A DNA stretch of 64,000 nt from Lachnospiraceae bacterium (GTDB lineage Bacteria; Bacillota; Clostridia; Lachnospirales; Lachnospiraceae): positions 1 to 64,000 of the forward strand of contig JAJQEO010000046.1 of NCBI GenBank assembly GCA_021201665.1, written 5' to 3'. Shown here one piece after another: positions 1-64,000 of this stretch (its first letter is position 1; the number at the start of each line of letters is the position of its first letter). The position numbers were made by a program, and so were the translations under genes. The notes beneath the pieces were generated by a model that ran no database searches, was not told where the DNA came from, and worked only from the letters and a program-made list of their open reading frames with translations.

Positions 1-242
1 CCTCCAACATAATTCAAGGCTTTTTTCTATCTTTTTTATTTTCATTATATCCTCAACGTCACAAAAAATCAATGTTTTCTTGACTTCATTTTTCTCTCGT
101 TTTATTTTTTGTCCTCTATTTCACGACATTATAGTCTGACAAACCATATTTTATCCTGCAATTGCTCCATCAAACACCCGATATTCCTTATGTAATATTT
201 TACTGTGAATAGTAACGATTTGTTTACGATATTGAGAAGGTA
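1..242. other. AT-rich stretch at the window edge, no gene seen
   Basis: This stretch is strongly AT-rich and holds no convincing coding frame, hairpin terminator or repeat. It lies downstream of the pflB fragment on the minus strand and contains no continuation of that gene, so the rest of pflB is absent here rather than displaced by a short gap. Confidence 0.5.
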
Positions 243-812
243 CTAAAAAATTATTGATATTTGTCTCAGGCAAACACGATCGGAATTACTATATTGATAC
301 TTCACCGCCGCAAACCCTTCTTGCCAGGTATGGCGGGTTTTTTTCATCTCCGGCGTATAAATGTCAAACACGCCCTGATTGTGGGTCTTATGATATTTTG
401 TAAAAACCTCATGAAGCTTTTCATTTGGCTCATAACCATACATCCGGCAGGCCTGCTCTGCCATCTTAATGCCGCCGTAAGGCATAAATGCCCGTTTCAG
501 CGGCTTGTCCGTCTGCAGGCCGACCACCTGCTCCAGATCCTTTTTATCCTCATCAATGTACGCCGCGCCATAAGCAGTAATCCCGGAGACCACCTCCGTC
601 TCCATATCCAGGACACCGCCCTTCGCGCGTTCCTCTTTCTGCAGCTCCTGCAGCTTTCCCCAAAGTTCCTCTGTTGCCTCCGTAGGTCCCTGCAGGAATG
701 ACTCATCACCATCATATGGTGTGTAATTGTTCTGGATGAAATCCCGCACATTCACTTCATACCGCCAGTGTATTCCCTGAAAACCTGCCCACTGCTCCCT
801 GTCCTTTACCAT
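243..812 (-). pseudogene. pflB: Truncated pyruvate formate-lyase (N-terminal fragment)
   Basis: Residues 1 to about 160 match the start of pyruvate formate-lyase, which cleaves pyruvate plus CoA to acetyl-CoA and formate in anaerobes. Visible family segments are EVNVRDFIQNNYTPYDGD, VVGLQTDKPLKRA, PYGGIKM and KTHNQGVFDIYTPEM. Right after KKTRHT the family sequence stops and about 27 unrelated residues follow to a stop. The usual enzyme is about 750 residues; the catalytic cysteines and the C-terminal glycyl-radical site are absent. A GAGG ribosome site precedes the ATG, so the stub may still be translated, but it cannot be an active enzyme. A short inverted AAACCC/GGGTTT pair lies near the break point. 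It sits 48 bases downstream of the redox operon and may be read through from it. Confidence 0.85.
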
Positions 813-860
813 GAAAATCCTCAGCGCAGCCCGCTTTATTATTGTGCCAGCCCTCCAGGA

Positions 861-1304
861 TCAGGCCGGGTCTTCATCACTTCCCCCACCATTAGTGTCA
901 GCCAGAAGCTCCACGGCCTGCTCATAGTATGCGGTCTGAATTTCGGCTTTAGATTTTCCCCGTTTACAGCGTGGAGCGATCAAGGGGCACTTACGGCTGC
1001 AGGCACCGCAGATCAGTTTATCCAAAAAATCCTCCAGCGAAAGGACACTTCCGTCCGCCTGAGAAATTTCTGCGGCAATGACCGCTATGGTTTCCTCGGA
1101 TTCCTTTCCCAGAATGACCAGACGGGGAGCTTCCGCCTCTTCTGTATTCATGGCCTGTATATGACTGCTTATGGCAGCCCCGCCGCTGTAGGTCACGCAG
1201 ACCACCAGTGTAATTCCCGCGCACAGACAGATTACTTTCTTCCTGATATTGCTTTCTTTCTGTTCTTCTGATATGAGCTCAGAATATTTTTCCAACTCAT
1301 CCAT
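861..1304 (-). CDS. Small membrane-anchored protein with a four-cysteine cluster
   Basis: A 147-residue protein of unknown function. The start is set at MDELEK, which follows a clear GGAGG site, rather than an upstream in-frame ATG. A membrane segment spans about residues 24-45. Near the C-terminus four cysteines (99, 102, 106, 113) form CGACSRKCPLIAPRC, spaced like an iron-sulfur or metal ligand set. It is the last gene of the operon that starts at 8366, 16 bases after the CcdA-like gene. By inference it could accept or pass electrons for that membrane carrier. The motif is visible; bound metal and role are inferred. Confidence 0.7.
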   Translation of the reverse strand: MDELEKYSELISEEQKESNIRKKVICLCAGITLVVCVTYSGGAAISSHIQAMNTEEAEAPRLVILGKESEETIAVIAAEISQADGSVLSLEDFLDKLICGACSRKCPLIAPRCKRGKSKAEIQTAYYEQAVELLADTNGGGSDEDPA

Positions 1305-1320
1305 GAATTTCGAACCTCCT

Positions 1321-2040
1321 TCAACGCATATAAACAGATATCGTATAAATTGTAACCGCCAGAAGCAGGACATAACAGCCCAGCCGGAACCGGCCAAGAT
1401 ACTGTGCCGCGTCCTGGCGCAGTTTTCCGGCCAGTAATCTGGAGATCACAAACCAAAACAGCACCGGGGAGAGAAATCCCACAGTGGAAAAGACCATTCC
1501 GGAAACAAGTGCCAGAGGAACAGAAAGTGTAATACACTGGCCAAGCACCAGCAAAAGAGGGGCGCATGGCGTCGCGCCGCACGCCAGGCCGCTGACCAGA
1601 AGAGCCAGCGAGCCGGATTCTTTCTGAACGCCCCAAATCCTGCCGCAGTCTCCGCGGCAGTTTTCACCGCAACCCCCGCTGCAGTCTCCTCTGTATTCTC
1701 TGCCGCAGCGGCGCTGTCTGCCGGTCATGCTTCGTGCCCCTTCCGCGATCATGATGATACTGACCGCCAGGACAAAAAGCTGTGCGGAAATATAGATATT
1801 GACTCCAAGAGCCCTGCCGGTGCTGTCCATGATAACCTGTCCCAGGGATGCGGAAATTCCGCACAGGAGCATGGTCATGCCGGCTTTGCCCGCCAGAAAG
1901 CACATACATGGCTGAAGGATGCGTTCATGCGTGATCACGTAGGCCGCAAGAAAGGCGGAACCGGCCGACGCCCCGCAAAGACTGCACGTACTGCCGGCAG
2001 ACATGGCGGAGAGCATAACCTGAAAAAGCTGACTAAGCAT
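1321..2040 (-). CDS. CcdA/DsbD-like (TauE/SafE-type) membrane electron carrier
   Basis: A 239-residue polytopic membrane protein. Hydrophobic segments are arranged as in CcdA/DsbD-type proteins, which move reducing equivalents across the membrane through paired cysteines. Candidate redox cysteines are C19 and C22 (STCSLCGAS) and C154 and C159 (GLACGATPCAPLL). Residues about 106-143 form a soluble loop rich in Cys, Gly and Arg that is not normal for the family and looks like a low-complexity insertion. The start overlaps the end of the activator gene by 8 bases and has its own GGAGG, suggesting translational coupling. Context suggests it links cytoplasmic low-potential electrons to something outside the membrane; a transport role is the alternative. 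Confidence 0.7.
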   Translation of the reverse strand: MLSQLFQVMLSAMSAGSTCSLCGASAGSAFLAAYVITHERILQPCMCFLAGKAGMTMLLCGISASLGQVIMDSTGRALGVNIYISAQLFVLAVSIIMIAEGARSMTGRQRRCGREYRGDCSGGCGENCRGDCGRIWGVQKESGSLALLVSGLACGATPCAPLLLVLGQCITLSVPLALVSGMVFSTVGFLSPVLFWFVISRLLAGKLRQDAAQYLGRFRLGCYVLLLAVTIYTISVYMR

Positions 2041-2827
2041 GATCCCGCTCCCTCCCGATTACCGCCGCTCCGATTGCACCGTTAAACTGCGGATGGGAAG
2101 CCACAAAAACATCCCGCATCAGTTCTTCCTCAAAAGCCGAACGAATGCCGATATTAAGGGCTCCGCCGCCGGTCATCAGAATATCGCCCTGTTTTTCATT
2201 GCGGCGGATCATCTTAATGATTCGCTTCGCGATCGACATATGGACGCCGGCCAGAATATCGCTGCGGTCATATTTCCGGGCGATCAGCGAAATGACCTCA
2301 GATTGCGCAAACACGACGCAGGTGCTGTTGATATCGCAGGGCGCCTTGCTCTGCATGGCTATCTCTCCGACCTGATCAATCGTTGTGTCCAGAATCTGCG
2401 CGATAACCTCCATGAATTTTCCTGTACCGGCGGCACATTTATCATTCATTGTGAAATTCTTTACCGTATAATTTTCATCCAGATATATAATTTTGCTGTC
2501 CTGGCCGCCGATATCAATGATCAGGCCCGGACGATAGTTTTTCGGAGCCGTCAGCCGGACGCCATAGGCGTGGGCAGTGATCTCTGAAATGTCGTCGTCC
2601 GCTGTGTCCATAATCTTGCGGCTGTAGCCAGTCGCGATGGTGCATGCAATCTCATCGCGGCGGATCCCCCGTTCCCTGCACAGTTCCTGTAAAAGGCGTT
2701 CAGCAATGGCGCTGTTGTCGATCCCGGAACCGGAAGCTCTGGTTCCCACCACCTGATCTCCCTGGATCAGAGCTGTCTTAATATAAGTAGAGCCGCCATC
2801 AATACCCGCGTAATAATTATCTGTCAT
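2033..2827 (-). CDS. 2-hydroxyacyl-CoA dehydratase activator (BadF/HgdC-type ASKHA ATPase)
   Basis: A 264-residue ATP-driven electron donor of the HgdC/BcrAD/DCCP-reductase family. These homodimers hold one [4Fe-4S] cluster and use ATP to push a low-potential electron into HgdB-type partners. Visible ATPase motifs are DGGST (residues 10-14) and DIGGQDSK (105-112). The two cluster cysteines are C131 in MNDKCAAGTG and C170 in INSTCVVFAQSE. The length is normal for the family. The gene overlaps the 3' end of the HgdB-type gene by 11 bases, and an AAGGAG site precedes the start, so the pair is probably co-translated. The natural substrate of this system cannot be told from sequence. Confidence 0.93.
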   Translation of the reverse strand: MTDNYYAGIDGGSTYIKTALIQGDQVVGTRASGSGIDNSAIAERLLQELCRERGIRRDEIACTIATGYSRKIMDTADDDISEITAHAYGVRLTAPKNYRPGLIIDIGGQDSKIIYLDENYTVKNFTMNDKCAAGTGKFMEVIAQILDTTIDQVGEIAMQSKAPCDINSTCVVFAQSEVISLIARKYDRSDILAGVHMSIAKRIIKMIRRNEKQGDILMTGGGALNIGIRSAFEEELMRDVFVASHPQFNGAIGAAVIGRERDHA

Positions 2828-4124
2828 GGATATTTCCCACTCCTTTTCCTTTCAGATCCTTCAGCTTGATCAGTTCAATAAATGCCTCGATCCGAATCCG
2901 TATCTGCTCCACATCTTCCTCATTGTAATCGCTTTCTACGCGTATAACAGGAATATCTTCCTTTTCCAGCGCCTTCTCCAGCAGAGGGAACTCATAATCA
3001 TAGACCAGACACCCCCGCAGGACATGGTATACAACGCCCTGGATTTTATGCCTGTGAACCATATGCAGGACACGATCAATCCGCTGCCTGTTTTCAGAAA
3101 AAACCGGGCAGGAGCAGGCCCGTATATAGCGGTTTGCCAGTGCGCGAAGCAGACCGTCGAAGCTCATGTCCGTCGGGACAACCGGGTCATACAGGAACCG
3201 CTCGCCCATGCAGGTCTCGTCCGCCGCCAGACTGCCGCCCATCTGTTCTATAAGAAGCGGCAGCTTCAGGTTCGGAAAAATGATCGGAGAACCGGTCAGC
3301 ATGATCCGCGGTCGGTTCGCCTTAGTAATATATTCCTCTTTTGCCTGACGCCCGGATAGTTCCTCATTCAGTGAGCGGAGACAGTCCGTCCACTGTTCCT
3401 GAGGCATATAGGAAGCGGCATTCATCATAGCCATGATATGGGTGCCGCGAATCAATGCCCTCTCCTGATTTTTAAATTCCAGAAAACGGGACATCTCCCT
3501 CTGAGAAAATCCCGTCAGCCAGATGCTGTCACGGAGTCGTTTCCACGTCACACTCTGACCAGTGACGGCCTCCATGGTCCGGATCAGCCTCTTATATTCC
3601 GTCACACTGTCTGAGATTGCCGTGTCATCTGTGCGGTTCATCGGTAAATTCATTACATGAACATCGCTCTCGCGGCTTAAAAGATCCGCTATTTTTTTCT
3701 TGCAGTCACAGGCAGCAGGTACCACCATCAGCCGGCAGTCTTCATAAATGGGCATCGTCTTCATTTCCCGAAATCCGGCAACTGCTTTTACAAGAGGGCA
3801 GGCATCCCGCGGCGTACGGTCATCGCCGATCTGGAATGCGGTGTAGTGCCCGCTGCACAGCTTAACGGGCATCGCACCCGCTGCAAAGATCAATTCCTGA
3901 GGAACCATCATACAGTAAGTGCCGATACAGGGAACATCAGCCGCAACTCCTTCGTGATCCACATAGATACGGCGAAGAGTGTTCAAAAACGGTTCCATCG
4001 CTTCCGGAAGCCCCGGCAGGGATTCTATTTCCCGAAGGTAGCGTGCCGCGGTATGAGACGACCTGCGGAGGAAACGTTCTTCCTGCCGCATACGGACAGC
4101 CTGCTCCTGTTCCGGTGTAATCAT
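2817..4124 (-). CDS. HgdB/BcrC-type 2-hydroxyacyl-CoA dehydratase-family subunit
   Basis: A 435-residue member of the family that includes 2-hydroxyacyl-CoA dehydratase, benzoyl-CoA reductase and double-cubane cluster protein. All receive electrons from the ASKHA activator encoded next. Family features are GTYCMMVPQELIFAAGA with C66 and C71, further cysteines at C90 and C109, a later SPIIFPNLKLPLL strand and the C-terminal ESDYNEEDVEQIRIRIEAF helix. Several cysteines suitable as cluster ligands are present. A GGAGG site sets the start. A second, divergent paralogue lies two genes upstream, so the complex may be heteromeric. No CoA-ester pathway genes are nearby, which argues against an amino-acid fermentation role. 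Confidence 0.9.
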   Translation of the reverse strand: MITPEQEQAVRMRQEERFLRRSSHTAARYLREIESLPGLPEAMEPFLNTLRRIYVDHEGVAADVPCIGTYCMMVPQELIFAAGAMPVKLCSGHYTAFQIGDDRTPRDACPLVKAVAGFREMKTMPIYEDCRLMVVPAACDCKKKIADLLSRESDVHVMNLPMNRTDDTAISDSVTEYKRLIRTMEAVTGQSVTWKRLRDSIWLTGFSQREMSRFLEFKNQERALIRGTHIMAMMNAASYMPQEQWTDCLRSLNEELSGRQAKEEYITKANRPRIMLTGSPIIFPNLKLPLLIEQMGGSLAADETCMGERFLYDPVVPTDMSFDGLLRALANRYIRACSCPVFSENRQRIDRVLHMVHRHKIQGVVYHVLRGCLVYDYEFPLLEKALEKEDIPVIRVESDYNEEDVEQIRIRIEAFIELIKLKDLKGKGVGNIHDR

Positions 4125-4135
4125 GTCTTCTCCTC

Positions 4136-5962
4136 CTATATGTCCCGCATCGGGTTTTGATGCGGGACGTAGGCTGCGCCATCGCCGCCAGGCGATTTCT
4201 TATGCGCGGCTCTCCTCTTTATGTCCCGCACTTTTTGTTTTTTATAGCGGAGCATGAATTTATCCCGGGATGAGACATAAACCGGCCGCCCGAAAACCGT
4301 GATGGAAAGCGCATCATCCTCAGGACAGTATCGGACACATTCTCCGCAGAATATACAGTCCCAGTCCGTAACCTTTGTCTTTTCCCGTTCCGTATAGATT
4401 GTTTTAATTCCCATCGGGCACGCCTCGTAGCAGGCCCCGCAGCCGGTGCAGGCTTCGCAGTTCTTTTTCAGCTGAACCGGAGATATTTTGTGTGTGATTC
4501 CGATCAGAAAACCCAACGGACAAATGGTGCACCAGAAACGGCGTTTGAAAAAGCTCCCGATCATGACGCCCACCATGACAAATGCCCCCGCGTACAGGCT
4601 GACCTTGAAGCCGCTAAAAGCAGGTGAGAGTGTCTGAACAGGACAGAAATCGCAAAATTTCCCACCGGCAAAGCACAGACTCAGCATCAGGATCACAAAC
4701 GTCCATTTTATCAGCTTCAGGCCGTCATAAATCTTTTCGTTCATTGCAATGCCGTCTGCCCTCAGCCCCAGACGGACCTGATGGATCACATCCTGTAAAA
4801 GACCCATCGGGCACAGAAAGCCGCAGATCAGCCGGCCGAGGACGACCATAGACGCCAGCATGGAGACAAGCCAGGTCAGTATTTCTCCCAGCGAGAGTCC
4901 GAACAGCAGATCCAGATTTGCCAGATAATAGCAGCCTCCGCTGATGAACTGATTTTCATTATAAAGGCCGCAGGCAAAGACTGGCAGGGCAATCCCGTCA
5001 AACCAGACGCCAAAAACATACGCGCCGTAAAAAATGATCAGCCAGGCAATGATCATGCATAGCCACCGTACAAACATAAACAGAGAAAATGGATTTCCCG
5101 TACGGCCGGAACCGCACCGCCGCTGCCGCACATAATCTCTGCCATAGGCTTTCTGTTCCAGATACCGGCGCGCGGCCATGCACAGAAGAATGCCGATCAC
5201 GGAAACCGCAAGGATCCAAAACAGAGGCATCAAAGCAGACAGGTGCCGGAGGGTAAACAGGGTATTCTGCTCCGCCTTATAATTCAGAATATAAAAATCA
5301 ATATTATTTTCAGAATAAGCTACTGTAACGCCTTTCCATGCATCCTTTGCACCCAGCGCCGTCAGCACCCCGTTTTCATCTGTGATCTGCTCTGTAACAC
5401 TGCCGTCTGCCGCCGTCACCCGCACCGTCGTATCGGCCAGAGGAGCATCGTTATAATAAATCTGCACTTCCCGGCGCCGGTTCAGTACCACATCCAGCGC
5501 AAAAGCATCCGCACTGTAAGTCTCTCCCTCCGCATTGTTGCCAAGAAGGATTTCCATATCCGTCCGGGCAGCCAGATGCAGCCTGTCCCGCTGCCCATCA
5601 CCGTTATAATCGCCGTACTGCATTTTGGAGACCGCGAGAAAACTGCCTGTATAATCCTCTGTCAGAAAGGACATATGTTCCTCGCTCATGACAGCAATGC
5701 CGGAGGTCGTCAGTCCGTAAAGCTGGATATCGCTCTGGTCAATGCCGGCCTCAAGAACTAATGTCAGATCCACATTATCGTAGGTAAAATACAGACCCCA
5801 TTCTCCCTCTTCCGTTTCCTCTATGCCCAACGTATATTCGGTAACATCATCGGCAAATTCATAAAAAGGAAATTTCCAGGAGTACCGGGCAAACAGCCCC
5901 AATAAAACGCATAGAAGCAACAGTCTCCAGTGCTTTAAAATCGTACTTATAATTGATCTCAT
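4136..5962 (-). CDS. NosR/NapH-like membrane polyferredoxin
   Basis: A 608-residue membrane protein. After an N-terminal anchor (about residues 8-27) comes an extracytoplasmic domain to about residue 230, then several membrane helices. Cys-Pro motifs (GFLCPMG, CDFCPVQ, CTICPLG), as in NosR/NapH/RnfB-type proteins, lie in the membrane part. Two C-terminal [4Fe-4S] motifs follow at about 500-515 (CEACTGCGACYEACP) and 535-546 (CIFCGECVRYCP). Such proteins pass electrons between the membrane and soluble partners. The last roughly 24 residues are encoded by a two-hairpin DNA element at 4141-4213, so the C-terminus was probably extended by it. No strong ribosome site is visible before the ATG. Confidence 0.85.
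   Translation of the reverse strand: MRSIISTILKHWRLLLLCVLLGLFARYSWKFPFYEFADDVTEYTLGIEETEEGEWGLYFTYDNVDLTLVLEAGIDQSDIQLYGLTTSGIAVMSEEHMSFLTEDYTGSFLAVSKMQYGDYNGDGQRDRLHLAARTDMEILLGNNAEGETYSADAFALDVVLNRRREVQIYYNDAPLADTTVRVTAADGSVTEQITDENGVLTALGAKDAWKGVTVAYSENNIDFYILNYKAEQNTLFTLRHLSALMPLFWILAVSVIGILLCMAARRYLEQKAYGRDYVRQRRCGSGRTGNPFSLFMFVRWLCMIIAWLIIFYGAYVFGVWFDGIALPVFACGLYNENQFISGGCYYLANLDLLFGLSLGEILTWLVSMLASMVVLGRLICGFLCPMGLLQDVIHQVRLGLRADGIAMNEKIYDGLKLIKWTFVILMLSLCFAGGKFCDFCPVQTLSPAFSGFKVSLYAGAFVMVGVMIGSFFKRRFWCTICPLGFLIGITHKISPVQLKKNCEACTGCGACYEACPMGIKTIYTEREKTKVTDWDCIFCGECVRYCPEDDALSITVFGRPVYVSSRDKFMLRYKKQKVRDIKRRAAHKKSPGGDGAAYVPHQNPMRDI
4141..4213. repeat. Class I two-hairpin element (copy 1), at the 3' end of the NosR-like gene
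   Basis: The first hairpin has perfect 10-bp arms (GTCCCGCATC at 4142-4151, GATGCGGGAC at 4159-4168) around a 7-base loop. It is followed by GTAGGC and a second nested hairpin, ATCGCC/GGCGAT inside GCGC pairs. The same layout recurs at 31363, 34321, 38219 and 58753 with different but self-complementary arms. It supplies the final codons of the upstream gene. Confidence 0.7.
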
Positions 5963-5999
5963 AATAATGTCTCGTGGTAACTGTGAAGGTATTTAGCAG

Positions 6000-7208
6000 T
6001 TACATCTCGTGAATACTCTGCTTCAGAAGCTCGGAGAATGCCTCCAGCCGGATGCGAAGCTGTTCTATGTCATTGTCATGATAGTCCGTTTCCAGGCGCA
6101 GCACCGGTATATTTCGGTGAGTAAAAAGCTGTTCCAGTCTGTCAGCCTCAAAATCATATTCGATCTGCCCCTTGAGAATATGGAGGATCACACCCCGGAC
6201 TTTGCCGCCATCCAACTGCCGCAGCGCCTGATCATACAAATCCCGGTTCCGGACGAACGCTCCGGAGCTTTCATGTTTAAAAGAAACCGCCGCCAGCTGC
6301 TGCAGGGCTTCCTGCCGGTTGAAAATGGAAACATCCCCCGTCCACTCCTGCGAGCAGGTTTTTCCGGTAACCCAGCTGCAGCAGTTTACAATCTCCAGAC
6401 CACAGGCGTCCAGCAGCTGCGGAACCTTAAAGTTCGGAAACAGGATCGGGGAGCCAATCACCAGAACACCGGGGTATTCCCCCGCGGAAGGAAGCTGCGT
6501 TTCCCGGAGGCTGTCCCTCAGGATGGTAATCCTTTCCGTCCACTCTTCCAGATCCTCCGCATAAAACCAGGTGAGATTTAAAAAATGCCTCACCATCCCG
6601 TTTAAACGGATCGCCGGATCATTGCACAATTCAAAAAAGGCATCCTTTGCCCGTGATGTTTTCTGAACAGCCCGCAGAATCCCTCTCGTGGTTCCCGGCA
6701 GCAGCCACCGCAGGGATAACTTTTCCATAATCTCATCCAGCTGCCCGGCGATTGAAAAGGAAAGACTGGCCGAAGAAGCGCCCGGCATAATATACAGCGG
6801 ATAAACCGTCCACCCATCCTCTTCCAGAAGATAAGAAAGCTTTCGCTGGCTGTCCCCTGCTATGGGAATGATTACCGGCGGCTTTCTCTCTGTCTTTTCC
6901 TGATATGTTTTTATGTATCCGAGCGCAGACCGGGAAACGGCATCCGCGTCACGGGGAACCAGACTGTCCGCACATTCACTGATGGCCAGTCCGCCGCCGA
7001 CTACCCAATGCGGCCGAATGTGATAAGCCATCAAAAGCTCTTCCGGAAAAGCGGAACCCAGGATCAGTACTTCCCGTCCGCAGGCCTGACCTTCAAAGCA
7101 AAAATAGTTCTTTGCCTGCAAAAAGAAATAATCAAGCGCTCCGGGAACGCCGCAGCATCCCCGGAGTATTTCAAAACCCTTTTCTAATTCTGACTCAACA
7201 TTCTGCAT
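6000..7208 (-). CDS. Divergent HgdB/BcrC-type subunit
   Basis: A 402-residue paralogue of the 2817-4124 gene. The shared signature is strongest in the second half (GSPILFPNFKVPQLLDACG and ETDYHDNDIEQLRIRLEAF). The N-terminal block is altered: the typical GTYC..PQE region reads LILGSAFPEELLMAYHI and lacks the cysteine. Cysteines remain at CCGVPG, in CFEGQACG, in CCSW and in GKTC. It may be a partner subunit with fewer cluster ligands rather than a second catalytic unit. A short GGGGCT/AGCCCC hairpin overlaps the stop of the binding-protein gene just before this start, and no strong ribosome site is seen, so expression may depend on coupling. Confidence 0.82.
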   Translation of the reverse strand: MQNVESELEKGFEILRGCCGVPGALDYFFLQAKNYFCFEGQACGREVLILGSAFPEELLMAYHIRPHWVVGGGLAISECADSLVPRDADAVSRSALGYIKTYQEKTERKPPVIIPIAGDSQRKLSYLLEEDGWTVYPLYIMPGASSASLSFSIAGQLDEIMEKLSLRWLLPGTTRGILRAVQKTSRAKDAFFELCNDPAIRLNGMVRHFLNLTWFYAEDLEEWTERITILRDSLRETQLPSAGEYPGVLVIGSPILFPNFKVPQLLDACGLEIVNCCSWVTGKTCSQEWTGDVSIFNRQEALQQLAAVSFKHESSGAFVRNRDLYDQALRQLDGGKVRGVILHILKGQIEYDFEADRLEQLFTHRNIPVLRLETDYHDNDIEQLRIRLEAFSELLKQSIHEM

Positions 7209-7217
7209 GGCAGGGGC

Positions 7218-8366
7218 TCACTCAAGCCCCAGCAGGTCTATGATCTGCTCGAGCTGCATAATTGTGGAGGTAAGTCCTCCATCTGCACTGTACCAGAGCG
7301 CCTCATCCATATAAATGATATTTCCGTTCTGATAAAGCTCCGTATCCGCAAGCTCCGTTGATTCCACTACCTCCTGCGCAGATACAGCTTCAGCCATGTT
7401 TTCACCGGCGTCCTTATCAAAAACAAAGACGTAGGTTGGCGCCGCATCTGTGATCGTCTGGACAACTTCGGCATTCTGCGCCGTCCTGTCCTCGGTTTCC
7501 TCCTCTTCAATGGAGACATCATCCAGTCCGTCGCCGCCGCCGCGAATTTCTCCATCCGCCTCAGCATCTTCAATGGAGGCGTCATCCTGTCCGTCACCGC
7601 CGCCGCGGACTTCGCCATCCGCCTCAGCATCTTCAGCGATGCCTCCTTCGTCAGCGCTTTCTTCTCGTCCGCCATCGCCGCCCCGGCCCTCTTCCTCATT
7701 GTCCTCTTCTTCATAAGCGGAGATAAACCCAAGTGCCCCGCTAAGCAATGCATTGGAATTGTTCGCTCCAAGAGAGAGACCTCCGTCTTCGCATGTGACA
7801 CAGATAAAAGAAACCTCATTTTCCGCGGTATAGCTCTGCACGGTATCAATCATTTCCTGTATCTGATCCAGATACTCCTGTGCAGTCTCCTCCCCGCCAA
7901 ACAAGGTCGTGATCGCATTCACCCTCTTTTCCAGGGCAGCCATATATTCCTCGGAGGAATCCACGTCACCGGCAGCAAAATAGATGGCCGGCGCAACCGC
8001 ATCTACAACATCAACACTCTTTGTCTGACGGAAACCGGCCAGAATCAGATCCGGATTGCACTCAGCAAGCGCGTCCTGATCCCAGTCCTTAAATCCGCCC
8101 AGATCCACATAAAAGTCTCCCGCATAATCCGAAAGGTAATCCGGCATGGCCAGTCCGCTTGTAACAGCCACAACATAGTCTCCAAAGCCGAGGGTATCGA
8201 GGATGTCCAGCATTCCCAGATCATAAACAGCGATCGCATTTACCTCAGACTCGATCACAGCAGTCCCCCAGTCGCTTTCTATCTCAATGGGGTAAGCGGA
8301 CTCCGCTCCGGCTTCCAGAGAAAGCGCCATTGAAAGTGCCAGTAAAGTTGCAAATGTCTTTTTCAT
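7218..8366 (-). CDS. ABC-type metal chelate/cofactor substrate-binding protein
   Basis: A 382-residue secreted binding protein of the FepB/BtuF (TroA-fold) type that captures iron chelates, haem or corrinoids outside the cell. It has a Sec signal peptide (residues 1-22) without a lipobox cysteine, and family segments such as NAIAVYDLGMLDILDTLG and NPDLILAGFRQ. Residues about 217-292 are an acidic Gly/Glu/Asp insertion holding two copies of a 21-residue unit (63 bp), foreign to the family. No permease or ATPase follows; redox genes do. It is the first gene of an operon with a perfect-spacing promoter and a DtxR-type operator. Ligand identity is unknown; an iron-containing compound is inferred from the operator. 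Confidence 0.82.
   Translation of the reverse strand: MKKTFATLLALSMALSLEAGAESAYPIEIESDWGTAVIESEVNAIAVYDLGMLDILDTLGFGDYVVAVTSGLAMPDYLSDYAGDFYVDLGGFKDWDQDALAECNPDLILAGFRQTKSVDVVDAVAPAIYFAAGDVDSSEEYMAALEKRVNAITTLFGGEETAQEYLDQIQEMIDTVQSYTAENEVSFICVTCEDGGLSLGANNSNALLSGALGFISAYEEEDNEEEGRGGDGGREESADEGGIAEDAEADGEVRGGGDGQDDASIEDAEADGEIRGGGDGLDDVSIEEEETEDRTAQNAEVVQTITDAAPTYVFVFDKDAGENMAEAVSAQEVVESTELADTELYQNGNIIYMDEALWYSADGGLTSTIMQLEQIIDLLGLE
7510..7640. repeat. Tandem 63-bp repeat inside the binding-protein gene
   Basis: About two imperfect copies of a 63-bp unit encode the acidic Gly-rich insertion of the binding protein. The copies differ by scattered substitutions and keep the frame. Confidence 0.6.
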
Positions 8367-8392
8367 ATTTAACCTCTTTCTTAATATGATAT

Positions 8393-8445
8393 GGTTAGTG
8401 ATTACTAACTTTGATTAGTATAATCTATCTGGCGGTCATTGTCAA
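8393..8445 (-). promoter_or_regulatory. Promoter and DtxR/IdeR-type operator of the redox operon
   Basis: On the minus strand a TTGACA -35 (8440-8445), a 17-bp spacer and a TATACT -10 (8417-8422) precede the binding-protein gene. TTAG-N6-CTAA-N6-TTAG at 8395-8418 covers the -10 edge and the start-site region. The TTAG-N6-CTAA core is that of DtxR/IdeR operators, so repression by a divalent-metal (Fe or Mn) sensor is predicted. The same spacing recurs at 11177-11200. Confidence 0.75.
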
Positions 8446-8535
8446 GACCTTTTGCAATTTCACGATTCCCTGTCTTTTCGAAAGTTCACGGTGTCTGGCA
8501 CCATGAATTCCATCTTCGCGCAGATAAAATAGAAT

Positions 8536-8665
8536 CCCGCTTTGCGGGATTCTCGCGCTGCCGCGCGTCTGCGCAAGCAGACCGTTTCCTTTAGCGCGGC
8601 ATGTGCATCCCCGGAGGGTTTTTGTCCAATAGGGAAGTTCGAGGAACTTTCCTATTGGACAAAAA
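8536..8665. repeat. Hairpin cluster including a 22-bp stem
   Basis: Three hairpins follow one another. AATCCCGC/GCGGGATT lies near 8536. A nested GCCGCGC...GCGCGGC structure encloses GTCTGC-GCAA-GCAGAC. A long palindrome at 8619-8665 has 22-bp arms with one mismatch around a GAG loop, flanked by T5 and A5. They lie between the redox operon promoter and the terminator of the next gene. The long stem could terminate transcription in either direction. Confidence 0.6.
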
Positions 8666-8691
8666 ATTCCCCGCAGTGAATCTGCGGGGAA
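8661..8691 (-). terminator. Rho-independent terminator of the 8752-10494 gene
   Basis: On the minus strand the perfect 10-bp stem TTCCCCGCAG/CTGCGGGGAA with a 5-base loop is followed directly by a T-run. It lies about 60 bases after the stop codon. Confidence 0.85.
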
Positions 8692-8751
8692 GTAGACCAG
8701 AGGAGATAAAAATCCTGCCATTCGCCCTGAAACAGGATACCTCTTTGCCTG

Positions 8752-10494
8752 TTACATTTCTGAAATATACTCTTCCTTCTCGCACACAACCTTGCACCTC
8801 TTCTTAAAGCAGGCGATGCCATATTTGTAAATCGTGTGATATCCTTCATGCTTCAGCTCGCTCGTATAATGCATCCTCTCAATCTGTGCCATCGCATCCT
8901 TACATTCTGCGTCAAATCGGGCATTCCGTGCATATTTAAACTCAATGATAATGCCGATATCTTCTTCTTCAATTTTTACCATGACATCACTATAACCATC
9001 GCCGGCATCTGCATTGGTTTTTGAATCCCATCCTTCTATATTTACCAAGATCCCGATCATCTCGCCATGATAAAGGATTTCTTTTTTGTCATTCTGGACA
9101 ACTGAATCTCTGACGGTAATAGAGTCATAAAGGTAGGAAGTAAATAATTTCTCCACCTTAGCAGCGTCTCCCGATTTTATAGCTTCCCCAAACTCTGTGA
9201 GGCGGCTGGTATTTGCCTTGACCACTTTTTGAAACATTTCTGTAATCTGGTCAGTAAATATTTCACGTATCTCCCGGTTGGGAATTGCCAACTGATATTT
9301 TTTTCCTTCTGAATCCCCCCGCTGTGTCAAATAGCCTGTCATAAACAGAACACTCCAGATATTTTCTATCTCATCGTACAGGTGATTATATGTCAGATCC
9401 TCCCGTATCACTTTTTCTACAGTTTCGCCGGCAACCAATGCTTCGATCTCCCTCTTTGTGTTTGCCGTCTTATTCGATTTCTCAATAAAGTGCCGGACAG
9501 CATCATTCCCGCTCGTATTAGACCAATATTCCTTTGGATAAGCAGTTGGGTCACCAGATAATTCATAGCAGTAGTTGATAACATCCCAGGGGCAGTAGAC
9601 ATCCACTTTCCCAAAACGGTAGCCGTCATACCAATCCCTGACAGCATCATGCTTATCCATCAGGTCATAGTAACCCAGCATCTCTTTCACTTCATAATCT
9701 GTAAAACCAAAATATTCATCAAAACGGACAGTAGTAATAGAAAGTATATTTGGATTATTTAACCCTGTGAAAATGCTTTCCTTTGCCACACGGAGGCACC
9801 CTGTCAAAACAGCAAAATACAGGCTCTGGTTTGATTTCAACGCAGCATCTAACATTTTTCGGATCAGATCGACCATTTCATCATAATATTTTCGCTCATT
9901 TGCTTTTGCCAGCGGCACATCATACTCATCGATCAAAATAATTACTTTACGTCCATAGTGTTTTTCCAGAAGCTGGGATAAAGTTTGCAGGCTACTGGTA
10001 ATTGTGGCTTCAGACATAACAAAAGCACTTTTTAGAGTTTCATCCACTCTTATCAGTTGCCCATACCTTTTTCTATCAGTCTCTGTAAGCTTTTCGCTTG
10101 TAGCCAGAAAAGGAAATCTTAACGCTTCATTTGCAATAATGGTACATAATTCATTTTCTGAAAGCTCATAATTGTTCCCATGGACAGTTTTAAAGCTAAT
10201 GGAAATCACGGGAAATTGCCCCATGTATTTTTCGCAGAGCTGTGTCTCTTTGGAAATCTCAAGTCCCTCAAATAATGATTTATCGCATCCAATCTCCAGG
10301 AATGCTTTCAGCATACTCATATTCAGGGATTTCCCAAAGCGTCGTGGGCGCGTAAAAAGATTTACTTCCCCCCACGCATTCAGTAAATCTCGAATCATTG
10401 CCGTTTTATCGACATAATAAAAGCCTTCTGTCCGGATCTTGCAAAAATCATCAATCCCTATCGGAAGCTTCTTTTTCATACCATTATCAGCCAT
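8752..10494 (-). CDS. AAA-ATPase/PD-(D/E)XK nuclease-like protein (DUF1703 family)
   Basis: A 580-residue cytoplasmic protein of a family common and multi-copy in gut Clostridia; its biological role is not established. The N-terminal AAA-like domain has a modified P-loop (FTRPRRFGKSLNMS, about residues 47-60) and a Walker B (VIILIDEYD). The C-terminus has PD-(D/E)XK residues: D in GDGYSDVMV and E-x-K in IIIEFKYAR. Compared with the copies at 31-38 kb this one is intact and lacks a hairpin insertion in the nuclease domain. An AAGGAG site precedes the ATG, and a possible 57-codon ORF overlaps its start. A strong terminator follows. Confidence 0.88.
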   Translation of the reverse strand: MADNGMKKKLPIGIDDFCKIRTEGFYYVDKTAMIRDLLNAWGEVNLFTRPRRFGKSLNMSMLKAFLEIGCDKSLFEGLEISKETQLCEKYMGQFPVISISFKTVHGNNYELSENELCTIIANEALRFPFLATSEKLTETDRKRYGQLIRVDETLKSAFVMSEATITSSLQTLSQLLEKHYGRKVIILIDEYDVPLAKANERKYYDEMVDLIRKMLDAALKSNQSLYFAVLTGCLRVAKESIFTGLNNPNILSITTVRFDEYFGFTDYEVKEMLGYYDLMDKHDAVRDWYDGYRFGKVDVYCPWDVINYCYELSGDPTAYPKEYWSNTSGNDAVRHFIEKSNKTANTKREIEALVAGETVEKVIREDLTYNHLYDEIENIWSVLFMTGYLTQRGDSEGKKYQLAIPNREIREIFTDQITEMFQKVVKANTSRLTEFGEAIKSGDAAKVEKLFTSYLYDSITVRDSVVQNDKKEILYHGEMIGILVNIEGWDSKTNADAGDGYSDVMVKIEEEDIGIIIEFKYARNARFDAECKDAMAQIERMHYTSELKHEGYHTIYKYGIACFKKRCKVVCEKEEYISEM

Positions 10495-10649
10495 GATCTA
10501 CACGCTCCTTTCCTTGTATCTGCCTCAGATCCATCTGATTTTGTATCAGCGGATATATCCAGTTCCATCATCTCTGCCTGTATCTGTTCTGCTTCTGCAT
10601 TCAGTTCTGCAACTCTTTTGCATAAACTTCTCTTTATAAATTTATCCAT
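10476..10649 (-). CDS. Possible small ORF overlapping the start of the AAA gene
   Basis: A 57-residue frame from ATG at 10649, running 19 bases into the AAA-ATPase gene in another frame. It encodes a charged helix (about residues 11-32) and no recognised domain. No good ribosome site is visible upstream. It could be a leader peptide coupled to the AAA gene, or chance. Confidence 0.25.
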   Translation of the reverse strand: MDKFIKRSLCKRVAELNAEAEQIQAEMMELDISADTKSDGSEADTRKGACRSWLIMV

Positions 10650-10697
10650 TTCGAATCAGGCTGCTCTGTCTCTCCTCTACGACCATTATACATAAAT

Positions 10698-11147
10698 TTA
10701 CAGACAAATCAACACCACCATTTGAAAATTCACGGTACTGGCAGCAGCCCCATTTGAAACCGCTTCGCGGTGGGGATGCTGGCGCACCCGTTTGATGTTG
10801 GCAAACAGCACCCAGTCGAGACGGCAGGTATCAAACGCTGCCAGAACGATCATGTAGCCGTACACGAACAGAAGTCCTACCGCAAAGGTTTCCGCTCCCG
10901 CTATATGAGCCATCCACGCAAACAGGAACAAAAATGCGATGATACCGATGCTTTTCCGGAGAATTGTGAGGAATGTCATCCTTTCCTTTGCTGCTTCCTT
11001 GTGCTGAGAAGAATAATATTGCGCCTGAATTTCCGGCGGGTAGTCGCCGATGAAGGACACAGGGTTGACCAGCAGCATCCCGAAAATGGACACGCCGAAC
11101 ACGGCGCACATCACAACGCACTCAAGAGCATAGATGGAAACGCTCAT
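10698..11147 (-). CDS. Small integral membrane protein with altered C-terminus
   Basis: A 149-residue protein with membrane segments at about residues 9-29, 67-84 and 89-107. An LDWVLFANIKRVR stretch follows, which in proteins I recall of this type is followed by a longer conserved tail. Here the sequence changes after RVR into about 27 low-complexity residues encoded over nested hairpins (CCGC-GAA-GCGG inside CCCCA/TGGGG, about 10745-10790). The C-terminus therefore looks replaced. A GGAGG site precedes the ATG. The gene has its own promoter under a DtxR-type operator, so it is probably part of an iron- or manganese-responsive locus. Function is not recognised. Confidence 0.65.
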   Translation of the reverse strand: MSVSIYALECVVMCAVFGVSIFGMLLVNPVSFIGDYPPEIQAQYYSSQHKEAAKERMTFLTILRKSIGIIAFLFLFAWMAHIAGAETFAVGLLFVYGYMIVLAAFDTCRLDWVLFANIKRVRQHPHREAVSNGAAASTVNFQMVVLICL

Positions 11148-11176
11148 TGGTTATCCTCCTTAATAATTTTATAAAA

Positions 11177-11207
11177 TTAGGCTTATCTAACTATGGTTAG
11201 GATTATA
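11177..11207 (-). promoter_or_regulatory. Promoter and DtxR/IdeR-type operator
   Basis: On the minus strand an extended -10 (TGTTATAAT; hexamer at 11202-11207) precedes the 10698-11147 gene. TTAG-N6-CTAA-N6-TTAG at 11177-11200 lies just downstream of the -10. Spacing matches the 8395-8418 site exactly, while most spacer bases differ, as expected for two sites of one regulator. Confidence 0.7.
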
Positions 11208-11259
11208 ACACACTTAGGTACAAACGTACACATTTTTTCAATACAATTGCCGCAAATCA

Positions 11260-11706
11260 CTATTTCTGCCCCTTTCCGGGTTTCAGAGAACAGCTTCCGT
11301 TTAACGCATACCGACAGTCACAGCAGTCATCCCCGTAACCCAGCGTTTTTGTCCGGTGGAACCCATTTTTCATGTAATAAGCAACGATGTAATCCACCGC
11401 ACAAATTCCCGGCAGGATGCCCTTTGCGTCAAACTTCTCCGCATAGGCAATGAATCCGCATTTCCTGATATTGATCATAAACTCATTCTCGTCGATATCC
11501 TTGTATTCGATTTCCCAGTCAAAGGGATGCAGAACATCAGAATCAATGCATACGCCATCTGCCTCGAATTCATAATGATTCACACTGCATCGTATTCTTT
11601 GGGAGACTCCGACAATTATATGCGACAGCAGATGCCTGTGCTCATCTGGTTCGTGGTAGGCTGCGTTCAGATACAGTCTGTCATATTGAAATAAACATTC
11701 CGTCAT
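11260..11706 (-). CDS. Chimeric ORF: AraC-type N-terminus joined to an ATC-hydrolase-like C-terminus
   Basis: A 148-residue frame. Residues 1 to about 60 (with HRHLLSHIIVG) resemble the start of an AraC-family sensor domain. From about residue 62 the sequence resembles the end of the L-2-amino-thiazoline-4-carboxylate hydrolase (ATC_hydrolase) family, including ICAVDYIVAYYM, RTKTLGYGDDCCDCRY and a Cys-rich tail. Neither half is complete: the AraC helix-turn-helix and the hydrolase N-terminal half are missing. The simplest reading is an in-frame deletion fusing two genes of an uptake locus. An AAAGGA site precedes the ATG, so the fusion may be made. Function is doubtful. Confidence 0.55.
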   Translation of the reverse strand: MTECLFQYDRLYLNAAYHEPDEHRHLLSHIIVGVSQRIRCSVNHYEFEADGVCIDSDVLHPFDWEIEYKDIDENEFMINIRKCGFIAYAEKFDAKGILPGICAVDYIVAYYMKNGFHRTKTLGYGDDCCDCRYALNGSCSLKPGKGQK

Positions 11707-11790
11707 GAATCATGATCCTTTCCATGCCAGAGTCTGCCGCCCCTTAGGGGGCTTATTCATAAGAATGATCCAGCCAACGTCGCAGATGTC

Positions 11791-12186
11791 TTACTCTTTG
11801 ATCTGAGCCTTCTGCGGCTCTATCGTTTTTACTCCCAGGAAAAAATACAGCAGATGGCACACCCACACAACAGCCAGAACCGCGCGGCCCACCGGAACCC
11901 GCGACATCATGGCAAACCCGATCGCCATAATCACCGTCACCGTGCAGACAATCCGCAGTTTCGTCTTCATGGTCATCCCCTCGCCTTTGACAAAGGTCTC
12001 CAGATTGTTTTTGTACAGCTTCGTCCCTTTAAACCAGCTGTTCAGCTTCTCCGAGCTTCTTCCAAAGCAGAATGCCGCAAGCATTAAAAAAGGAACGGTC
12101 GGAAGAATCGGCAGAACCGTGCCAACCGCGCCTAATCCTAAAAACAAAAAACCTAATACCGTGTACACTACTTTCTTTACTTTCAT
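11791..12186 (-). CDS. ybaN: YbaN-family (DUF454) inner-membrane protein
   Basis: A 131-residue membrane protein with the DUF454 signature: an N-terminal hydrophobic pair with GTVLPILPTVPFLMLAAFCF, then FGRSSEKLNSWFKGTKLYKNNLETF and two more helices. The family is of unknown function; my recollection is that it often sits beside ABC exporter pairs in Firmicutes, as here. A strong GGAGGG site precedes the start. It is divergent from the exporter operon at 12566 with 379 bases between. Confidence 0.88.
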   Translation of the reverse strand: MKVKKVVYTVLGFLFLGLGAVGTVLPILPTVPFLMLAAFCFGRSSEKLNSWFKGTKLYKNNLETFVKGEGMTMKTKLRIVCTVTVIMAIGFAMMSRVPVGRAVLAVVWVCHLLYFFLGVKTIEPQKAQIKE

Positions 12187-12229
12187 GAAACCCTCCTGTA
12201 TTCCTCTCTTTCCGGCTCCTGCGGCAGGC

Positions 12230-12358
12230 TGCCCGAATTTCTCCGCTCTGACATTCTCTCGCTGCTGGCTCCCTGGAATTCAGTCTGCATTCTCCCGCTG
12301 CTGGCTGCCCGGAATTTAGCCTGACATTCTCCCGCTGCTGGCTGCCTGAAAACTCGTT
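12230..12358. repeat. Three-copy tandem repeat of about 37 bp
   Basis: Three imperfect copies of a unit containing CATTCTCCCGCTGCTGGCTG lie in the divergent intergenic region. They are contiguous, without unique spacers, so this is not a CRISPR array. Nothing shows a function. Confidence 0.7.
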
Positions 12359-12403
12359 GACAGTTATGCCTGTCTTTTGTTATATTTATCTAACCAGGGC
12401 AAG
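12357..12403 (+). promoter_or_regulatory. Promoter of the exporter pair with a degenerate DtxR-type site
   Basis: TTGACA (12357-12362), a 17-bp spacer and TTATAT (12380-12385) precede the exporter genes. TTAT-N6-CTAA-N6-CAAG at 12380-12403 matches the operators at 8395 and 11177 in the central CTAA and spacing. Aligned with the 11177 site, 16 of 22 bases agree around TTATCTAAC. Weaker than the other two, but placed the same way over the -10. Confidence 0.5.
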
Positions 12404-12436
12404 GAAATTCTAACATAGAAGCCGTATCCGGTCAAA

Positions 12437-12492
12437 TGTTATTTTGGATCCATCGTTTTCTGTATATTATTTTGGATCCATCGTTTTCTTCC
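12437..12492. repeat. Direct repeat in the exporter leader
   Basis: TATTTTGGATCCATCGTTTTC occurs twice within the 5' leader of the exporter mRNA, about 29 bases apart. It has no hairpin character and no recognised role. Confidence 0.65.
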
Positions 12493-12565
12493 GGAGCTGC
12501 GAGGAAGGATACACCGATGAAAAAGAAAAGTACTGATACAAAGCGCGAAAGAGAGGTACAAAATA

Positions 12566-14869
12566 ATGATGATTGACAAACGGCTGATCGGCACGGTCAG
12601 CGGAAGCATGAGGTACATCATCGGGAATGTGGTTTTCCAGTGGGTCTCTCTGCTGGCTAATATCGCCATGATGACAGGCATCACGAGATTGCTGGCGACT
12701 CTGTTTGCTGATGGAACAGACGTAGCAATTGCGCAGGCCGGCCAGGTCACGGCGGCTGTCATTCTGGCGGCTGTTGCGGTGCGCTTCGCCTGCACGCTCG
12801 GCGCGTCGCGGATGAGTTTTCTCTCGTCGAAAGCTGTCAAGCGGACGCTGCGGGAGCGGATTTATGAAAAGCTGCTGCGCCTGGGCGCTTCCTACAATGA
12901 GCAGGTGCAGACTTCCGAGGTCGTACAGGTCGCTGTAGAGGGTGTGGATCAGCTGGAAACCTATTTCGGCGCGTATCTGCCGCAGTTTTTTTACGCCATG
13001 CTCGCTCCACTGACGCTCTTCGTCTATCTGTGTACAGTGAATGTTCCTTCGGCCATCGTCCTGCTGGTGTGTGTGCCCCTGATCCCGGTGGCCATCGCGG
13101 CGGTGCAGACCTGGGCGAAAAAGCTGCTCTGTAAATACTGGGGACAGTATACGGCTCTGGGCGATACCTTTCTGGAAAACCTGCAGGGACTGACCACGCT
13201 GAAGATTTACCAGGCGGATGAATTTAAACAGCAGGAAATGAACGAGGAAGCGGAGAAGTTTCGCCGCATCACCATGAAGGTGCTGACGATGCAGCTCAAT
13301 TCCATCACCATCATGGATTTCATCGCCTACGGAGGCGCGGCGCTGGGCATCATCATGGCGGCCACGCAATACCGGGCGGGACACGTCAGCCTGGCGGGAT
13401 GCCTGCTCATCATCCTGCTCGGCGCGGATTTCTTTCTTCCCATGCGCCAGCTCGGTTCCTATTTCCACATCGCCATGAACGGCATGGCAGCCAGCGACAA
13501 GATCTTTCATTTGCTGGATTTGCCGGAAAAAGAATCGAAGGCTGCCGAGTGTCCGGCAGAAGGCTCCATCGTCCTGCGGGGACTCCGGTTTTCTTACGGC
13601 GCAGAATCGTCTGCTCACGCCGCGGAAGATGTTACTGGTGAAGCTCCCACTCATGCCACGAAAAATGAAAACAGTGGGTTGCCCTCTCATACCACGAAGG
13701 ATGCAAATGGTGCAAAGTCCATTCAGATGCATTCAACGAAAAGTCATATGGACGGAGCAAAGGATGTTTCTCACGCAGCCGTGACACAGGATCGGGAAGT
13801 CCTCCACGGAATTGACATGGAATTCCCCAGAGGAAGCTTCGTCTCGATTGTAGGGGAATCCGGCTGCGGCAAATCCACGATTGCCTCCATCCTGATGGGG
13901 CGAAACCGGAATTATCAGGGCCGTGTCACCATCGGTACGGAATCGTCCCCCAGCCTCGCGAAGGGCATATCCCATGCGAAGCGTGGGATGCCCACGCCCC
14001 ACAATCGAAGATTGGGGGCAGAACCCGGCGAGGGCATATCCCATGCGAAGAACAAACCTGGCGAATCCGGCGTGGAGCTGCGGGACATCAATGAGGAAAG
14101 CCTGATGAAAACCATCACCTATGTCAGCCACCAGAGCTATCTCTTCAAAGGAACCGTCCGCGACAACCTGCTGATGGGGAACCCGGAAGCCAGTGATGAA
14201 GAGTTGTGGGAAGCCCTGGAGCAGGTAAAACTGGCAGACTTTCTGAGAGGCGGTTCTCAATCCCCCTCCGCGCGGGCAGTCTCTGAGAAAAAGGCTTCAG
14301 TCAAAAATAATTCAGCCAAAAATGGAAACGTCCCCTCACTTCGTGAAGGACAAGTCTGCGGAAACGCCCCCTCGCTTCACGAAGGGCAAACCCGTGAAAA
14401 CAGCGGCCTGGATTTCCGCCTGACCGAGCAGGCCGGCAACCTCTCAGGCGGGCAACGGCAGCGGCTGGCTCTGGCGCGGGCGCTGCTTCACGACAGTCCG
14501 GTTTATATTTTTGACGAGGCCACCTCGAATATTGATGTGGAAAGTGAAAATGATATTATGGCGCAGATCCATGCCCTGGCGAAGAGAAAGACTGTAATAT
14601 TAATTTCTCACCGTCTGGCAAACGTGACAGATTCCGATTGCATCTATGTAATGGATGCCGGGGTTGTTGTGGAGAGCGGTACTCACGAGGCGCTTCTGGC
14701 ACAGAATGGAAGCTATGCCGCCCTTTGGAAGGCGCAGCAAAGTCTGGAGAATTATGGAAACGCTTCGTCCGAAGGGCGAGGATTCAGCCCGGCGAGGAAA
14801 GAACGGTTTTCCAATGAGAGTACAATGTGCGAAGGACAAACCTGCAGGAAGGAGGGTGATAACGTATGA
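12566..14869 (+). CDS. CydD-like ABC exporter half with three in-frame insertions
   Basis: A 767-residue type IV ABC exporter subunit (membrane domain about 1-330, ATPase after). Similar proteins export small thiols or act in iron uptake. All ATPase motifs are present: Walker A GESGCGKST (about 430), Q-loop YVSHQSYLF, signature LSGGQRQRLALARALL, Walker B VYIFDEATS and H-loop ISHRL. At 767 residues it is about 180 longer than normal. The excess is three low-complexity stretches: about 350-410 (linker), 455-502 (between Walker A and the Q-loop, encoded by GAA-loop hairpins) and 563-613 (before the signature). A further repeat-like tail precedes the stop. It overlaps the next gene by 4 bases; the two form a heterodimer. 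Confidence 0.9.
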   Translation: MMIDKRLIGTVSGSMRYIIGNVVFQWVSLLANIAMMTGITRLLATLFADGTDVAIAQAGQVTAAVILAAVAVRFACTLGASRMSFLSSKAVKRTLRERIYEKLLRLGASYNEQVQTSEVVQVAVEGVDQLETYFGAYLPQFFYAMLAPLTLFVYLCTVNVPSAIVLLVCVPLIPVAIAAVQTWAKKLLCKYWGQYTALGDTFLENLQGLTTLKIYQADEFKQQEMNEEAEKFRRITMKVLTMQLNSITIMDFIAYGGAALGIIMAATQYRAGHVSLAGCLLIILLGADFFLPMRQLGSYFHIAMNGMAASDKIFHLLDLPEKESKAAECPAEGSIVLRGLRFSYGAESSAHAAEDVTGEAPTHATKNENSGLPSHTTKDANGAKSIQMHSTKSHMDGAKDVSHAAVTQDREVLHGIDMEFPRGSFVSIVGESGCGKSTIASILMGRNRNYQGRVTIGTESSPSLAKGISHAKRGMPTPHNRRLGAEPGEGISHAKNKPGESGVELRDINEESLMKTITYVSHQSYLFKGTVRDNLLMGNPEASDEELWEALEQVKLADFLRGGSQSPSARAVSEKKASVKNNSAKNGNVPSLREGQVCGNAPSLHEGQTRENSGLDFRLTEQAGNLSGGQRQRLALARALLHDSPVYIFDEATSNIDVESENDIMAQIHALAKRKTVILISHRLANVTDSDCIYVMDAGVVVESGTHEALLAQNGSYAALWKAQQSLENYGNASSEGRGFSPARKERFSNESTMCEGQTCRKEGDNV
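13963..14050. repeat. GAA-loop hairpin pair inside the exporter gene (class III)
   Basis: Two adjacent hairpins, ATCCCATGC-GAA-GCGTGGGAT (13969-13989) and GCCCC-CAATC-GAA-GATTG-GGGGC with one bulged base (13996-14019), are followed by AACCCGGCGAGG and a repeat of the first arm. Related hairpins followed by CACCCGGCGARGG lie between genes at 21254-21300 and 42593-42628. Here the element is read in frame and adds residues between Walker A and the Q-loop. Confidence 0.65.
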
Positions 14870-16830
14870 GCAGCAAATCCGTAAATAACAATTCCTCGAA
14901 CAGGAAAAATACAATGGGCTCAGCTGATAATCAGGCAAGTATCAATCATCCGGTCACGAAAAAAAGAAGCGGCTTTACCGTGATGCTGCGGCTGATCGGC
15001 CTGGTGAAGCCCCTGACGGGATATATGATCCTGGCCATCTGCATGGGGCTGATTGGGCATCTGTGCGCCACCTTCATCACCGTCTTCGGCGGTTATGCCG
15101 TGCTGGATCTGCTGGGAGTGGATACCTCTCTCTCACTTGGGGCGGTTTTTGCCTGTGTGATTCTGTTTGCCGTCCTGCGAGCGGGACTGCGTTATGGGGA
15201 GCAGGCCTGCAACCATTTTATCGCGTTCAAATTGCTGGCACTGATCCGCGACCAGGTATTCCGCGCGCTGCGGAAGCTCTGCCCGGCCAAACTCGAGGGG
15301 CGCGACAGAGGCGACCTGATCTCCATCATCACCTCGGACATTGAGCTTTTGGAGGTCTTTTACGCCCATACCATCTCTCCGGCAGCCATCGCGCTCTTTT
15401 ATACCATAATCTTGTGTCTGTTTATCGGCTCCTTCCATTGGGAGCTTGGCGTGCTGGCACTGGCGGCTTATCTGGTGGTCGGAATTGTCATTCCGCTGGC
15501 TGTCTCCCGTTTCAGCGGAGATATCGGCCTGCAGTTCCGCACAAAATCCGGCGATCTCTCCGGCTTCGTACTGGACAGTATGCGCGGACTTACCGAGACC
15601 ATACAGTATAATCAGGGTTCCATGCGTCTGGAAGAAATGAATGCGCAGACAGACGCGCTCTCCAAGGATGAGGAACGGATGAAACGAAACCAGGGATTAA
15701 ACAGTGCCGTGACAAACACCATCATTTTGCTTTTTGACTGCGCCATGCTTTTTACCTCGGCTTTTCTCTTTAAGCAGGGGCAGGTCGGTTTTGCCGGGGT
15801 GCTGATCCCCACCATCGCACTGTTTTCCTCCTTCGGTCCGGCAGTCGCACTGGCCGCGCTTGGCAGCACTCTGCAAAACACGTTTGCGGCGGGCAACCGG
15901 GTGCTGGACATCCTGGAGGAATCACCGGTTACGGAGGAAATCACCGGGCAGCAGGATGTGGCTTTCCGCGGAGCGTCGGCAGAGCACGTAACCTTTTCCT
16001 ACAGCGAGATGGATGCCTCCTCCCGCTCCGTTAAAACTACATCCGGGGAAACGGCCTCTCGCTCATCGAAGGCCGAACCTGTAAAAATGACTTCTCGCTC
16101 ATCGAAAGCCGAACCTGTAAAAATGACTTCTCGCTCATCGAAAGCCGAACCTGTAAAAATGACTTCTCATTTAATGGAGGACCAGACATTGGAAGCCTCC
16201 CTTTGCTACGCGACAAATGACCCCGAAATCATCTTGCAGGATGTCTCCGTCGACTTTCCGGAGCATCAGATCATCGGTATCACCGGAATCAGCGGCAGCG
16301 GCAAATCCACCCTGCTGAAGCTGCTGATGCGCTTCTGGACGGTCAATCAGGGCAAAATTACCATTTCCGGCACCTCCGTGGATCAGATCAACACGGCAAA
16401 CCTTCGCGACATGGAAAGCTTCGTCACACAGGAGACGCACCTTTTCCACGACAGCATCCGCAACAACCTGCGGATCGCCAAACTGGACGCTACCGACGAG
16501 GAAATTGCGGCCGCCTGCAAAAAAGCATCTGTCCATGATTTCATTATGACACTTCCGCAGGGATACGATACCCCCGTGGGTGAGCTGGGCAGCACGCTCT
16601 CCGGAGGGGAACGGCAGCGGCTGGGCCTTGCGCAGGCATTTCTCCACGATGCTCCCTTCCTTTTACTGGACGAGCCCACCAGCAACCTCGACAGTCTGAA
16701 CGAGGCCGTCATCCTGCGGTCGCTTAAAGAAGCGCAGGAGGGAAAGACCATCGTACTGGTCTCCCACCGTCAGTCCACCATGCGGATCGCCGATAAAACT
16801 TATTCCGTGGAGCATGGGAGAGTCAGCTGA
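14866..16830 (+). CDS. CydC-like ABC exporter half
   Basis: A 654-residue partner of the preceding exporter. Six hydrophobic helices lie within about residues 25-320. ATPase motifs are Walker A GISGSGKST (about 475), signature LSGGERQRLGLAQAFL, Walker B LLLDEPTS and H-loop VSHR. Residues about 383-445 form a linker insertion with three exact 12-residue repeats (SRSSKAEPVKMT, 36 bp each). The start overlaps the previous stop (ATGA), preceded by AAGGAGGG. The pair probably exports a small molecule or takes part in metallophore handling, judging from the operator upstream and YbaN next door; the substrate is unknown. Confidence 0.9.
   Translation: MSSKSVNNNSSNRKNTMGSADNQASINHPVTKKRSGFTVMLRLIGLVKPLTGYMILAICMGLIGHLCATFITVFGGYAVLDLLGVDTSLSLGAVFACVILFAVLRAGLRYGEQACNHFIAFKLLALIRDQVFRALRKLCPAKLEGRDRGDLISIITSDIELLEVFYAHTISPAAIALFYTIILCLFIGSFHWELGVLALAAYLVVGIVIPLAVSRFSGDIGLQFRTKSGDLSGFVLDSMRGLTETIQYNQGSMRLEEMNAQTDALSKDEERMKRNQGLNSAVTNTIILLFDCAMLFTSAFLFKQGQVGFAGVLIPTIALFSSFGPAVALAALGSTLQNTFAAGNRVLDILEESPVTEEITGQQDVAFRGASAEHVTFSYSEMDASSRSVKTTSGETASRSSKAEPVKMTSRSSKAEPVKMTSRSSKAEPVKMTSHLMEDQTLEASLCYATNDPEIILQDVSVDFPEHQIIGITGISGSGKSTLLKLLMRFWTVNQGKITISGTSVDQINTANLRDMESFVTQETHLFHDSIRNNLRIAKLDATDEEIAAACKKASVHDFIMTLPQGYDTPVGELGSTLSGGERQRLGLAQAFLHDAPFLLLDEPTSNLDSLNEAVILRSLKEAQEGKTIVLVSHRQSTMRIADKTYSVEHGRVS
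16050..16170. repeat. Tandem 36-bp repeat in the second exporter gene
   Basis: Three nearly identical 36-bp copies, plus partial flanks, encode the Ser/Lys-rich linker. The unit CTCGCTCATCGAAGGCCGAA resembles the CTCGCTTCACGAAGGGCAAA units in the first exporter gene near 14370, so one repeat family appears to have seeded both genes. Confidence 0.7.
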
Positions 16831-16906
16831 AGAATAAAAAAGCGTAATTATTCCGGTAAATACTTTCCACTCGCTGCGAAATACGTATGAAAACGTATAT
16901 TAAACA

Positions 16907-16945
16907 GGGAAAAGCCCTCGCCTGGGCTTTTCCCGCTCTCTTTTC
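16907..16945 (+). terminator. Rho-independent terminator of the exporter operon
   Basis: A perfect 11-bp stem (GGGAAAAGCCC/GGGCTTTTCCC) with a 6-base loop is followed by a pyrimidine-rich tract with TTTT. It lies 77 bases after the exporter stop. Confidence 0.7.
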
Positions 16946-17059
16946 CTCTCTTTCCCAATCACACCGCAGCCATATTCATCGTCCTGACCGATAACAGTAT
17001 CATCATTCTTCACGCCAAAATACAGCTCGTATTATTTGTATTATTTGTTTTTATAAGTT

Positions 17060-17464
17060 TTATGACTCAGCGACTCTCAGCTTCGCCATCAATGCCTCCT
17101 GCAGTACTTGAGAAAAGTTTATGCTCGCAGCCATCGCCTCCTCATTCAGCCATTCAGGAATGCTCAATGTTTTCTTCACTGCCTTGTTATTATGTCTTCG
17201 ATTGTATTCGGCTAAATCGAACTGTACAATCACGACCGTCCCATCTCCGGTTATATCTTCCACTTTCGATGCCTCCGGAAGAATATCCTTTTCCTTTATG
17301 CGCTCCGACAAAGCCAGTCCCAAAGCATCTACAGCCATACTGTATGCCTCTTCCATATCGTCGCCTTCTGTCACGCATTCCGGAATGTCTGGGAAGGTTA
17401 CCCAGTAGCCCCCCTCTTCCGCCGTATGGAATAACGCCGGATAAAAAAGCTTTTTCATTGTCAT
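17060..17464 (-). CDS. hicB: HicB-family antitoxin
   Basis: A 134-residue antitoxin. The N-terminal half is the degraded RNase-H-like HicB fold (YPALFHTAEEGGYWVTFPDIPECVTEGDDMEEA). The C-terminal part (KKTLSIPEWLNEEAMAASINFSQVLQEAL) is a ribbon-helix-helix-type DNA-binding segment. It neutralises the HicA mRNA interferase encoded immediately upstream (26 bases apart) and probably represses the shared promoter. Two possible ATGs lie 6 bases apart after a GGAGG. About 110 bp of its 3' end is duplicated at 17775-17885. Confidence 0.93.
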   Translation of the reverse strand: MTMKKLFYPALFHTAEEGGYWVTFPDIPECVTEGDDMEEAYSMAVDALGLALSERIKEKDILPEASKVEDITGDGTVVIVQFDLAEYNRRHNNKAVKKTLSIPEWLNEEAMAASINFSQVLQEALMAKLRVAES

Positions 17465-17490
17465 GTATCCTCCTTTATATTCTGTGGGAT

Positions 17491-17679
17491 TTATTTCAGC
17501 CCCGCCCTTTTTAAAATATCCTGCTCCGTTCCCTTCTTCATTTCTTTGCTATGAAGCGGAACAATAACCTGCCTGCCAGTCCCCGGGTTCCGCAGCTTTA
17601 CATGTGAACCATTTTGGCTTATGGAGATAAAGCCATTTTTCTTAAGCAATTTTATCATATCGGCTGGCTTCATCGGCAT
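17491..17679 (-). CDS. hicA: HicA-family mRNA interferase toxin
   Basis: A 62-residue dsRBD-like toxin that cleaves mRNA when free of HicB. Family features are the start MPMKPADMIKLLKKNGF, the catalytic-histidine region QNGSHVKLRNP and the end VPLHSKEMKKGTEQDIL. The ATG at 17679 is chosen over an upstream TTG; both lie downstream of GGAGG. The gene appears intact, so the module may be active. Confidence 0.92.
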   Translation of the reverse strand: MPMKPADMIKLLKKNGFISISQNGSHVKLRNPGTGRQVIVPLHSKEMKKGTEQDILKRAGLK

Positions 17680-17717
17680 ATTTATCAAAACCTCCCCTCC
17701 GTTTTGATTCTGAATGT

Positions 17718-17746
17718 ATTTTATTACGTAATATTACGTATGTCAA
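17718..17746 (-). promoter_or_regulatory. hicAB promoter with palindromic operator in the spacer
   Basis: On the minus strand TTGACA (17741-17746) and TAAAAT (17718-17723) are 17 bp apart. The spacer is almost entirely the perfect 16-bp palindrome TACGTAATATTACGTA (17725-17740). A repressor bound there would block polymerase. HicB with its C-terminal DNA-binding segment is the likely ligand. Confidence 0.8.
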
Positions 17747-17774
17747 TATATTTCTGGAAATTTCTATCTCATGG

Positions 17775-17885
17775 CTATTTGTTTTTATGAGTTTTATGAC
17801 TCAGCGATTCTCAGCTTCGCCATCAATGCCTCCTGCAGTGCCTGAAAAAGGTTTATACCGGCAGCCATCGCTCCCTCGTTCAGTC
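17775..17885 (-). pseudogene. Duplicated 3' tail of hicB
   Basis: This stretch repeats 17048-17160 with scattered substitutions and would encode about the last 30 residues of a second HicB (EALMAKLRIAES). It directly abuts the stop of the beta-galactosidase gene. The two tails flank hicAB as direct repeats, which suggests a tandem array of hicAB modules reduced by recombination. Confidence 0.75.
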
Positions 17886-20618
17886 GTTCTTCTCCAGAAT
17901 AAGTTCTCCAGAAATGCCGCCTTCCCGGGTTTCTTCAACCCGGATGGTAAGCGGTACATCCTCCTGCGTGTCTTTTTGCCGGGCTTCCTGAGGAATGTCC
18001 TCCTGCGTTCCGTTCCACCGATCTGACTGCGGTACATCCACCTGCGTTTTTCGCAGAACCAGCAGTGCGCGGCCTTCAAAGAAATGGCAGCATCCGGTCG
18101 AATAATCATCCCCGCTGGTCGGGCTTCCGGAGCCAAATCCCTCAAGCCGTGCGGCGCCATTGATAACGCAGCGTGTCTCGGCCTGCCAGTCCGGCACACG
18201 CCTGCCATTCCGGTCGACCGCCTCAGCACGAATCACCAGAATGTTCTCCCGGCACGGGAAGCTTTCGGGAGTTTTCTCCGGCGTCAGCCGGATCGACACT
18301 GCTCTTCCAGAGGTCGTAAGCGAGCTGCTTTCCGCCGCGCTCCCGCCGCGGTAGTTTACCACTTCCAGCTCGCCAGACTCATAGGTCAGCGGGACCGAGA
18401 CAATCCCGCTCTCCGGGACTGCATTCCGACCGATGGTTTTGCCGTTTACTTTTATCTCAACCTCCTCTGCGTCGCTATAGATATCCGCGCGGATCTCCTC
18501 TCCCTCATATCCCGGCCAGGTATAGCTTTCATATACATCCGCCCAGCCCCAGCTGGAAATGGCTTCCTTTTTGCCCGTGTGTTCCGGGTGCAGAACCGTG
18601 ATCACCGGTGCGCTGTCCATCTTCCACAGCAGGCGGCGGAATTTTCCCTGCGGACGGACAAATCCGCAGATATCAAAATCCCCGCAGTTTCCGGTATGCC
18701 AGGGATAATTGCAGAACAGGCCGCCGTCCTGGTCATAGAAAGCATGTCCGATCCCGCTCTCCCCAAGGTAATCCATCGCCGTCCAGGTAAAATCACCGAT
18801 CACATATGGGTGCTCCATCGTGCGCTCCCACACCTGCTTCATCGCCTTCGGATAGCTTTCTGTTCCGACAATAATCCTCTCCGGAAAATCATTTCCATCC
18901 TGCTCATAGCGGTCGTCCAGATAATTGTAACCGACCACATCCAGATCCTTCACAAAATCCGCCGTGATCACGCCCCAGTTTTTTGTCACTTCATCTGCCT
19001 GCGCAAGGAACGCCTTTACCTCATCTGGCAGACCGGCAAAATCGATCTCTTCCCCACTACCGAAAATATTTGCCAGAATCCCGCCGAACTCGCCGGCATC
19101 CAGAAATACCGCACACACACCATTGGTAATCGCTCTGGTGTCATCGAGGCTGAGGACATAAGCACACATCGCAGCAGAAATTTCCGGTCCGTTTCCGCTT
19201 CCGTCCCGCTCACCGATTTCATTGCCGATGCTGTACATAATTACGGAAGGATGGTTGCGGTCACGCAAGATCATGGACGCCAGGTCTTCCTTCCAGCACT
19301 TCTCAAAATACAGATGATAGTCGGCCGCATTCTTCTTTGCCCTCCAGCAGTCAAACGCCTCATCCATCACCAGCATCCCCAGCCGGTCACAGGCGTCAAG
19401 CAGGGCCGTACTCGGCGGATTGTGGCTGGTGCGGATCGCGTTGTAGCCGTTTTCCTTTAACAGACGCACCCGGCGGTATTCCATCACGTCAAATGCACAG
19501 CTGCCCACAACTCCGTTGTCATGATGGATACAGCCGCCTTTGAGCTTCACCGGTTCCTCATTCAGGCAAAAGCCGCGTTCGCGCGTAAAAGAAAGTGTGC
19601 GGACGCCGAAAGACACCTCTTTTTCTTCCAGAAAGTCTGTTTCCTGAGAATCCGTTTGCCGATCATCTGTCCCCTGAATATTCTCTTTCTGAGCTTCCGT
19701 TCCCTGAACATCCGTTTTTTCTCGGTTTCCAGATTTACGCACCTGAACCTTTGCCGTATACAGATAGGGCTTATCGAGGTTCCAGGGAATCAGATCCTCT
19801 ATAGAAAATTGAAACGCACACGTTGTTTCCGCAGACGCTTTTGGCATAAAGCAAAAATCTTCCTTCTGTTTTCCTTCATCCTGTGTGCGGCAGGCCACCT
19901 GTTTTGTTTGTTCCTTTTCATCTGTCCCATGGCAAGTCACCTGCTTTGTCTGTTCCTCTTCATCCGGAACATGACAAGCCACCTGCTTTGTCTGTTCCGC
20001 CACAGTCTTCCCATCCTCATCCAGAATCGAAAGTGTTACTTCCCGTTTTACGTCGGCAGCATTTAGTAATGTATTTGTCAGCGTCACCTCCACCCAAATG
20101 GTCTGCAGATCCGGCGTGCGGACGCTAACTGACCAGGGCGCCAGATAAATCGGTTCCCCCTCCAGCAGACGGACATGGCGGTAGAGACCGCTTCCGGAAT
20201 ACCAGCGGCTGTTTGGATGCGAATCGTTTTCAACAACAATTTTCAATTTATTGTCTTCACCGAATTTCAGCCATTTTGTCAGATCCGCATAAAACTCCGT
20301 ATACCCATAGTGATGCAGCGCAGCCATACTGCCATTGATCCAGATTTCAGTGTTCCCATAGGAGCCTTCTACCAGCAGCAGGAACCGGTGCCCTTTCTGT
20401 GAAGCATCCAGTTCAAAATGCTTTTCGTAGGTACCAATTCCTCCCTGGAAAAAACCGCCTGCACCTTCTGTCGGAGCATCCGGCGTCCTCTTCGTAGAAA
20501 TCATAAAATCGTGCGGCAGGTCGACGGTTTTTTTATAAGCAGTACCATTTGCGTCCTGATACGCATTTCCGCTGGAATACGCAAACGCCCATCCCCTGTT
20601 AAAATCATGTGTAACCAT
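17880..20618 (-). CDS. Glycoside hydrolase family 2 beta-galactosidase/glucuronidase-like enzyme
   Basis: A 912-residue cytoplasmic GH2 enzyme (no signal peptide). The start is set at MVTHDFNRGW, which follows GGAGGAAACGAA, not at the ATG 33 bases upstream. A sugar-binding domain comes first (LPHDFMISTK, GSYGNTEIWINGS), then the TIM barrel with the acid/base Glu in MYSIGNEIGE (about 465) and the likely nucleophile Glu in IVGTESYPK (about 582). Low-complexity insertions break conserved domains at about 206-246 (repeats of EEQTKQV), 293-326 and near the C-terminus. Specificity among beta-galactoside, glucuronide or fucoside cannot be fixed. No transporter is adjacent. Confidence 0.9.
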   Translation of the reverse strand: MVTHDFNRGWAFAYSSGNAYQDANGTAYKKTVDLPHDFMISTKRTPDAPTEGAGGFFQGGIGTYEKHFELDASQKGHRFLLLVEGSYGNTEIWINGSMAALHHYGYTEFYADLTKWLKFGEDNKLKIVVENDSHPNSRWYSGSGLYRHVRLLEGEPIYLAPWSVSVRTPDLQTIWVEVTLTNTLLNAADVKREVTLSILDEDGKTVAEQTKQVACHVPDEEEQTKQVTCHGTDEKEQTKQVACRTQDEGKQKEDFCFMPKASAETTCAFQFSIEDLIPWNLDKPYLYTAKVQVRKSGNREKTDVQGTEAQKENIQGTDDRQTDSQETDFLEEKEVSFGVRTLSFTRERGFCLNEEPVKLKGGCIHHDNGVVGSCAFDVMEYRRVRLLKENGYNAIRTSHNPPSTALLDACDRLGMLVMDEAFDCWRAKKNAADYHLYFEKCWKEDLASMILRDRNHPSVIMYSIGNEIGERDGSGNGPEISAAMCAYVLSLDDTRAITNGVCAVFLDAGEFGGILANIFGSGEEIDFAGLPDEVKAFLAQADEVTKNWGVITADFVKDLDVVGYNYLDDRYEQDGNDFPERIIVGTESYPKAMKQVWERTMEHPYVIGDFTWTAMDYLGESGIGHAFYDQDGGLFCNYPWHTGNCGDFDICGFVRPQGKFRRLLWKMDSAPVITVLHPEHTGKKEAISSWGWADVYESYTWPGYEGEEIRADIYSDAEEVEIKVNGKTIGRNAVPESGIVSVPLTYESGELEVVNYRGGSAAESSSLTTSGRAVSIRLTPEKTPESFPCRENILVIRAEAVDRNGRRVPDWQAETRCVINGAARLEGFGSGSPTSGDDYSTGCCHFFEGRALLVLRKTQVDVPQSDRWNGTQEDIPQEARQKDTQEDVPLTIRVEETREGGISGELILEKND

Positions 20619-20821
20619 TTCGTTTCCTCCTGTTTTCTCTGTAGAAATCATTCGTCATAATGCATTCATTCTCAGACAATTAACTCTGTCCTCTTTGTTT
20701 TAATAAGTATAATACATTTCTTTTCATTGCAACAGGGGTATCTTGTCATAAAATCCTCGATTTTTTGTGTAAAACATGGCAGTCCTGATCACCTTTTGGT
20801 ATGTTTTCAAAATTCAAAAAA

Positions 20822-20845
20822 GAGACGGGGCTTTCGCCCCGTCAG
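20822..20845 (-). terminator. feoA terminator
   Basis: An 8-bp stem GACGGGGC/GCCCCGTC with a 4-base loop is followed on the minus strand by TCTTTTTTG, about 80 bases after the feoA stop. Confidence 0.85.
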
Positions 20846-20920
20846 TACCGGAAAAATCTTTAATTCACACATCCCTTGCACTGAACACAAACTGCAAGAT
20901 AACCTGTACTTCGATCTCCT

Positions 20921-21142
20921 TTACTCTACTTCGATCATCTGAGCATCTTCCTTGCGGATGGAAAGCTCGTAACCGCGGACAGTCACCTGCACAGGATCGC
21001 CGAGCGGCGCGACCTTGCGCACATAAATGTCGATGCCTTTTGTTACTCCCATGTCCATGATTCGTCGTTTGACAGCTCCCTCTCCGTGAATCTTGACTAC
21101 CTTTGTTGTCGCCCCTACCGGGACATCGCGCAATGTTTTCAT
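20921..21142 (-). CDS. feoA: FeoA-family protein
   Basis: A 73-residue SH3-like FeoA protein, normally an accessory of the ferrous-iron permease FeoB. Family segments are LRDVPVGATTKVVKI, RRIMDMGVTKG and PLGDPVQVTVRGYELSIRKEDA. A good AGGAGG site precedes the ATG and a terminator follows. No feoB is nearby. It sits 195 bases after the P-type ATPase gene and may be read from that promoter. Standalone FeoA proteins occur in Clostridia; the partner is unknown. Confidence 0.9.
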   Translation of the reverse strand: MKTLRDVPVGATTKVVKIHGEGAVKRRIMDMGVTKGIDIYVRKVAPLGDPVQVTVRGYELSIRKEDAQMIEVE

Positions 21143-21186
21143 TTAAAAGTTCCTCCTTTCATTTTACAGAATCTGTGGCAAGGAGG

Positions 21187-21337
21187 GGTGCTGCGTGCCA
21201 GTGGCACGCGTTAGGCACCGACCGAAGCGAAGCGAAGACCGCTTGCGGGAAGATCCCCTCGCCGGGTGGCATCCCACCCAAAGAGCGGGTGGGATATCCC
21301 TTGCCATCTACGCACCTGCCCCATCGCCGAAGGCGAT
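21187..21337. repeat. Class II and class III hairpin elements between feoA and the ATPase gene
   Basis: The class II element (21187-21240) has GCGTGCC-AGT-GGCACGC enclosed by GGTGC/GCACC, then ACCGACCGAAGCGAAGCG. On the opposite strand lies ATCCCACCC (21271-21279) pairing with GGGTGGGAT (21287-21295), with CCCGGCGAGG beside it. ATCGCC-GAA-GGCGAT follows near 21323. Relatives occur at 24066 and 42637. Confidence 0.7.
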
Positions 21338-23401
21338 TTAATTGCAGGTGCTCCAGTTCAATAGAAGCGCTGAATTTATGATTACAAGCACAGAGCCTGC
21401 GTTGTGCACCAGTGCGCCCACAATCGGGTTCAGTATGCCTGTGATTGCAAGGATGATCGCGATAAAGTTGAGTGTCATGGAGAATGTCATATTTAGCCGG
21501 ATGGTTGTCATCATCCGTTTGGAGAGTGCTACGAGATGGGGCAGCTCTTCCACCTTATCGTCTACAAGCGCGATGTCGGCGGCGTCCACCGCAATATCAC
21601 TCCCGATGCCGCCCATGGCAATCCCAATGTCCGCTTTTTTCAATGCCGGCGCATCGTTGACGCCGTCGCCGATCATGCAGACCGATTCCTGCTTTTTCTG
21701 ATAAGAGCCGATCCATTTCAGTTTATCCTCCGGCAGGCATTCCGCATGGACTTCCTCGATATGCAGCTGCCCGGCAATCGAGGCGGCAGCTTCTTCATTG
21801 TCTCCGGTGAGCAGGACCGGCTCTACGGAAAGTTTCTTGAGCTGGTCGATCATGGAAACACTGTTCTCCCTCGGAGTATCGGCAAGGACGAGAAATCCGG
21901 TCAGATGATCGTCTGCACTCACATAGATCACTGTGCAGCCTTGTTTCAGGTAAGTTCCGGCTTCCACAAGCACTGTATCCGTGACCGCCGTGCTCTTTTC
22001 TGCTATTCCCTTTTCCGCTGTTTCCTTTTCTGTCAGGTTCTTTTTTGCCTGGTCTTTTTCCTTCATTCTTTGTTTCGCTATGGTCTTTTCCGCCGGATTT
22101 TCCCCCACCAGGTCCTTTTCTGCCTGATCTTTTTCCGCCTGGTCTTTTCTCACTATTCCTGTTTCCGCCATCATTTCAAAATTACCGGCCAGAATCTTTA
22201 CCCCATTGACTACAGCGGAAACACCGCGCCCCGGCAGCATGGCAAACTGGTCGCAGGAGGGAATGTCTTTTCCCGTCTCTGCACGGTAGTTCTTTACGAT
22301 TGCCCTGCCAAGCGGATGCTCGGACAGCTGCTCCGCAGCGGCGCAGGAAGCATAGATTTCTTCCGAAGTCACTCCCGGCAAAATGCTTTTTGCACAAATG
22401 ACCTTCGGCGTCCCATAGGTGAGGGTCCCTGTTTTATCAAATGTAATCTTTCCTGCCTTCGCCAGACGTTCCAGCGCGTCTCCTTCCTTTACAAGGAAAC
22501 CGTGCTTCGTGGCATTTCCGATGGCCGCCATGATCGCCGTCGGCGTCGCCAGTACCAGCGCGCAGGGGCAGAACACTACCAGAATCGTCACGGCCCGGAT
22601 GATCTGCCCGGTCAAAAGCCAGGTGATTGCGGCGGCAGAGAGCGCGATCACCACAATCCAGGTCGCCCACCGGTCTGCGATACCCACAATTTTTGCCTTC
22701 CCGGCATCTGCGGACTGCACCAGGCGTATCATCCGCTGGATGGAGCTGTCTTCGCCTACCTTTGTCGCTTCCATGTCAAATGCGCCGAACTGGTTGACAG
22801 TTCCAGAGGAAACCTCATCCCCGGCAGCCTTATCTACCGGCATGGACTCGCCGGTCATCACCGCCTGGTCGATCGAGGTCTGTCCGGAAAGAATCACGCC
22901 ATCCACCGGAACCGTCTCCCCCGGAAGAACCCGAATCTTATCCCCGACTCTGACCTGCATGGAAGGGACGATCGTCTCCTTCCCGTCCGCAGCGAGTATC
23001 CGGGCCGTCGTCGGGGTCAGCTTTACAAGCTTTTCAATGCCGCTTCTCGCTCTCGCCACCGTCAGCTCTTCCAGAAGTCCTCCAAGCTGCATGATGACCG
23101 CCACCTCACCGGCGGCAAAGATTTCTCCGGTGATCACAGAAGCGATCAGAGCGATGGAGACCAGTACATCCGCTTTTATGTCAAAGGCCGTCACAAGGCC
23201 GATGATGGCTTCCATAATGATCGGGATCCCGCAGAACACAATGGCAATCCACGCCATATCAAAAGGAAACAAAGTCCATCCGGCCAGGCTGCATAATACC
23301 GCCGCCCCTGATATCACAAGTAAAATGATATCCTTTTTCATTCCTCCCAGCTCTGATAACCATTCAAGTCTGGAAATCACTGCTTTCATAATAAATTTCA
23401 T
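21338..23401 (-). CDS. Heavy-metal-translocating P1B-type ATPase
   Basis: A 687-residue metal pump. Visible motifs are TGES (actuator), CPCALVLATPTA in the membrane channel (about 279), DKTGTLT with the phosphorylated Asp (about 325), HPLGRAIV and GDGVNDAPALKKADIGIAMG. The last helices read HNAGSVLVIINSALLLN. There is no N-terminal metal-binding domain with CxxC. Residues about 412-480 hold a Lys/Glu/Ala repeat insertion (units like EKDQA) in the nucleotide-binding domain. The neighbouring CsoR-type repressor and GGGGTATG operators suggest copper or a similar soft metal, but the C-terminal channel motif is not typical of Cu pumps, so the metal is left open. Confidence 0.92.
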   Translation of the reverse strand: MKFIMKAVISRLEWLSELGGMKKDIILLVISGAAVLCSLAGWTLFPFDMAWIAIVFCGIPIIMEAIIGLVTAFDIKADVLVSIALIASVITGEIFAAGEVAVIMQLGGLLEELTVARARSGIEKLVKLTPTTARILAADGKETIVPSMQVRVGDKIRVLPGETVPVDGVILSGQTSIDQAVMTGESMPVDKAAGDEVSSGTVNQFGAFDMEATKVGEDSSIQRMIRLVQSADAGKAKIVGIADRWATWIVVIALSAAAITWLLTGQIIRAVTILVVFCPCALVLATPTAIMAAIGNATKHGFLVKEGDALERLAKAGKITFDKTGTLTYGTPKVICAKSILPGVTSEEIYASCAAAEQLSEHPLGRAIVKNYRAETGKDIPSCDQFAMLPGRGVSAVVNGVKILAGNFEMMAETGIVRKDQAEKDQAEKDLVGENPAEKTIAKQRMKEKDQAKKNLTEKETAEKGIAEKSTAVTDTVLVEAGTYLKQGCTVIYVSADDHLTGFLVLADTPRENSVSMIDQLKKLSVEPVLLTGDNEEAAASIAGQLHIEEVHAECLPEDKLKWIGSYQKKQESVCMIGDGVNDAPALKKADIGIAMGGIGSDIAVDAADIALVDDKVEELPHLVALSKRMMTTIRLNMTFSMTLNFIAIILAITGILNPIVGALVHNAGSVLVIINSALLLNWSTCN

Positions 23402-23420
23402 CCCTCCTGCCCGCTCTTTT

Positions 23421-23472
23421 ATACCTATGGGGGTATGGGCTTATTATACATATAGGGGTATGGGATTGTCAA
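23421..23472 (-). promoter_or_regulatory. ATPase promoter with CsoR-type operators
   Basis: On the minus strand TTGACA (23467-23472) and TATAAT (23443-23448) are 18 bp apart. ATACCCC-type dyads lie in the spacer (about 23449-23463) and just downstream (ATACCTATGGGGGTAT at 23421-23436). Such G/C-run dyads with flanking ATAC/GTAT are typical of CsoR/RcnR-family operators. Confidence 0.75.
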
Positions 23473-23736
23473 GTGTTTTATGTGTAAATCAGGAATGTGA
23501 CGCTTAAGGTGATGCTTACGCTTACAGATTGGTGTGCTGCGATACCGCACGCAATTTCTGCCGCATCCATGCGGTGTCCAGAAATAGTCTGGGATTTTCC
23601 TGTCAGCCATGCACACAAGAAAAAAAGCAGCCATGAAGGACTGCTTCTTAATAGAAAAATGGAAATGCCGCCCCGGCGAGGGGGCAAAACCCGGCGAGGT
23701 CAAATTTAAAGATATGACTATGTTTTTAAAGCAGCT
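23473..23736. other. Gap between the ATPase promoter and csoR, repeat-bearing
   Basis: No gene is supported. The stretch holds dyads around TGCGATACCGCA and CCGCATCCATGCGG, and near 23670-23700 two CCCGGCGAGG motifs of the kind attached to class III hairpins. Confidence 0.4.
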
Positions 23737-24012
23737 TCAGCCCATATTTGCAAATCGTTCTACTGCTTTTGTGAAGTCAGCAATCGTCTTGTCGGCATCT
23801 CCATGCTCGATTCCGTCACGCACGCAATGCTGAATATGCCCTTCCAGAACGACCTTGCCGCATCCGTGCAGAGCGGATTTCGCCGCATTGATCTGCGCCA
23901 GAATGTCTTCGCAGGGTATGTCCTCGTCCACCATCCGGTCAATCGCCTGTACCTGACCGATTATTTTCTTTAATCTGCGATGCAGATTTTCTGCGTCCAT
24001 GCATTGTCTCAT
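23737..24012 (-). CDS. csoR: CsoR/FrmR-family metal-sensing repressor
   Basis: A 91-residue all-helical repressor of the DUF156 family. The metal-ligand pattern is visible: Cys in DEDIPCEDIL, then His and Cys in LEGHIQHCV, with the C-x24-H-x3-C spacing of CsoR. Metal binding releases the repressor from GC-run dyads like those at the ATPase promoter downstream. The combination argues for a copper-type sensor, although the same ligand set occurs in relatives with other specificities. It is transcribed in the same direction as the ATPase gene, 335 bases ahead of it. Confidence 0.9.
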   Translation of the reverse strand: MRQCMDAENLHRRLKKIIGQVQAIDRMVDEDIPCEDILAQINAAKSALHGCGKVVLEGHIQHCVRDGIEHGDADKTIADFTKAVERFANMG

Positions 24013-24035
24013 GCCACTATCTCCTCCTCATAATA

Positions 24036-24215
24036 TAACTTACAAGAAGTTCGCCGCGCTTGCGGGGCGCTGGACATCCAGTGGATGTCCGTTTAGCGCC
24101 GACCGAAGCGGAGCGTAGACGAACTTCGTAAGTTAACGAGCAGCTGCTTTTGCTGCGAGTAATATAACTTGCAAGAAGTTCGCGGCGCTTGCGGCAGCGA
24201 ACTTCGCAAGTTAAC
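24036..24215. repeat. Two nested class II hairpin elements
   Basis: Copy 1 (24036-24135): outer arms AACTTAC..GAAGTTCG/CGAACTTC..GTAAGTT enclose GGCGCT-GGACATCC-AGT-GGATGTCC-GTTT-AGCGCC (24066-24100) and ACCGAAGCGGAGCG. Copy 2 (about 24167-24215) keeps only the outer arms, now AACTTGC/GCAAGTT, a compensated change. Such covariation supports selection for, or a recent origin from, a folded form. Confidence 0.75.
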
Positions 24216-24449
24216 GACAGGGTTCTGCGAAGCAGGTTCCTGGAGTATGTCCAGGGCTACTGAACGTAGCCGAAAAACTCATCTCTGCCCATGTACATAA
24301 GGGTGTATGTGCACATGATAAAGCACTTTGAAAGGTTTGTCAATCATCGCAGGCGAGCATGAGTTCTTGTTTTTAGCTTTTTAAGTCCACCGTATGAAGT
24401 GAAACACGCGAAACCGCGAAGATAGAGCTAAGTGTGAAAATTATAATTC
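24216..24449. other. Gap without a gene
   Basis: No coding frame or clear regulatory site is supported between the hairpin elements and the GntR-operon terminator. Confidence 0.4.
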
Positions 24450-24494
24450 AAAAAAGAATGGTCCGGCTTGGGTCAAGCCAGACCATTCTTTTTT
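24450..24494. terminator. Bidirectional terminator after the GntR gene
   Basis: AAAAAAGAATGGTC at 24450 pairs with GACCATTCTTTTTT at 24481-24494, with an inner GGCTTG/CAAGCC stem. It ends the TRAP/kdgF/gntR operon on the minus strand. Confidence 0.85.
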
Positions 24495-24508
24495 CAGCAC
24501 ATCGCATG

Positions 24509-25183
24509 TTATGAAGCAAAGTACTCTGCCGGATATCTTTTTCGGATGCTTTCTTCATCTACCTTATAGCGGGAAAGATGCTCTTTCATGCAGCTCTGGG
24601 CCAGCTCCTCATCCCGCTGCTCCACTGCGGAGCAGATCTTTTTGTGATCGTCCACAATTTTCAGCTCACGAACAGCATGTAGTGCCATCTGGCGAATCCG
24701 GTCAAAGTGAATCGAATAATCTCTGAGCATATTCCAGGTATTCATCTTTCCGGCAATCCGGAACAGTTCCCGGTGAAACTCGTCGTCCAGCTGCATCATT
24801 TTTCTCGAATTATCTATATTGAATTCCTGAAGCATGACATTCTCGCGCAGGATCCGCACATCTTCTTTTGTCGCTTTCTGGCAGGCCAGCTGCACGGTCA
24901 CTGCTTCGATAATGCTGCGGGTGAACTGCGTGTCCTCTGCGAACGTGTAGTCAATCAGGCTGATCCGGCTTCCTCTCTGCGGGTAAATCTCTACCATTTT
25001 TGCCCTGGCAAGATCCATCAGGGCCTCCCGCACCGGAGTACGCGACAGTCCCAGCTCTGACGCCAGATCCTTCTCGCTGACCATGCTTCCCGGTTCCAGA
25101 TCCAGGTTGATGATATTCTCCTTCAATGTACGGAGTGCGTAATCCCTTCCCGTCTCTCCCGGTTCACGCTCTTCAATATACAT
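24509..25183 (-). CDS. GntR-family (FCD-type) transcriptional regulator
   Basis: A 224-residue regulator. The N-terminal winged helix reads SMVSEKDLASELGLSRTPVREALMDLARAKMVEIYPQRGSRIS. The rest is a helical FCD ligand domain with metal-binding-type histidines (DDEFHRELFRIAG, MKEHLSRY). Members such as UxuR/ExuR sense uronate intermediates. The start at MYIEERE follows AAGGAG; an upstream TTG would overlap the cupin stop. A matching TnGTnnnACnA operator lies at the dctP promoter (29423-29436), so it probably controls this operon. Confidence 0.9.
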   Translation of the reverse strand: MYIEEREPGETGRDYALRTLKENIINLDLEPGSMVSEKDLASELGLSRTPVREALMDLARAKMVEIYPQRGSRISLIDYTFAEDTQFTRSIIEAVTVQLACQKATKEDVRILRENVMLQEFNIDNSRKMMQLDDEFHRELFRIAGKMNTWNMLRDYSIHFDRIRQMALHAVRELKIVDDHKKICSAVEQRDEELAQSCMKEHLSRYKVDEESIRKRYPAEYFAS

Positions 25184-25197
25184 ATTCTGTCTCCTTC

Positions 25198-25548
25198 TCA
25201 ATCCTGCGCCACAAAATCCTCTCTCATTGGTGAAAAGATGTCCAGCAGCACACCCTTTTGCAGGCAGACACAGCCATGGACGATGCCGTCCTTTTTCAGC
25301 ATGCTGTCCCCCGCATTTACAATTCTTTTTTCTCCGTTGATCTCAAATTCAAACTGTCCGCTGACCACATAAGTGATCTGCGTGTGCGGATGATGGTGCA
25401 GCGCTCCGACGGCACCGGCCTCAAACTGATTTTCCACGATCATCAGTTCGTCCGTATAGGCAAGTATTTTCCGCACCACGCCCGGCCCGGTCTTTTCCGC
25501 ATCAATCGCAGCATATTCATTCCAGATTCTGTCCTTTACAGACTGCAT
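25198..25548 (-). CDS. kdgF: KdgF-like cupin (unsaturated uronate linearisation)
   Basis: A 116-residue single-domain cupin. Metal-binding and family segments are LHHHPHTQITYVVSGQFEFE and a second motif around GDSMLKKDGIVHGCVCL, ending LLDIFSPMREDF. This closely follows KdgF, which converts 4,5-unsaturated galacturonate or mannuronate released by polysaccharide lyases into linear keto-uronate. The start at MQSVKDRI follows GGAAGGAA. Its position between TRAP genes and a GntR regulator supports uptake and processing of pectin- or alginate-derived uronates. Confidence 0.8.
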   Translation of the reverse strand: MQSVKDRIWNEYAAIDAEKTGPGVVRKILAYTDELMIVENQFEAGAVGALHHHPHTQITYVVSGQFEFEINGEKRIVNAGDSMLKKDGIVHGCVCLQKGVLLDIFSPMREDFVAQD

Positions 25549-25644
25549 ATCGTTCCTTCCTCTCATTTTTTTGCCGTCCCGGCTGGCATTACAGGATTGC
25601 AAAAGGGCAGCCGCCCTCGCTGACTGCCCACACGCAATATTCCT

Positions 25645-26154
25645 TTACCGTTTCCGTTTGCCGGAGGTCTGGTTTTCGGAAGCATAGACATGGGCTTTGA
25701 CGTAACTGTAAAATTCTTCTTTCTCATCTCCAAGCACCCGGTCCGTCAGCATATAACCATGACCGCCTCCGGTAAACAAAATAATCATATTACCTTCCCT
25801 TTTAGCACCCTTTATTTTTTTCCACGGAATCTGCTCCTTTTTTTCACCAAGCGTAACCTCCAGACCATTTTCCGCAAAACGAAGCTCTGTCCCCTGCGGA
25901 ATCATTCTCATCTGGGCCTTTGCTTTCATCCAGACACCCAGCGGATGAAAAACAGGAATGATCAGGCAGAGAAAAAACAGGGCGGCCTGCCAGTTCACAT
26001 TTACCTCATTCCAGAACCGCACCGACATCGCTATCATGGCCACACCAAATACGACGTTGCACACCCCGATCAAAGAATGGTAAGTATGATACATGGATAA
26101 AAGCCAAAGGTCCAATGTGCGAATCTCACACTTAAAGGAATATGTCTTTTTCAT
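25645..26154 (-). CDS. YcxB-like membrane protein
   Basis: A 169-residue protein with two membrane segments (about residues 27-48 and 55-76), then a soluble beta-rich domain (ELRFAENGLEVTLGEKKEQIPWKKIKGAKRE) as in YcxB-like C-terminal domains. Function is unknown. The start is ambiguous: the ATG at 26154, or a TTG 15 bases upstream overlapping the dctM stop. Its place inside the TRAP operon may simply be co-transcription. Confidence 0.7.
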   Translation of the reverse strand: MKKTYSFKCEIRTLDLWLLSMYHTYHSLIGVCNVVFGVAMIAMSVRFWNEVNVNWQAALFFLCLIIPVFHPLGVWMKAKAQMRMIPQGTELRFAENGLEVTLGEKKEQIPWKKIKGAKREGNMIILFTGGGHGYMLTDRVLGDEKEEFYSYVKAHVYASENQTSGKRKR

Positions 26155-26158
26155 TTCA

Positions 26159-27454
26159 TCACGTCCCAAGCAAGTTCGGCAGGAACAGGCTGATCTGCGG
26201 AATAAAAGTAATCATCAGCAAAACAACAATCATGCAAAGATAGAACGGCAGCGTTGCTTTTACAACCTTCTCCATTTTTACCTTGCCGACTGCGGAACCG
26301 ATAAACAATACCGCCCCTACCGGCGGTGTCAGCAGGCCGATACCGCAGTTCAGCACTACCATAATACCGTACTGGATCGGGCTGATTCCGATAGACTGGG
26401 CAATCGGAAGCAAAATCGGCGTAGAGATCAGGATAATCGGCGCCATGTCCATGATACAGCCCAGGAACAACAGGATCAGGTCAATCAGCAGTGCGATGAT
26501 GATCGGATTGTCCGTGATGCCAATAATCGCGTTTGCAGCCAGATCCGGCACATGAAGCAGCGTCAGGCAATAGCCGAACGCGCTGGAAGTCGCAATCAGA
26601 ATCAGAACGATGGACAGTGTGTCAATGCACTGCTCCAGAGTCTGCCACACGCCCTTCCATGTCAGCCCCCGATAGACATAGACACTGACAATCAGACTGT
26701 ACACAACCGCAATAGCTGCCGATTCAGTCGCTGTAAACCAGCCGCCGACAACGCCAACGACAACGATTATGACCGCCGCCAGAGCCCAGACTGACTTGAT
26801 AAACTGTTTTCCCAGCCTTTTCAGGCTGAATTTCTCGCCCTTCGGATAATTTCTTCTCTTCGCGATGATATAGGAGCCAACCATCAGGGAAGCTGCCAGA
26901 AGAGCACCCGGAACATACCCGGCGAGGAAAAGGCTTCCAACGGAAACGCCGCCCGCCGACATCGCGTAGATGACCATGTTGTGGCTCGGCGGAACCAGAA
27001 GTCCCTCACAGGAGGATGTAATCGTTACAGCCACTGAAAAATCATCGTCATAGCCCTGGTCCACCATCATAGGGATCAGAATACTTCCGAGGGAAGCCGT
27101 ATCTGCCGCGGCGGAGCCGGAAATACCTCCAAAGAAGTAAGAAGCTACGATGTTTACCATCGCCATACCGCCTGTCATCCAGCCGACGATGGAATCAGCC
27201 AGCGCAATCAGCTTTTCCGATATACCTCCCGTCCCCATCAGGCATCCCATCGTGATAAAGAACGGCACCGCCATCAGGCTGAAGGAATTGATTCCTTTGA
27301 CCATCTGCTGGCAGAGCACGGAAAACGACATTCCCCGATACCACAGGCACAGAAGTGTTGAGATTGCTACCGCATAGGCGATCGGAAAACGGATAACAAT
27401 CATGATCAGAAAGCTGATCAGCAGAATCAGAATCGCCATGGTCTGTTCATTCAT
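26159..27454 (-). CDS. dctM: TRAP transporter large membrane subunit (DctM type)
   Basis: A 431-residue polytopic protein of the DctM/SiaM family, the sodium-coupled translocating subunit of TRAP carriers. Family segments are FFGGISGSAAADTASLGSILIPMM, TPILLPIAQSIGISPIQYGIM and LTPPVGAVLFIGSAVGKV. AAGGAGGTGG precedes the ATG, which overlaps the dctQ stop by 4 bases. With the linked kdgF the substrate is probably a uronate or short uronide. Confidence 0.93.
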   Translation of the reverse strand: MNEQTMAILILLISFLIMIVIRFPIAYAVAISTLLCLWYRGMSFSVLCQQMVKGINSFSLMAVPFFITMGCLMGTGGISEKLIALADSIVGWMTGGMAMVNIVASYFFGGISGSAAADTASLGSILIPMMVDQGYDDDFSVAVTITSSCEGLLVPPSHNMVIYAMSAGGVSVGSLFLAGYVPGALLAASLMVGSYIIAKRRNYPKGEKFSLKRLGKQFIKSVWALAAVIIVVVGVVGGWFTATESAAIAVVYSLIVSVYVYRGLTWKGVWQTLEQCIDTLSIVLILIATSSAFGYCLTLLHVPDLAANAIIGITDNPIIIALLIDLILLFLGCIMDMAPIILISTPILLPIAQSIGISPIQYGIMVVLNCGIGLLTPPVGAVLFIGSAVGKVKMEKVVKATLPFYLCMIVVLLMITFIPQISLFLPNLLGT

Positions 27455-27975
27455 GCTTCCACCTCCTTAAGCAACAGCTTTTTTGCATGGTTATAAAGAG
27501 CCTCGACCTCGAAAAAGATCATCGCGGCTCCGGCCACCGGAATCGGCAGATACAGCCAGAATCTGGAGAGCGTCGGAATACTCGTATAGTATCCCTTCGT
27601 CCCAAGCGTCGTTGCAAACTGCCACCCCACCACGAGCATAATGATTGCCAGGATCAGCACGCACACATCCGAGATCACGTCCAGAACAACAATAAGGCCC
27701 TGCGGCAGATAGCGGTCAAGCGCGGTCATACGGATATGTGCTCCGCGGCGGATTGCCAGAGACGCGGATAATACCGCCATATAAGCCATCAGCGTCAGTA
27801 CGATCTCCTCCGTCCAGGCCGGATCCGGGATAAAGGAAATATATCTTCCGGCCACGCTGACCGATGTGATCGCGACATCCGCGGTCAGCAAAACCTTGCA
27901 GATAAATAAGACTACTTTGTATACAATATCAAAAAAAGGCTTGATTCTGTCCGCCTTTTCAAAAAAAGCCTTCAC
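27451..27975 (-). CDS. dctQ: TRAP transporter small membrane subunit (DctQ type)
   Basis: A 174-residue four-helix membrane subunit that pairs with DctM. The family stretch is PDPAWTEEIVLTLMAYMAVLSASLAIRR split by helix breaks, with LPQGLIVVLDV after it. It starts after a GGAGGG site and is coupled to dctM by a 4-base overlap. Confidence 0.9.
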   Translation of the reverse strand: MKAFFEKADRIKPFFDIVYKVVLFICKVLLTADVAITSVSVAGRYISFIPDPAWTEEIVLTLMAYMAVLSASLAIRRGAHIRMTALDRYLPQGLIVVLDVISDVCVLILAIIMLVVGWQFATTLGTKGYYTSIPTLSRFWLYLPIPVAGAAMIFFEVEALYNHAKKLLLKEVEA

Positions 27976-28300
27976 AGAAATACCCTCCTTTCCTAAAGCA
28001 GATTCATGACCGGATACAGGAACGATTTTCTTCCCTGTCCGCCCGCGCCGGCCGTGAATGGCAAAACCACTGATTTCCCTTCGCAGCCGTACACATCAAA
28101 CGAGGAGCACCGACCAGTCCTGCGCAAGCCTGTATCTGTGCTCCCCGCCTGAGATTCCGTTCGAGCAGTCACCGATTCATCATTTTCATTTGCAAAAGCC
28201 CGAATCATCTCTGTCTTTATTTCATTATTTCAGCACCGGAGTGATTTCTCTTTCAATCACTGCGTTTTGAGTCCCTTTCACCCCGGCGCACCGTTATTGG
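27976..28300. other. dctP-dctQ gap with hairpin and repeat-like sequence
   Basis: No gene. A GGAGCAC/GTGCTCC stem (28104-28144) lies beside a stretch near 28055-28090 that resembles 61703-61740 (AAACCACTGATTTCCCTTCGC versus AAGCCACTAATTTCCTTACGC), probably a degenerate class I element. In TRAP operons such a gap may tune the ratio of binding protein to membrane subunits. Confidence 0.45.
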
Positions 28301-29308
28301 TCACTCGGCACTTGCAAGATCAAGGATTTCCTGATAAAGATCTTCGTATCCGGCGATATTCTCAGAAACTACGTCCGATACTGCTTCCTGCCATGCTGTC
28401 AGATCTTCTACTTCAACAACAGTCACACCGCTTTCGATGAGCTCCGCAAGGACTTCCTCTTCGGTGGATTCTGAATTCGCACGGTTCTGCTCCTGCGCAT
28501 ACTCTCCAGCCTCGATCAGGATCTCCTGCTGCTCCTCGGTCAGAGAATCCCATGTGGAATCTGTGATAATAACTTCCGTAGCGCCCATGGTATGGCCGTC
28601 AAGAATCAGGTACGGAGCCACTTCATTAAAGGAATTGGACTGATAGTTCGCAATCGGCTGTTCCGCGCCGTCTACTACGCCGGTCTGCAGTGCGGAGTAC
28701 AGTTCAGAGAAGGATACCACCGTAGCAGAAGCGCCAAGGCCTTCCACAAGACCGGTCATAACCGGGTCACTCGATACGCGAAGCTTCAGACCTGCCAGAT
28801 CCTCAATGCCTGAAATCTCATTTACTGTAAAGAAATGGCGGAAGCCTTCCTCACCATAGAACAGTCCTCTGACGCCGCTGCCATTCTCAGACGGCTCAAG
28901 CAGGAACTCTTCTGCCAGCTCTGATGTAGCGAATGCCCAATAATGTTCTCTGCTCTCAAAGGTATACGGAAGGGAAAGAAGCATGGACTTCTCTCCGCCG
29001 TAGGATGTCAGTGAAAATGCGGAAATACGCGCGATGTCAATCGTACCTACGCCGCCCATCATGTCATCCAGGAAGTCCTGCTCAGCGCCAAGAACACCGC
29101 TCGCCTGAATATCGATCACAATCGTGCCGCCGGAAAGCTCCTCTACCTTGTCTGCAAAGTCCTGAGCCATCTGTCCTGAAATCGAATCCAGCGGGTTCAC
29201 CTCTGCGTAGGTCAGTGTGATCGTGTCGTCTGCGGATGCCATCATGGGAGTAAGCGCGGTAACTGCCATCGCTAAACTCATCGCTGCTGCTAAATACTTT
29301 TTCTTCAT
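28301..29308 (-). CDS. dctP: TRAP transporter substrate-binding protein (DctP type)
   Basis: A 335-residue extracytoplasmic binding protein. A Sec signal (MKKKYLAAAMSLAMAVTALT, then MMASADD) precedes the DctP fold with segments GGTIVIDIQASGVLGAEQ, LKLRVSSDPVMTGLVEGLGA, SELYSALQTGVVDGAEQP and the Arg that normally clamps a carboxylate. The start follows AAGGAGGATATCAGA; an upstream in-frame ATG has no such site. First gene of the TRAP/kdgF/gntR operon. Confidence 0.92.
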   Translation of the reverse strand: MKKKYLAAAMSLAMAVTALTPMMASADDTITLTYAEVNPLDSISGQMAQDFADKVEELSGGTIVIDIQASGVLGAEQDFLDDMMGGVGTIDIARISAFSLTSYGGEKSMLLSLPYTFESREHYWAFATSELAEEFLLEPSENGSGVRGLFYGEEGFRHFFTVNEISGIEDLAGLKLRVSSDPVMTGLVEGLGASATVVSFSELYSALQTGVVDGAEQPIANYQSNSFNEVAPYLILDGHTMGATEVIITDSTWDSLTEEQQEILIEAGEYAQEQNRANSESTEEEVLAELIESGVTVVEVEDLTAWQEAVSDVVSENIAGYEDLYQEILDLASAE

Positions 29309-29414
29309 TCTGATATCCTCCTTCTGAATGTCTGTCCGCCAGCGGCTTCTCCCGGGCCGGACAAAGAGTACGGCAACACGAAGCATTTGCCGTATCATGT
29401 TAAGTTGTAAGCTT

Positions 29415-29443
29415 ATTGTAACACTGGTATACTAGTTTATCAA
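29415..29443 (-). promoter_or_regulatory. dctP promoter with GntR-type operator
   Basis: On the minus strand TTGATA (29438-29443) and TACAAT (29415-29420) are 17 bp apart. The spacer carries ACTGGTATACTAGT (29423-29436), fitting the TnGTnnnACnA consensus of FadR/UxuR-type GntR repressors. The GntR gene at the end of the same operon is the obvious candidate. Confidence 0.75.
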
Positions 29444-29641
29444 TTGGCATTATTTCACAGAGTTTTCATCGTTTTTTTATCTATTATTCACAATCGTTTT
29501 ATAATTTTCATTCTTTTTTTATATATGTTAAATAGTTGTCATTCTTTCGACGACTGTCAGGATGTGCAGGAATCGTGCAAATATAAGCCTTTTTTGCCAG
29601 CAGATTTTCCCGAATCGGGCAGTTGTACACTTTTCTCCCCT
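29444..29641. other. AT-rich gap between the MFS gene and the TRAP promoter
   Basis: No gene, repeat or terminator hairpin is clearly visible. Confidence 0.4.
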
Positions 29642-30847
29642 TTAATCTTCCTCACGCACACGGTTTACCAGCATGGCAAACACAAGCAGGCCCACACAGG
29701 GCACAATGTTGGAAGCCATCCCCGCCGCAAGAGAGACCTGTTCTGAGATAAGCCCCGCGATCCACGGCATAACAACGGCGCCGATCCCCGCAACCGGAAG
29801 CATGACGCCGATACTGGCGGCGCTTGTCATCCGCCCGGCACCAGCGACCGCCGTCGGGTTCATCCCCGCCATCGAAAACGCGAACAGCAGCAGCATTACG
29901 ACAGCTGGTGTCTGACTATGTACCAGCATCAGTCCAAGGTAAAACACAATGCAGCCCAGACTCATTCTAATCATAGCACGGCAGGCGTCTTTGACAGGAA
30001 AAACAAAAGCAATCAACAGTCTTCCGAGCAGCGTAGCCGCCCACATCACGGTAACCGTATAGGTACTGAAGGCACCGGAAATGATGCCGCTGCCCTTAAA
30101 ATAAGTCACCATCCAGCCGTTGACACTGTATTCCGCCGCATTCTGGCAGAAAATCAGGCCGGTCAGAAGCCAGAATTTCCTGCTTCTCAAAAAGCTCCAG
30201 TCCGTCCGCCCTTTTGCCCGCTCTCTGTCTGATCCTTTTCGCCGGGCTGTGTTCTGCGCCTGTTCCTTCACATGACCGCTTTCCCTGCCGTTATCTGCCG
30301 CTCCCATCGGCGTCAGAAGGAATGTCATCCAGAGGATCAGTCCAAAGGCGCTCAGCAGGAACATCGGAATGAAGCTTCCGGCTTTCGCGGCAGCTGCTAT
30401 GAAGAATGGGCTAAGAAGCGCGCCACAAGCATAGCAGGCGTGCATGATATTCATTCCTCTGGTACGGTCCGGAGAGTTGTCTCCCACAAGGATCGTGCAG
30501 GTATTGAGTGTACAGCCTTTCGCCAGGCCTACAAGCAGAAACGAAATCATCAGAACCGTCATCCATCCGGAGAGTCCCATGACCAGATAGCCGATCGCAT
30601 ATCCGGCCGTCAGAATCGTCACTGTCAGTCTTGTGCCGATTTTTGATGGCAGGAAGCCTGTCAGAAATCCTGAAATCAGATTTCCGATACTCATCAGCGA
30701 CAACAGCGTACCAGTCATCCCATAGGCAAAGCCGTAACTCTCCTGTAAAAGACTGACCACGATACTGCTGCTGATCGCGCAGACCCCGCTGAGTGAAAAA
30801 GCCAGAAGTCCTGCATTTCTCTGTTTTAAATTAAAGTTCGCATCCAT
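29642..30847 (-). CDS. MFS transporter
   Basis: A 401-residue major facilitator with about 12 hydrophobic segments. A central cytoplasmic loop (about residues 186-216) is rich in charged residues. The N-terminal half has GMTGTLLSLMSIGNLISGFLTG and a loop 2-3 motif (LPSKIGTRLTV). Specificity is not evident. It is transcribed towards the TRAP operon, 333 bases upstream of dctP, and may import a related sugar acid, but there is no direct evidence. Confidence 0.85.
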   Translation of the reverse strand: MDANFNLKQRNAGLLAFSLSGVCAISSSIVVSLLQESYGFAYGMTGTLLSLMSIGNLISGFLTGFLPSKIGTRLTVTILTAGYAIGYLVMGLSGWMTVLMISFLLVGLAKGCTLNTCTILVGDNSPDRTRGMNIMHACYACGALLSPFFIAAAAKAGSFIPMFLLSAFGLILWMTFLLTPMGAADNGRESGHVKEQAQNTARRKGSDRERAKGRTDWSFLRSRKFWLLTGLIFCQNAAEYSVNGWMVTYFKGSGIISGAFSTYTVTVMWAATLLGRLLIAFVFPVKDACRAMIRMSLGCIVFYLGLMLVHSQTPAVVMLLLFAFSMAGMNPTAVAGAGRMTSAASIGVMLPVAGIGAVVMPWIAGLISEQVSLAAGMASNIVPCVGLLVFAMLVNRVREED

Positions 30848-30895
30848 CCGCTCGTGTTACCTCCTGAGATCATTCCCGGGCAATGTGTTCATGAT

Positions 30896-31054
30896 TTATA
30901 ATACCTCAATTTTGCACCGATGTACTTTATCCTTTCGGTAGTATCCGATACCAGTCAGGATAATCCTGCCGGTTGTCTTCGGCTGCTCACCGATCTTTCC
31001 CTGAAATTTCAGTGCGTAATTCTTATCCTTGATCTGCTTCAGCGCAGTTTCCGG
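30896..31054 (-). pseudogene. C-terminal scrap of a DUF1703 AAA/nuclease gene
   Basis: About 52 codons read ALKQIKDKNYALKFQGKIG and IILTGIGYYRKDKVHRCKIEVL, the usual end of this family, with no upstream part. It directly abuts the tail of the next pseudogene (31049-31502), so two different DUF1703 genes were spliced together by deletion. Confidence 0.75.
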
Positions 31055-31502
31055 ATTCGTTCTATTTTGCAGGTATGTTCTTTACTGTTTTTATCATACT
31101 TCACACCCACAAGTAATATTTCACCAGTATATCGTTCCAGACAGGCCACATAATCCTGTCTGCGAATCTGATCGAGAGCTGTTTTTACAGATTTATTCCA
31201 TTTCAGCTCGACAATCATTGCAGGAGCGCTGCAGTTACGGTCAGGCACGAATACCAGATCAGCAAATCCCCTGCCTGCTGGCATTTCACGAACTATGGTA
31301 TAACTTCTTTTCGCCGAATAGTATGCCAGCGAGATCGCACAGGAAAGAGAGGTTTCATCACATGTCCATACTTGCTCGTCAAGTATGGACGAAGGCAGCG
31401 CCAATCGCGAAGCGATTTTCAATTGCGCGGCTTTCCCGTTGTATTGCAAAACCGACGCATTATCTGAAAATCACTGTTATCTGGATTCAAATAAATACCC
31501 AT
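31049..31502 (-). pseudogene. Internally deleted copy of the 34000-35769 AAA/nuclease gene
   Basis: The first 13 codons and the last roughly 140 codons of the gene at 34000-35769 are present with high identity. About 1.3 kb between them is lost. The join falls at AGATAATGCG, sharing GAT on both sides, and shifts the frame. The Walker motifs are gone, and the nuclease half is now read only from an internal start. The class I hairpin element is retained in the nuclease half. Confidence 0.9.
31363..31435. repeat. Class I two-hairpin element (copy 2)
   Basis: GTCCATACTTG (31364-31374) and CAAGTATGGAC (31380-31390) flank a 5-base loop. GAAGGC follows, then a nested hairpin with ATCGC-GAA-GCGAT inside GCGC pairs. 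Nearly identical to the copy at 34321 because the host segment is duplicated. Confidence 0.8.
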
Positions 31503-31634
31503 CTTCTCACCTCCGCCTGACAGGCAGAAATCTGCATTCAGAACTGCCTGACCACTATTCCGAACCGCCTGCTCACTTATCGTAAGAATAGCACAGATAA
31601 GCCTTGCAATCAATGAAAAAATATAAGGTCTATT

Positions 31635-31818
31635 CTATTCCCCGCAGGTAATATGATAAGCAGCCCCTTCTGCGTAATTCTCCGCTGAATATGCCACGCC
31701 GTCCACTGTCAGTGTCGCGTCCCCGGCCAATACGATGGAGGAATCTTCACTGACCCTTAAGGAATCGACAATCGAAGTCCCGGTGATATACCAGACGGAG
31801 CCGTCCGTAAGGGACATG
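31635..31818 (-). pseudogene. C-terminal fragment of the adhesin-like gene
   Basis: Duplicates the last 60 codons of the gene at 35897-37996 (LTDGSVWYITGTSIVD to the stop) with a few substitutions. The similarity stops abruptly at 31818, where an unrelated plus-strand gene fragment begins. Confidence 0.9.
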
Positions 31819-31988
31819 AACTGGCCATGGATCAGGTGTATCGATATCTGCTGGTAGGAGGGATGCCGGAAGCCGCAGACAGTTACATTGAAAACGGCAG
31901 CCTGTATGATGCCAGAGAGATATTGAACTTGCTTTTCTATAAAAAACGAGTAGAATATAGTCTGGCGGACATAAGGCCGCCAGACTGA
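31818..31988 (+). pseudogene. C-terminal fragment of a DUF4143/AAA_14-type ATPase
   Basis: The plus frame reads MDQVYRYLLVGGMPEAADSY, then ENGSLYDAREI, which matches the conserved middle of AAA_14/DUF4143 ATPases. No P-loop or start is present. The fragment was truncated by the duplication that created the neighbouring pseudogenes. Confidence 0.6.
31929..31986 (+). promoter_or_regulatory. Promoter and 5' hairpin of the lipoprotein gene
   Basis: TTGCTT (31929-31934) and TAGAAT (31951-31956) are 16 bp apart. A perfect 10-bp stem AGTCTGGCGG/CCGCCAGACT (31959-31986) begins where the transcript would start, so the mRNA may carry a stabilising 5' hairpin. Confidence 0.5.
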
Positions 31989-32005
31989 AAGGAGGCATTT
32001 TCATC

Positions 32006-33742
32006 ATGAAATGCAATATGAAAAAATATATTTCCATGTTTCTTTCCCTGATGCTTGTTCTGGTGTTTGCCGCAGGATGCGGGATAACAGCCAGCTCTGA
32101 GGAAAGCGAAGCTGCTGCCGGGACCGGCGCGGGGGAAGGTTCGGCTGAAAATGACACGGGCATGTCGTCAGTCGAAAATTATTATCTTGTAACAAACGTA
32201 TACGGCGACGGACAAAAGCCGTGGTATCTCGTGATTGAGTACAGTTCAGAAGTCGATCCGTCCACTGTCTCAGCTGATGATTTTGAGATTGATGACTATG
32301 ACATCGCTGCTGTTTACACAAATTCGGAGGCTGTCCTTCCTGATGACAGCACCGCCGGAAATTATGTGCTGATTGAAATCTCCACCGATTATACGACCTC
32401 AAACTACGGAGGAAGCGGCTCTGGCGGCGGCGGTTCTTATGGGGACACTTCCAGGGGAAATATGGAAACATCCGAAGACAATGAAAGGCCGGATTCCGCT
32501 GATTTTGATAATGCAGAGTCCGAATCCAGTGATATCGGCTTTGCGTCTGACGATGTAGAATTCGAATCCGGGGACATTGACTTTGCCTCTGATGATGGGG
32601 AATTTGAATCTGGTGACATTGACCTTGCCTATGATGATGTGGAATTCGAATCCGGGGATACGGACTTTACTTTTGGCGACAGGGAGTCCCGATCTGGTGA
32701 TCTGGATGATTCCAACTCCAGTGAAAGAGGCGACCGCTCTGGCATGGGCGGCTTCGACGCGTCTGAAAAGGCAGGAGAATCTTTGCAGAGCGGAGACGGC
32801 AGCAGCAGAGGCTCCATGTTCTCCTCCCTGTCTGCCCTCAGCAATCAGCTGACGGTTACCTTCAGGCAGACCGGAGATATTGCATTCTCAGATGGAACCA
32901 CTCTGGATGCGTGGGATGAAAGCTGCACCACAGATTATGTGGATAATGTGAATCTTCTGGTTGAAAACTTTTCCCAGTATACGTTTACCCTCTCTGACGG
33001 CACCACCATGATGTACAGCCTTTATCTGCCGGAAAATTACGACGAAGCCACGGAATATCCGCTCGTCCTGTTTATGCCGGACGCCACGGGAGAAGGAAGT
33101 GACGAGTACCTCGCCCTGACAGAAAGCCTGGGAGGCGTGATCTGGACGACAGAAGAATGGCAGAGCAAGCATGAAACCATCGTTCTTGTTCCGCAGTATG
33201 AAGATTCCAATACCGAAGACCCGGCTTATACTATGGAGCTGGTGACAGAGATTGTCAGCCAGTACAGCGTGGATACGTCAAGAGAATATCTTGTCGGGCA
33301 GTCTTCGGGAACCATCCGTTCCATCAAGCTCCTCATTGACTATCCGGGTGAGTTTGCGGGCGCTCTTCTGGTAGCCGGGCAGACCGATTCCGCCTATACC
33401 GATTCCATTTCCGACCTGTCCACGCAAAATATCTGGATGATCTGTTCGGAAGGGGACGCAAGAGCCTATCCGGGAATGACCGAAATCACAGAAGCCGTGG
33501 AGGCGGAAGGCACCGAAGTCACCATCGCCCAGTGGTCCGCCGCTCTTACCGACGAAGAGCAGGAGCAGCTTGCAGCGGAACAGGCATCTGCGGGAACGAC
33601 GATTAACTGGACCATATTTGACACCGGAACCGTGATGAGGGATGACGTGACCTCCACAGACGCCACAGAACACATGAACACCTGGCGCGTTGCATACGAT
33701 CTGGACACCGTCCGCGAGTGGCTGTTTGAGCAGACAAAGTAG
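32006..33742 (+). CDS. Secreted lipoprotein with Asp-rich repeats and an esterase-like alpha/beta-hydrolase domain
   Basis: A 578-residue surface lipoprotein with a signal peptide and lipobox (LVFAAGC, Cys about 25). An N-terminal domain (about 55-130) is followed by a Gly/Ser stretch and an acidic region with about four 14-residue repeats (DDVEFESGDIDFAS type, about 170-230). The C-terminal domain resembles PHB-depolymerase/feruloyl-esterase-type hydrolases: YSLYLPENYDEATEYPLVLFM, then the nucleophile elbow GQSSG. The rest of the triad is not assigned. A truncated duplicate of its 3' end lies at 44878-45446. AAAGGAGG precedes the start and a strong terminator follows. Confidence 0.8.
   Translation: MKCNMKKYISMFLSLMLVLVFAAGCGITASSEESEAAAGTGAGEGSAENDTGMSSVENYYLVTNVYGDGQKPWYLVIEYSSEVDPSTVSADDFEIDDYDIAAVYTNSEAVLPDDSTAGNYVLIEISTDYTTSNYGGSGSGGGGSYGDTSRGNMETSEDNERPDSADFDNAESESSDIGFASDDVEFESGDIDFASDDGEFESGDIDLAYDDVEFESGDTDFTFGDRESRSGDLDDSNSSERGDRSGMGGFDASEKAGESLQSGDGSSRGSMFSSLSALSNQLTVTFRQTGDIAFSDGTTLDAWDESCTTDYVDNVNLLVENFSQYTFTLSDGTTMMYSLYLPENYDEATEYPLVLFMPDATGEGSDEYLALTESLGGVIWTTEEWQSKHETIVLVPQYEDSNTEDPAYTMELVTEIVSQYSVDTSREYLVGQSSGTIRSIKLLIDYPGEFAGALLVAGQTDSAYTDSISDLSTQNIWMICSEGDARAYPGMTEITEAVEAEGTEVTIAQWSAALTDEEQEQLAAEQASAGTTINWTIFDTGTVMRDDVTSTDATEHMNTWRVAYDLDTVREWLFEQTK
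32515..32700. repeat. 42-bp tandem repeat in the lipoprotein gene
   Basis: About four imperfect 42-bp units encode acidic 14-residue repeats. Unit number is likely to vary between strains by slippage. Confidence 0.7.
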
Positions 33743-33751
33743 CATTTACAA

Positions 33752-33815
33752 AGCAGCTGTGAGCTGCTCATTGTCATTGGATAGGGGGAATTCTTATCCC
33801 CCTATCCGTTTTTTT
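33752..33815 (+). terminator. Terminator of the lipoprotein gene
   Basis: AGCAGCT/AGCTGCT forms a first small hairpin. A perfect 10-bp stem GGATAGGGGG/CCCCCTATCC (33779-33807) followed by GTTTTTTT forms a strong terminator. The sequence around the stem matches the terminator at 55513. Confidence 0.88.
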
Positions 33816-33861
33816 CGAGTTCTTCCACTGCACGGCAGATCCGCAACAGTTCCTTACTCAT
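33802..33861 (-). pseudogene. Duplicated last codons of the MarR gene at 55535
   Basis: Reads MSKELLRICRAVEELEKNG then stop, matching the last residues of the MarR protein at 55535-55972 (LLRICRAVEELEKNG). The adjacent terminator stem is also shared. A short terminator-plus-tail segment was evidently copied or transposed. Confidence 0.8.
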
Positions 33862-33999
33862 TATTCATCCTTCTTTGACCATTTAAGCGAAAAAATTAGC
33901 GGGCGAAGGAACTGTTTCAGAGCTTTCGGTGAACCTTTGCGCATTCTTTGAACCGTTACGTAATCTTTGACCCGTGACACAGTCTTTCCAGATAGCGTG

Positions 34000-35769
34000 T
34001 TAATATTTCCGGATCTGTTCAATTTTGCAGGTATGTTCTTTACTGTTTTTATCATAATTCACGCCCACAAGTAATATTTCACCGGTATACCGTTCCAGAC
34101 AGGCTACATAATCCTGTCTGCGAATCTGATCGAGAGCTGTTTTTACAGATTTATTCCATTTCAGCTCGACAATCATTGCAGGAGCGCTGCAGTTACGGTC
34201 AGGCACGAATACCAGATCAGCAAATCCCCTGCCTGCTGGCATTTCACGAACTATGGTATAACTTCTTTTCGCCGAATAGTATGCCAGCGAGATCGTGCAG
34301 GAAAGAGAAGTCTCATCACATGTCCATACTTGCTCGTCAAGTATGGACGAAGGCCGCGCCAATCGCGAAGCGATTTTCAATTGCGCGGCTTTCCCGTTGT
34401 ATTGCAGAATAGACGCATTATCCATATGAACCTTTGCAATTCGCCGTGCGATCTCCTCCTCCTTTTTGGCAACTGTCAGCCGGAGTAATTCCTCTGAATT
34501 GCGTATCGCGTCCATCACGTTTTCCCAGCCGCCGTCCTCTATGCAGTTAATAAACTCCTGACGCACTTCACTGTTTGGAATCATACAATTCACGCTGCTC
34601 AGGTCGTCCACCGGAAAACTGCCTGTGCCAGAATAATCTGCCGCATCCGTCAGGGTGCTGCCAATTCCAGAGTTCTCATCCACATTCCGTTTTATTTCGT
34701 TAACCGGCTCCTGCGTTCCTCGTTCCGTTGTCAGATACCCCAGATGAACCAGCAGGGTCAGCACATCATCCGCGCTTTCAAAGGTGGTCATATCATTCTG
34801 ATACTTCATCGTGTTTACCGGAATCTTTTCTCCCGCTATCAGGCACTCCACTTTCATCCGCAATCCGTCATAATTCATCTGAATATACGGTTTTAAAGCC
34901 TCATAGGTCTCTGTCTGCGTCCAGTAGTTGCTGAAGGTTCCCCTCATAATGGATTCCACTACGGATTTCGGATTATAAACCGAAATCCCATTGACCGTAT
35001 ATCCGTCATACCACTTTTTCATCTCGTCATAAGATACCTGGTACTGCTCGCAGAGAGCCTTCACTTCCTCCTGTGTGAATCCGGTAAATTCTTCTATCGG
35101 CTTCGCATTCAAAATCGAATACTCATAAAACATATTCAAGGCCGAATGCTTTCCATATTTCTTGATCGGAAGAATTCCCGTCATATAAGTAAGTGCCACA
35201 TAGCTCTGATCCTTCAGCAGATTTCGAAGAAAATCCAGGTATTTTTTCTGCGACTCCTCATCGTTCTTATGTGTCCGGAAGATACAGTCCCACTCATCAA
35301 TGATAAAGATAAACGGAACCTTATATTTCGCGAAAACATCTTTTAAAGATCGTATCAGCTTTGTAGCATCAAAATATCTCACATCCGGGAATTCATCCGT
35401 CAGGTCAAACAGCACCGCCTTCTGAAGCATCCGAAGCATGTCATCCATATCCTCTGCATCTGTCAGAAAGCTCTGCATTTCAAGGCGTATCACGTTGTAT
35501 TGATTCAAATGCTTTTTAAAATCTGTGTTTTCGGCAATCTTCAGATGGCTGAACATTGTTTCCGAATCACAGCCGCGGCTATAATATGCCGTCAGCATGT
35601 TCGCCGCCATCGACTTTCCAAAACGCCTTGGGCGGCTTACACTGATAAAACGCTGTTCTGTCAGTGCCATGCTGTTTGTAAATGCAATCAAATTTGTCTT
35701 ATCTACAAATATTTTCGAGTTCAAAGCAATCTGAAAATCACTGTTATCCGGATTCAGATAAATACCCAT
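34000..35769 (-). CDS. AAA-ATPase/PD-(D/E)XK nuclease-like protein (DUF1703 family)
   Basis: A 589-residue protein. The start is MGIYLNPDNSDFQI after GGAGGTGAGAAA; 56 upstream in-frame codons are untranslated leader. P-loop variant: SRPRRFGKSMAANML; Walker B: FIFIIDEWD; nuclease residues: D in GRGFADLVFV and E-x-K in MIVELKWNK. Just before the nuclease core, between ILQYN and ETSLSC, about 25 residues are encoded by the class I hairpin element at 34321-34393, an in-frame insertion. An internally deleted copy lies at 31049-31502. The role of the family is unknown. Confidence 0.87.
   Translation of the reverse strand: MGIYLNPDNSDFQIALNSKIFVDKTNLIAFTNSMALTEQRFISVSRPRRFGKSMAANMLTAYYSRGCDSETMFSHLKIAENTDFKKHLNQYNVIRLEMQSFLTDAEDMDDMLRMLQKAVLFDLTDEFPDVRYFDATKLIRSLKDVFAKYKVPFIFIIDEWDCIFRTHKNDEESQKKYLDFLRNLLKDQSYVALTYMTGILPIKKYGKHSALNMFYEYSILNAKPIEEFTGFTQEEVKALCEQYQVSYDEMKKWYDGYTVNGISVYNPKSVVESIMRGTFSNYWTQTETYEALKPYIQMNYDGLRMKVECLIAGEKIPVNTMKYQNDMTTFESADDVLTLLVHLGYLTTERGTQEPVNEIKRNVDENSGIGSTLTDAADYSGTGSFPVDDLSSVNCMIPNSEVRQEFINCIEDGGWENVMDAIRNSEELLRLTVAKKEEEIARRIAKVHMDNASILQYNGKAAQLKIASRLARPSSILDEQVWTCDETSLSCTISLAYYSAKRSYTIVREMPAGRGFADLVFVPDRNCSAPAMIVELKWNKSVKTALDQIRRQDYVACLERYTGEILLVGVNYDKNSKEHTCKIEQIRKY
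34321..34393. repeat. Class I two-hairpin element (copy 3), in frame in the nuclease domain
   Basis: Perfect 11-bp arms GTCCATACTTG (34322-34332) and CAAGTATGGAC (34338-34348), then GAAGGC and a nested ATCGC-GAA-GCGAT hairpin closed by CCGCGC/GCGCGG. The open reading frame passes through without a stop. Confidence 0.85.
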
Positions 35770-35896
35770 TTTCTCACCTCCGCCTGACAGGCAGAAATCT
35801 GCATTCAGAACTGCCTGATCACTATTCCGGACCGCCTGCTCACTTATCGTAAGGATAGCACAGATGAGCCTTGCAATCAATGAAAAAATATAAGGT

Positions 35897-37996
35897 CTAT
35901 TCCCCACAGGTAATATGATAAGCAGCCCCTTCTGCATAATTCTCCGCTGAATATGTCACGCCGTCCACTGTCAGTGTCGCGTCCCCGGCCAATACGATGG
36001 AGGAATCCTCACTGACGCTTACGGAATCGACAATTGATGTCCCGGTGACATACCAGACGGAGCCGTCCGTAAGGGACATGGAAACTGTGTTTGTTCCATT
36101 GCTGTTGATCATATTGGCTACATGTCCAAGGTCATAATATTCGCTGATGATAATGGAAGTATTCTGGTATTCCAGAAGAGCCTCATCCATCTCGCCGGCT
36201 TCCAGCGCATAACCATTTTTCTCATCACGGACATATTCGGAGCCGGTATAATCCACATGGATGGCCGTGGTCGGAGCCGCAGCACCGGTATAACTCGTAT
36301 TGCTTAAGTTGACCGTCACACCGGTGCCGCCCAGCTGATATCCGGAGGCATTATAAATATTCCCGGCCAGGTTCTCCTCGTCTGTGAAGTTGAAAATCAC
36401 AGAAGCCGATGAAGTCCCGGAGGATGCATCGGTATTCCATCCCGCAGATTCCGTATATTCCGTGTTAAATCCCGAGCTGCCGGTGCCGATCAGGCTGTCC
36501 TCATTATCCAGAAGCTGGATCAGGACATTGTTTCCGGCGCTGATTTCTGTATCGATAATATCGGCTGTAAAAGAAGTCAGGGAGCCGCCGGTTTTAATCA
36601 GAAAGCTGGTATAACCGGTGTTCAGGCTGGTCCCGCTGCCAAGGCTCAGCGTATTATCACTCTGATGAGCCATAAAGCCGAACGTCTCAGAATTGATCAC
36701 ACTGTTTTTGTCCGAACCGGAATAAGTATAGCTGGTCGTGCTGCCATCTGCATTCGTCAGCGTATATTCACCGGCCGTCAGAGTAGCGAAATCCATGGAG
36801 CCGCCGGTAAAAATAGCCGCGTAGGTACCGACATTCAGTGTGGCGCCCACCATATGCTCTTCGGCATTTCCGATCACATACGTGCCATAGCCGGATCCGT
36901 AATTGACCGTATAGGGATTATCCGCCGTCGTGATCTGCCCGCCGTCCTCCTGGATGGCCTGGTCTGTCTCGACCGCCTGCGTCAGCTCCAGGGTCGAATT
37001 GTAGACGTTCATCACCATACCGGAGCCGGAATCCGTTGAAAGGACTGCCCATAAAGCCGCCTTCGCAGTGCTGTCCAGGAAATTCAGAGTACTGTCCGTC
37101 CCCATCAGGTTTGAAGCCCGGCTGGTTCCCATGATGCCCAGTACCCAGGGCGGCGCGACCATCACACTCTGCTCATAGGTATTTGTATAGGAAGCATACA
37201 AGGTGCCGCCCAGCGCTTCTATCGAAGTATTTTTCACGGTCAGAGTCGCCCCGTCATCGGTAAACAGCGGCATGGTCGCCACTCCCGCGGTGGTAATCGT
37301 CGAATTGGAGAGCGTCACATCCGAATCCCCGAACACAGCGAGAGCCGTCCCTTTTCCGGTAAAATCGCAGGTATCCGAGCCATCCGCGTCCGTGTCAAGC
37401 ACGATGCTGATATCATCAAAATCCACGTTTGCGCTGCTGACCACAATGCCGTTCATTCCGGATGTGCTTTCATTAATCACCAGCCCGCTGACAGAGTCAT
37501 CCGAGTCATACGTTTCCACGGCTGTGAGGACATTGTCCTCGGAATCATTGCTTGTGAAGGATCCGAGCGCGGAGCCTTCGGAATCACTTTCTGCACCGGA
37601 CATATCTTCTGCACCCACTTCGCCGCCCGGACCGCCATCAGCATCCGGCGCACCCCCGGCGTCAAAATCACTATCGCCGCCCGGTGTACTCCCGCTCCCA
37701 GAACCACCGTCGGCGTCCGGTGCATTCCCGCTCCCGGGGCCGCTGCCGTCATCCGGTGTATTCCCATTGCCGGAACCGCCGTTGGCATCCGGCACACTCC
37801 CGCTGCCGGGATCCCCGCTCCCGCCAGGTGCATTATTATCCGCATCCGATGTGCTCCCGCTCCCCGACGTTTCCTCGCTGCTGGCAGAAATTACATTCGA
37901 AGCGCTGTCTCCGGCTTCCGCTGCCCCGGCAGACACAGCAGTAACCAACGCCAGCGTCGTCAGAACCGCAGTCAGCCATTTCATTCTTTTCTTCAT
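35897..37996 (-). CDS. Large secreted repeat protein, adhesin/beta-helix-like
   Basis: A 699-residue exported protein: signal peptide 1-26, a Gly/Ser/Asp-rich linker (about 30-150) with repeats of GSGS-P-DADGG type, then a long region of short strands rich in Thr, Ser, Asn and Gly (GATLTVKNTSIEALGGTLYAS, VNLSNTSYTGAA), as in right-handed beta-helix adhesins or polysaccharide-active proteins. No sortase LPxTG motif or catalytic residues are evident. AGGAGGCGGAAT precedes the start. Its C-terminus is duplicated at 31635-31818. Confidence 0.75.
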   Translation of the reverse strand: MKKRMKWLTAVLTTLALVTAVSAGAAEAGDSASNVISASSEETSGSGSTSDADNNAPGGSGDPGSGSVPDANGGSGNGNTPDDGSGPGSGNAPDADGGSGSGSTPGGDSDFDAGGAPDADGGPGGEVGAEDMSGAESDSEGSALGSFTSNDSEDNVLTAVETYDSDDSVSGLVINESTSGMNGIVVSSANVDFDDISIVLDTDADGSDTCDFTGKGTALAVFGDSDVTLSNSTITTAGVATMPLFTDDGATLTVKNTSIEALGGTLYASYTNTYEQSVMVAPPWVLGIMGTSRASNLMGTDSTLNFLDSTAKAALWAVLSTDSGSGMVMNVYNSTLELTQAVETDQAIQEDGGQITTADNPYTVNYGSGYGTYVIGNAEEHMVGATLNVGTYAAIFTGGSMDFATLTAGEYTLTNADGSTTSYTYSGSDKNSVINSETFGFMAHQSDNTLSLGSGTSLNTGYTSFLIKTGGSLTSFTADIIDTEISAGNNVLIQLLDNEDSLIGTGSSGFNTEYTESAGWNTDASSGTSSASVIFNFTDEENLAGNIYNASGYQLGGTGVTVNLSNTSYTGAAAPTTAIHVDYTGSEYVRDEKNGYALEAGEMDEALLEYQNTSIIISEYYDLGHVANMINSNGTNTVSMSLTDGSVWYVTGTSIVDSVSVSEDSSIVLAGDATLTVDGVTYSAENYAEGAAYHITCGE

Positions 37997-38065
37997 ATTC
38001 CGCCTCCTGTTTTTGTTTCAATCCATGTCCGATATTATTATCGGCATGCGACATACATGCTTCCA

Positions 38066-38520
38066 TCAAAGATCAAAGCATTGTGGTAACTGGAAAACAC
38101 CAGAACAATTATGTATCAGCGAATCGTATCTTCGCCTTTTATAACGCTCCATGTTGTATTTATTTCGCGCAGCAATATACGCAAGTTTTACACTTCCGGA
38201 CAACTCAGCCTCGTTACATGTCCACGATTTCCAACGGGAATCGTGGACGTAGGCCGAGCCATCGTGCGAAGCACGATTCTGCATGGCTAGGCTCTCCCGA
38301 TACGCTTTTAACGGAGATTCTGTCGTATGAACAATAGCCAGCACTTTACCCACTGTGTCTTCATCTCCATCATAGGTAGCCTGCAGGATTCGGGCGGATT
38401 CTTTCTCTAATTCACGCATATAACTATATTTCGGCTCTGTCCGTATAATCCGGTCAAATTCAAGTTCCAGTTCTTTATTAGGTATCCGTACACAGCCATC
38501 GTAATAATTCAGATACAGCG
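38066..38520 (-). pseudogene. Fragment of a third DUF1703 nuclease gene with a hairpin insertion
   Basis: From YLNYYDGCVRIPNKELELEF to ELSGSVKLAYIAARNKYN the sequence follows DUF1703 proteins. The AAA domain is missing upstream and the nuclease catalytic part downstream. The class I element at 38219-38297 interrupts the region before ELSGSVKLAY, the same relative place as in the gene at 34000. Its 5' side is joined to a phage polymerase fragment at about 38510-38520. Confidence 0.75.
38219..38297. repeat. Class I two-hairpin element (copy 4)
   Basis: Arms GTCCACGATT (38220-38229) and AATCGTGGAC (38239-38248) differ completely from the other copies yet pair perfectly. GTAGGC follows, then CGTGC-GAA-GCACG nested inside AGCCAT/ATGGCT. 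Confidence 0.8.
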
Positions 38521-40466
38521 ACGTGGATATCTCCAAATGCGGCGCGTACAAATACGCGGAATCAGAAAATTTTGAGATCCTGCTTTTCGGCGTCTCCGTC
38601 AACGGCGGCCCCGTCACGGTCTATGACCTTGCCTGCGGCGATACCATCCCGGATGAAATCCTCGCCGCCCTCGCGGATGAATCCGTCACAAAATGGGCCT
38701 TCAATGCATCCTTTGAGCGCGTCTGCCTCTCCAACTGGCTGTACCATCACCGCCCGGAATATTTCAAAGGCTACAGCATTCCCGGCGATCCGGCCGGCAG
38801 CTATCTGGATCCGTCGTCATGGAAATGCACCATGATCTGGTCTGCCTATCTGGGGCTGCCGCTGAACCTTGCCGGTGCCGGCGCTGTCCTCGGCCTGGAG
38901 AACCAGAAGCTGACGGAAGGCAAAGACCTGATCCGTTATTTCTGTTCTCCCTGCAAACCGACCAAAGCAAACGGCGGACGCACCCGGAACCTCCCGCACC
39001 ACGCCCCGGAGAAATGGGATCTGTTCAAAAAATACAACCTGCGCGACGTGGAAGTAGAAATGTCCATCCAGAAGCGCCTGTCAAAATATCCCGTCCCGGA
39101 ACAGGTCTGGGGTGAATATCATCTGGATCAGGAGATCAATGACTGCGGGATCCTGCTGGATATGGACGTGGTCAATAACGCCATCGCCTTTGACGCGCGT
39201 TCCCGTTCTGCCCTGATGGAAACCATGCAGGACCTCACGGCGCTCGACAACCCCAACAGCGTCGCGCAGATGAAGCAGTGGCTTTCTGCCAACGGCCTGG
39301 AGACGGAATCCCTCGGCAAAAAAGACGTGGCAAAGCTCATCCCGGACACGGAAGGAGCCATCCGGGAAGCCCTGCAGCTCCGGCTGCAGCTGGCAAAGTC
39401 GTCCGTGAAAAAATACCAGGCTATGAAAAATGCCGTCTGCCGCGACGGGCGGGCACACGGAATGTTCCAGTTCTACGGCGCCAACCGATCCGGACGATGG
39501 GCCGGCCGCCTGATCCAGCTGCAGAACCTCCCGCAGAACCACATGCCCGACCTCGCGGAAGCCCGTGAGCTCGTCCGCACCGGAGATTATGATACGCTGC
39601 AACTTCTGTATGACGACATCCCGGACACGCTCTCCCAGCTGATCCGCACAGCGTTCATCCCCCGTCCCGGATATAAATTCGTGGTCAGCGACTACAGCGC
39701 CATCGAAGCCCGCGTCCTGTCCTACCTTGCCGGAGAAAAATGGCGATCCAGAGTTTTCGCGGAAGGGAAAGACATCTACTGCGCTTCCGCCAGCCAGATG
39801 TTCGGCGTCCCCGTGGAGAAACACGGCGTCAATTCCCATCTGCGCCAGAAAGGCAAAATCGCGGAGCTCGCCCTCGGCTACGGCGGATCCGTCGGCGCAC
39901 TCAAGTCAATGGGCGCTCTGGAAATGGGACTGACCGAAGATGAGCTGCAACCACTGGTGGATGCATGGCGCTCCGCAAATCCGAACATCGTACAGTATTG
40001 GTGGGACGTAGATGCTGCGGTCAAAACCACCGTCAAACAGCGGATTACCACGAAAGTAGGCGACATCCGCTTCCAGTACAAAAGCGGCATGCTCTTCATC
40101 CATCTCCCGTCCGGCCGCACGCTCTCCTACGTCAAGCCAAAGATGGGGGAAAACCGCTTCGGCGGGGAATCTGTCACCTATGAGGGTGTCGGCTCCAACA
40201 AAAAATAGCAACGGATCGAGTCCTACGGACCAAAGTTCGTGGAAAACATCGTCCAGGCAATCTCCCGCGACCTCCTCTGCTTCGCCATGCAGAACCTGTC
40301 CTTCTGCTTCATCTGCGGCCACGTTCATGACGAAGTCATCATAGAATGCAGCCAGGACGTCTCCGTTGACGCGATCTGCTCCATCATGAGCCGTTCACCA
40401 GACTGGATGGCAGACATCCTGATCCGTGGGGATGGATATGAAACGGAATTTTACAAAAAGGACTGA
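38508..40466 (+). pseudogene. Phage-type family A DNA polymerase, truncated and with an amber codon
   Basis: About 650 codons follow the family A polymerases found in Clostridium phages and integrative elements. Motif A is VVSDYSAIEARVLSYLAG, motif B is RQKGKIAELALGYGG and motif C is HVHDEVIIE. The first roughly 10 residues, with the Asp-x-Glu exonuclease motif, are lost at the junction with the preceding gene fragment. An in-frame TAG at 40206-40208 stands where the family has Trp (KK-W-xRIESYGPKF); the frame is otherwise open to 40466. A single G-to-A change explains it. Motif C lies after the stop, so the truncated product is inactive unless the codon is read through. Confidence 0.85.
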
Positions 40467-40481
40467 CCTCTCGGTCAGTCC
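40460..40481. terminator. Hairpin after the polymerase pseudogene
   Basis: GGACTGACC-TCTC-GGTCAGTCC forms a perfect 9-bp stem at the end of the reading frame. There is no T-run, so termination is uncertain. Confidence 0.45.
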
Positions 40482-40483
40482 CT

Positions 40484-40560
40484 AACATGATTCGCCCATT
40501 AATTCGCCCATTAATTCGCCCATTGATTCGCCCATTGATTCGCCCATTCGACTATGGGCG
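40484..40560. repeat. 12-bp tandem repeat downstream of the AlbA_2 gene
   Basis: Five contiguous copies of ATTCGCCCATTR, followed by an inverted partner (ATTCGCCCAT/ATGGGCGAAT). Two and a half copies also lie inside the adjacent gene near 40795-40828, where they encode MGESMGES. Confidence 0.8.
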
Positions 40561-40573
40561 AATCCTTTACCTT

Positions 40574-42103
40574 CTATTTCAAAAAATAAACTTTGGACTT
40601 TGTTTTTCCATCACTAGCAAGTATGCCAAATTTTTCTGCCTTCCGGAGTAACGATCCAGCCGTTTTTATCTGTACATTTAACAATTCTGCAGCTGTATTA
40701 CTCCTAATTTTATCATTCTGCTGTAAATATTCTATAATCACATACATCCTCTTCTGTTCAAGCTTAGACATATGTTCAGACAATATTTCCACTATTGATT
40801 CGCCCATTGATTCGCCCATTCGCCCATTGGCAAATCCTTCTCTGCATCGAATCGTTGTAATCAAATATGTCCTGTCTTCGTCTGTCTCAAATTCCGGTTC
40901 TGGCGAGCCATTCTTTTGCAACTCACGTAAAATCTTTGTAATACCTGTCGACTGCTTCTCAGACAGGTCAATGTCTTTTAAAAATTCACCAATCCGCCGA
41001 TTTCGATATTTGCGAGCTCTTACTTTCCCAGCCGCAAACTTATCCATATCAATCCAGCGATACGGCCCCGGATAGTTGATAATCTGAATATAGTCCACAT
41101 ATATCCTGACTTCCACTGGTTCCGGATCCCGATATAGTTTGTGAAATTCTGCGTTAACCAAAGCTTCTTCCAAAGCATTATAGGGATAATTAAAATATCG
41201 CTCTGCCTTTGCTTCGCCCTGTATCTTTACAACCTTCTCCACAATTACATTGTTTTTGATATAGTCGAGAGCATCCCTGATCTGTTTCCAAATAGGACCA
41301 GTAAATGTTTTTTCCGTAAAATCATCCGATGCCTCTGCATCTTCATTATGAAACCAGACCAGGTCAATCTGCGCACCCGGAATCAGTTTTTCCGGATGAT
41401 CCGCGAACATCAGGACCCCGATATTACGAATTTCATGATCCGTATCTGTTTCATTCGCCACTTCCAATGAAACTAAAATCTCCTCCAATGTCAGATTGTT
41501 TATCTCCTGTACCAGAGAGCTATTGCTCTCTCTCAAAAAATCTTCCACATAAGCACGCCGAATATGCTCAATCCCGGCGCGACGATTTACACGATCATCA
41601 AACGGCACCGAATTAAATTTATCAAAAAGCTCCGCTACTTCATCAGTCTTTGCAGCTGTAGTCAGCGATGCCGGTCGAATCCAATACTGCATCCTTTTAT
41701 CGGCTTTTTTCCCTTTTTCAACGTATACATCCACAGGTGCCTGATAAGGGCCGCTATCACCGGCCGAACACCAGAGATAAAGTAAATACACGCCTGAGTC
41801 ATGGTAATTTACCACCTCTATCTTTGGAATATATCTCGGTACAATTTTATTACAATATTGAAAAATTTCCTGCTGGATATCATCAAGCAATTCTTTTGGC
41901 ACTCCGGCAAGAGGAAACTGCGGAATACCATTCTTTGCTTTTACACCAATAACAAGATAACCTCCATTCACGTTGGAATAATCATTCGCAAACGCGCAAA
42001 TCGTGTGTATGATATCATTTGGGTTCCAACCTTCTTTATATTCTACGCGATTCTGCTCAACAACCCGGCCGGCCAGTAAGGTGTCTATTTTTAAAGGAAT
42101 CAT
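40574..42103 (-). CDS. AlbA_2/Schlafen-type ATP-binding protein
   Basis: A 509-residue protein: an N-terminal AlbA_2 (divergent AAA_4/Schlafen-like) domain with VEYKEGW, FANDYSNVNGGYLVIGV and Q-rich helices, a middle GHKL-type ATP-binding region (YNALEEALVNAEFHK, IINYPGPY, STGITKILRELQ), and a C-terminal winged helix. A repeated MGES lies between the last two. Such proteins often accompany type I restriction systems and defence loci; here an HsdR N-terminal stub overlaps its start by 47 bases. The molecular role is not known with certainty. Confidence 0.85.
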   Translation of the reverse strand: MIPLKIDTLLAGRVVEQNRVEYKEGWNPNDIIHTICAFANDYSNVNGGYLVIGVKAKNGIPQFPLAGVPKELLDDIQQEIFQYCNKIVPRYIPKIEVVNYHDSGVYLLYLWCSAGDSGPYQAPVDVYVEKGKKADKRMQYWIRPASLTTAAKTDEVAELFDKFNSVPFDDRVNRRAGIEHIRRAYVEDFLRESNSSLVQEINNLTLEEILVSLEVANETDTDHEIRNIGVLMFADHPEKLIPGAQIDLVWFHNEDAEASDDFTEKTFTGPIWKQIRDALDYIKNNVIVEKVVKIQGEAKAERYFNYPYNALEEALVNAEFHKLYRDPEPVEVRIYVDYIQIINYPGPYRWIDMDKFAAGKVRARKYRNRRIGEFLKDIDLSEKQSTGITKILRELQKNGSPEPEFETDEDRTYLITTIRCREGFANGRMGESMGESIVEILSEHMSKLEQKRMYVIIEYLQQNDKIRSNTAAELLNVQIKTAGSLLRKAEKFGILASDGKTKSKVYFLK

Positions 42104-42353
42104 AATCGGCTCTCCTTAAACATAAATATATTTCTTTTGCGAAAATATTATCGTTCTCTTTAACTGACAACACTCTCGTATAATAAGTATCCAAAAAAAG
42201 TGCATAGTCCACCTCTCCTGTGCTGGTAGGGAATTCCCGAACCACAACACCCAGCGCTGCTGTTAAATTCAGTTTTCTTAAATCTTGTATTATCCATCCA
42301 GACTGCAATAGCTTCTTGTCAATTACTTTCCTCGCCCGGTTCTCTGGGGTCAT
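42057..42353 (-). pseudogene. N-terminal stub of a type I restriction HsdR subunit
   Basis: Residues MTPENRARKVIDKKLLQSGW, then NLTAALGVVVREFPTSTGEVDYALFLD match the first roughly 60 residues of HsdR nuclease-motor subunits. The sequence then departs and ends after about 98 codons; the nuclease and helicase parts are gone. No hsdM or hsdS is in the window. Confidence 0.8.
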
Positions 42354-42399
42354 GGCTCGTTCACCCATCTTTCAGTAAACATCTCCAAACATATCAATA

Positions 42400-42780
42400 G
42401 TTCCACATTATTCATGATCGTATAACGTATTTATTCCCCTATAATTAGCACTCATTTTATCACATAGCATAATAAATTTCCATAAAAATAATTGGGTGTT
42501 CCGCTTGTCCAGGAAGGTAAGTCAAATATCTGTACAAGCTATGGCATAAGGTGTCGGCTTGCCGATGGATCTACGCTCCGCTTCGGTCGGCAAATATCCC
42601 ACACGAAGTGTGGGATAACACCCGGCGAAGGCTTAACGGTCCTGCGTGCCAGTGGCACGCGTTAAGGACCGACCGTTCCTGTCTGCCAGTGGCAGACGTT
42701 TAACAACGACCGAAGCGGCAGCGGAGAACGAAGTGTAGATGCCTCTGGCACTCAGTGCCCTTCGGCTACCTAGCTCGTTG
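42400..42780. repeat. Dense island of class II and III hairpins
   Basis: Two class II hairpins stand in tandem. The first is CGGTCCT-GCGTGCC-AGT-GGCACGC-GTTA-AGGACCG (42637-42671). The second is CGTT...GTCTGCC-AGT-GGCAGAC...AACG (42674-42708). A class III hairpin TATCCCACAC-GAA-GTGTGGGATA with CACCCGGCGAAGG lies at 42595-42628. An inverted class II tail, CTACGCTCCGCTTCGGTCGGC, lies at 42571-42591. No gene is supported. Confidence 0.8.
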
Positions 42781-43191
42781 CTTCGCGGGAATCAAAGAAT
42801 TTCTCAGAGACAACACGTCATATAAATTGGAATATACGTAATATCATCTGCCGCCTCTAAGTCTTTTGCATATATCAAATATCTCTTCCTATTCCAGTTC
42901 AAACGCGCCTGTGTACAGCTGATAGTAATGTTTGAATCATAATCTGCAAAACCTGCCTTTCTTTTTCATCGTTCTGCTCAAAGCATATCTGTCAGGATAG
43001 TAAAGCGGCTTACATCGTTTACAATAATTGAGGTCAAAGTAAAACGACTTACGTCGTTTACCATAAATTGAGCTCTAATATTCATGTCCATACGTTTGTA
43101 AGTACTATTTAATATTATGTGTTCGAACGCATATGTTTAATAGCGTACTTTTGATATCTGTGAAATAAATACCCAATGATAATTCGGGCAT
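42781..43191. other. Gap with a two-copy 39-bp repeat, no gene
   Basis: AGTAAARCGRCTTACRTCGT followed by TTAC-ATAA-TTGAG occurs at 42999-43033 and again at 43038-43073. The second copy is a clear dyad (AACGAC-TTAC-GTCGTT). It could be a regulatory site, but it lies downstream of the MarR gene and no promoter is linked to it. Confidence 0.45.
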
Positions 43192-43620
43192 TTATTTCAA
43201 CGAAGCATTTATTTTTACAAGCAAACGGTAAAACTGCTCTCTCTCCTGCTCGTCAAGCCCTGCCAGGAGAATTTGTTCCCCAAGCTCCATGTCCTGCTCC
43301 GCGGCCATACAAAGCGCCTTTCCCTCTTCTGTCAGCCGGACATATTTCAGACGCTTATCCTCACTCGGAGTAAAACCTTCCACCAGTCCCTTTTTTTCCA
43401 GACGGACAATCACTCCCGCTGCGGTAGACTGCGCAACCTCGAAATGCCTCTCCAGCTCTTTCAGCGGTACAGAATCCTTCCCCCTCTGATGAATCGCCAC
43501 CAGCATCTGCATCTGCGTAAACGTAATCCCATGACTGTCGCCAAGCCGCTCATTCGCACTTTTTTTCATCTTTTCGTCTATGCGTTTCATAAGACCTGAG
43601 CATTGAAAATCATCTTTCAT
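43192..43620 (-). CDS. MarR-family regulator
   Basis: A 142-residue winged-helix regulator. The start at MKDDFQCSGLMKR follows GAGGTGATTTTT rather than the ATG 117 bases upstream. DNA-binding segments are VPLKELERHFEVAQSTAAGVIVRLEKKGLV and TPSEDKRLKYVRLTEEG. No candidate target gene is adjacent. A promoter with consensus hexamers lies upstream (43651-43679), and its spacer holds an AGCTGTTA/TTGACAGCAAGCT-like dyad, so autoregulation is possible. Confidence 0.9.
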   Translation of the reverse strand: MKDDFQCSGLMKRIDEKMKKSANERLGDSHGITFTQMQMLVAIHQRGKDSVPLKELERHFEVAQSTAAGVIVRLEKKGLVEGFTPSEDKRLKYVRLTEEGKALCMAAEQDMELGEQILLAGLDEQEREQFYRLLVKINASLK

Positions 43621-43650
43621 AAAAATCACCTCACTTCCTGAACTGACAGA

Positions 43651-43679
43651 ATTGTAGCAGAATAACAGCTTGCTGTCAA
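43651..43679 (-). promoter_or_regulatory. Promoter of the 43192 MarR gene
   Basis: On the minus strand TTGACA (43674-43679) and TACAAT (43651-43656) are 17 bp apart. Confidence 0.7.
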
Positions 43680-43737
43680 TAGCATGAAATTGATTTATTT
43701 TTGAACATTTACTCACAAACATTTCTCTTTCATGCAT

Positions 43738-44097
43738 TTAAAGTATGCTGTTTCGGTTCCGAGGGAATAAAAGCCTTTTCCCTCTTACCAACTGAATTTC
43801 TGCCCCTGGCTGATGCGGATTTGCAAATGACTGCAAATAAAATCACGCCTGATAATCCCGTCAATCAACTTTCCATCAACGAAATCCCCACCTAAAAAGA
43901 CCATTTTTCATGGTTGTTACTTTTAAAAAGCAATCTGATAATCAACTATCAGTCAACGAAATTTCTCTTGTAAAACAACGCCATTTCAGGATTTTCATTC
44001 AAAAACCAACCGACCCATCAACTACCCATCAACGAAATCTTATGCCCAGTATGGTATATACCTTCTTAATTTCACAGCTGCAGTTGGATCTGCAATT
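43738..44097. other. Gap with three copies of a degenerate repeat
   Basis: A motif near AATCAACTTTCCATCAACGAAAT recurs at about 43860, 43938 and 44012. No open frame passes through. It lies where the missing C-terminal part of the AlbA_2 gene at 44098 would be, so it may be the decayed remainder of that gene. Confidence 0.5.
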
Positions 44098-44712
44098 TTA
44101 ATCAATTATGCCAGAACGGTTTGTCGGCAATGGCAGCTTCAGCAAAGTATAATATGCGGCACAATCAAGAAGCGCCGTCACGTCCTCCTCTGTCACATTT
44201 GATAAGGCTGTGCGAAGCTCATATGCCGTATTCTCAAACGATCTCCAGAGCGCACGTTCTTTTTCTGGGAATTCCTTCAGTTTTTTCTTATAAGACCCTA
44301 TTCGGATAAATTCTGTACCGCCAAAGCTTACCGGCCTGACAGTTGCCTTTGGTATTTCAAGAACAACCACTTTCTTGTCTTCAACCGTAACCTCTGTAAA
44401 AACAAAATCCAGATTTGGGGAAGTCAGACCGGCAAGCCAGTTTTCGAGTTCCTGGCTGCCTTTCTTTGTCTTTGCCGGAGAAAATCCAGTGCCGTTCACT
44501 TCATGTGTGACATCGTCAATGCCCCATATAACATATGCAGTCTCTTTTCCATTTAACGCGGCAGAATTGCTCAACGCTGAAATATATTCTCCAATCATCT
44601 GGACATTCTCATTATTGCACTTAAATTCTGCCCATTCCGTCTCTGTGGGAAGCCGCCTTAGTCTTTCCACCAGACTTTTATAATAATCTTCCGAAGCTCG
44701 AATCATAATCAC
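44098..44712 (-). pseudogene. AlbA_2/Schlafen-type gene, C-terminally truncated
   Basis: A 204-residue protein with a complete AlbA_2 domain (ESALSNSAALNGKETAYVIWGIDD region, EIPKATVRPVSFGGTEFIRIGS) that ends shortly after LLDCAAYYTLLKLPLPTNRSGI. Full family members run on for about 200-300 residues with a GHKL and winged-helix part. It may still make a folded nucleic-acid- or nucleotide-binding domain. Alternatively it is a naturally short AlbA_2 protein; the repeats beyond the stop favour decay. Confidence 0.7.
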
Positions 44713-44877
44713 AGTCTCCCCTCTGGTTCATATTATTGTTTAAACATACTGCTTACGACAAATTCTATCATCTCGCCAATCTTTTTACAATCTCCGATCA
44801 CAAGAAATATTATCATATTCGGATTTAAAGCCGGACTGCTCCAACATCACTGCAAAAAAAGTGAAAGAGCGAGCGCG

Positions 44878-45446
44878 AAACCATCGTCCTTGTTCCGCAG
44901 TATGAAGATTCCAATACAAAAGCCCCGGCTTATACTATGGAACTGGTGACAGAGATTGTCTGCCAGTACAGTGTGGATACGTCGAGAAAATATTTTGTCG
45001 GGCAGTCTTCGGGAACCATCCGTTCCATCAAGCTCCTCATTGACTATCCGGATGAGTTTGCTGGTGTGCTTCTGGTAGCCGGGCAGACCAATTCTGCCTA
45101 TACTGATTCCATTTCCGACCTGTCCACGCAAAACATCTGGATGATCTGCCCGGAAGGGGACGCAAGAGCATATCCGGGAATGACCGAAATCACAGAAGCC
45201 GTGGAGGCCGAAGGTACCGAAGTCACCATCGCCCAGTGGTCTGCCGCTCTTACCGACGAAGAGCAGGAGCAGCTTGCAGCCGAGCAGGCATCCGCGGGGA
45301 CAACGATCAACTGGACCATATTTGACACCGGAACCGTGATGATGGACGACGTGACCTCCACAGACGCCACGGAACACATGAACACCTGGCGCGTTGCATA
45401 CGATCTGGACACCGTCCGCGAGTGGCTGTTTGAGCAGACAAAATAA
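44878..45446 (+). pseudogene. 3' fragment of the esterase-like lipoprotein gene
   Basis: Duplicates the last roughly 189 codons of the gene at 32006-33742, from ETIVLVPQYEDSNT to the identical C-terminus, with scattered changes. It includes GQSSG but has no signal peptide, ribosome site or full fold. Unlike the parent, no strong terminator follows. Confidence 0.92.
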
Positions 45447-45544
45447 TATTTTAGACCAACTGCAGAATCGGCTGCCGCCAGTTTCTTCCGTATGCTGTGA
45501 CAGATCAGACTTATTCAGGCCGGATAAAGATATCCGGCCTGATT

Positions 45545-46468
45545 TTAAAATTCCGTCTTCTCCGGCAGTTCCAGAGAAAATCTCTTTTTCAGCCAGGCCT
45601 CAGCCAGTGCCGTCCATTTGGCTGCATCCGGGAAAATCTGTGACCTCGCCAAAGCCGAAGACTGGTCAGCCAGGCTCAGGCCATGTGGTCCCTCCTCAAA
45701 AATATGCATTTCAAATGGAATCCTGTGGTCTGCCAGGGCATGGGCCATCCGGAGTGAATGCTGCACCGGCACCATCTGATCCTGGGCAGTCGCCCAGAGG
45801 AATGTCGGTGGGTTTTTAGCTGAGACAAGCCTGCATGGGCTGACCTCTTTCAGGCGTTCTTCTGAATTTTCTCTGCTTCCAAGGAGCGCCAGATTGGAAG
45901 CTCCAAAAAATGCCTGGTCAAAAGGCGATTTCTCCCGCTCTTCCATGTAGACATAATCGCTTAAGGTATATCCCAGAATCAGCGCCGCCGGTTTTAAGCA
46001 ATCTTCGGACACCTGAAAATAGTCGGTGAGCAGGGGTGTATGCCAGTAAACGGAATACATTGCCGCATTATGCGCACCTGCAGAAAAACCACACACAGCG
46101 ATCCTGTCCGTGTCCACCATCCACTCATCAGCGTACTCCCGGATGATCAGCATCGCTTTCCCGACCTCTCTCACCGGCGTCGGATGCAGGCAGCTTTCCT
46201 TCACCGGCATTTCCCCGAACAAATCCGGGAATCCGCCCTTTCCCTCCAGATATGTCGAATATCTCAGCACGAAGGTCTGATAACCCATCGCGGAAAAGCG
46301 CAGTGCAACCGGCTCCGCTTCCTGGTCGGAACAGCTGAAGTATGCTCCTCCCGGGCAGATTAAAATCGCCGGCCTCCTGCCGGGCACTTCCCCCTTTTTA
46401 CCTGTGATGTATGTAGTCAGGGTCACATCATCACGATCCTCATATAATTTAATTTCTTTTGTCAGCAT
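45545..46468 (-). CDS. Alpha/beta hydrolase (BD-FAE/acetylxylan-esterase-like)
   Basis: A 307-residue cytoplasmic esterase. The start at MLTKEIKL follows GGAGGAAGGAAT and overlaps the GH78 stop by 7 bases. Visible features are the oxyanion-hole segment ILICPGGAYFSCSDQEAEP, nucleophile GFSAGAHNA, acid region TAQDQMVPVQHS and catalytic His in EEGPHGLS. Such enzymes remove acetyl or other acyl groups from plant oligosaccharides, which fits its place after a rhamnosidase. Confidence 0.88.
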   Translation of the reverse strand: MLTKEIKLYEDRDDVTLTTYITGKKGEVPGRRPAILICPGGAYFSCSDQEAEPVALRFSAMGYQTFVLRYSTYLEGKGGFPDLFGEMPVKESCLHPTPVREVGKAMLIIREYADEWMVDTDRIAVCGFSAGAHNAAMYSVYWHTPLLTDYFQVSEDCLKPAALILGYTLSDYVYMEEREKSPFDQAFFGASNLALLGSRENSEERLKEVSPCRLVSAKNPPTFLWATAQDQMVPVQHSLRMAHALADHRIPFEMHIFEEGPHGLSLADQSSALARSQIFPDAAKWTALAEAWLKKRFSLELPEKTEF

Positions 46469-48780
46469 ATTCCTTCCTCCACAACAAGTTTGATTTCCGC
46501 ATCTGTCCGGGCGGCTGTCTCTATTTTCCCATCCACCCGTTTCCACCCCACATGGACCATTCCCTTCGGAGTGATTACATCTCCTTCCGCAAAGTCCAGA
46601 TACCCCGCATGCGGCCGGACAGTGATTTCCCCGCATCCTGGCTTTGACGGCTGCACACCCAATATTACCGCCGGAAGCTCATACAGGGCAAGTGCGCTCC
46701 ACGCATGACAGTCACTTCTTCCATTGAAATCGTCCTCTACACAGGTAGTCAGATTGTTTTTTATCATCCTGCGCCATGGCTCCCAGCACTCATCCGTCAG
46801 CCCATACAGCCCTGTTTTTTCCAGCGCCCGGAAAAGATACAGCGCCATCGCAACAGAGCATTGCGCAAATTTTTCTTTCTGCGTAAATGTCTCCTTTATA
46901 TTCTTCCTGCCCTGTTTTATATCCACCGTATCTGTCAGGACCGCGAATACCTGTGTGTGCTGACTGTATTCACGTACACCCGGGCCATCAAGAATCAGCC
47001 CATCCTCGTCGGTACAGTAATTCCTTACCGCCTGCTGTATAAGAGAAGCCCTTGTCCGGTATTCTCCGGCCGTCCCCTCGCGGCCGCAATATTCGTTCAG
47101 CGCGGCTGCGGCCTGCAGCCCCATGATATACAGGAGACTTTCCATCGTGATCGGCCCCCTGCTGCCTGCAGACGGAACCCCCCACGACCACTGTGGAGCC
47201 CAGTCTATGAATGACCAGTATGGTGTTGACTGATCCATCATATCGCTTCCGATTTTTCCGACCAGCCCCCGGGCATCCAGATGATTTTCAAAGAAACGAA
47301 GAATCCCGTCAATCGCAGGCAAATGATCCTTCACCAGCCCATAGTCGCCAAAATACATCATATGGTCATAAACCATCAGAATATAATAAATGGAAAATCC
47401 CGGAATGACGTGAGCGGTCGTACTCGGATAACAGCATACTAAAGTGCCGTCCGGGCGCTGCGCGCGCCTGAAGTCGTCCATGGACCGCCTTGCAAGCCGG
47501 TCATCCGCAGAAATCATATACGTATAAAGAGCCTGCGCCCTTGTATCCATCATATACTGAAGCTGCTCGTAAAACGGACAGTCCATATAGGTTTCCTGCA
47601 TACACCGCCTTAAAGTTCTTTCACTGATCTCCCAGATCTTACCCATGTTTTTATCCGACGTGGTTACCGATGTCTTCACGGAAAGAGGATAACCGGTTTC
47701 TCTGTAATCCATCCCGCAAAGCTCCAGCGCTTCCTCCCCGGTATTGATTTTCAGCCGTATATATCGAAACGTGCGGAACCAGAATGTGTCAAATACCTCA
47801 CAGAAATCCCCTTTCCCAAAGCCGCCGGCCTTATACTGGTCAGTAAACCCTTCCAGATGTCCTCTTTTGCTGTCTGTGCGGTCCTTTTTGATCACGATCG
47901 GAACCATCGGTATAAATCCCGGCAGCGTTTCCGGCTGGACATAGCACTCTGAATATAAAAGCTCAATAACAGCATTCCTCCCACCCTTCATGCTCAGGAA
48001 CAGAAAACCTGTCATTTCTTCTCCTGCGTCAATCTCAACAATTTCCTCCGAATCTGGCGGAATAACGACAGACTTTCTATTCAGAAGCAGTTCGTTCCAG
48101 GCCTCTTCTGTACTGCCGGATTTCCGGACCGCACTTATTCCTCTGAACCTGCGTTCCTCATACTTCATGGAGGGGATGTCCCGAAGTCTCATATTCCCCG
48201 GGCTCACGCTTCCGGAAATATCAAAAGCACTGTACGCCTTTGCATTTTCCCACAAAAAATCGTCATAATCAGGCAGCTTCCAGCCTTCTGCCGCTTCCTC
48301 GCCGCACGTATTTTCCATGATATACAGCCTGTGGTCAAACGCATTCTCAGGCTTCATCTGTCTGCCCGAATTCCAGAAGCATTTCCAGCTCTCGTTTGTC
48401 TCGAATACCTTTCCGGCCTCATCAGCAGATTCCAGAAACAGCCCGGGAACGGATGTACGGAACAGGCTCTGGTTCCCCAAATTGTCGGCCTCCGGGAATC
48501 GCAGCACTTCCACTGCCGCCACGTTCTTTCCCGGTTTCAATAACGGGGCGAAATCCACCTCATCATAAAACCATATATTTTTGTCCCCCTTAATCGGGCC
48601 AAATTCCGCCAGTTCTCCATTAATATACAGCTTATATCTGGTATCTGCCGTTATCCGCATCAGCAGCTTCTCCGGAATATTTTCCAATTCCGCTTCCTTG
48701 CGGAACAATACAGTCACCGGCTGCTCACCGATCGCGCCCGGATACCAGATCCATTTTGATTTCTCAACTTCAAACATCAC
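46462..48780 (-). CDS. GH78-like alpha-L-rhamnosidase
   Basis: A 772-residue intracellular enzyme. N-terminal beta-sandwich domains (WIWYPG, RYKLYINGELAEFGPIKGD) precede an (alpha/alpha)6 barrel with MDCPFYEQLQYMMDTRAQAL, DFRRAQRPDGTL, FIDWAPQW and HAWSALALYELP, as in bacterial GH78 proteins. It would release terminal rhamnose from imported oligosaccharides, such as rhamnogalacturonan fragments or glycosides. Cytoplasmic location (no signal) matches the ABC importer in the operon. It overlaps both neighbours by a few bases. Confidence 0.88.
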   Translation of the reverse strand: MMFEVEKSKWIWYPGAIGEQPVTVLFRKEAELENIPEKLLMRITADTRYKLYINGELAEFGPIKGDKNIWFYDEVDFAPLLKPGKNVAAVEVLRFPEADNLGNQSLFRTSVPGLFLESADEAGKVFETNESWKCFWNSGRQMKPENAFDHRLYIMENTCGEEAAEGWKLPDYDDFLWENAKAYSAFDISGSVSPGNMRLRDIPSMKYEERRFRGISAVRKSGSTEEAWNELLLNRKSVVIPPDSEEIVEIDAGEEMTGFLFLSMKGGRNAVIELLYSECYVQPETLPGFIPMVPIVIKKDRTDSKRGHLEGFTDQYKAGGFGKGDFCEVFDTFWFRTFRYIRLKINTGEEALELCGMDYRETGYPLSVKTSVTTSDKNMGKIWEISERTLRRCMQETYMDCPFYEQLQYMMDTRAQALYTYMISADDRLARRSMDDFRRAQRPDGTLVCCYPSTTAHVIPGFSIYYILMVYDHMMYFGDYGLVKDHLPAIDGILRFFENHLDARGLVGKIGSDMMDQSTPYWSFIDWAPQWSWGVPSAGSRGPITMESLLYIMGLQAAAALNEYCGREGTAGEYRTRASLIQQAVRNYCTDEDGLILDGPGVREYSQHTQVFAVLTDTVDIKQGRKNIKETFTQKEKFAQCSVAMALYLFRALEKTGLYGLTDECWEPWRRMIKNNLTTCVEDDFNGRSDCHAWSALALYELPAVILGVQPSKPGCGEITVRPHAGYLDFAEGDVITPKGMVHVGWKRVDGKIETAARTDAEIKLVVEEGIC

Positions 48781-49552
48781 TTATATCCTCCGTTTCATTT
48801 CTTGATTGTTTTCGATATTGCTGTGGAGATATCCCTTCCTGTTCTTTGAATATCTTTGTAAAATAAGAAGCATAGGAAATCCCGACCCGGCTGGCAATGA
48901 CGGAAATCTGAAGGTTTGTTTTCTCAAGAAGCTGTTTTGCCACTGCCATTCTTTTTTTCAGGATATAGTCTCCGATTGACATGTTTTCTTTCTTTTTAAA
49001 AAGCTTCGAGAGATATCCGGAATTCAGATGCACCATTGCCGCAAGGGTTTCTCTTTGCAGGTCTTCATCTATATGTTCCACTATAAATTTCTTGACCCGC
49101 TCCACCGCGCTGTCCTGTTCCTCTGCGGATACCTCCTCCCACATTTGTTCCATGCTGCGCAGATTAGAATCCCTCTGAATCTCAGAAAGCGCCTTTTGCA
49201 ATATTTCTTCCAGCTCATGATACGCGATCGGCTTAAGCAGATAATCAAAGACCCCCAGCCGGACTGCCTCCTGCGCATACCGGAATTCTGCGTATCCGGT
49301 ATAAAAAATACACAGTGTCTGTGGTTTTTCCGAACGTATCCAGCGAAGCAGGTCTATCCCGCTTCCATTGGGCATTTCGATATCTGTGATCACAAGCGGA
49401 ATGTCATAGGACAAAAGCATCCGGACTGCCGTTTCCCTGTTGTGCGCTTTATAGACTCTTTCAATCCCCAGACGTTCCCAGTCCACACCTTCTACGATTC
49501 CATTGATCGCCCATTCTTCATCATCTACGATTAAAATGCTGCTATTCTTCAT
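48770..49552 (-). CDS. AraC-type response regulator (YesN-like)
   Basis: A 260-residue regulator: receiver domain with D10, D11 and phospho-acceptor D57 (LVITDIEMPNGSG) and Lys in LLKPIAYHE, then two AraC helix-turn-helix units at the C-terminus (AAMVHLNSGYLSKLFKK, ISVIASRVGISYASYFTKIFKEQEG). It partners the histidine kinase upstream and probably activates the binding-protein promoter in response to an oligosaccharide. Confidence 0.92.
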   Translation of the reverse strand: MKNSSILIVDDEEWAINGIVEGVDWERLGIERVYKAHNRETAVRMLLSYDIPLVITDIEMPNGSGIDLLRWIRSEKPQTLCIFYTGYAEFRYAQEAVRLGVFDYLLKPIAYHELEEILQKALSEIQRDSNLRSMEQMWEEVSAEEQDSAVERVKKFIVEHIDEDLQRETLAAMVHLNSGYLSKLFKKKENMSIGDYILKKRMAVAKQLLEKTNLQISVIASRVGISYASYFTKIFKEQEGISPQQYRKQSRNETEDISDV

Positions 49553-49617
49553 AATTCCAGATCTCCCGATGTTTTTCAGGTTATCAGATATTCCCGGCCT
49601 TCAGACATTCCTGACTT

Positions 49618-51315
49618 TCAAGTGGTAAAAATATAGGGTATTTCTAATATTGTTACCGCGCCGCAGTCATTCTGAACCACAAGGGACGCATCCGTTCCAT
49701 AGATAAGAGCCAGCCGCTCCCTGACGTTTCGAATTCCGATATTCCTCGTTTCCTCTTCCGGTGCCATCTGTTCCGTTTCCAGCTTTTTCATAAAGTCGTC
49801 CGGATAGCCCCCGCCGTTGTCACGGATTAATATCCGAATCTGGTTTTTTACATCGGATTTCTCCGCCTTCACGCTGATTTTCAGCGTCCTCTGATGTACA
49901 AACCCATACTTCATACTGTTTTCTACAAATGTCTGGATAGAAAACGGCGGAATAAGTGCGTTCTGGAATCCTTCGACACTCTCTGAAAAATTCACCTGAA
50001 AGCCATAGCGTATTTTCTGGATTTTCATAAAGTTTTTTACATGCTCCATCTCTTTTTCAAGGGAAACCAGCTTTGTCGCATCGCTGAACATATATCTTGA
50101 ATACTCCACCAATGCCTTGCACATATCCTGAATCGAGTCATAGCTTCTGGTCTGCGCCATGGAGTAGATGATGTTCAGCGCGTTGACATAAAAGTGCGGT
50201 TTGATCTGCAGCTGCAGATACTGCATACTGGCTTTCTGGTACTTGATTTCTGTCTCATAATTCGAAATTTTCAAATTTTCAATGTCGCCCACCATTTTGT
50301 AAAAAGAATTGGTCAGCTCTTCTATCTCTTCAATTCTGGTACCTTCTCTCCTCTCCAGATTCCATCTGCCGCGGCCCACTTCTTTCATATCGCTGACAAG
50401 ATCCGTCAGGGCCCCCTCAAGAAACCTGTGAACGAAGAGTACCGCTGCCGTTGAAAAAATAAGCATCAGCACTACTATAAAAGCATACGCGATTCGGAAA
50501 TCCAGCAGCTGGGAGACTATGATTTTCCTGTTTGCAAGGAGCCCCAGATAATATCCGCTCACGGATAAATATCCAATCTGCAGAAATGATTCACCTTCGA
50601 TTTCGACATAGGTTCCTTCCTCATACATATCCAGATTTGCGGTTACCGCGGAACTGTTTACCAATGTCCCGTCTGCCTCTGCAAGGTACACCTGGTGTCC
50701 TGAGCTCTGCGAAAATTCAGAAAGCATTTCCAATATTGTATTTTCCGAAATGCAGGCCGCAAAGTAACTGTCTCCAATCGTGAGTACCCGTACCAGATAA
50801 GATACCCCGTCCTGCCGGACAGTCAGATATCCCTCCGAATTCAGCTGCCTGGAAATGAGGCTGTCATCTGCGCCCGCCTCTTCCAGTATAGAAAGCACCT
50901 GCTGTCTCAGACTGTAGTTTCCGGACTCTCCTACCTGAATACTGTTCCCCTTCAGGCCGCCCTCTGAGTAGAAAAGAAGTGCACTGATGGAATCATCCCA
51001 CGCATAGATGTTTTCCATCGAATACAGGATATTCGCATATGCCTCGGATATTTTTATAGAATCCGAACCATTTACGACGGTATATAGATCCATTGAGTCG
51101 TAGAAGGATTCATAGATAATGGCGTCGATTGTCGAAAATGTATGGTCTATGTTCGTCCCGGCAGCCTGCACAAAGCCCTGCAGCTCGCTCTTTTCCCTGT
51201 TCTCAAGTCTGCCCATAATATACTTTTGAGAAAAGACTAAAATCAGCACAGAAATACCCATCAGCAGCACCCAGTATATCAACAGCCATGTCCGCATTCT
51301 CAGCTTCTTTTTCAT
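49618..51315 (-). CDS. Sensor histidine kinase (YesM-like)
   Basis: A 565-residue membrane kinase: helix 11-31, an extracellular sensor to about 270, second helix about 275-297, HAMP linker, then a His_kinase domain with the acceptor in QIKPHFYVNALNIIY (about 382) and an HATPase domain with VENSMKYGF and DNGGGYP. Typical of LytS/YesM kinases that sense extracytoplasmic sugars next to Lpl-type ABC importers. Confidence 0.92.
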   Translation of the reverse strand: MKKKLRMRTWLLIYWVLLMGISVLILVFSQKYIMGRLENREKSELQGFVQAAGTNIDHTFSTIDAIIYESFYDSMDLYTVVNGSDSIKISEAYANILYSMENIYAWDDSISALLFYSEGGLKGNSIQVGESGNYSLRQQVLSILEEAGADDSLISRQLNSEGYLTVRQDGVSYLVRVLTIGDSYFAACISENTILEMLSEFSQSSGHQVYLAEADGTLVNSSAVTANLDMYEEGTYVEIEGESFLQIGYLSVSGYYLGLLANRKIIVSQLLDFRIAYAFIVVLMLIFSTAAVLFVHRFLEGALTDLVSDMKEVGRGRWNLERREGTRIEEIEELTNSFYKMVGDIENLKISNYETEIKYQKASMQYLQLQIKPHFYVNALNIIYSMAQTRSYDSIQDMCKALVEYSRYMFSDATKLVSLEKEMEHVKNFMKIQKIRYGFQVNFSESVEGFQNALIPPFSIQTFVENSMKYGFVHQRTLKISVKAEKSDVKNQIRILIRDNGGGYPDDFMKKLETEQMAPEEETRNIGIRNVRERLALIYGTDASLVVQNDCGAVTILEIPYIFTT

Positions 51316-51350
51316 CTTTTCTCCTTTGCGGCCTTATCCTTCTTCAGGCA

Positions 51351-52235
51351 TCATCCCTTGACTGCTCCGATTGTAAGGCCTTTTACATAATATTTCTGGA
51401 AGAACGGATACGCGCAGACCATTGGCAGCATCCCCAGAACCGCAATCGCCATTCTGGTTGACATGGAAGGAATACTCGATGTTGTTGCACTTCCTCCTGC
51501 CAGCGCGGACGCTTTGGCAAGATACTGCGCATCGTTCAGCAGATTGTTCAGCAGCGCCTGTATGCCGACCAGGCTGCTGTCTGTAATATAGTATAAACTA
51601 TTTTGCCAGTCATTCCAATAGTATAATGCCTGCATGAAGCCCAATGTGGCAACAATCGGGACACTGATCGGTATCACGATCTTCGCGAAAATTTTAAATT
51701 CAGTCATCCCATCCACTCTCGCGCTTTCCAACAGTTCTTTCGGGATATTTGTCACAAAATAGCTTCTGGCAATCATAACGTTAAAACCATTGCACAGCAG
51801 CCCCGGCAAGATCAGCGCCCAGAGTGTGTTTTTAATATGGAACATTTTGGTCCACATCATATAGCTCGGTACCAGGCCGCCCGAAAAAAGCATGGTAAGC
51901 AATACGTACAGGGTGATCAGCCCCTTCCCCGGAAGTTCAGGAACCGTCAGTGCATATGCCAGCAGGGTCGTCATAAGGACTCCTGCTACTGTCCCGGTCA
52001 GCGTGACCACAATTGTGATGAGGTAGGAGTGGAAGATGCTGCCTTCCCTGAACAGGTACTGATATGCGCTCAGGTCAAATTCCTTTGGCCAGAAATTATA
52101 TCCATACTGATAAATCGCTGACTCAGAAGTAAAAGAAGACATAACAAGCAGAAGCAGAGGCGCCACAACCAGCAGGCACAGAAATAACATAATGATATTG
52201 GAAACTGTCTGGAAACACTTATCATTCTTTACCAT
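51351..52235 (-). CDS. Carbohydrate ABC transporter permease (LplC/YtcP type)
   Basis: A 294-residue permease with six hydrophobic helices and the EAA loop ESARVDGMTEFKIFAKIVIPIS. The start at MVKNDKCF follows AGGAGGGGAATT. It pairs with the permease at 52246. As in other Lpl-type importers no ATPase is encoded here; a shared MsmX-like ATPase elsewhere is expected. Confidence 0.92.
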   Translation of the reverse strand: MVKNDKCFQTVSNIIMLFLCLLVVAPLLLLVMSSFTSESAIYQYGYNFWPKEFDLSAYQYLFREGSIFHSYLITIVVTLTGTVAGVLMTTLLAYALTVPELPGKGLITLYVLLTMLFSGGLVPSYMMWTKMFHIKNTLWALILPGLLCNGFNVMIARSYFVTNIPKELLESARVDGMTEFKIFAKIVIPISVPIVATLGFMQALYYWNDWQNSLYYITDSSLVGIQALLNNLLNDAQYLAKASALAGGSATTSSIPSMSTRMAIAVLGMLPMVCAYPFFQKYYVKGLTIGAVKG

Positions 52236-52245
52236 AATTCCCCTC

Positions 52246-53169
52246 CTAAAACAGCGCGTTCTCACTGCTGACTTTGTTAATAATCGCGTTCGTGACAATA
52301 ACCAGAATAAATCCGACTACCGACTGGTAGAACCCCGCGGCGGCCGACATGCCAATATTCCCACTGTTGATCAGTCCCCTGTAGACATACGTGTCAATCG
52401 TCTGTGTCACGTTAATCAGTGCGCCGCTGCCCATTGGAACCTGGTAAAACAGCCCGAAATCCGAGTTCATGATGTGTCCGACATTCATAATTGTCAAAGT
52501 TATAATCGTCGGTATCAGCCCGGGGATGGTGATATTCTTAATTGACTGCCAGCGTGAAGCCCCGTCCAGCTCTGCCGCCTCATAGAGTCCGGGATCAATG
52601 CCGGACATGTTCGCCAGATAAAGGATGCAGCTGCTTCCCACTCCCTTCCACACATTGATGAAAACCAGTATAAAGGGCCAGTATTTCGGCTCGCTGTAGA
52701 ATGAAATTGTATCCAGACCCAGCGGCTCCAGTATGTAATTGTTGATAAAGCCCGTATCCCCCGCTATAAAAGCGTTCAAAAGATAGGAAATAATTACGAT
52801 TGACAACAGGCCCGGGAGCAGAATCAGGGTCTGATATATTTTTTTCCGGAACTTTCCCTTCAGCTCGTATAAAAGATAAGCGACCGCAATACCCAAAACC
52901 ATCCCCAGAAAAATGAAAACAAGATTATACAGGATCGTATTTCTGGTCATAATAAACGCATCCGAAGTGGAAAACAAATACTTGAAATTCTGGAAGCCGA
53001 TCTTCTGGCTGCCGTAAATCCCGCCTTTTACGGTGTATTTCTCAAACGCAAGAATCAATCCGCTCATTGGAATATAGTTATTTATAAAAAAATAAACCAG
53101 CGCCGGAAGCATCATCAGATAAAAAGGTATATAATGCTTCCACACTATTTTTTTCTTTTTTGCTTTCAT
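52246..53169 (-). CDS. Carbohydrate ABC transporter permease (LplB/YteP type)
   Basis: A 307-residue permease with six membrane segments and the EAA loop EAAELDGASRWQSIKNITIPGL. It forms the heterodimeric channel with the next gene product, for import of complex saccharides. Confidence 0.93.
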   Translation of the reverse strand: MKAKKKKIVWKHYIPFYLMMLPALVYFFINNYIPMSGLILAFEKYTVKGGIYGSQKIGFQNFKYLFSTSDAFIMTRNTILYNLVFIFLGMVLGIAVAYLLYELKGKFRKKIYQTLILLPGLLSIVIISYLLNAFIAGDTGFINNYILEPLGLDTISFYSEPKYWPFILVFINVWKGVGSSCILYLANMSGIDPGLYEAAELDGASRWQSIKNITIPGLIPTIITLTIMNVGHIMNSDFGLFYQVPMGSGALINVTQTIDTYVYRGLINSGNIGMSAAAGFYQSVVGFILVIVTNAIINKVSSENALF

Positions 53170-53221
53170 TCTTCACCCTCCGTCTCCCTGTCTGGACACA
53201 GGTTTCCTGGTTTAATCAGGA

Positions 53222-53262
53222 AGGGCCATAAACCCAAGCTGCTTTATGGCCCTTCTCCAAAG
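53222..53262. promoter_or_regulatory. Intercistronic hairpin between binding protein and permease
   Basis: A 12-bp stem AAGGGCCATAAA/TTTATGGCCCTT with a 10-base loop lies between the binding-protein stop and the permease start. There is no T-run on the minus strand, so it is more likely to stabilise the abundant upstream mRNA than to end transcription fully. Confidence 0.65.
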
Positions 53263-53268
53263 ATTTGA

Positions 53269-54741
53269 TTATTCGCTCTGATTACCGGAGAGCCATTCGT
53301 CTAACTGGCTCTGTTTTTCAGCAATCACTTCATCAATACCGGCCGTTTTCAGTTCTTCGATAAATACCGGCAGGGTTTCTTCTGCATTCATCGAACCGGA
53401 CTCAATACCAATGCGGTATTTTGTCAGAACATTATCCACTTCGGTAGTCTGGTTTACCACAGGCGTTGAATCAAATACAAATCCCAGAGCAGCAGACTTT
53501 TTGCATGTTGCATTGTCCTCTTCGATCAGCTCACCAAGATTCGGATAATCCCCCTGCCACTCACTGCGAAGAGCCATATTCGCGCAGGCGCCGAGTTCAT
53601 CATGATAGGTGCAGCTGGATGAATCCTGTCCGTCAAGATAGTCCAGTGTGCCATCCTCAAGCACCTGATAATGAATCCCCTCAATTCCATAGCTCATCAG
53701 GTTCAGAATTCTGGAATCCGTGTACATCAGGTTCAAAAATTTCATCGCGGCCTCTGCATGCTCCGAATTTGCCATAATTGCATACAGTCCGTCCGTATAC
53801 GTAGATGCAAAGGATTCTCCCAGCTGGATCGTTTTGATTTCATAACCGGTAGAGTTTGTCATATCATAAGCAGTTGTAGCGTCCATAGATGTCACAGTGG
53901 AAAACGCCACTCCCTGCGCACACAAGGTAGAATAAGAGTCTGTAACGGTTTGAATATCCTTACTGGTAAGGCCTGCATCATACCAGTCCGACATCACGCT
54001 GCATAATTCCGCATATTCATCTGTCTCGAAAAGGTCAACGACTTCCGTGCTTTCACCGCAATTCATCAACACGCCCATACTGTCGCTGAGGCTGTCCCAG
54101 TCGCCGTAATAAAAATTGGACATGGATGTTCCGGTTCCGGTCACATATGGAGTAATTCCCGGGTAGGCCTCTTTTACTGCCTCCAGGATAGCGCCCCAGT
54201 CCGAAAGCGTTTCTACGGCAGCAACTTCCTCTTCGAGGCCAAGTTCACTCACGATATCCGCGCGGTAGGCGATTCCATAGTAGCTTGCATAAAGATTATA
54301 TGGGATAAGGCCATACAGCTGGCCGTTCACCTCTCCGCATACCAGATAATCACCCAGGATTTCCGCAATCCCCTGACCGTATTCTTCAACCAGGTCGTCC
54401 AGTTCCATAAAAGCCCCCTGCCCGACGCCGTTTGAGATTCCGCCAAAGTTGAACAGAATATCAATTTCATCTGTTCCGCTTAAAAACAGACTGTACTGCT
54501 GGAACCACTGGCCGATATTGAACTGTTGCCAGTTAATCTCCACTCCTATCTCCTCCGACGCAATTTCATTAATCGCATCCACTACAAGCTGCTGATCATC
54601 ATTGTTTCCAACAAACGGAGTATAAATTGTTATCGTCTCAACATCCCCATCGTTTGCCGCTGCGGCGGAAATACTTCCTCCTGTAAGCATAGACATAACC
54701 ATTCCCACGCCAAGCATTGCACTGACCATTTTTTTATTCAT
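53269..54741 (-). CDS. Extracellular saccharide-binding protein
   Basis: A 490-residue solute-binding protein of the LplA/YtcQ type. The signal peptide (1-30) has no lipobox Cys, unusual for this group in Firmicutes, so it may be anchored by the uncleaved signal or released. Family segments are ITIYTPFVGNNDDQQLVVDAINE, GQLYGLIPYNLYASYYGIAYR and a tail EELKTAGIDEVIAEKQSQLDEWL. First gene of the rhamnoside operon; AGAGAGG precedes the start. Confidence 0.88.
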   Translation of the reverse strand: MNKKMVSAMLGVGMVMSMLTGGSISAAAANDGDVETITIYTPFVGNNDDQQLVVDAINEIASEEIGVEINWQQFNIGQWFQQYSLFLSGTDEIDILFNFGGISNGVGQGAFMELDDLVEEYGQGIAEILGDYLVCGEVNGQLYGLIPYNLYASYYGIAYRADIVSELGLEEEVAAVETLSDWGAILEAVKEAYPGITPYVTGTGTSMSNFYYGDWDSLSDSMGVLMNCGESTEVVDLFETDEYAELCSVMSDWYDAGLTSKDIQTVTDSYSTLCAQGVAFSTVTSMDATTAYDMTNSTGYEIKTIQLGESFASTYTDGLYAIMANSEHAEAAMKFLNLMYTDSRILNLMSYGIEGIHYQVLEDGTLDYLDGQDSSSCTYHDELGACANMALRSEWQGDYPNLGELIEEDNATCKKSAALGFVFDSTPVVNQTTEVDNVLTKYRIGIESGSMNAEETLPVFIEELKTAGIDEVIAEKQSQLDEWLSGNQSE

Positions 54742-55037
54742 GGCTTCGCACCTCTCTTTCTTTTGATAACAGCATTGTAAACGGATTTTGAAGTTAATTC
54801 TTTAAATTTTCGCACTTTTTCTTATAATTTTGTGTCATGTTTTTTTGTCTTCATCCCCCATGCCGACATATACCGTGATCAGCGTGGCCGGAAATCAGGT
54901 CCAGGCAGAAATGGTGCCTGCCGAAAGCATAAAATCAGCGCAAAATCTGTCGGCGTAAAATCTCTGGACGCATTAACATATTAAAGTAGAATATCCAAAA
55001 AGATCGGAGTACAATGAAAGCCGCAACTGAAAAGCTA
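54742..55037. other. AT-rich gap upstream of the rhamnoside operon
   Basis: No gene is supported. The first 100 bases are AT-rich and should hold the promoter of the binding-protein gene, but no clean hexamer pair with normal spacing was found. Confidence 0.4.
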
Positions 55038-55066
55038 TTGACAAATTACCATAACTAATATATAGT
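55038..55066 (+). promoter_or_regulatory. relB promoter
   Basis: TTGACA (55038-55043), a 17-bp spacer and TATAGT (55061-55066). The AT-rich alternating stretch around the -10 contains ATATA dyads suited to a ribbon-helix-helix autorepressor. Confidence 0.75.
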
Positions 55067-55099
55067 ATATGCATAAAATAATATATCGGAGGTGGTATA

Positions 55100-55384
55100 A
55101 TGTCAAAAGTATCAACCAGTATCTCGATAGATTCGGATGTCAAAGCAAAAGCGCAGGCTCTGTTCGCAGACTTTGGAATGGATCTGTCTACGGCGATCAA
55201 CATCTTTCTCAGACAGGCCATCCGCGAGAATGCAATTCCATTTGTAATTCAGAGAGAAGACCCGAATGCAGATACAATCGCTGCTATAAAAGAGCGGGAT
55301 GAAATGTTATCACATCCGGAGAAGTACAAGCGCTACTCGTCTTTCAGAGAATTCATGAAGGAGGAAGAGGAAGCGGATGTATGA
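55100..55384 (+). CDS. relB: RelB/DinJ-family antitoxin
   Basis: A 94-residue antitoxin. The N-terminal ribbon-helix-helix reads VSTSISIDSDVKAKAQALFA and MDLSTAINIFLRQAIRE; the tail (SFREFMKEEEEADV) would wrap the toxin. GGAGGTGGT precedes the ATG. The toxin gene that normally overlaps its stop is collapsed, so this is now an orphan. Confidence 0.93.
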   Translation: MSKVSTSISIDSDVKAKAQALFADFGMDLSTAINIFLRQAIRENAIPFVIQREDPNADTIAAIKERDEMLSHPEKYKRYSSFREFMKEEEEADV

Positions 55385-55504
55385 TGTTGTTCCTTCCAAA
55401 CAAATTCAGGAAAGATTACAGGCTGGCTGTTGCTATATGATATCAATGAAGAGGAGCCTAAGCTCTTGTTACTCAGGCCAGGGACTCATAGCGATATTTT
55501 TTGA
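55377..55504 (+). pseudogene. Collapsed YafQ/RelE-type toxin gene
   Basis: Starts at ATG 55377 overlapping relB, with the usual opening MYDVVPSKQIQERL. It lacks about 45-50 codons in the middle, then continues in another frame as GWLLLYDINEEEPKLLLLRPGTHSDIF and stop, the typical YafQ end. The natural gene is about 90 codons. Internal deletion plus frameshift destroys the toxin while leaving the antitoxin intact. Confidence 0.85.
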
Positions 55505-55510
55505 AGGATA

Positions 55511-55548
55511 AACGGATAGGGGAAGCAAGCTCCCCTATCCGTTTTTTT
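55511..55548. terminator. Bidirectional terminator at the end of the MarR gene
   Basis: An 11-bp stem CGGATAGGGGA/TCCCCTATCCG (55513-55541) with a T-run on the plus side and A-rich sequence on the other. The MarR stop codon lies inside the structure. A near copy is at 33779. Confidence 0.8.
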
Positions 55549-55972
55549 CGAGTTCTTCCACAGCCCGGCAGATCCGCAGCAGTGCCTCTGCGTCTTCCGT
55601 TCCCAGACGGTCTATGAGCCGGGCGATCTCCTCCCGCTTTTCCTTTCGCCGCTGCCCCACTCGCTGCCATCCCAGATCGGTCAGCCTCACGCTCACTCGC
55701 CTGCGGTCGCACGCCGTTGTCTCTCTGATGATGAGCTGCTCCTCTTCCAGCTCGTTGAGAAGTGCCGTTACGCGCGGAGTCGTGACGTACATGTAATCAC
55801 GGAGGTCTCCGGGAGAAGATTGTCCCTCGTGCGTGTACAGATAATTGAGAACCATCCCCCGCCCGGAATCCGATTCTCCGGAACGTTTTCTTCCTCTCCG
55901 GAGCGCGCGCATTTTCTGAACCGCATCCGCAACCTCTTCAATCAGCCGCTCTCTGTCCGTCTGTCTGTCCAT
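55535..55972 (-). CDS. MarR-family regulator of the nitrogenase-like operon (predicted)
   Basis: A 145-residue winged-helix regulator: SSPGDLRDYMYVTTPRVTALLNELEEEQLI is the recognition region, followed by RETTACDRRRVSVRLTDLG as the wing. It lies 44 bases after the NifH-like gene on the same strand, and a MarR-type palindrome sits at the operon promoter (58836-58853). Feedback control of the operon is therefore likely. The ligand is unknown. Its last codons are duplicated at 33802. Confidence 0.88.
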   Translation of the reverse strand: MDRQTDRERLIEEVADAVQKMRALRRGRKRSGESDSGRGMVLNYLYTHEGQSSPGDLRDYMYVTTPRVTALLNELEEEQLIIRETTACDRRRVSVRLTDLGWQRVGQRRKEKREEIARLIDRLGTEDAEALLRICRAVEELEKNG

Positions 55973-56016
55973 CCGTCCCTCCTCGTCATTCTAACGCTCA
56001 TTCTGTAGTTCTTTGA

Positions 56017-56841
<825 letters not shown>

Positions 56842-58158
56842 TCATCCTTCTTTCTTATACTTTGAATGGTCCAGCCAGGCATCCAGTGCGCTGCCTGTCA
56901 TGTTGAACGCATCCATCGATTCTACCGGGAACATGCTGCCCGTATTGGGAAGCTTCACCCAGCACACCTCTTTTTTCACCAGCGGCTGCAGATCGCCATC
57001 CGCAAATATCATACGGACGGACGCCGCGCTGGCCTGTCCGGCAAAGTCGTCCTCCCCGGTCAGCTTCCGGTCGCCGGCCTCCATATACGCCCTGTCCATG
57101 TCATAAAAGCTGAGCACCCGGATGTTTTTTTCTCCGCGGCGAAGCAATTCCCGGCGAATGGCGTTTGCCGTAAACTGTTCCCCGACAATCAGGATTTCCG
57201 GCCCGGTATCCAGCCCATTTTCTTTCACCTGGGTGTCATCCGGACTCCCGGCAAAGGTTTCCAGGCCAGCTTCTTTTAACCTGATCTTCAGGTTTTCCAC
57301 GCAAGCCGCGCCGAACGGCGCTCCTGCCAGATAAGGGATCCCAAATTCACTTTCCATATACCTGGCCAGGCGCAGGCCGGATTCATTTACCACCAGGTTC
57401 AGTGCTGCGGCGGACGCCATCTTCAGATTTTCTGTCGTCTCCTTCCATCCCCAGCGGGAGAGGATCTGAAATCCTTCCTGCAAAAGGAGCGTTTCCAGGT
57501 CAGTAAAGGATTCCTTTGCCCAGTCAATCGTATTGGCTCCAAGAATATTCAGTGAGCCGGGGATCGTCTGACGCGGCGAGAGCAAAAGCCGCCCCATCGC
57601 CTCCAGGGTACAGCCGATCCCATACAGGTAATCCTTTTCGCCTTCAATCTTCACATGTGCCGCAGGAAGTCCGCCCTGCGCGGAATCGTCCCCTTGCCGC
57701 GCGATGGACGAGCCTTGCGAAATTTTCTCAGCCGCGTACTCCAGATCCGAGCCGATCATAGACGCGGAAGGCCCATAAGCAAGCAGGACAAAGTTCGGGG
57801 AGAGCTGTTTTGCGCCCTTTTCATACGCAAGCATCACTTTCTTTTCCGTGCCGGTAATGATATCCTCATTGCGGATGTCCGAGTTGAGGACACGCATTCC
57901 GGGGATGATCCCGCCGAAGCCGCCACGGCCGCCTCCGTGTCCATGCCCATGCCCATAACGGCCGTCCATCCCCGGGCGTCCGCCCCGATCCGGCCTGCCA
58001 TCCATCCCCGGCCGGCCGTGTCCGTCACGACCGAAGCGGAGCGGTTTATAGGTGCTCGAATCATCAATCAGCCCCAATCCTTCTGTCTCATTCATCACTG
58101 CCTCGAATCCCATCAGATCCGAAAAGCAGGGAGGCAATACTTTCCATAATCGTTTCAT
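56842..58158 (-). CDS. Nitrogenase component-1-like protein with a His/Gly-rich insertion
   Basis: A 438-residue relative of NifD/NifE-type proteins of the uncharacterised nitrogenase-like group. The opening VLPPCFSDLMGFEAVMNETE and later LAYGPSASMIGSDLEYAAEKI, GANTIDWAKESFTDLETLL and FGIPYLAGAPFGAACVENL parallel the family. The cluster cysteine usual near the DASGC position is replaced by Ser (IDDSSTY), but C11, the Cys in LYGIGCTLE and that in GAACVEN remain. Residues about 43-80 are a Gly/His/Arg insertion (GRPGMDGR twice, HGHGHG) that may bind metal or be a low-complexity graft. Substrate unknown. Confidence 0.8.
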   Translation of the reverse strand: MKRLWKVLPPCFSDLMGFEAVMNETEGLGLIDDSSTYKPLRFGRDGHGRPGMDGRPDRGGRPGMDGRYGHGHGHGGGRGGFGGIIPGMRVLNSDIRNEDIITGTEKKVMLAYEKGAKQLSPNFVLLAYGPSASMIGSDLEYAAEKISQGSSIARQGDDSAQGGLPAAHVKIEGEKDYLYGIGCTLEAMGRLLLSPRQTIPGSLNILGANTIDWAKESFTDLETLLLQEGFQILSRWGWKETTENLKMASAAALNLVVNESGLRLARYMESEFGIPYLAGAPFGAACVENLKIRLKEAGLETFAGSPDDTQVKENGLDTGPEILIVGEQFTANAIRRELLRRGEKNIRVLSFYDMDRAYMEAGDRKLTGEDDFAGQASAASVRMIFADGDLQPLVKKEVCWVKLPNTGSMFPVESMDAFNMTGSALDAWLDHSKYKKEG

Positions 58159-58198
58159 ATAACAGACATCTTCCTTTCTTTAAATCAAAACTTTCATT

Positions 58199-58309
58199 TT
58201 AAAATTTCCATTTAGAACTTTCATTCATAAACGGAACCATTCCTAAAAGCAGGCCGCCGATCGCTGCTGCAATCGCGGAAAAAAATCGAGAAATGAAACT
58301 GCTATTCAT
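58199..58309 (-). CDS. Possible 36-residue membrane peptide in the nitrogenase-like operon
   Basis: The ATG overlaps the end of the preceding gene (ATGAATAG). The frame encodes MNSSFISRFFSAIAAAIGG then LLLGMVPFMNESSKWKF: one hydrophobic, Gly/Ala-rich helix (about residues 5-27) with charged ends. No strong ribosome site, so coupling would be needed. A chance frame cannot be excluded. Confidence 0.45.
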   Translation of the reverse strand: MNSSFISRFFSAIAAAIGGLLLGMVPFMNESSKWKF

Positions 58310-58721
58310 GATCCCCGAATTCCAGGTGTGCGTCCTCGAATATGCTAAGATCAATGTCATATTCCTGCTTTACCCGCGCCTTCAGCAGCTCTCCATCCGT
58401 TGATAAAATGACCCACTGACAGCCGCAGGCGATGACAAACTGCTTTGTCCCGTACTCCCGGGACAGCTCCGCCAGTGCGTCGACAATCTGATTCAGGTAA
58501 CGCCCGCTGGAAAAGTCGCTCATCGACGGGCAAAGCAGCGCCGCCCTTCCCTCCCGCATCAGCGACCCGATTCCCCGGTATGGCTTATGGCGCAGACAAT
58601 TCACAGAGCCGACAAAAAGCAGCATTCCCTTCGCCGACAATTCTTCAAGCAGGTTGTCCCCTTTTCTTCCGGGGCGCGGCATACGCCCCGCTTCCATCGT
58701 TCTATTATTTTCCCAGTTCAT
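58302..58721 (-). CDS. Short nitrogenase component-1-like subunit
   Basis: A 139-residue protein. From about residue 33 it reads MLLFVGSVNCLRHKPYRGIG, LLCPSMSDFSSGRYLNQIVDAL, then TKQFVIACGCQWVILSTDGE and LSIFEDAHLEFG. The last part resembles the CGCQ/ST.DGE segments of nitrogenase-like component-1 proteins, but only one Rossmann-like unit is present. Cysteines at 42, 66, 98 and 100 could bind a cluster. GGAGGAAATGA precedes the start. It is the first gene of the operon and may be a reduced partner of the 438-residue protein. Assignment is tentative. Confidence 0.6.
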   Translation of the reverse strand: MNWENNRTMEAGRMPRPGRKGDNLLEELSAKGMLLFVGSVNCLRHKPYRGIGSLMREGRAALLCPSMSDFSSGRYLNQIVDALAELSREYGTKQFVIACGCQWVILSTDGELLKARVKQEYDIDLSIFEDAHLEFGDHE

Positions 58722-58752
58722 TCATTTCCTCCACATATAATTCATGTATATT

Positions 58753-58817
58753 CATACCCTCCGTGCGGGTACGAACGCAGGCTGCGCCAATCGCGCAGCA
58801 ATTTTTAATGCGCAGCA
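58753..58817. repeat. Class I two-hairpin element (copy 5), in the operon leader
   Basis: TACCC/GGGTA (58755-58759, 58767-58771) around a 7-base loop, then CGCAGGC and a nested GCTGCGC...GCGCAGC hairpin. It lies between the nitrogenase-like promoter and first gene, so it is transcribed as part of the 5' leader. Confidence 0.7.
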
Positions 58818-58835
58818 CAAAACCACACGCATTAT

Positions 58836-58881
58836 TTAATTCACATGAGTTAATCATATTTGTTAATTATATATTTGTCAA
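58836..58881 (-). promoter_or_regulatory. Promoter and MarR-type operator of the nitrogenase-like operon
   Basis: On the minus strand TTGACA (58876-58881), a 17-bp spacer and TATGAT (58853-58858). The 18-bp imperfect palindrome TTAAyTCAyrTGArTTAA (58836-58853) abuts the -10 and covers the predicted start site, the usual place for MarR repression. Confidence 0.75.
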
Positions 58882-59150
58882 GAAAAAAATGACCCTCCGC
58901 ACTTTTCATCTCTGGAAAAGTACGGCAGGTCACCTTCTCTCTTCGCGCCAAAATGTACTATGTCCGCCCCCGCTTACGGGTATGGAAGAAAGCTGTACCA
59001 ATTGCGATGTAGCTTTTCATTGTACGGCTCTTCATTGCGCGACTTTCCTTATTATACGATTATATTCTGCCTTTCTGCGAAAGGCACCGATGGGGTTATG
59101 AAACCGCAAGTTTGTGTTCCCCTCTATGCTTTCGCTCTTTCTCGTGTTAC
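58882..59150. other. Gap between the operon promoter and the IS110 remnant
   Basis: No gene is supported; plus-strand frames here have no ribosome site or family resemblance. Confidence 0.4.
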
Positions 59151-59159
59151 ACTCCTCCT

Positions 59160-59372
59160 GTAGGTTACTGATACACTACAGAACCCGCGGAGGTGAGTGG
59201 TGGGGCTGTATAGCGGCAACCCCGCATATTTATATGGTGTCGGTCATCTGTTAAGGTATCAATGAATGGCGCAAACCCGTAGCCCGTAAACTTATCTCTT
59301 CTGAAGTTGACTCGATTTCGCCAGATGACCAGTCCCTGTCAGTCCTACAAAATTTGCTGTAGGAGGAACCCA
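59160..59372 (+). ncRNA. Candidate IS110 bridge-RNA region
   Basis: The 200 bases before the transposase carry several stems, including GTGGTGGGGCT-like/AACCCCGC pairing near 59195-59235 and GGTCATCTG pairing with CAGATGACC across roughly 80 bases (about 59247-59333). IS110-group elements are known to encode a structured bridge RNA in this upstream non-coding end that specifies target and donor. The exact ends cannot be set by eye. Confidence 0.4.
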
Positions 59373-60246
59373 ATGTTTAAAATCTTTCGCAAAAATTGTT
59401 GTGGCCTTGATGTCCACAAAACCTGGATCTTTGCCTGCATCGGTATTACTGATCCCAGCGGACGCACAGTCTACTATCAAAAACGCTTTTCGTCTTTTTC
59501 TAAAGACCTGCGTGATCTGGCTGCCTGGCTCCGAATATCACTGTGACGAAGTCTGTATAGAATCTACCGGCAAATACTGGATCCCCGTATTCAACATCCT
59601 TGAGGAAACTTGCACAGTCACTCTTGCTCATCCGAAATATACCAAGCCTCAGAAGGGCAACAAGACCGACCGCAAGGACGCCAAATGGATTTGTGATCTG
59701 TTCATGTGCGACATGATCAAGCCAAGTTTTATCCCGTCACCGGAAATCCGCCACCTGCGCGACCTTATACGCTACCGTACCAAGCTGACCAATATACTCT
59801 CAGGGGAGAAAAACCGTGCCCTGAACTGCCTGACCGTTTCCAACCTGAAGCTCGATGATGTCTTCAGTGATGTCTTTGGAAAGTCTGCCCGTTCAATCAC
59901 CATCCACATGCTTGAGCATCCTGGTGTGAAATTCGATGTTGCTCCTTTTGTCGACAGGCGTTGCAAAACGCCGATTGAAGAAATCCAGGCAGCTGTGGAT
60001 GGGGCAATTTCCCCTGAGCAGGCAGTCAAGCTGCGCGAATGTCTCGCACACATTGACGAGCTTAACGCCCACAAAGAGAAAATCGAGCAGGAAATTTATT
60101 CCCTCGCCGAACCTTTTTCCGATGCCCTGGCTCTCTTGCGCACCGTACCCGGACTAAATTCCAGCAAGATGACCGCTATCGCCATTCTCTCCGAGATTGG
60201 TCCCGACATGTCGGTGTTTCCGTCATCAAAGAATCTTCACTTTTAA
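59373..60246 (+). pseudogene. IS110-family transposase, frameshifted and truncated
   Basis: An AGGAGG site and ATG open a frame with GLDVHKTWIFACIG (first catalytic Asp). It stops at 59546 and continues in another frame with CIESTGKYWIPVFNILEE (Glu) and NKTDRKDAKWICDLF (Asp pair), so the DEDD set is split by a frameshift near 59535. The C-terminal half is cut after VPGLNSSKMTAIAILSEIGPD; the region with the essential serine is gone. The element cannot transpose by itself. Confidence 0.92.
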
Positions 60247-60388
60247 TATGATTCACATGGATCATCGTGGTTATACAAAAAGCATAGAATAAATCAGGCA
60301 AAATATCTGGATAAACAGAAGCTTCTATGCTAGAATAAAGCGATACATTCGAAGAAACATTTATGTCTGAGCAGGGGAGTTTTTAGAA

Positions 60389-61222
60389 ATGTGCGATATT
60401 CTATTTGATCTTCAGGATATGAGATGGCTGGATTGGGCAGTCAGAAAAATATCACCCGGAACACCAGGCTGCTTTTTAAAAGCCTATGAAGAGAATGATG
60501 GCAAAAGAGTTTATTATAAGCTTTCAAACTATGACAGCTATCGGGGCGTATTCGGACATGAATGCGTCAACGAATTAATTGTCAGCCGCACAATGGACAT
60601 TCTTGGAATTCCTCATGTGCCATACCGGTTAATCCACGCCAGAATCACTGTGGATGGGAAAGAAATAGAAACATGGATATCTGCCTCAGACAATTTTCGC
60701 CGTGAAAATGAGGAAAAACTCGCGTATGACCTGTTTTACGATCTGCAAAAAAAGGAAACGGAATCCCCTTTGGATTTTGCAATCAGAAATGGATGGGAAT
60801 TATCGATTTATCAAATGTTTGTAATTGATTATCTGGTTGCTAACCGGGACCGTCATGGGAGCAATTTAGAAATCCTTCGGAATCAGGAGGATGGAACAAT
60901 CCGTCTGGCGCCATTGTTTGATCAGGGTGTCTCCCTGCTGTTTTCAACATATGGAGACGAAAAACTGATCGAAAACACAGATGTTATGCGGGAGTTCGCT
61001 GTTAACAATTATATTGGTTCCAGGTCTCTGGAATATAATCTGTCTTTAATACCAGAACAGTTTGACTTGAAATTAAATTCTTTAAGAAAAGCAAACAGAG
61101 AATTTATATTAGGCGGTACAGAAGAAATCCTAAGTGAGAATCACCGGAATAAAGTATGGGAAATGATCTGGAAGAGGTGGTGCTATTTTGAATCGATACG
61201 CAATAAAAAAGAATCATTGTGA
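60389..61222 (+). CDS. HipA-like serine/threonine kinase (core-kinase type)
   Basis: A 277-residue kinase of the HipA/HipT superfamily. The ATP-site segment is KRVYYKLSNYDSYRGVFGHE; catalytic and metal motifs are FVIDYLVANRDRHGSNLEIL and IRLAPLFDQGVSL. At 277 residues it lacks the N-terminal subdomain of classic HipA (about 440), as in HipT of split HipBST systems. HipA kinases phosphorylate tRNA synthetases and cause growth arrest. No HipB helix-turn-helix gene is present; instead a small ORF overlaps its 3' end by 35 bases. AGGGGAG precedes the start. Confidence 0.85.
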   Translation: MCDILFDLQDMRWLDWAVRKISPGTPGCFLKAYEENDGKRVYYKLSNYDSYRGVFGHECVNELIVSRTMDILGIPHVPYRLIHARITVDGKEIETWISASDNFRRENEEKLAYDLFYDLQKKETESPLDFAIRNGWELSIYQMFVIDYLVANRDRHGSNLEILRNQEDGTIRLAPLFDQGVSLLFSTYGDEKLIENTDVMREFAVNNYIGSRSLEYNLSLIPEQFDLKLNSLRKANREFILGGTEEILSENHRNKVWEMIWKRWCYFESIRNKKESL

Positions 61223-61523
61223 CAAAACAGTCGCTATTTTGACATATGATGAAAAGAGCAGAAAATACACGATTGATATCCCTGAAGATATTACGGAAAA
61301 GGAATCTCCGTTTATGTTATCTTTATTTGTAAAAAAGGGAATCCGGCATGTGAGTCCCGATTGGAGTGAGAAATGGGTCCAGAGCAGGGTCATCCCTGCC
61401 AGCAGGCAAAATATCGGGGAGATCCTTCGGGTGAACGGGATGAATCAGTATGACGAGCATCAATTATTGATAAAAAATGAGGGACGAAGCTGTCAGGATG
61501 AATTTTATATAGAGCGCGTTTAA
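61188..61523 (+). CDS. Small partner protein of the HipA-like kinase
   Basis: A 111-residue protein overlapping the kinase gene and preceded by AGAGGTGG. The second half, SRVIPASRQNIGEILRVNGM then YDEHQLLIKNEGRSCQDEFYIE, is patterned like a conserved domain. The pattern around FMLSLFVKKGIRHVSPDW may correspond to the N-terminal subdomain that HipA carries in one chain (HipS in HipBST). If so the gene order, kinase first, differs from HipBST. Function as an antitoxin or regulator is an inference. Confidence 0.6.
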   Translation: MNRYAIKKNHCDKTVAILTYDEKSRKYTIDIPEDITEKESPFMLSLFVKKGIRHVSPDWSEKWVQSRVIPASRQNIGEILRVNGMNQYDEHQLLIKNEGRSCQDEFYIERV

Positions 61524-61540
61524 AAACGCGCTCTTTCATG
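61510..61540 (+). terminator. Terminator of the kinase module
   Basis: GAGCGCG/CGCGCTC with an A/T loop overlaps the last codons of the small protein and is followed by TTTC. Modest T-run. Confidence 0.65.
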
Positions 61541-61556
61541 TCATGAAACCGTCTTT

Positions 61557-61698
61557 TCATTTCCGAGAAGCAGAGATTTCATTTTCTTTATAAATCTTCA
61601 TTCCCTGAATCATCTGTTTCCATTTTGGGTCTGCGGGGTTGTCCCCGTCGGACTCGTTGCAGATGAAAAAAATGCCTCCGTCCCGCAGACCCTTATGA
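61557..61698 (-). pseudogene. Unidentified C-terminal gene remnant
   Basis: A minus frame reads LRDGGIFFICNESDGDNPAD then PKWKQMIQGMKIYKENEI and stop. It has the composition of a genuine protein end but no start or upstream continuation, being cut by a class I-like element near 61700. Two 11-bp arms (GGGTCTGCGGG near 61627, CCCGCAGACCC at 61682) bracket most of it. I do not recognise the family. Confidence 0.4.
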
Positions 61699-61742
61699 CG
61701 TGGGCGAAGCCACTAATTTCCTTACGCGGCCGTGCGCATAAA
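61699..61742. repeat. Degenerate class I-like element
   Basis: GACGTGGGCGAAGCCACTAA followed by TTTCCTTACGCGGCC follows the second half of class I elements (GACGTAGGC...GCCA...ATTTCTTATGCGCGGC) with a shortened inner hairpin. A relative is at about 28055. Confidence 0.5.
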
Positions 61743-61778
61743 AAAAATCAGGCATTCGCAAAAAGCCAATGCCTGATC
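61738..61778 (-). terminator. Terminator of the Rbs/Mgl-type ABC operon
   Basis: ATCAGGCATT/AATGCCTGAT forms a 10-bp stem; on the minus strand it is followed by a run of seven or more T. Confidence 0.85.
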
Positions 61779-61802
61779 CTTTCAATTCTGCAATTTTTCA
61801 GT

Positions 61803-62786
61803 TTAAGCCGCCCGGTCTTCTTTCCTCTTATTCGAGGCGACCGCTCTCCTCTTGATCTGGAATGCGTCGAACCACATCACGGCCAGCATGATCGAGCCCT
61901 TTGCGATGTACTGATAATACGTATTCAGTCCGGCCAGCTGCATGCCGTTTGCGAGAAGACCCATGATCAGAACACCGGCGATACAGTTCGCGATCTTGCC
62001 GTCTCCGCCGCGGACGGATACGCCGCCGACCAGGACGCCGGTCAGGACCGTGATCTCTGTGCCTGCCGCGGTGCCTGCCGCAGCAGCGCCTACACGGGCA
62101 GTCAGGATGACAGAACCAATGCCGCAGAACAGGCCTGCCACACAGCCGATCGCATATTTCATGCGTTTCACATTGATGCCGGCCAGTCTCGCGGCCGCCT
62201 CGTTGCCGCCAAGCGCGAACACGTATCGTCCGAAATAGGTGCGGTCCATAATAAAGCTCATGATTATACCGAATATGATCATGGCGATGGTCGCGTAGGT
62301 CAGACTCGGATGAAAAATCGTTCCCTGGCCGATTGCCTTAAAGCTGGTCGGCAGGTTGGAGATCGTCTTGGAATTTGTGATAACATAGGCAACGCCCTGA
62401 TATACGGTGCTGAGGCCGATGGATACAAAGATACGGGGCAGCTGCAGCAGCTGTTCAAGCAGGGTGCCGAGCGCGCCGAATGCCATACTGACGATGATGG
62501 TGATGATCACGACCAGCGGGATCGGAAGCCCTGTGTTAGTCAGCATCAGTGCCGCCAGAACGCCGCAGATACTCATCTGATATCCGACCGCCATATCCAG
62601 GCCTCCGGACATCATGATCAGCGCAATTCCGTAGGTACAGATGATGATGTACGCATTCTGGTTTAAGATATTCAGCAGATTTTTCACCGTCAGAAAGTTC
62701 TGGCTTGTAAAAGTAAATACGACACAAATCACAAGCAGCAGGACCCAGGCAAGGTTTCTTCTGCAAAAATCAACTACCTTAGACAT
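61803..62786 (-). CDS. Sugar ABC transporter permease (RbsC/MglC type)
   Basis: A 327-residue permease of the BPD_transp_2 family with about 8-10 hydrophobic helices. Family segments are SGGLDMAVGYQMSICGVLAA, FGRYVFALGGNEAAARLAGINVKR and TVLTGVLVGGVSVRGGDGKI. It forms a homodimer with the ATPase encoded just upstream (3-base gap). Substrates of the family are pentoses, galactose and autoinducer-2; which one cannot be told. Confidence 0.92.
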   Translation of the reverse strand: MSKVVDFCRRNLAWVLLLVICVVFTFTSQNFLTVKNLLNILNQNAYIIICTYGIALIMMSGGLDMAVGYQMSICGVLAALMLTNTGLPIPLVVIITIIVSMAFGALGTLLEQLLQLPRIFVSIGLSTVYQGVAYVITNSKTISNLPTSFKAIGQGTIFHPSLTYATIAMIIFGIIMSFIMDRTYFGRYVFALGGNEAAARLAGINVKRMKYAIGCVAGLFCGIGSVILTARVGAAAAGTAAGTEITVLTGVLVGGVSVRGGDGKIANCIAGVLIMGLLANGMQLAGLNTYYQYIAKGSIMLAVMWFDAFQIKRRAVASNKRKEDRAA

Positions 62787-62789
62787 ATT

Positions 62790-64000
62790 CTATTCCTCCT
62801 TCATCCCGGATGCCAGTTCCAGTACGCGATCCTGACTGAATTCCGGCTTTTTCAGTTCTCCGCTGAGTCTTCCTTCATGAAGCACCAGTATCCGGTCGCT
62901 CATGCCGAGCAGCTCTTCCATCTCCGAAGAGATCATCAGGATGGATTTGCCCTGTTCGACAAGACTGTTCATCAGCTTGTAGATCTCCTGTTTTGCTCCG
63001 ACATCGATGCCTCTCGTTGGCTCATCGAAAATCAGAATATCATTGTCAGCAGCAAGCACCTTTGCCACGACCACCTTCTGCTGATTACCGCCGGAGAGAT
63101 TACGCACCTCCTGTTTGACAGAGGGTGTCTTGATCTCCAGTGTCTTTACAAAGCGGTCTGTCAGCTCATCCAGCTTTTTGAAATTGAGAATGCCCATATG
63201 GCTGACCTTTTTCATGCTCATGATCGGGATGTTCCACTCGATGGTATATTCCAGAAATACGCCTTCCAGTTTTCGGTCCTCAGGGACCAGGCCGACACCC
63301 ATCTCTACGCCGTCCGCTGCGGAGGCCGCTTTCATCGCTTTTCCGCCGACCAGAATCTCTCCGCTCTCCGGCTTTACATCCCCGCAGAGCATCTTTGCCA
63401 GCTCCGTGCGTCCCGCGCCGACCAGCCCGGCCAGGCCAAGGATCTCGCCCTTGCGCAGCTCCAGATTGATATGGAAATCTCCGTTTCCGGTCAGGTCCTT
63501 TACCTGCAGCACCGGCTCCCCGATCGTTACATTCCGCTCCGGGAATTTCTCGGTAAGTTCACGGCCGATCATGTATTTGATCAGATCTTTCTTTGTAATG
63601 TCCGCTACATTTCTTGTCACCACATACTGCCCGTCCCGGAACACGGTCACACGGTCGCAGAGTTCAAACAACTCCTCAAGACGGTGGCTGATGTAGATGA
63701 CCGACACGCCCTTTTCCTTCAGGCGGCGCACAATACGGAACATATTTTCCACCTCTGCCATCGGGATAGAGGCCGACGGCTCATCCATGATCAGCACCTT
63801 ACAATTCTTTACAACTGCTTTCGCAATCTCCACGATCTGCATCTGCGCTGTCGAGAGCATCTGTACCTGGGTAGAAACATCAATCCTGACGCCGAGATCC
63901 TCCATGACCTCCTGTGAACGTTTCCGCATCTCTTTGAAATCCGGCATAAATGCCCGCTTCCCAACGTGATCGCCGAGGAAAATATTTTCCATGATGCTTA
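62790..64000 (-). CDS. Sugar ABC transporter ATPase (RbsA/MglA type), cut by the window edge
   Basis: About 400 residues of a double-domain ATPase of about 500. The first domain lacks its Walker A because the gene continues beyond 64000; MENIFLG near the edge is internal, not the start. Visible parts are LSTAQMQIVEIAKAV, Walker B VLIMDEPSAS, then a second domain with degenerate Walker A GLVGAGRTELAKM, signature LSGGNQQKVVVAKVL and ILIFDEPTRGIDVGA. It drives import with the downstream permease; the binding protein is expected outside the window. Confidence 0.93.
   Translation of the reverse strand, partial: SIMENIFLGDHVGKRAFMPDFKEMRKRSQEVMEDLGVRIDVSTQVQMLSTAQMQIVEIAKAVVKNCKVLIMDEPSASIPMAEVENMFRIVRRLKEKGVSVIYISHRLEELFELCDRVTVFRDGQYVVTRNVADITKKDLIKYMIGRELTEKFPERNVTIGEPVLQVKDLTGNGDFHINLELRKGEILGLAGLVGAGRTELAKMLCGDVKPESGEILVGGKAMKAASAADGVEMGVGLVPEDRKLEGVFLEYTIEWNIPIMSMKKVSHMGILNFKKLDELTDRFVKTLEIKTPSVKQEVRNLSGGNQQKVVVAKVLAADNDILIFDEPTRGIDVGAKQEIYKLMNSLVEQGKSILMISSEMEELLGMSDRILVLHEGRLSGELKKPEFSQDRVLELASGMKEE

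Follow-up and report, generated by a model that had tools for sequence, protein, structure and literature searches.

What might a bacterium gain by encoding a double-cubane-type reductase and its ATP-dependent activator in one operon with membrane electron carriers and a binding protein, when the biological function of double-cubane proteins is given as unknown in the available text of a published account (PMC11971306)? The question is raised by seven genes of the window, by which we mean the whole 64,000-nt stretch analysed here (positions 1-64,000). All lie on the minus strand, at the coordinates and with the protein families put forward in the preliminary description: G, a binding protein (SBP; 8366-7218); F, the second HgdB-like protein (7208-6000); E, a NapH/NosR-like membrane polyferredoxin with Fer4_5 and 4Fe-4S domains (5962-4136); D, the first HgdB-like protein, of the double-cubane reductase type (4124-2817); C, an ATP-dependent activator of the BadF/HgdC type (2827-2033); B, a DsbD_2/CcdA-like membrane electron carrier with extra cysteines (2040-1321); and A, a small cysteine protein with a CxxCx3Cx6C tail (1304-861), for which the ATG at 1304 was judged by eye to be the best start. 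D and C overlap by 11 bp and C and B by 8 bp, the remaining intergenic gaps being 9-37 bp. The promoter-like site TTGACA-17-TATACT (8445-8417, minus strand; 11/12 matches) ranked top of 11 sigma-70-like sites in a scan of positions 1-8800, a count without enrichment as shuffled sequences average 9.2, and directly downstream of it lies a 16-bp palindromic operator, GTTAGTAATCACTAAC (8394..8409).

The distribution of the genes was examined in the best 80 of 156 confirmed relatives, retrieved with D alone, and in six further loci found with F. Since L054, L120 and L104 come from contigs already represented by L039, L041 and L044, these three loci were removed from the counts, except that the neighbour-family and cysteine-column counts (D, C, B and the D column of the F comparison) keep L104 beside L044; the cysteine alignments leave out short or low-scoring copies by limits on length and score, and thus hold 70 to 81 sequences. 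Within this set, 39 contigs extend 2.5 kb or more beyond the core on both sides, and 38 of them hold the full combination F-E-D-C-B, bearing out the suggested co-occurrence of the HgdB pair with the NosR-like and CcdA-like genes. As dN/dS is also low for each of the seven genes in comparisons with three relatives (0.02-0.18, with dS against L049 near saturation), the operon is more than a chance assembly. Judged on sequence, C, D and F thus belong to a conserved gene block with the polyferredoxin E and the CcdA/RnfA-like carrier B; among the loci found are those of Acetobacterium and Ruminococcus albus. The recurrent neighbours listed, named by eye, include regulators, flavodoxin/aldo-keto reductase genes (18 of 84 contigs, the L044/L104 duplicate being counted twice), an acetyltransferase and others, and among those families, each present in at least four contigs, there was no CoA-ester enzyme, no CoA-transferase and no gene that would evidently point to a substrate. 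The openly licensed PMC literature (CC0/CC BY/CC BY-SA) yielded no description of the block, which is no proof of its absence from print but agrees with the earlier statement that no characterised system has this make-up; the gene set, carried by some anaerobic bacteria, is apparently undescribed.

The two HgdB-like proteins reported beforehand are both present, but they are not equivalent. D matches HGD-D at 296.6 bits and the double_cubane model NF040772 at 318.0 bits, the latter under the curated cut-off of 350 (F scores 86.5 bits), and its closest PDB relatives are 7yyl/6eno, with a profile score of 289 bits. Ten cysteines of D are kept in 79 or more of the 81 sequences, and the seven which align with those of DCCP (C71, C90, C109, C139, C305, C339 and C372) are found in all 81. 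F has the same HgdB/DCCP fold (HGD-D, 104.7 bits), yet none of its alignment columns holds cysteine in 30% or more of the 70 sequences; in the column numbering of the D alignment, positions of cluster cysteines are occupied by the fixed replacements D89, Q348, G51 and S315, and a polar set, D89, D119, R122, K123, Q348, E350 and D352, is conserved. F is thus a paralogue of D in which the cluster cysteines have been replaced. In the same numbering, D89, S315, Q348 and D313, the last being Glu in the window copy, would lie beside the emptied cluster cavity. From synteny we infer that D and F form a heterodimer and that E is the partner of D. C carries both the BcrAD_BadFG domain (PF01869, 185.4 bits against a cut-off of 31.5; TIGR00241, 230 bits against 125.4) and the cluster cysteines of an HgdC/BadF activator, C131, C164 and C170 being present in all 72 sequences.

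The membrane partners are conserved to different degrees. E matches Fer4_5 at 43.7 bits (cut-off 22) and the NapH family TIGR02163 at 73.2 bits, under its cut-off of 213.05; 16 cysteines are invariant in 73 of 73 sequences, as are those of the CxxxCP motif (also 73/73) that marks the NapH/NosR type. An AlphaFold2 model of E has a mean pLDDT of 84.3. The ectodomain (5255..5809, minus strand; residues ~52-236) has a fold like that of DUF4198/Zcp metal-binding proteins, and the columns at or above 80% among 32 such ectodomains contain no conserved histidine as a metal ligand. The ectodomain was found in 34 and A in 44 of 83 contigs, a set which includes the best 80 of 156 relatives, both thus missing from many members, although some of the 39 contigs in which A was not found are cut short. 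The window copies of B and A have no Pfam match; of the B orthologues, L040 (32.9 bits) and L053 (36.3) pass the DsbD_2 cut-off of 24.9 and L091 (20.5) falls below it. A is probably membrane-anchored, and the four cysteines of its tail are present in 41 of 41 aligned sequences. B and the outer cysteine set of E are both missing from three divergent loci, so that the link between them rests on what is probably one loss event.

G, in turn, is restricted to the lineage of the window, being carried by the window and by five of 83 contigs (again including the best 80 of 156), and in all six loci it opens the operon, lying 9 bp ahead of F in five and directly ahead of it in L049. It matches Peripla_BP_2 (PF01497) at 39.5 bits against a cut-off of 27.5, whereas its 80.6 bits against the SstD model NF047879 fall far under the cut-off of 450 and do not place it among the ferric-catecholamine SBPs; it is predicted to be a secreted, SstD-like SBP with an acidic insert. 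By eye, the lipobox cysteine is absent from the window copy and present in the L049 orthologue. The earlier statement that no ABC permease is present holds for the operon and for the 64,000-nt window, but FecCD genes occur outside the window on the same contig, at 73.5-75.7 kb. They adjoin an SBP gene (C53:71381-72325) whose product shares 37% identity with G over a stretch of 140 residues and 42% over one of 74, which leaves room for an ABC role of G. Some 240 bp separate the start of the FecCD match from a looser palindrome, ATTAGGCTAATCTAAC, so this importer may be iron-regulated as well and may serve G.

Is the operon then under iron control? The palindrome at 8394..8409 recurs, with a single mismatch, on the promoter of feoAB in the same genome (C121:89714-89729; FeoA matches of 50.7 and 79.8 bits in a profile search), and a divergent DtxR-family gene (Fe_dep_repr_C 51.3 bits, Fe_dep_repress 36.3 bits) adjoins that copy. 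An operator shared with feoAB beside such a gene points to a DtxR/Fe regulon, and the site is probably of the DtxR/Fe type; the position also argues against reading GTTAGTN4ACTAAC as the target of a MarR-type regulator. In L045-L048, relatives which carry G, the palindrome recurs exactly and overlaps the -10 hexamer. The number of sites by itself is not clearly above chance, as sites within one mismatch of the 16-mer number eight in this genome against four for a reversed control, and a shorter exact core occurs at three sites against seven. For the lineage of the window, the guess of DtxR/IdeR-type control is thus supported by the predicted site. However, operator and binding protein, which the preliminary description treated as parts of the system, do not belong to its core: among the best 80 of 156 relatives and the six loci added via F, the operator is confined to the six G-bearing loci. 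The exact TTAG...CTAA palindrome was found in none of 68 upstream regions of loci without G (from the set including the best 80 of 156), the scan covering the stretch before F, which is not everywhere the first gene (e.g., L042, L043 and L111). A Fur-like box at 11 of 14 positions was found in one of these 68 regions, no excess over the 2.8% of a simple letter-shuffle control. On these upstream regions, iron control is rejected as a rule for all copies; the regulators near other copies are LysR, two-component or Crp-type genes.

We tentatively propose, as a reading that is quite possible, that the product of the operon is an ATP-driven reductase tethered to the membrane, which in the lineage of the window has been recruited for iron. 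C would spend ATP to load the double cubane of D with electrons drawn from ferredoxin or flavodoxin, reaching potentials lower than those of NADH or ferredoxin, whilst F, in a D-F heterodimer, would be the half that lacks a cluster and serves for docking or for the substrate. In E, the electrons would pass by way of the two ferredoxin clusters to a four-cysteine set at the inner face and on to the set at the outer face, and B, together with A where present, would hold outer thiols or clusters reduced and hand electrons onward. In the window's lineage, the iron-type operator would switch the unit on together with feoAB; the secreted SstD-like G would offer a ferric chelate, with the ectodomain of E beside it, and the low-potential electrons would act on tightly chelated Fe(III), as in catecholates, which NAD(P)H is unable to reduce. 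The released Fe2+ would enter via FeoB, making an ABC permease unnecessary. The reductive release of iron from a chelate is our inference; in other lineages the same electron wire probably serves different extracytoplasmic acceptors. Against the proposal weigh the confinement of operator and G to one lineage, site counts that do not clearly exceed chance, the FecCD importer on the contig, the low SstD score of G, the lack of a conserved histidine in the ectodomain, the single probable loss event linking B with the outer cysteines, and the members without ectodomain or A.

The direction of flow might, however, be the reverse, with E and B feeding membrane electrons to C, and D/F reducing a soluble cytoplasmic substrate, either a small molecule as with DCCP or some organic compound that F binds. 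NapH/NosR-type proteins are electron feeders, and HgdB-fold enzymes work in the cytoplasm. The polar set conserved in F and the three divergent loci without B and the outer cysteines would also fit, as would the reduction of acetylene, hydrazine and azide by DCCP in vitro, as given in the available text of PMC11971306. We nevertheless regard this as unlikely, since the recurrent neighbours listed (families in at least four contigs) include no CoA-ester or evident substrate genes, B and A point outward in most members, and in the window the transcript extends to a secreted SBP and to an ectodomain resembling metal proteins. It is very improbable, although the protein families are identical, that the genes stand for an ordinary 2-hydroxyacyl-CoA dehydratase or benzoyl-CoA reductase whose neighbours have nothing to do with it; the block is conserved with its membrane genes, and the hypothesis was rejected because F lacks conserved cysteines, unlike Had and BzdNO, in which each of the two subunits has a cluster (PMC11971306, available text), and because no CoA-transferase or similar gene is among the neighbours listed.

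To each of two further explanations we would give little credence. The unit could reduce or rebuild extracytoplasmic cysteine or metal sites under redox or electrophile stress, with A as client or carrier, in keeping with the invariant tail of A, with the LysR, two-component or Crp-type genes by many copies and with the flavodoxin/aldo-keto reductase genes; yet A is not found in nearly half of the contigs, and in the window copy the operator is of the iron type and the binding protein of the chelate type. Alternatively, G could be a mere duplicate of the SBP of the FecCD importer ~65 kb away, as its similarity to that SBP and the looser palindrome would allow, the core being induced in low iron for another purpose, such as sparing or repairing iron enzymes. 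Against this stand the first place of G in the operon at all six G-bearing loci and the lack of an operator with at most one mismatch at the FecCD cluster.

A conserved block that connects a double-cubane protein with a membrane wire and, for one lineage, with the iron regulon makes the question of function testable in cultured anaerobes such as Acetobacterium and Ruminococcus albus. It also suggests how cells could reduce ferric chelates near -750 mV and leave the chelator intact. With F, the HgdB family gains a member without a cluster, which helps to separate docking, substrate binding and electron transfer. The boldest form of the proposal, which we consider doubtful, is that of a categorically new module of bioenergetics, in which a low-potential reductase, driven by ATP in the manner of nitrogenase, is wired across the membrane, its cluster-free HgdB partner a new end point of the family's cluster-loss series, and here the first ATP-powered ferric-siderophore reductase, stripping chelates too stable for NAD(P)H.

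Compared with known systems, DCCP (6eno/7yyl) with its activator is alike in the seven aligned cysteines of D, the 289-bit profile score and the BadF-type activator. However, D falls below the DCCP family cut-off (318 against 350), and DCCP is described in the available text as a homodimer with one [8Fe-9S] cluster per subunit (PMC11971306), whereas D is accompanied by its cluster-free paralogue F and the membrane partners E and B. BzdNO (class I benzoyl-CoA reductase) and HadBC likewise combine two paralogous HgdB-fold subunits with an activator, but differ in the clusters of both subunits (PMC11971306, same text) and in the CoA-ester genes that are absent from the recurrent neighbours listed here. 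E shares with the NapH/NosR-type ferredoxins the Fer4_5 repeats, the CxxxCP/CxxCP motifs and two 4Fe-4S sets, and departs from them in its extra outer four-cysteine set, its DUF4198-like ectodomain and its lack of an FMN-domain match, whilst B differs from CcdA/DsbD_2 and RnfA in the extra cysteines of its CxxCC and loop CxxxC motifs. The periplasmic siderophore reduction of the FsrB type in Bradyrhizobium, for which the available text mentions no ATP-driven double-cubane module, would with its FeoAB share the logic proposed here, reduction outside the cell followed by import of Fe2+ (PMC10760861).

On the minus strand of the window, between 861 and 8445, a secreted binding protein (G, 7218-8366) is followed by an HgdB-like protein (F, 6000-7208), a NapH/NosR-type polyferredoxin (E, 4136-5962), a double-cubane-type reductase (D, 2817-4124), an ATP-dependent activator (C, 2033-2827), a CcdA-like membrane carrier (B, 1321-2040) and a small Cys protein (A, 861-1304), a gene content which bears out the operon set out in the preliminary description. 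These genes lie behind a promoter-like site (TTGACA-17-TATACT) and, between that site and G, the palindrome GTTAGTAATCACTAAC, a candidate for the operon operator; the whole looks like a single transcription unit. The first base of the window is also that of its contig (101 kb, in an assembly of 4.7 Mb), and a pyruvate formate-lyase fragment near this start (243-812, minus strand), which aligns to roughly the initial 150 of 744 positions and no further, is either a broken gene or an assembly edge. Upstream of the operon promoter, two strong stem-loops with T tails (8531-8691) are probably terminators of the adjoining unit, and the minus-strand gene at 8752-10494 is similar to AAA-ATPase/nuclease-like proteins of a kind frequently repeated in Clostridia.

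Using F as the query against 250 genomes of the same family, the window's own included, strong matches (E < 1e-50) were confined to six genomes, the window's own and five more, all within the same cluster; in a further relative (L044) the cluster is interrupted by a contig end. Scanning named genomes with D gave 156 confirmed relatives, the best 80 of which were taken as loci and include Acetobacterium species, Ruminococcus albus, Anaeromicropila, Lachnospiraceae, Oscillospiraceae and Coriobacteriaceae/Atopobiaceae. Together with the six loci found with F, and with the repeats L054, L120 and L104 dropped, these best 80 of 156 made a set of 83 contigs in which D was present in 83, C in 81, E in 80, B in 77 and F in 73. 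All absences of these core genes fall at contig edges, apart from that of B in L094; there the frame of the activator continues into response-regulator-like sequence. The co-occurrence of the core genes elsewhere, which the preliminary description had put forward for survey, is complete in 38 of the 39 contigs whose ends both lie 2.5 kb or more away from the core. In the same set, A was found in 44 contigs, the long E ectodomain in 34 and G in 5. Solitary double-cubane cluster protein (DCCP)-like genes in L132 and L133, on short contigs (5.6 and 4.6 kb) with no E, F or B, are a small sign that the association goes with D's subfamily. The A protein is variable, with a nearly invariant C-terminal CxxCx3Cx6C and Tyr-rich end; its L091 orthologue matches DUF6550 (30.6 bits, cut-off 27).

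Neighbours were surveyed in 84 contigs (L104 duplicating L044) and named by eye; Pfam bore out the name for one kinase, one LysR and one Crp gene. Among these contigs, from the best 80 of 156 D relatives, recurrent neighbours are A (42), histidine kinases (20), response regulators (16), flavodoxin/aldo-keto reductase genes (18), acetyltransferases (14) and LysR regulators (19 copies in 17 contigs, with 10 copies upstream in divergent orientation), the regulator adjoining the core varying among lineages. A divergent form (L128, L129, L148) lacks B and runs from a Crp-type gene to F', a small protein containing two hydrophobic segments, then E' (short), D' and C'; L149-L151 share this order and have B in addition. 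In L128 (3171-6882), genes for hybrid-cluster-protein-like, cupin and ferredoxin-like proteins lie, by eye, with the Crp gene beside F'-E'-D'-C', a possible link to nitrosative stress.

The earlier guess of a DtxR/IdeR-type operator gains support for the window's lineage only. GTTAGTN4ACTAAC, allowing at most one mismatch, occurs at 8 sites genome-wide versus 4 for the reversed control. One of these (C121:89714, one mismatch) lies by eye over the -10 of a promoter-like TTGACG-17-TATACT ahead of feoA, in a locus where Pfam finds FeoA twice, feoB (by eye) comes next and a DtxR-family gene is divergent. By hand calculation, 8 random sites would place one in a given 100-bp stretch of the 4.7 Mb with a probability of about 2e-4, a post hoc estimate as the feo promoter was spotted afterwards and was not a prior target. 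An exact site (C112:1642) lies between ABC half-transporter and methyltransferase genes, and by eye the other operator-like sites of the genome have no evident iron gene near. Two of the 8 should be counted as one, since they share a stretch: contigs C26 and C118 (L157 and L158) have several kb of apparently identical genes in inverted orientation, with one site each, through duplication or assembly overlap. In L158, hybrid-cluster-protein-like, ferredoxin-like, Crp-type and BadF/HgdC-like genes occur together (279-2137 and 3441-4874), and the Crp gene has an operator-like site ahead of it (both by eye).

Of the G-bearing relatives, L045-L048 have the palindrome over the -10, then a second degenerate palindrome, whilst L049 has one with a mismatch (all by eye); it was seen in 0 of 68 other regions upstream of F among the best 80 of 156 D relatives. 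On this distribution, at G-bearing loci and feo, the window's lineage seems to have put the core module under iron control and gained G. An alternative home for G would be the FecCD importer at C53:71-76 kb, beyond the window, where a substrate-binding protein related to G stands with FecCD genes and about 240 bp separate a looser palindrome from the match to FecCD. The lipobox Cys is kept in the G of L049 and lost from that of the window. A second FecCD operon is present on C108 of the same genome (L164, 913-7251), with neighbours that by eye resemble a haem uptake system.

Reductive iron release by the operon, a function first suggested for it, is plausible but unproven. Low-potential electrons would reduce ferric siderophores outside the reach of NAD(P)H, and the Fe2+ set free would be imported by the co-regulated FeoB. 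The model is attractive in that ferric siderophores have potentials of -350 to -750 mV, out of range for NAD(P)H (PMC9727729), and that in the related class I benzoyl-CoA reductase (BzdNO) the second and third electrons of the clusters require < -600 mV (PMC11971306). The basis in sequence is gene content, conservation, Cys patterns, selection and the common operator; the clusters, the D-F pairing, the membrane wire, the electron direction and the ligand we infer. The iron reading is limited to G-bearing copies.

F is an HgdB paralogue that has lost the cluster Cys. At least 79 of the 81 D sequences keep ten Cys, and in F no alignment column reaches 30% Cys (n=70; both from the best 80 of 156 D relatives), individual F proteins having 2 to 12 Cys at scattered positions. 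When D and F are aligned jointly, F shows a fixed replacement at most of the positions where D has a cluster-type Cys: Gly for C71 (69/70), Asp for C109 (70/70), Ser for C141 (62/70), Asp for C337 (58/70), Ser for C339 (68/70) and Gln for C372 (70/70). The columns at C90, C139 and C305 are variable, C139 still being Cys in 11/70, and C130 is a gap. L128 and L129 also have the Asp at C109 and the Gln at C372 in their divergent F', and both residues are invariant in a 27-sequence alignment; F' of L149 has, by eye, Glu in place of the Gln. F forms a single clade (support 1.0) on a long branch, with a branching similar to that of D when the trees are compared by eye. Because the substitutes are fixed, the clade is one and the branching is D-like, F is, judged by its sequences, an old, conserved and re-purposed protein. 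We infer that it dimerises with D.

The general finding is broader: a double-cubane system that is coupled to the membrane and has a cluster-free partner, patchy yet recurrent and apparently not described before. Cluster loss within the HgdB/DCCP family is set out in PMC11971306, in which DCCP has one [8Fe-9S] in every subunit, BzdNO [8Fe-9S] plus [4Fe-4S], and 2-hydroxyacyl-CoA dehydratase [4Fe-5S] plus [4Fe-4S]; compared with these, F would be a further step of loss, with the entire cluster missing from one subunit.
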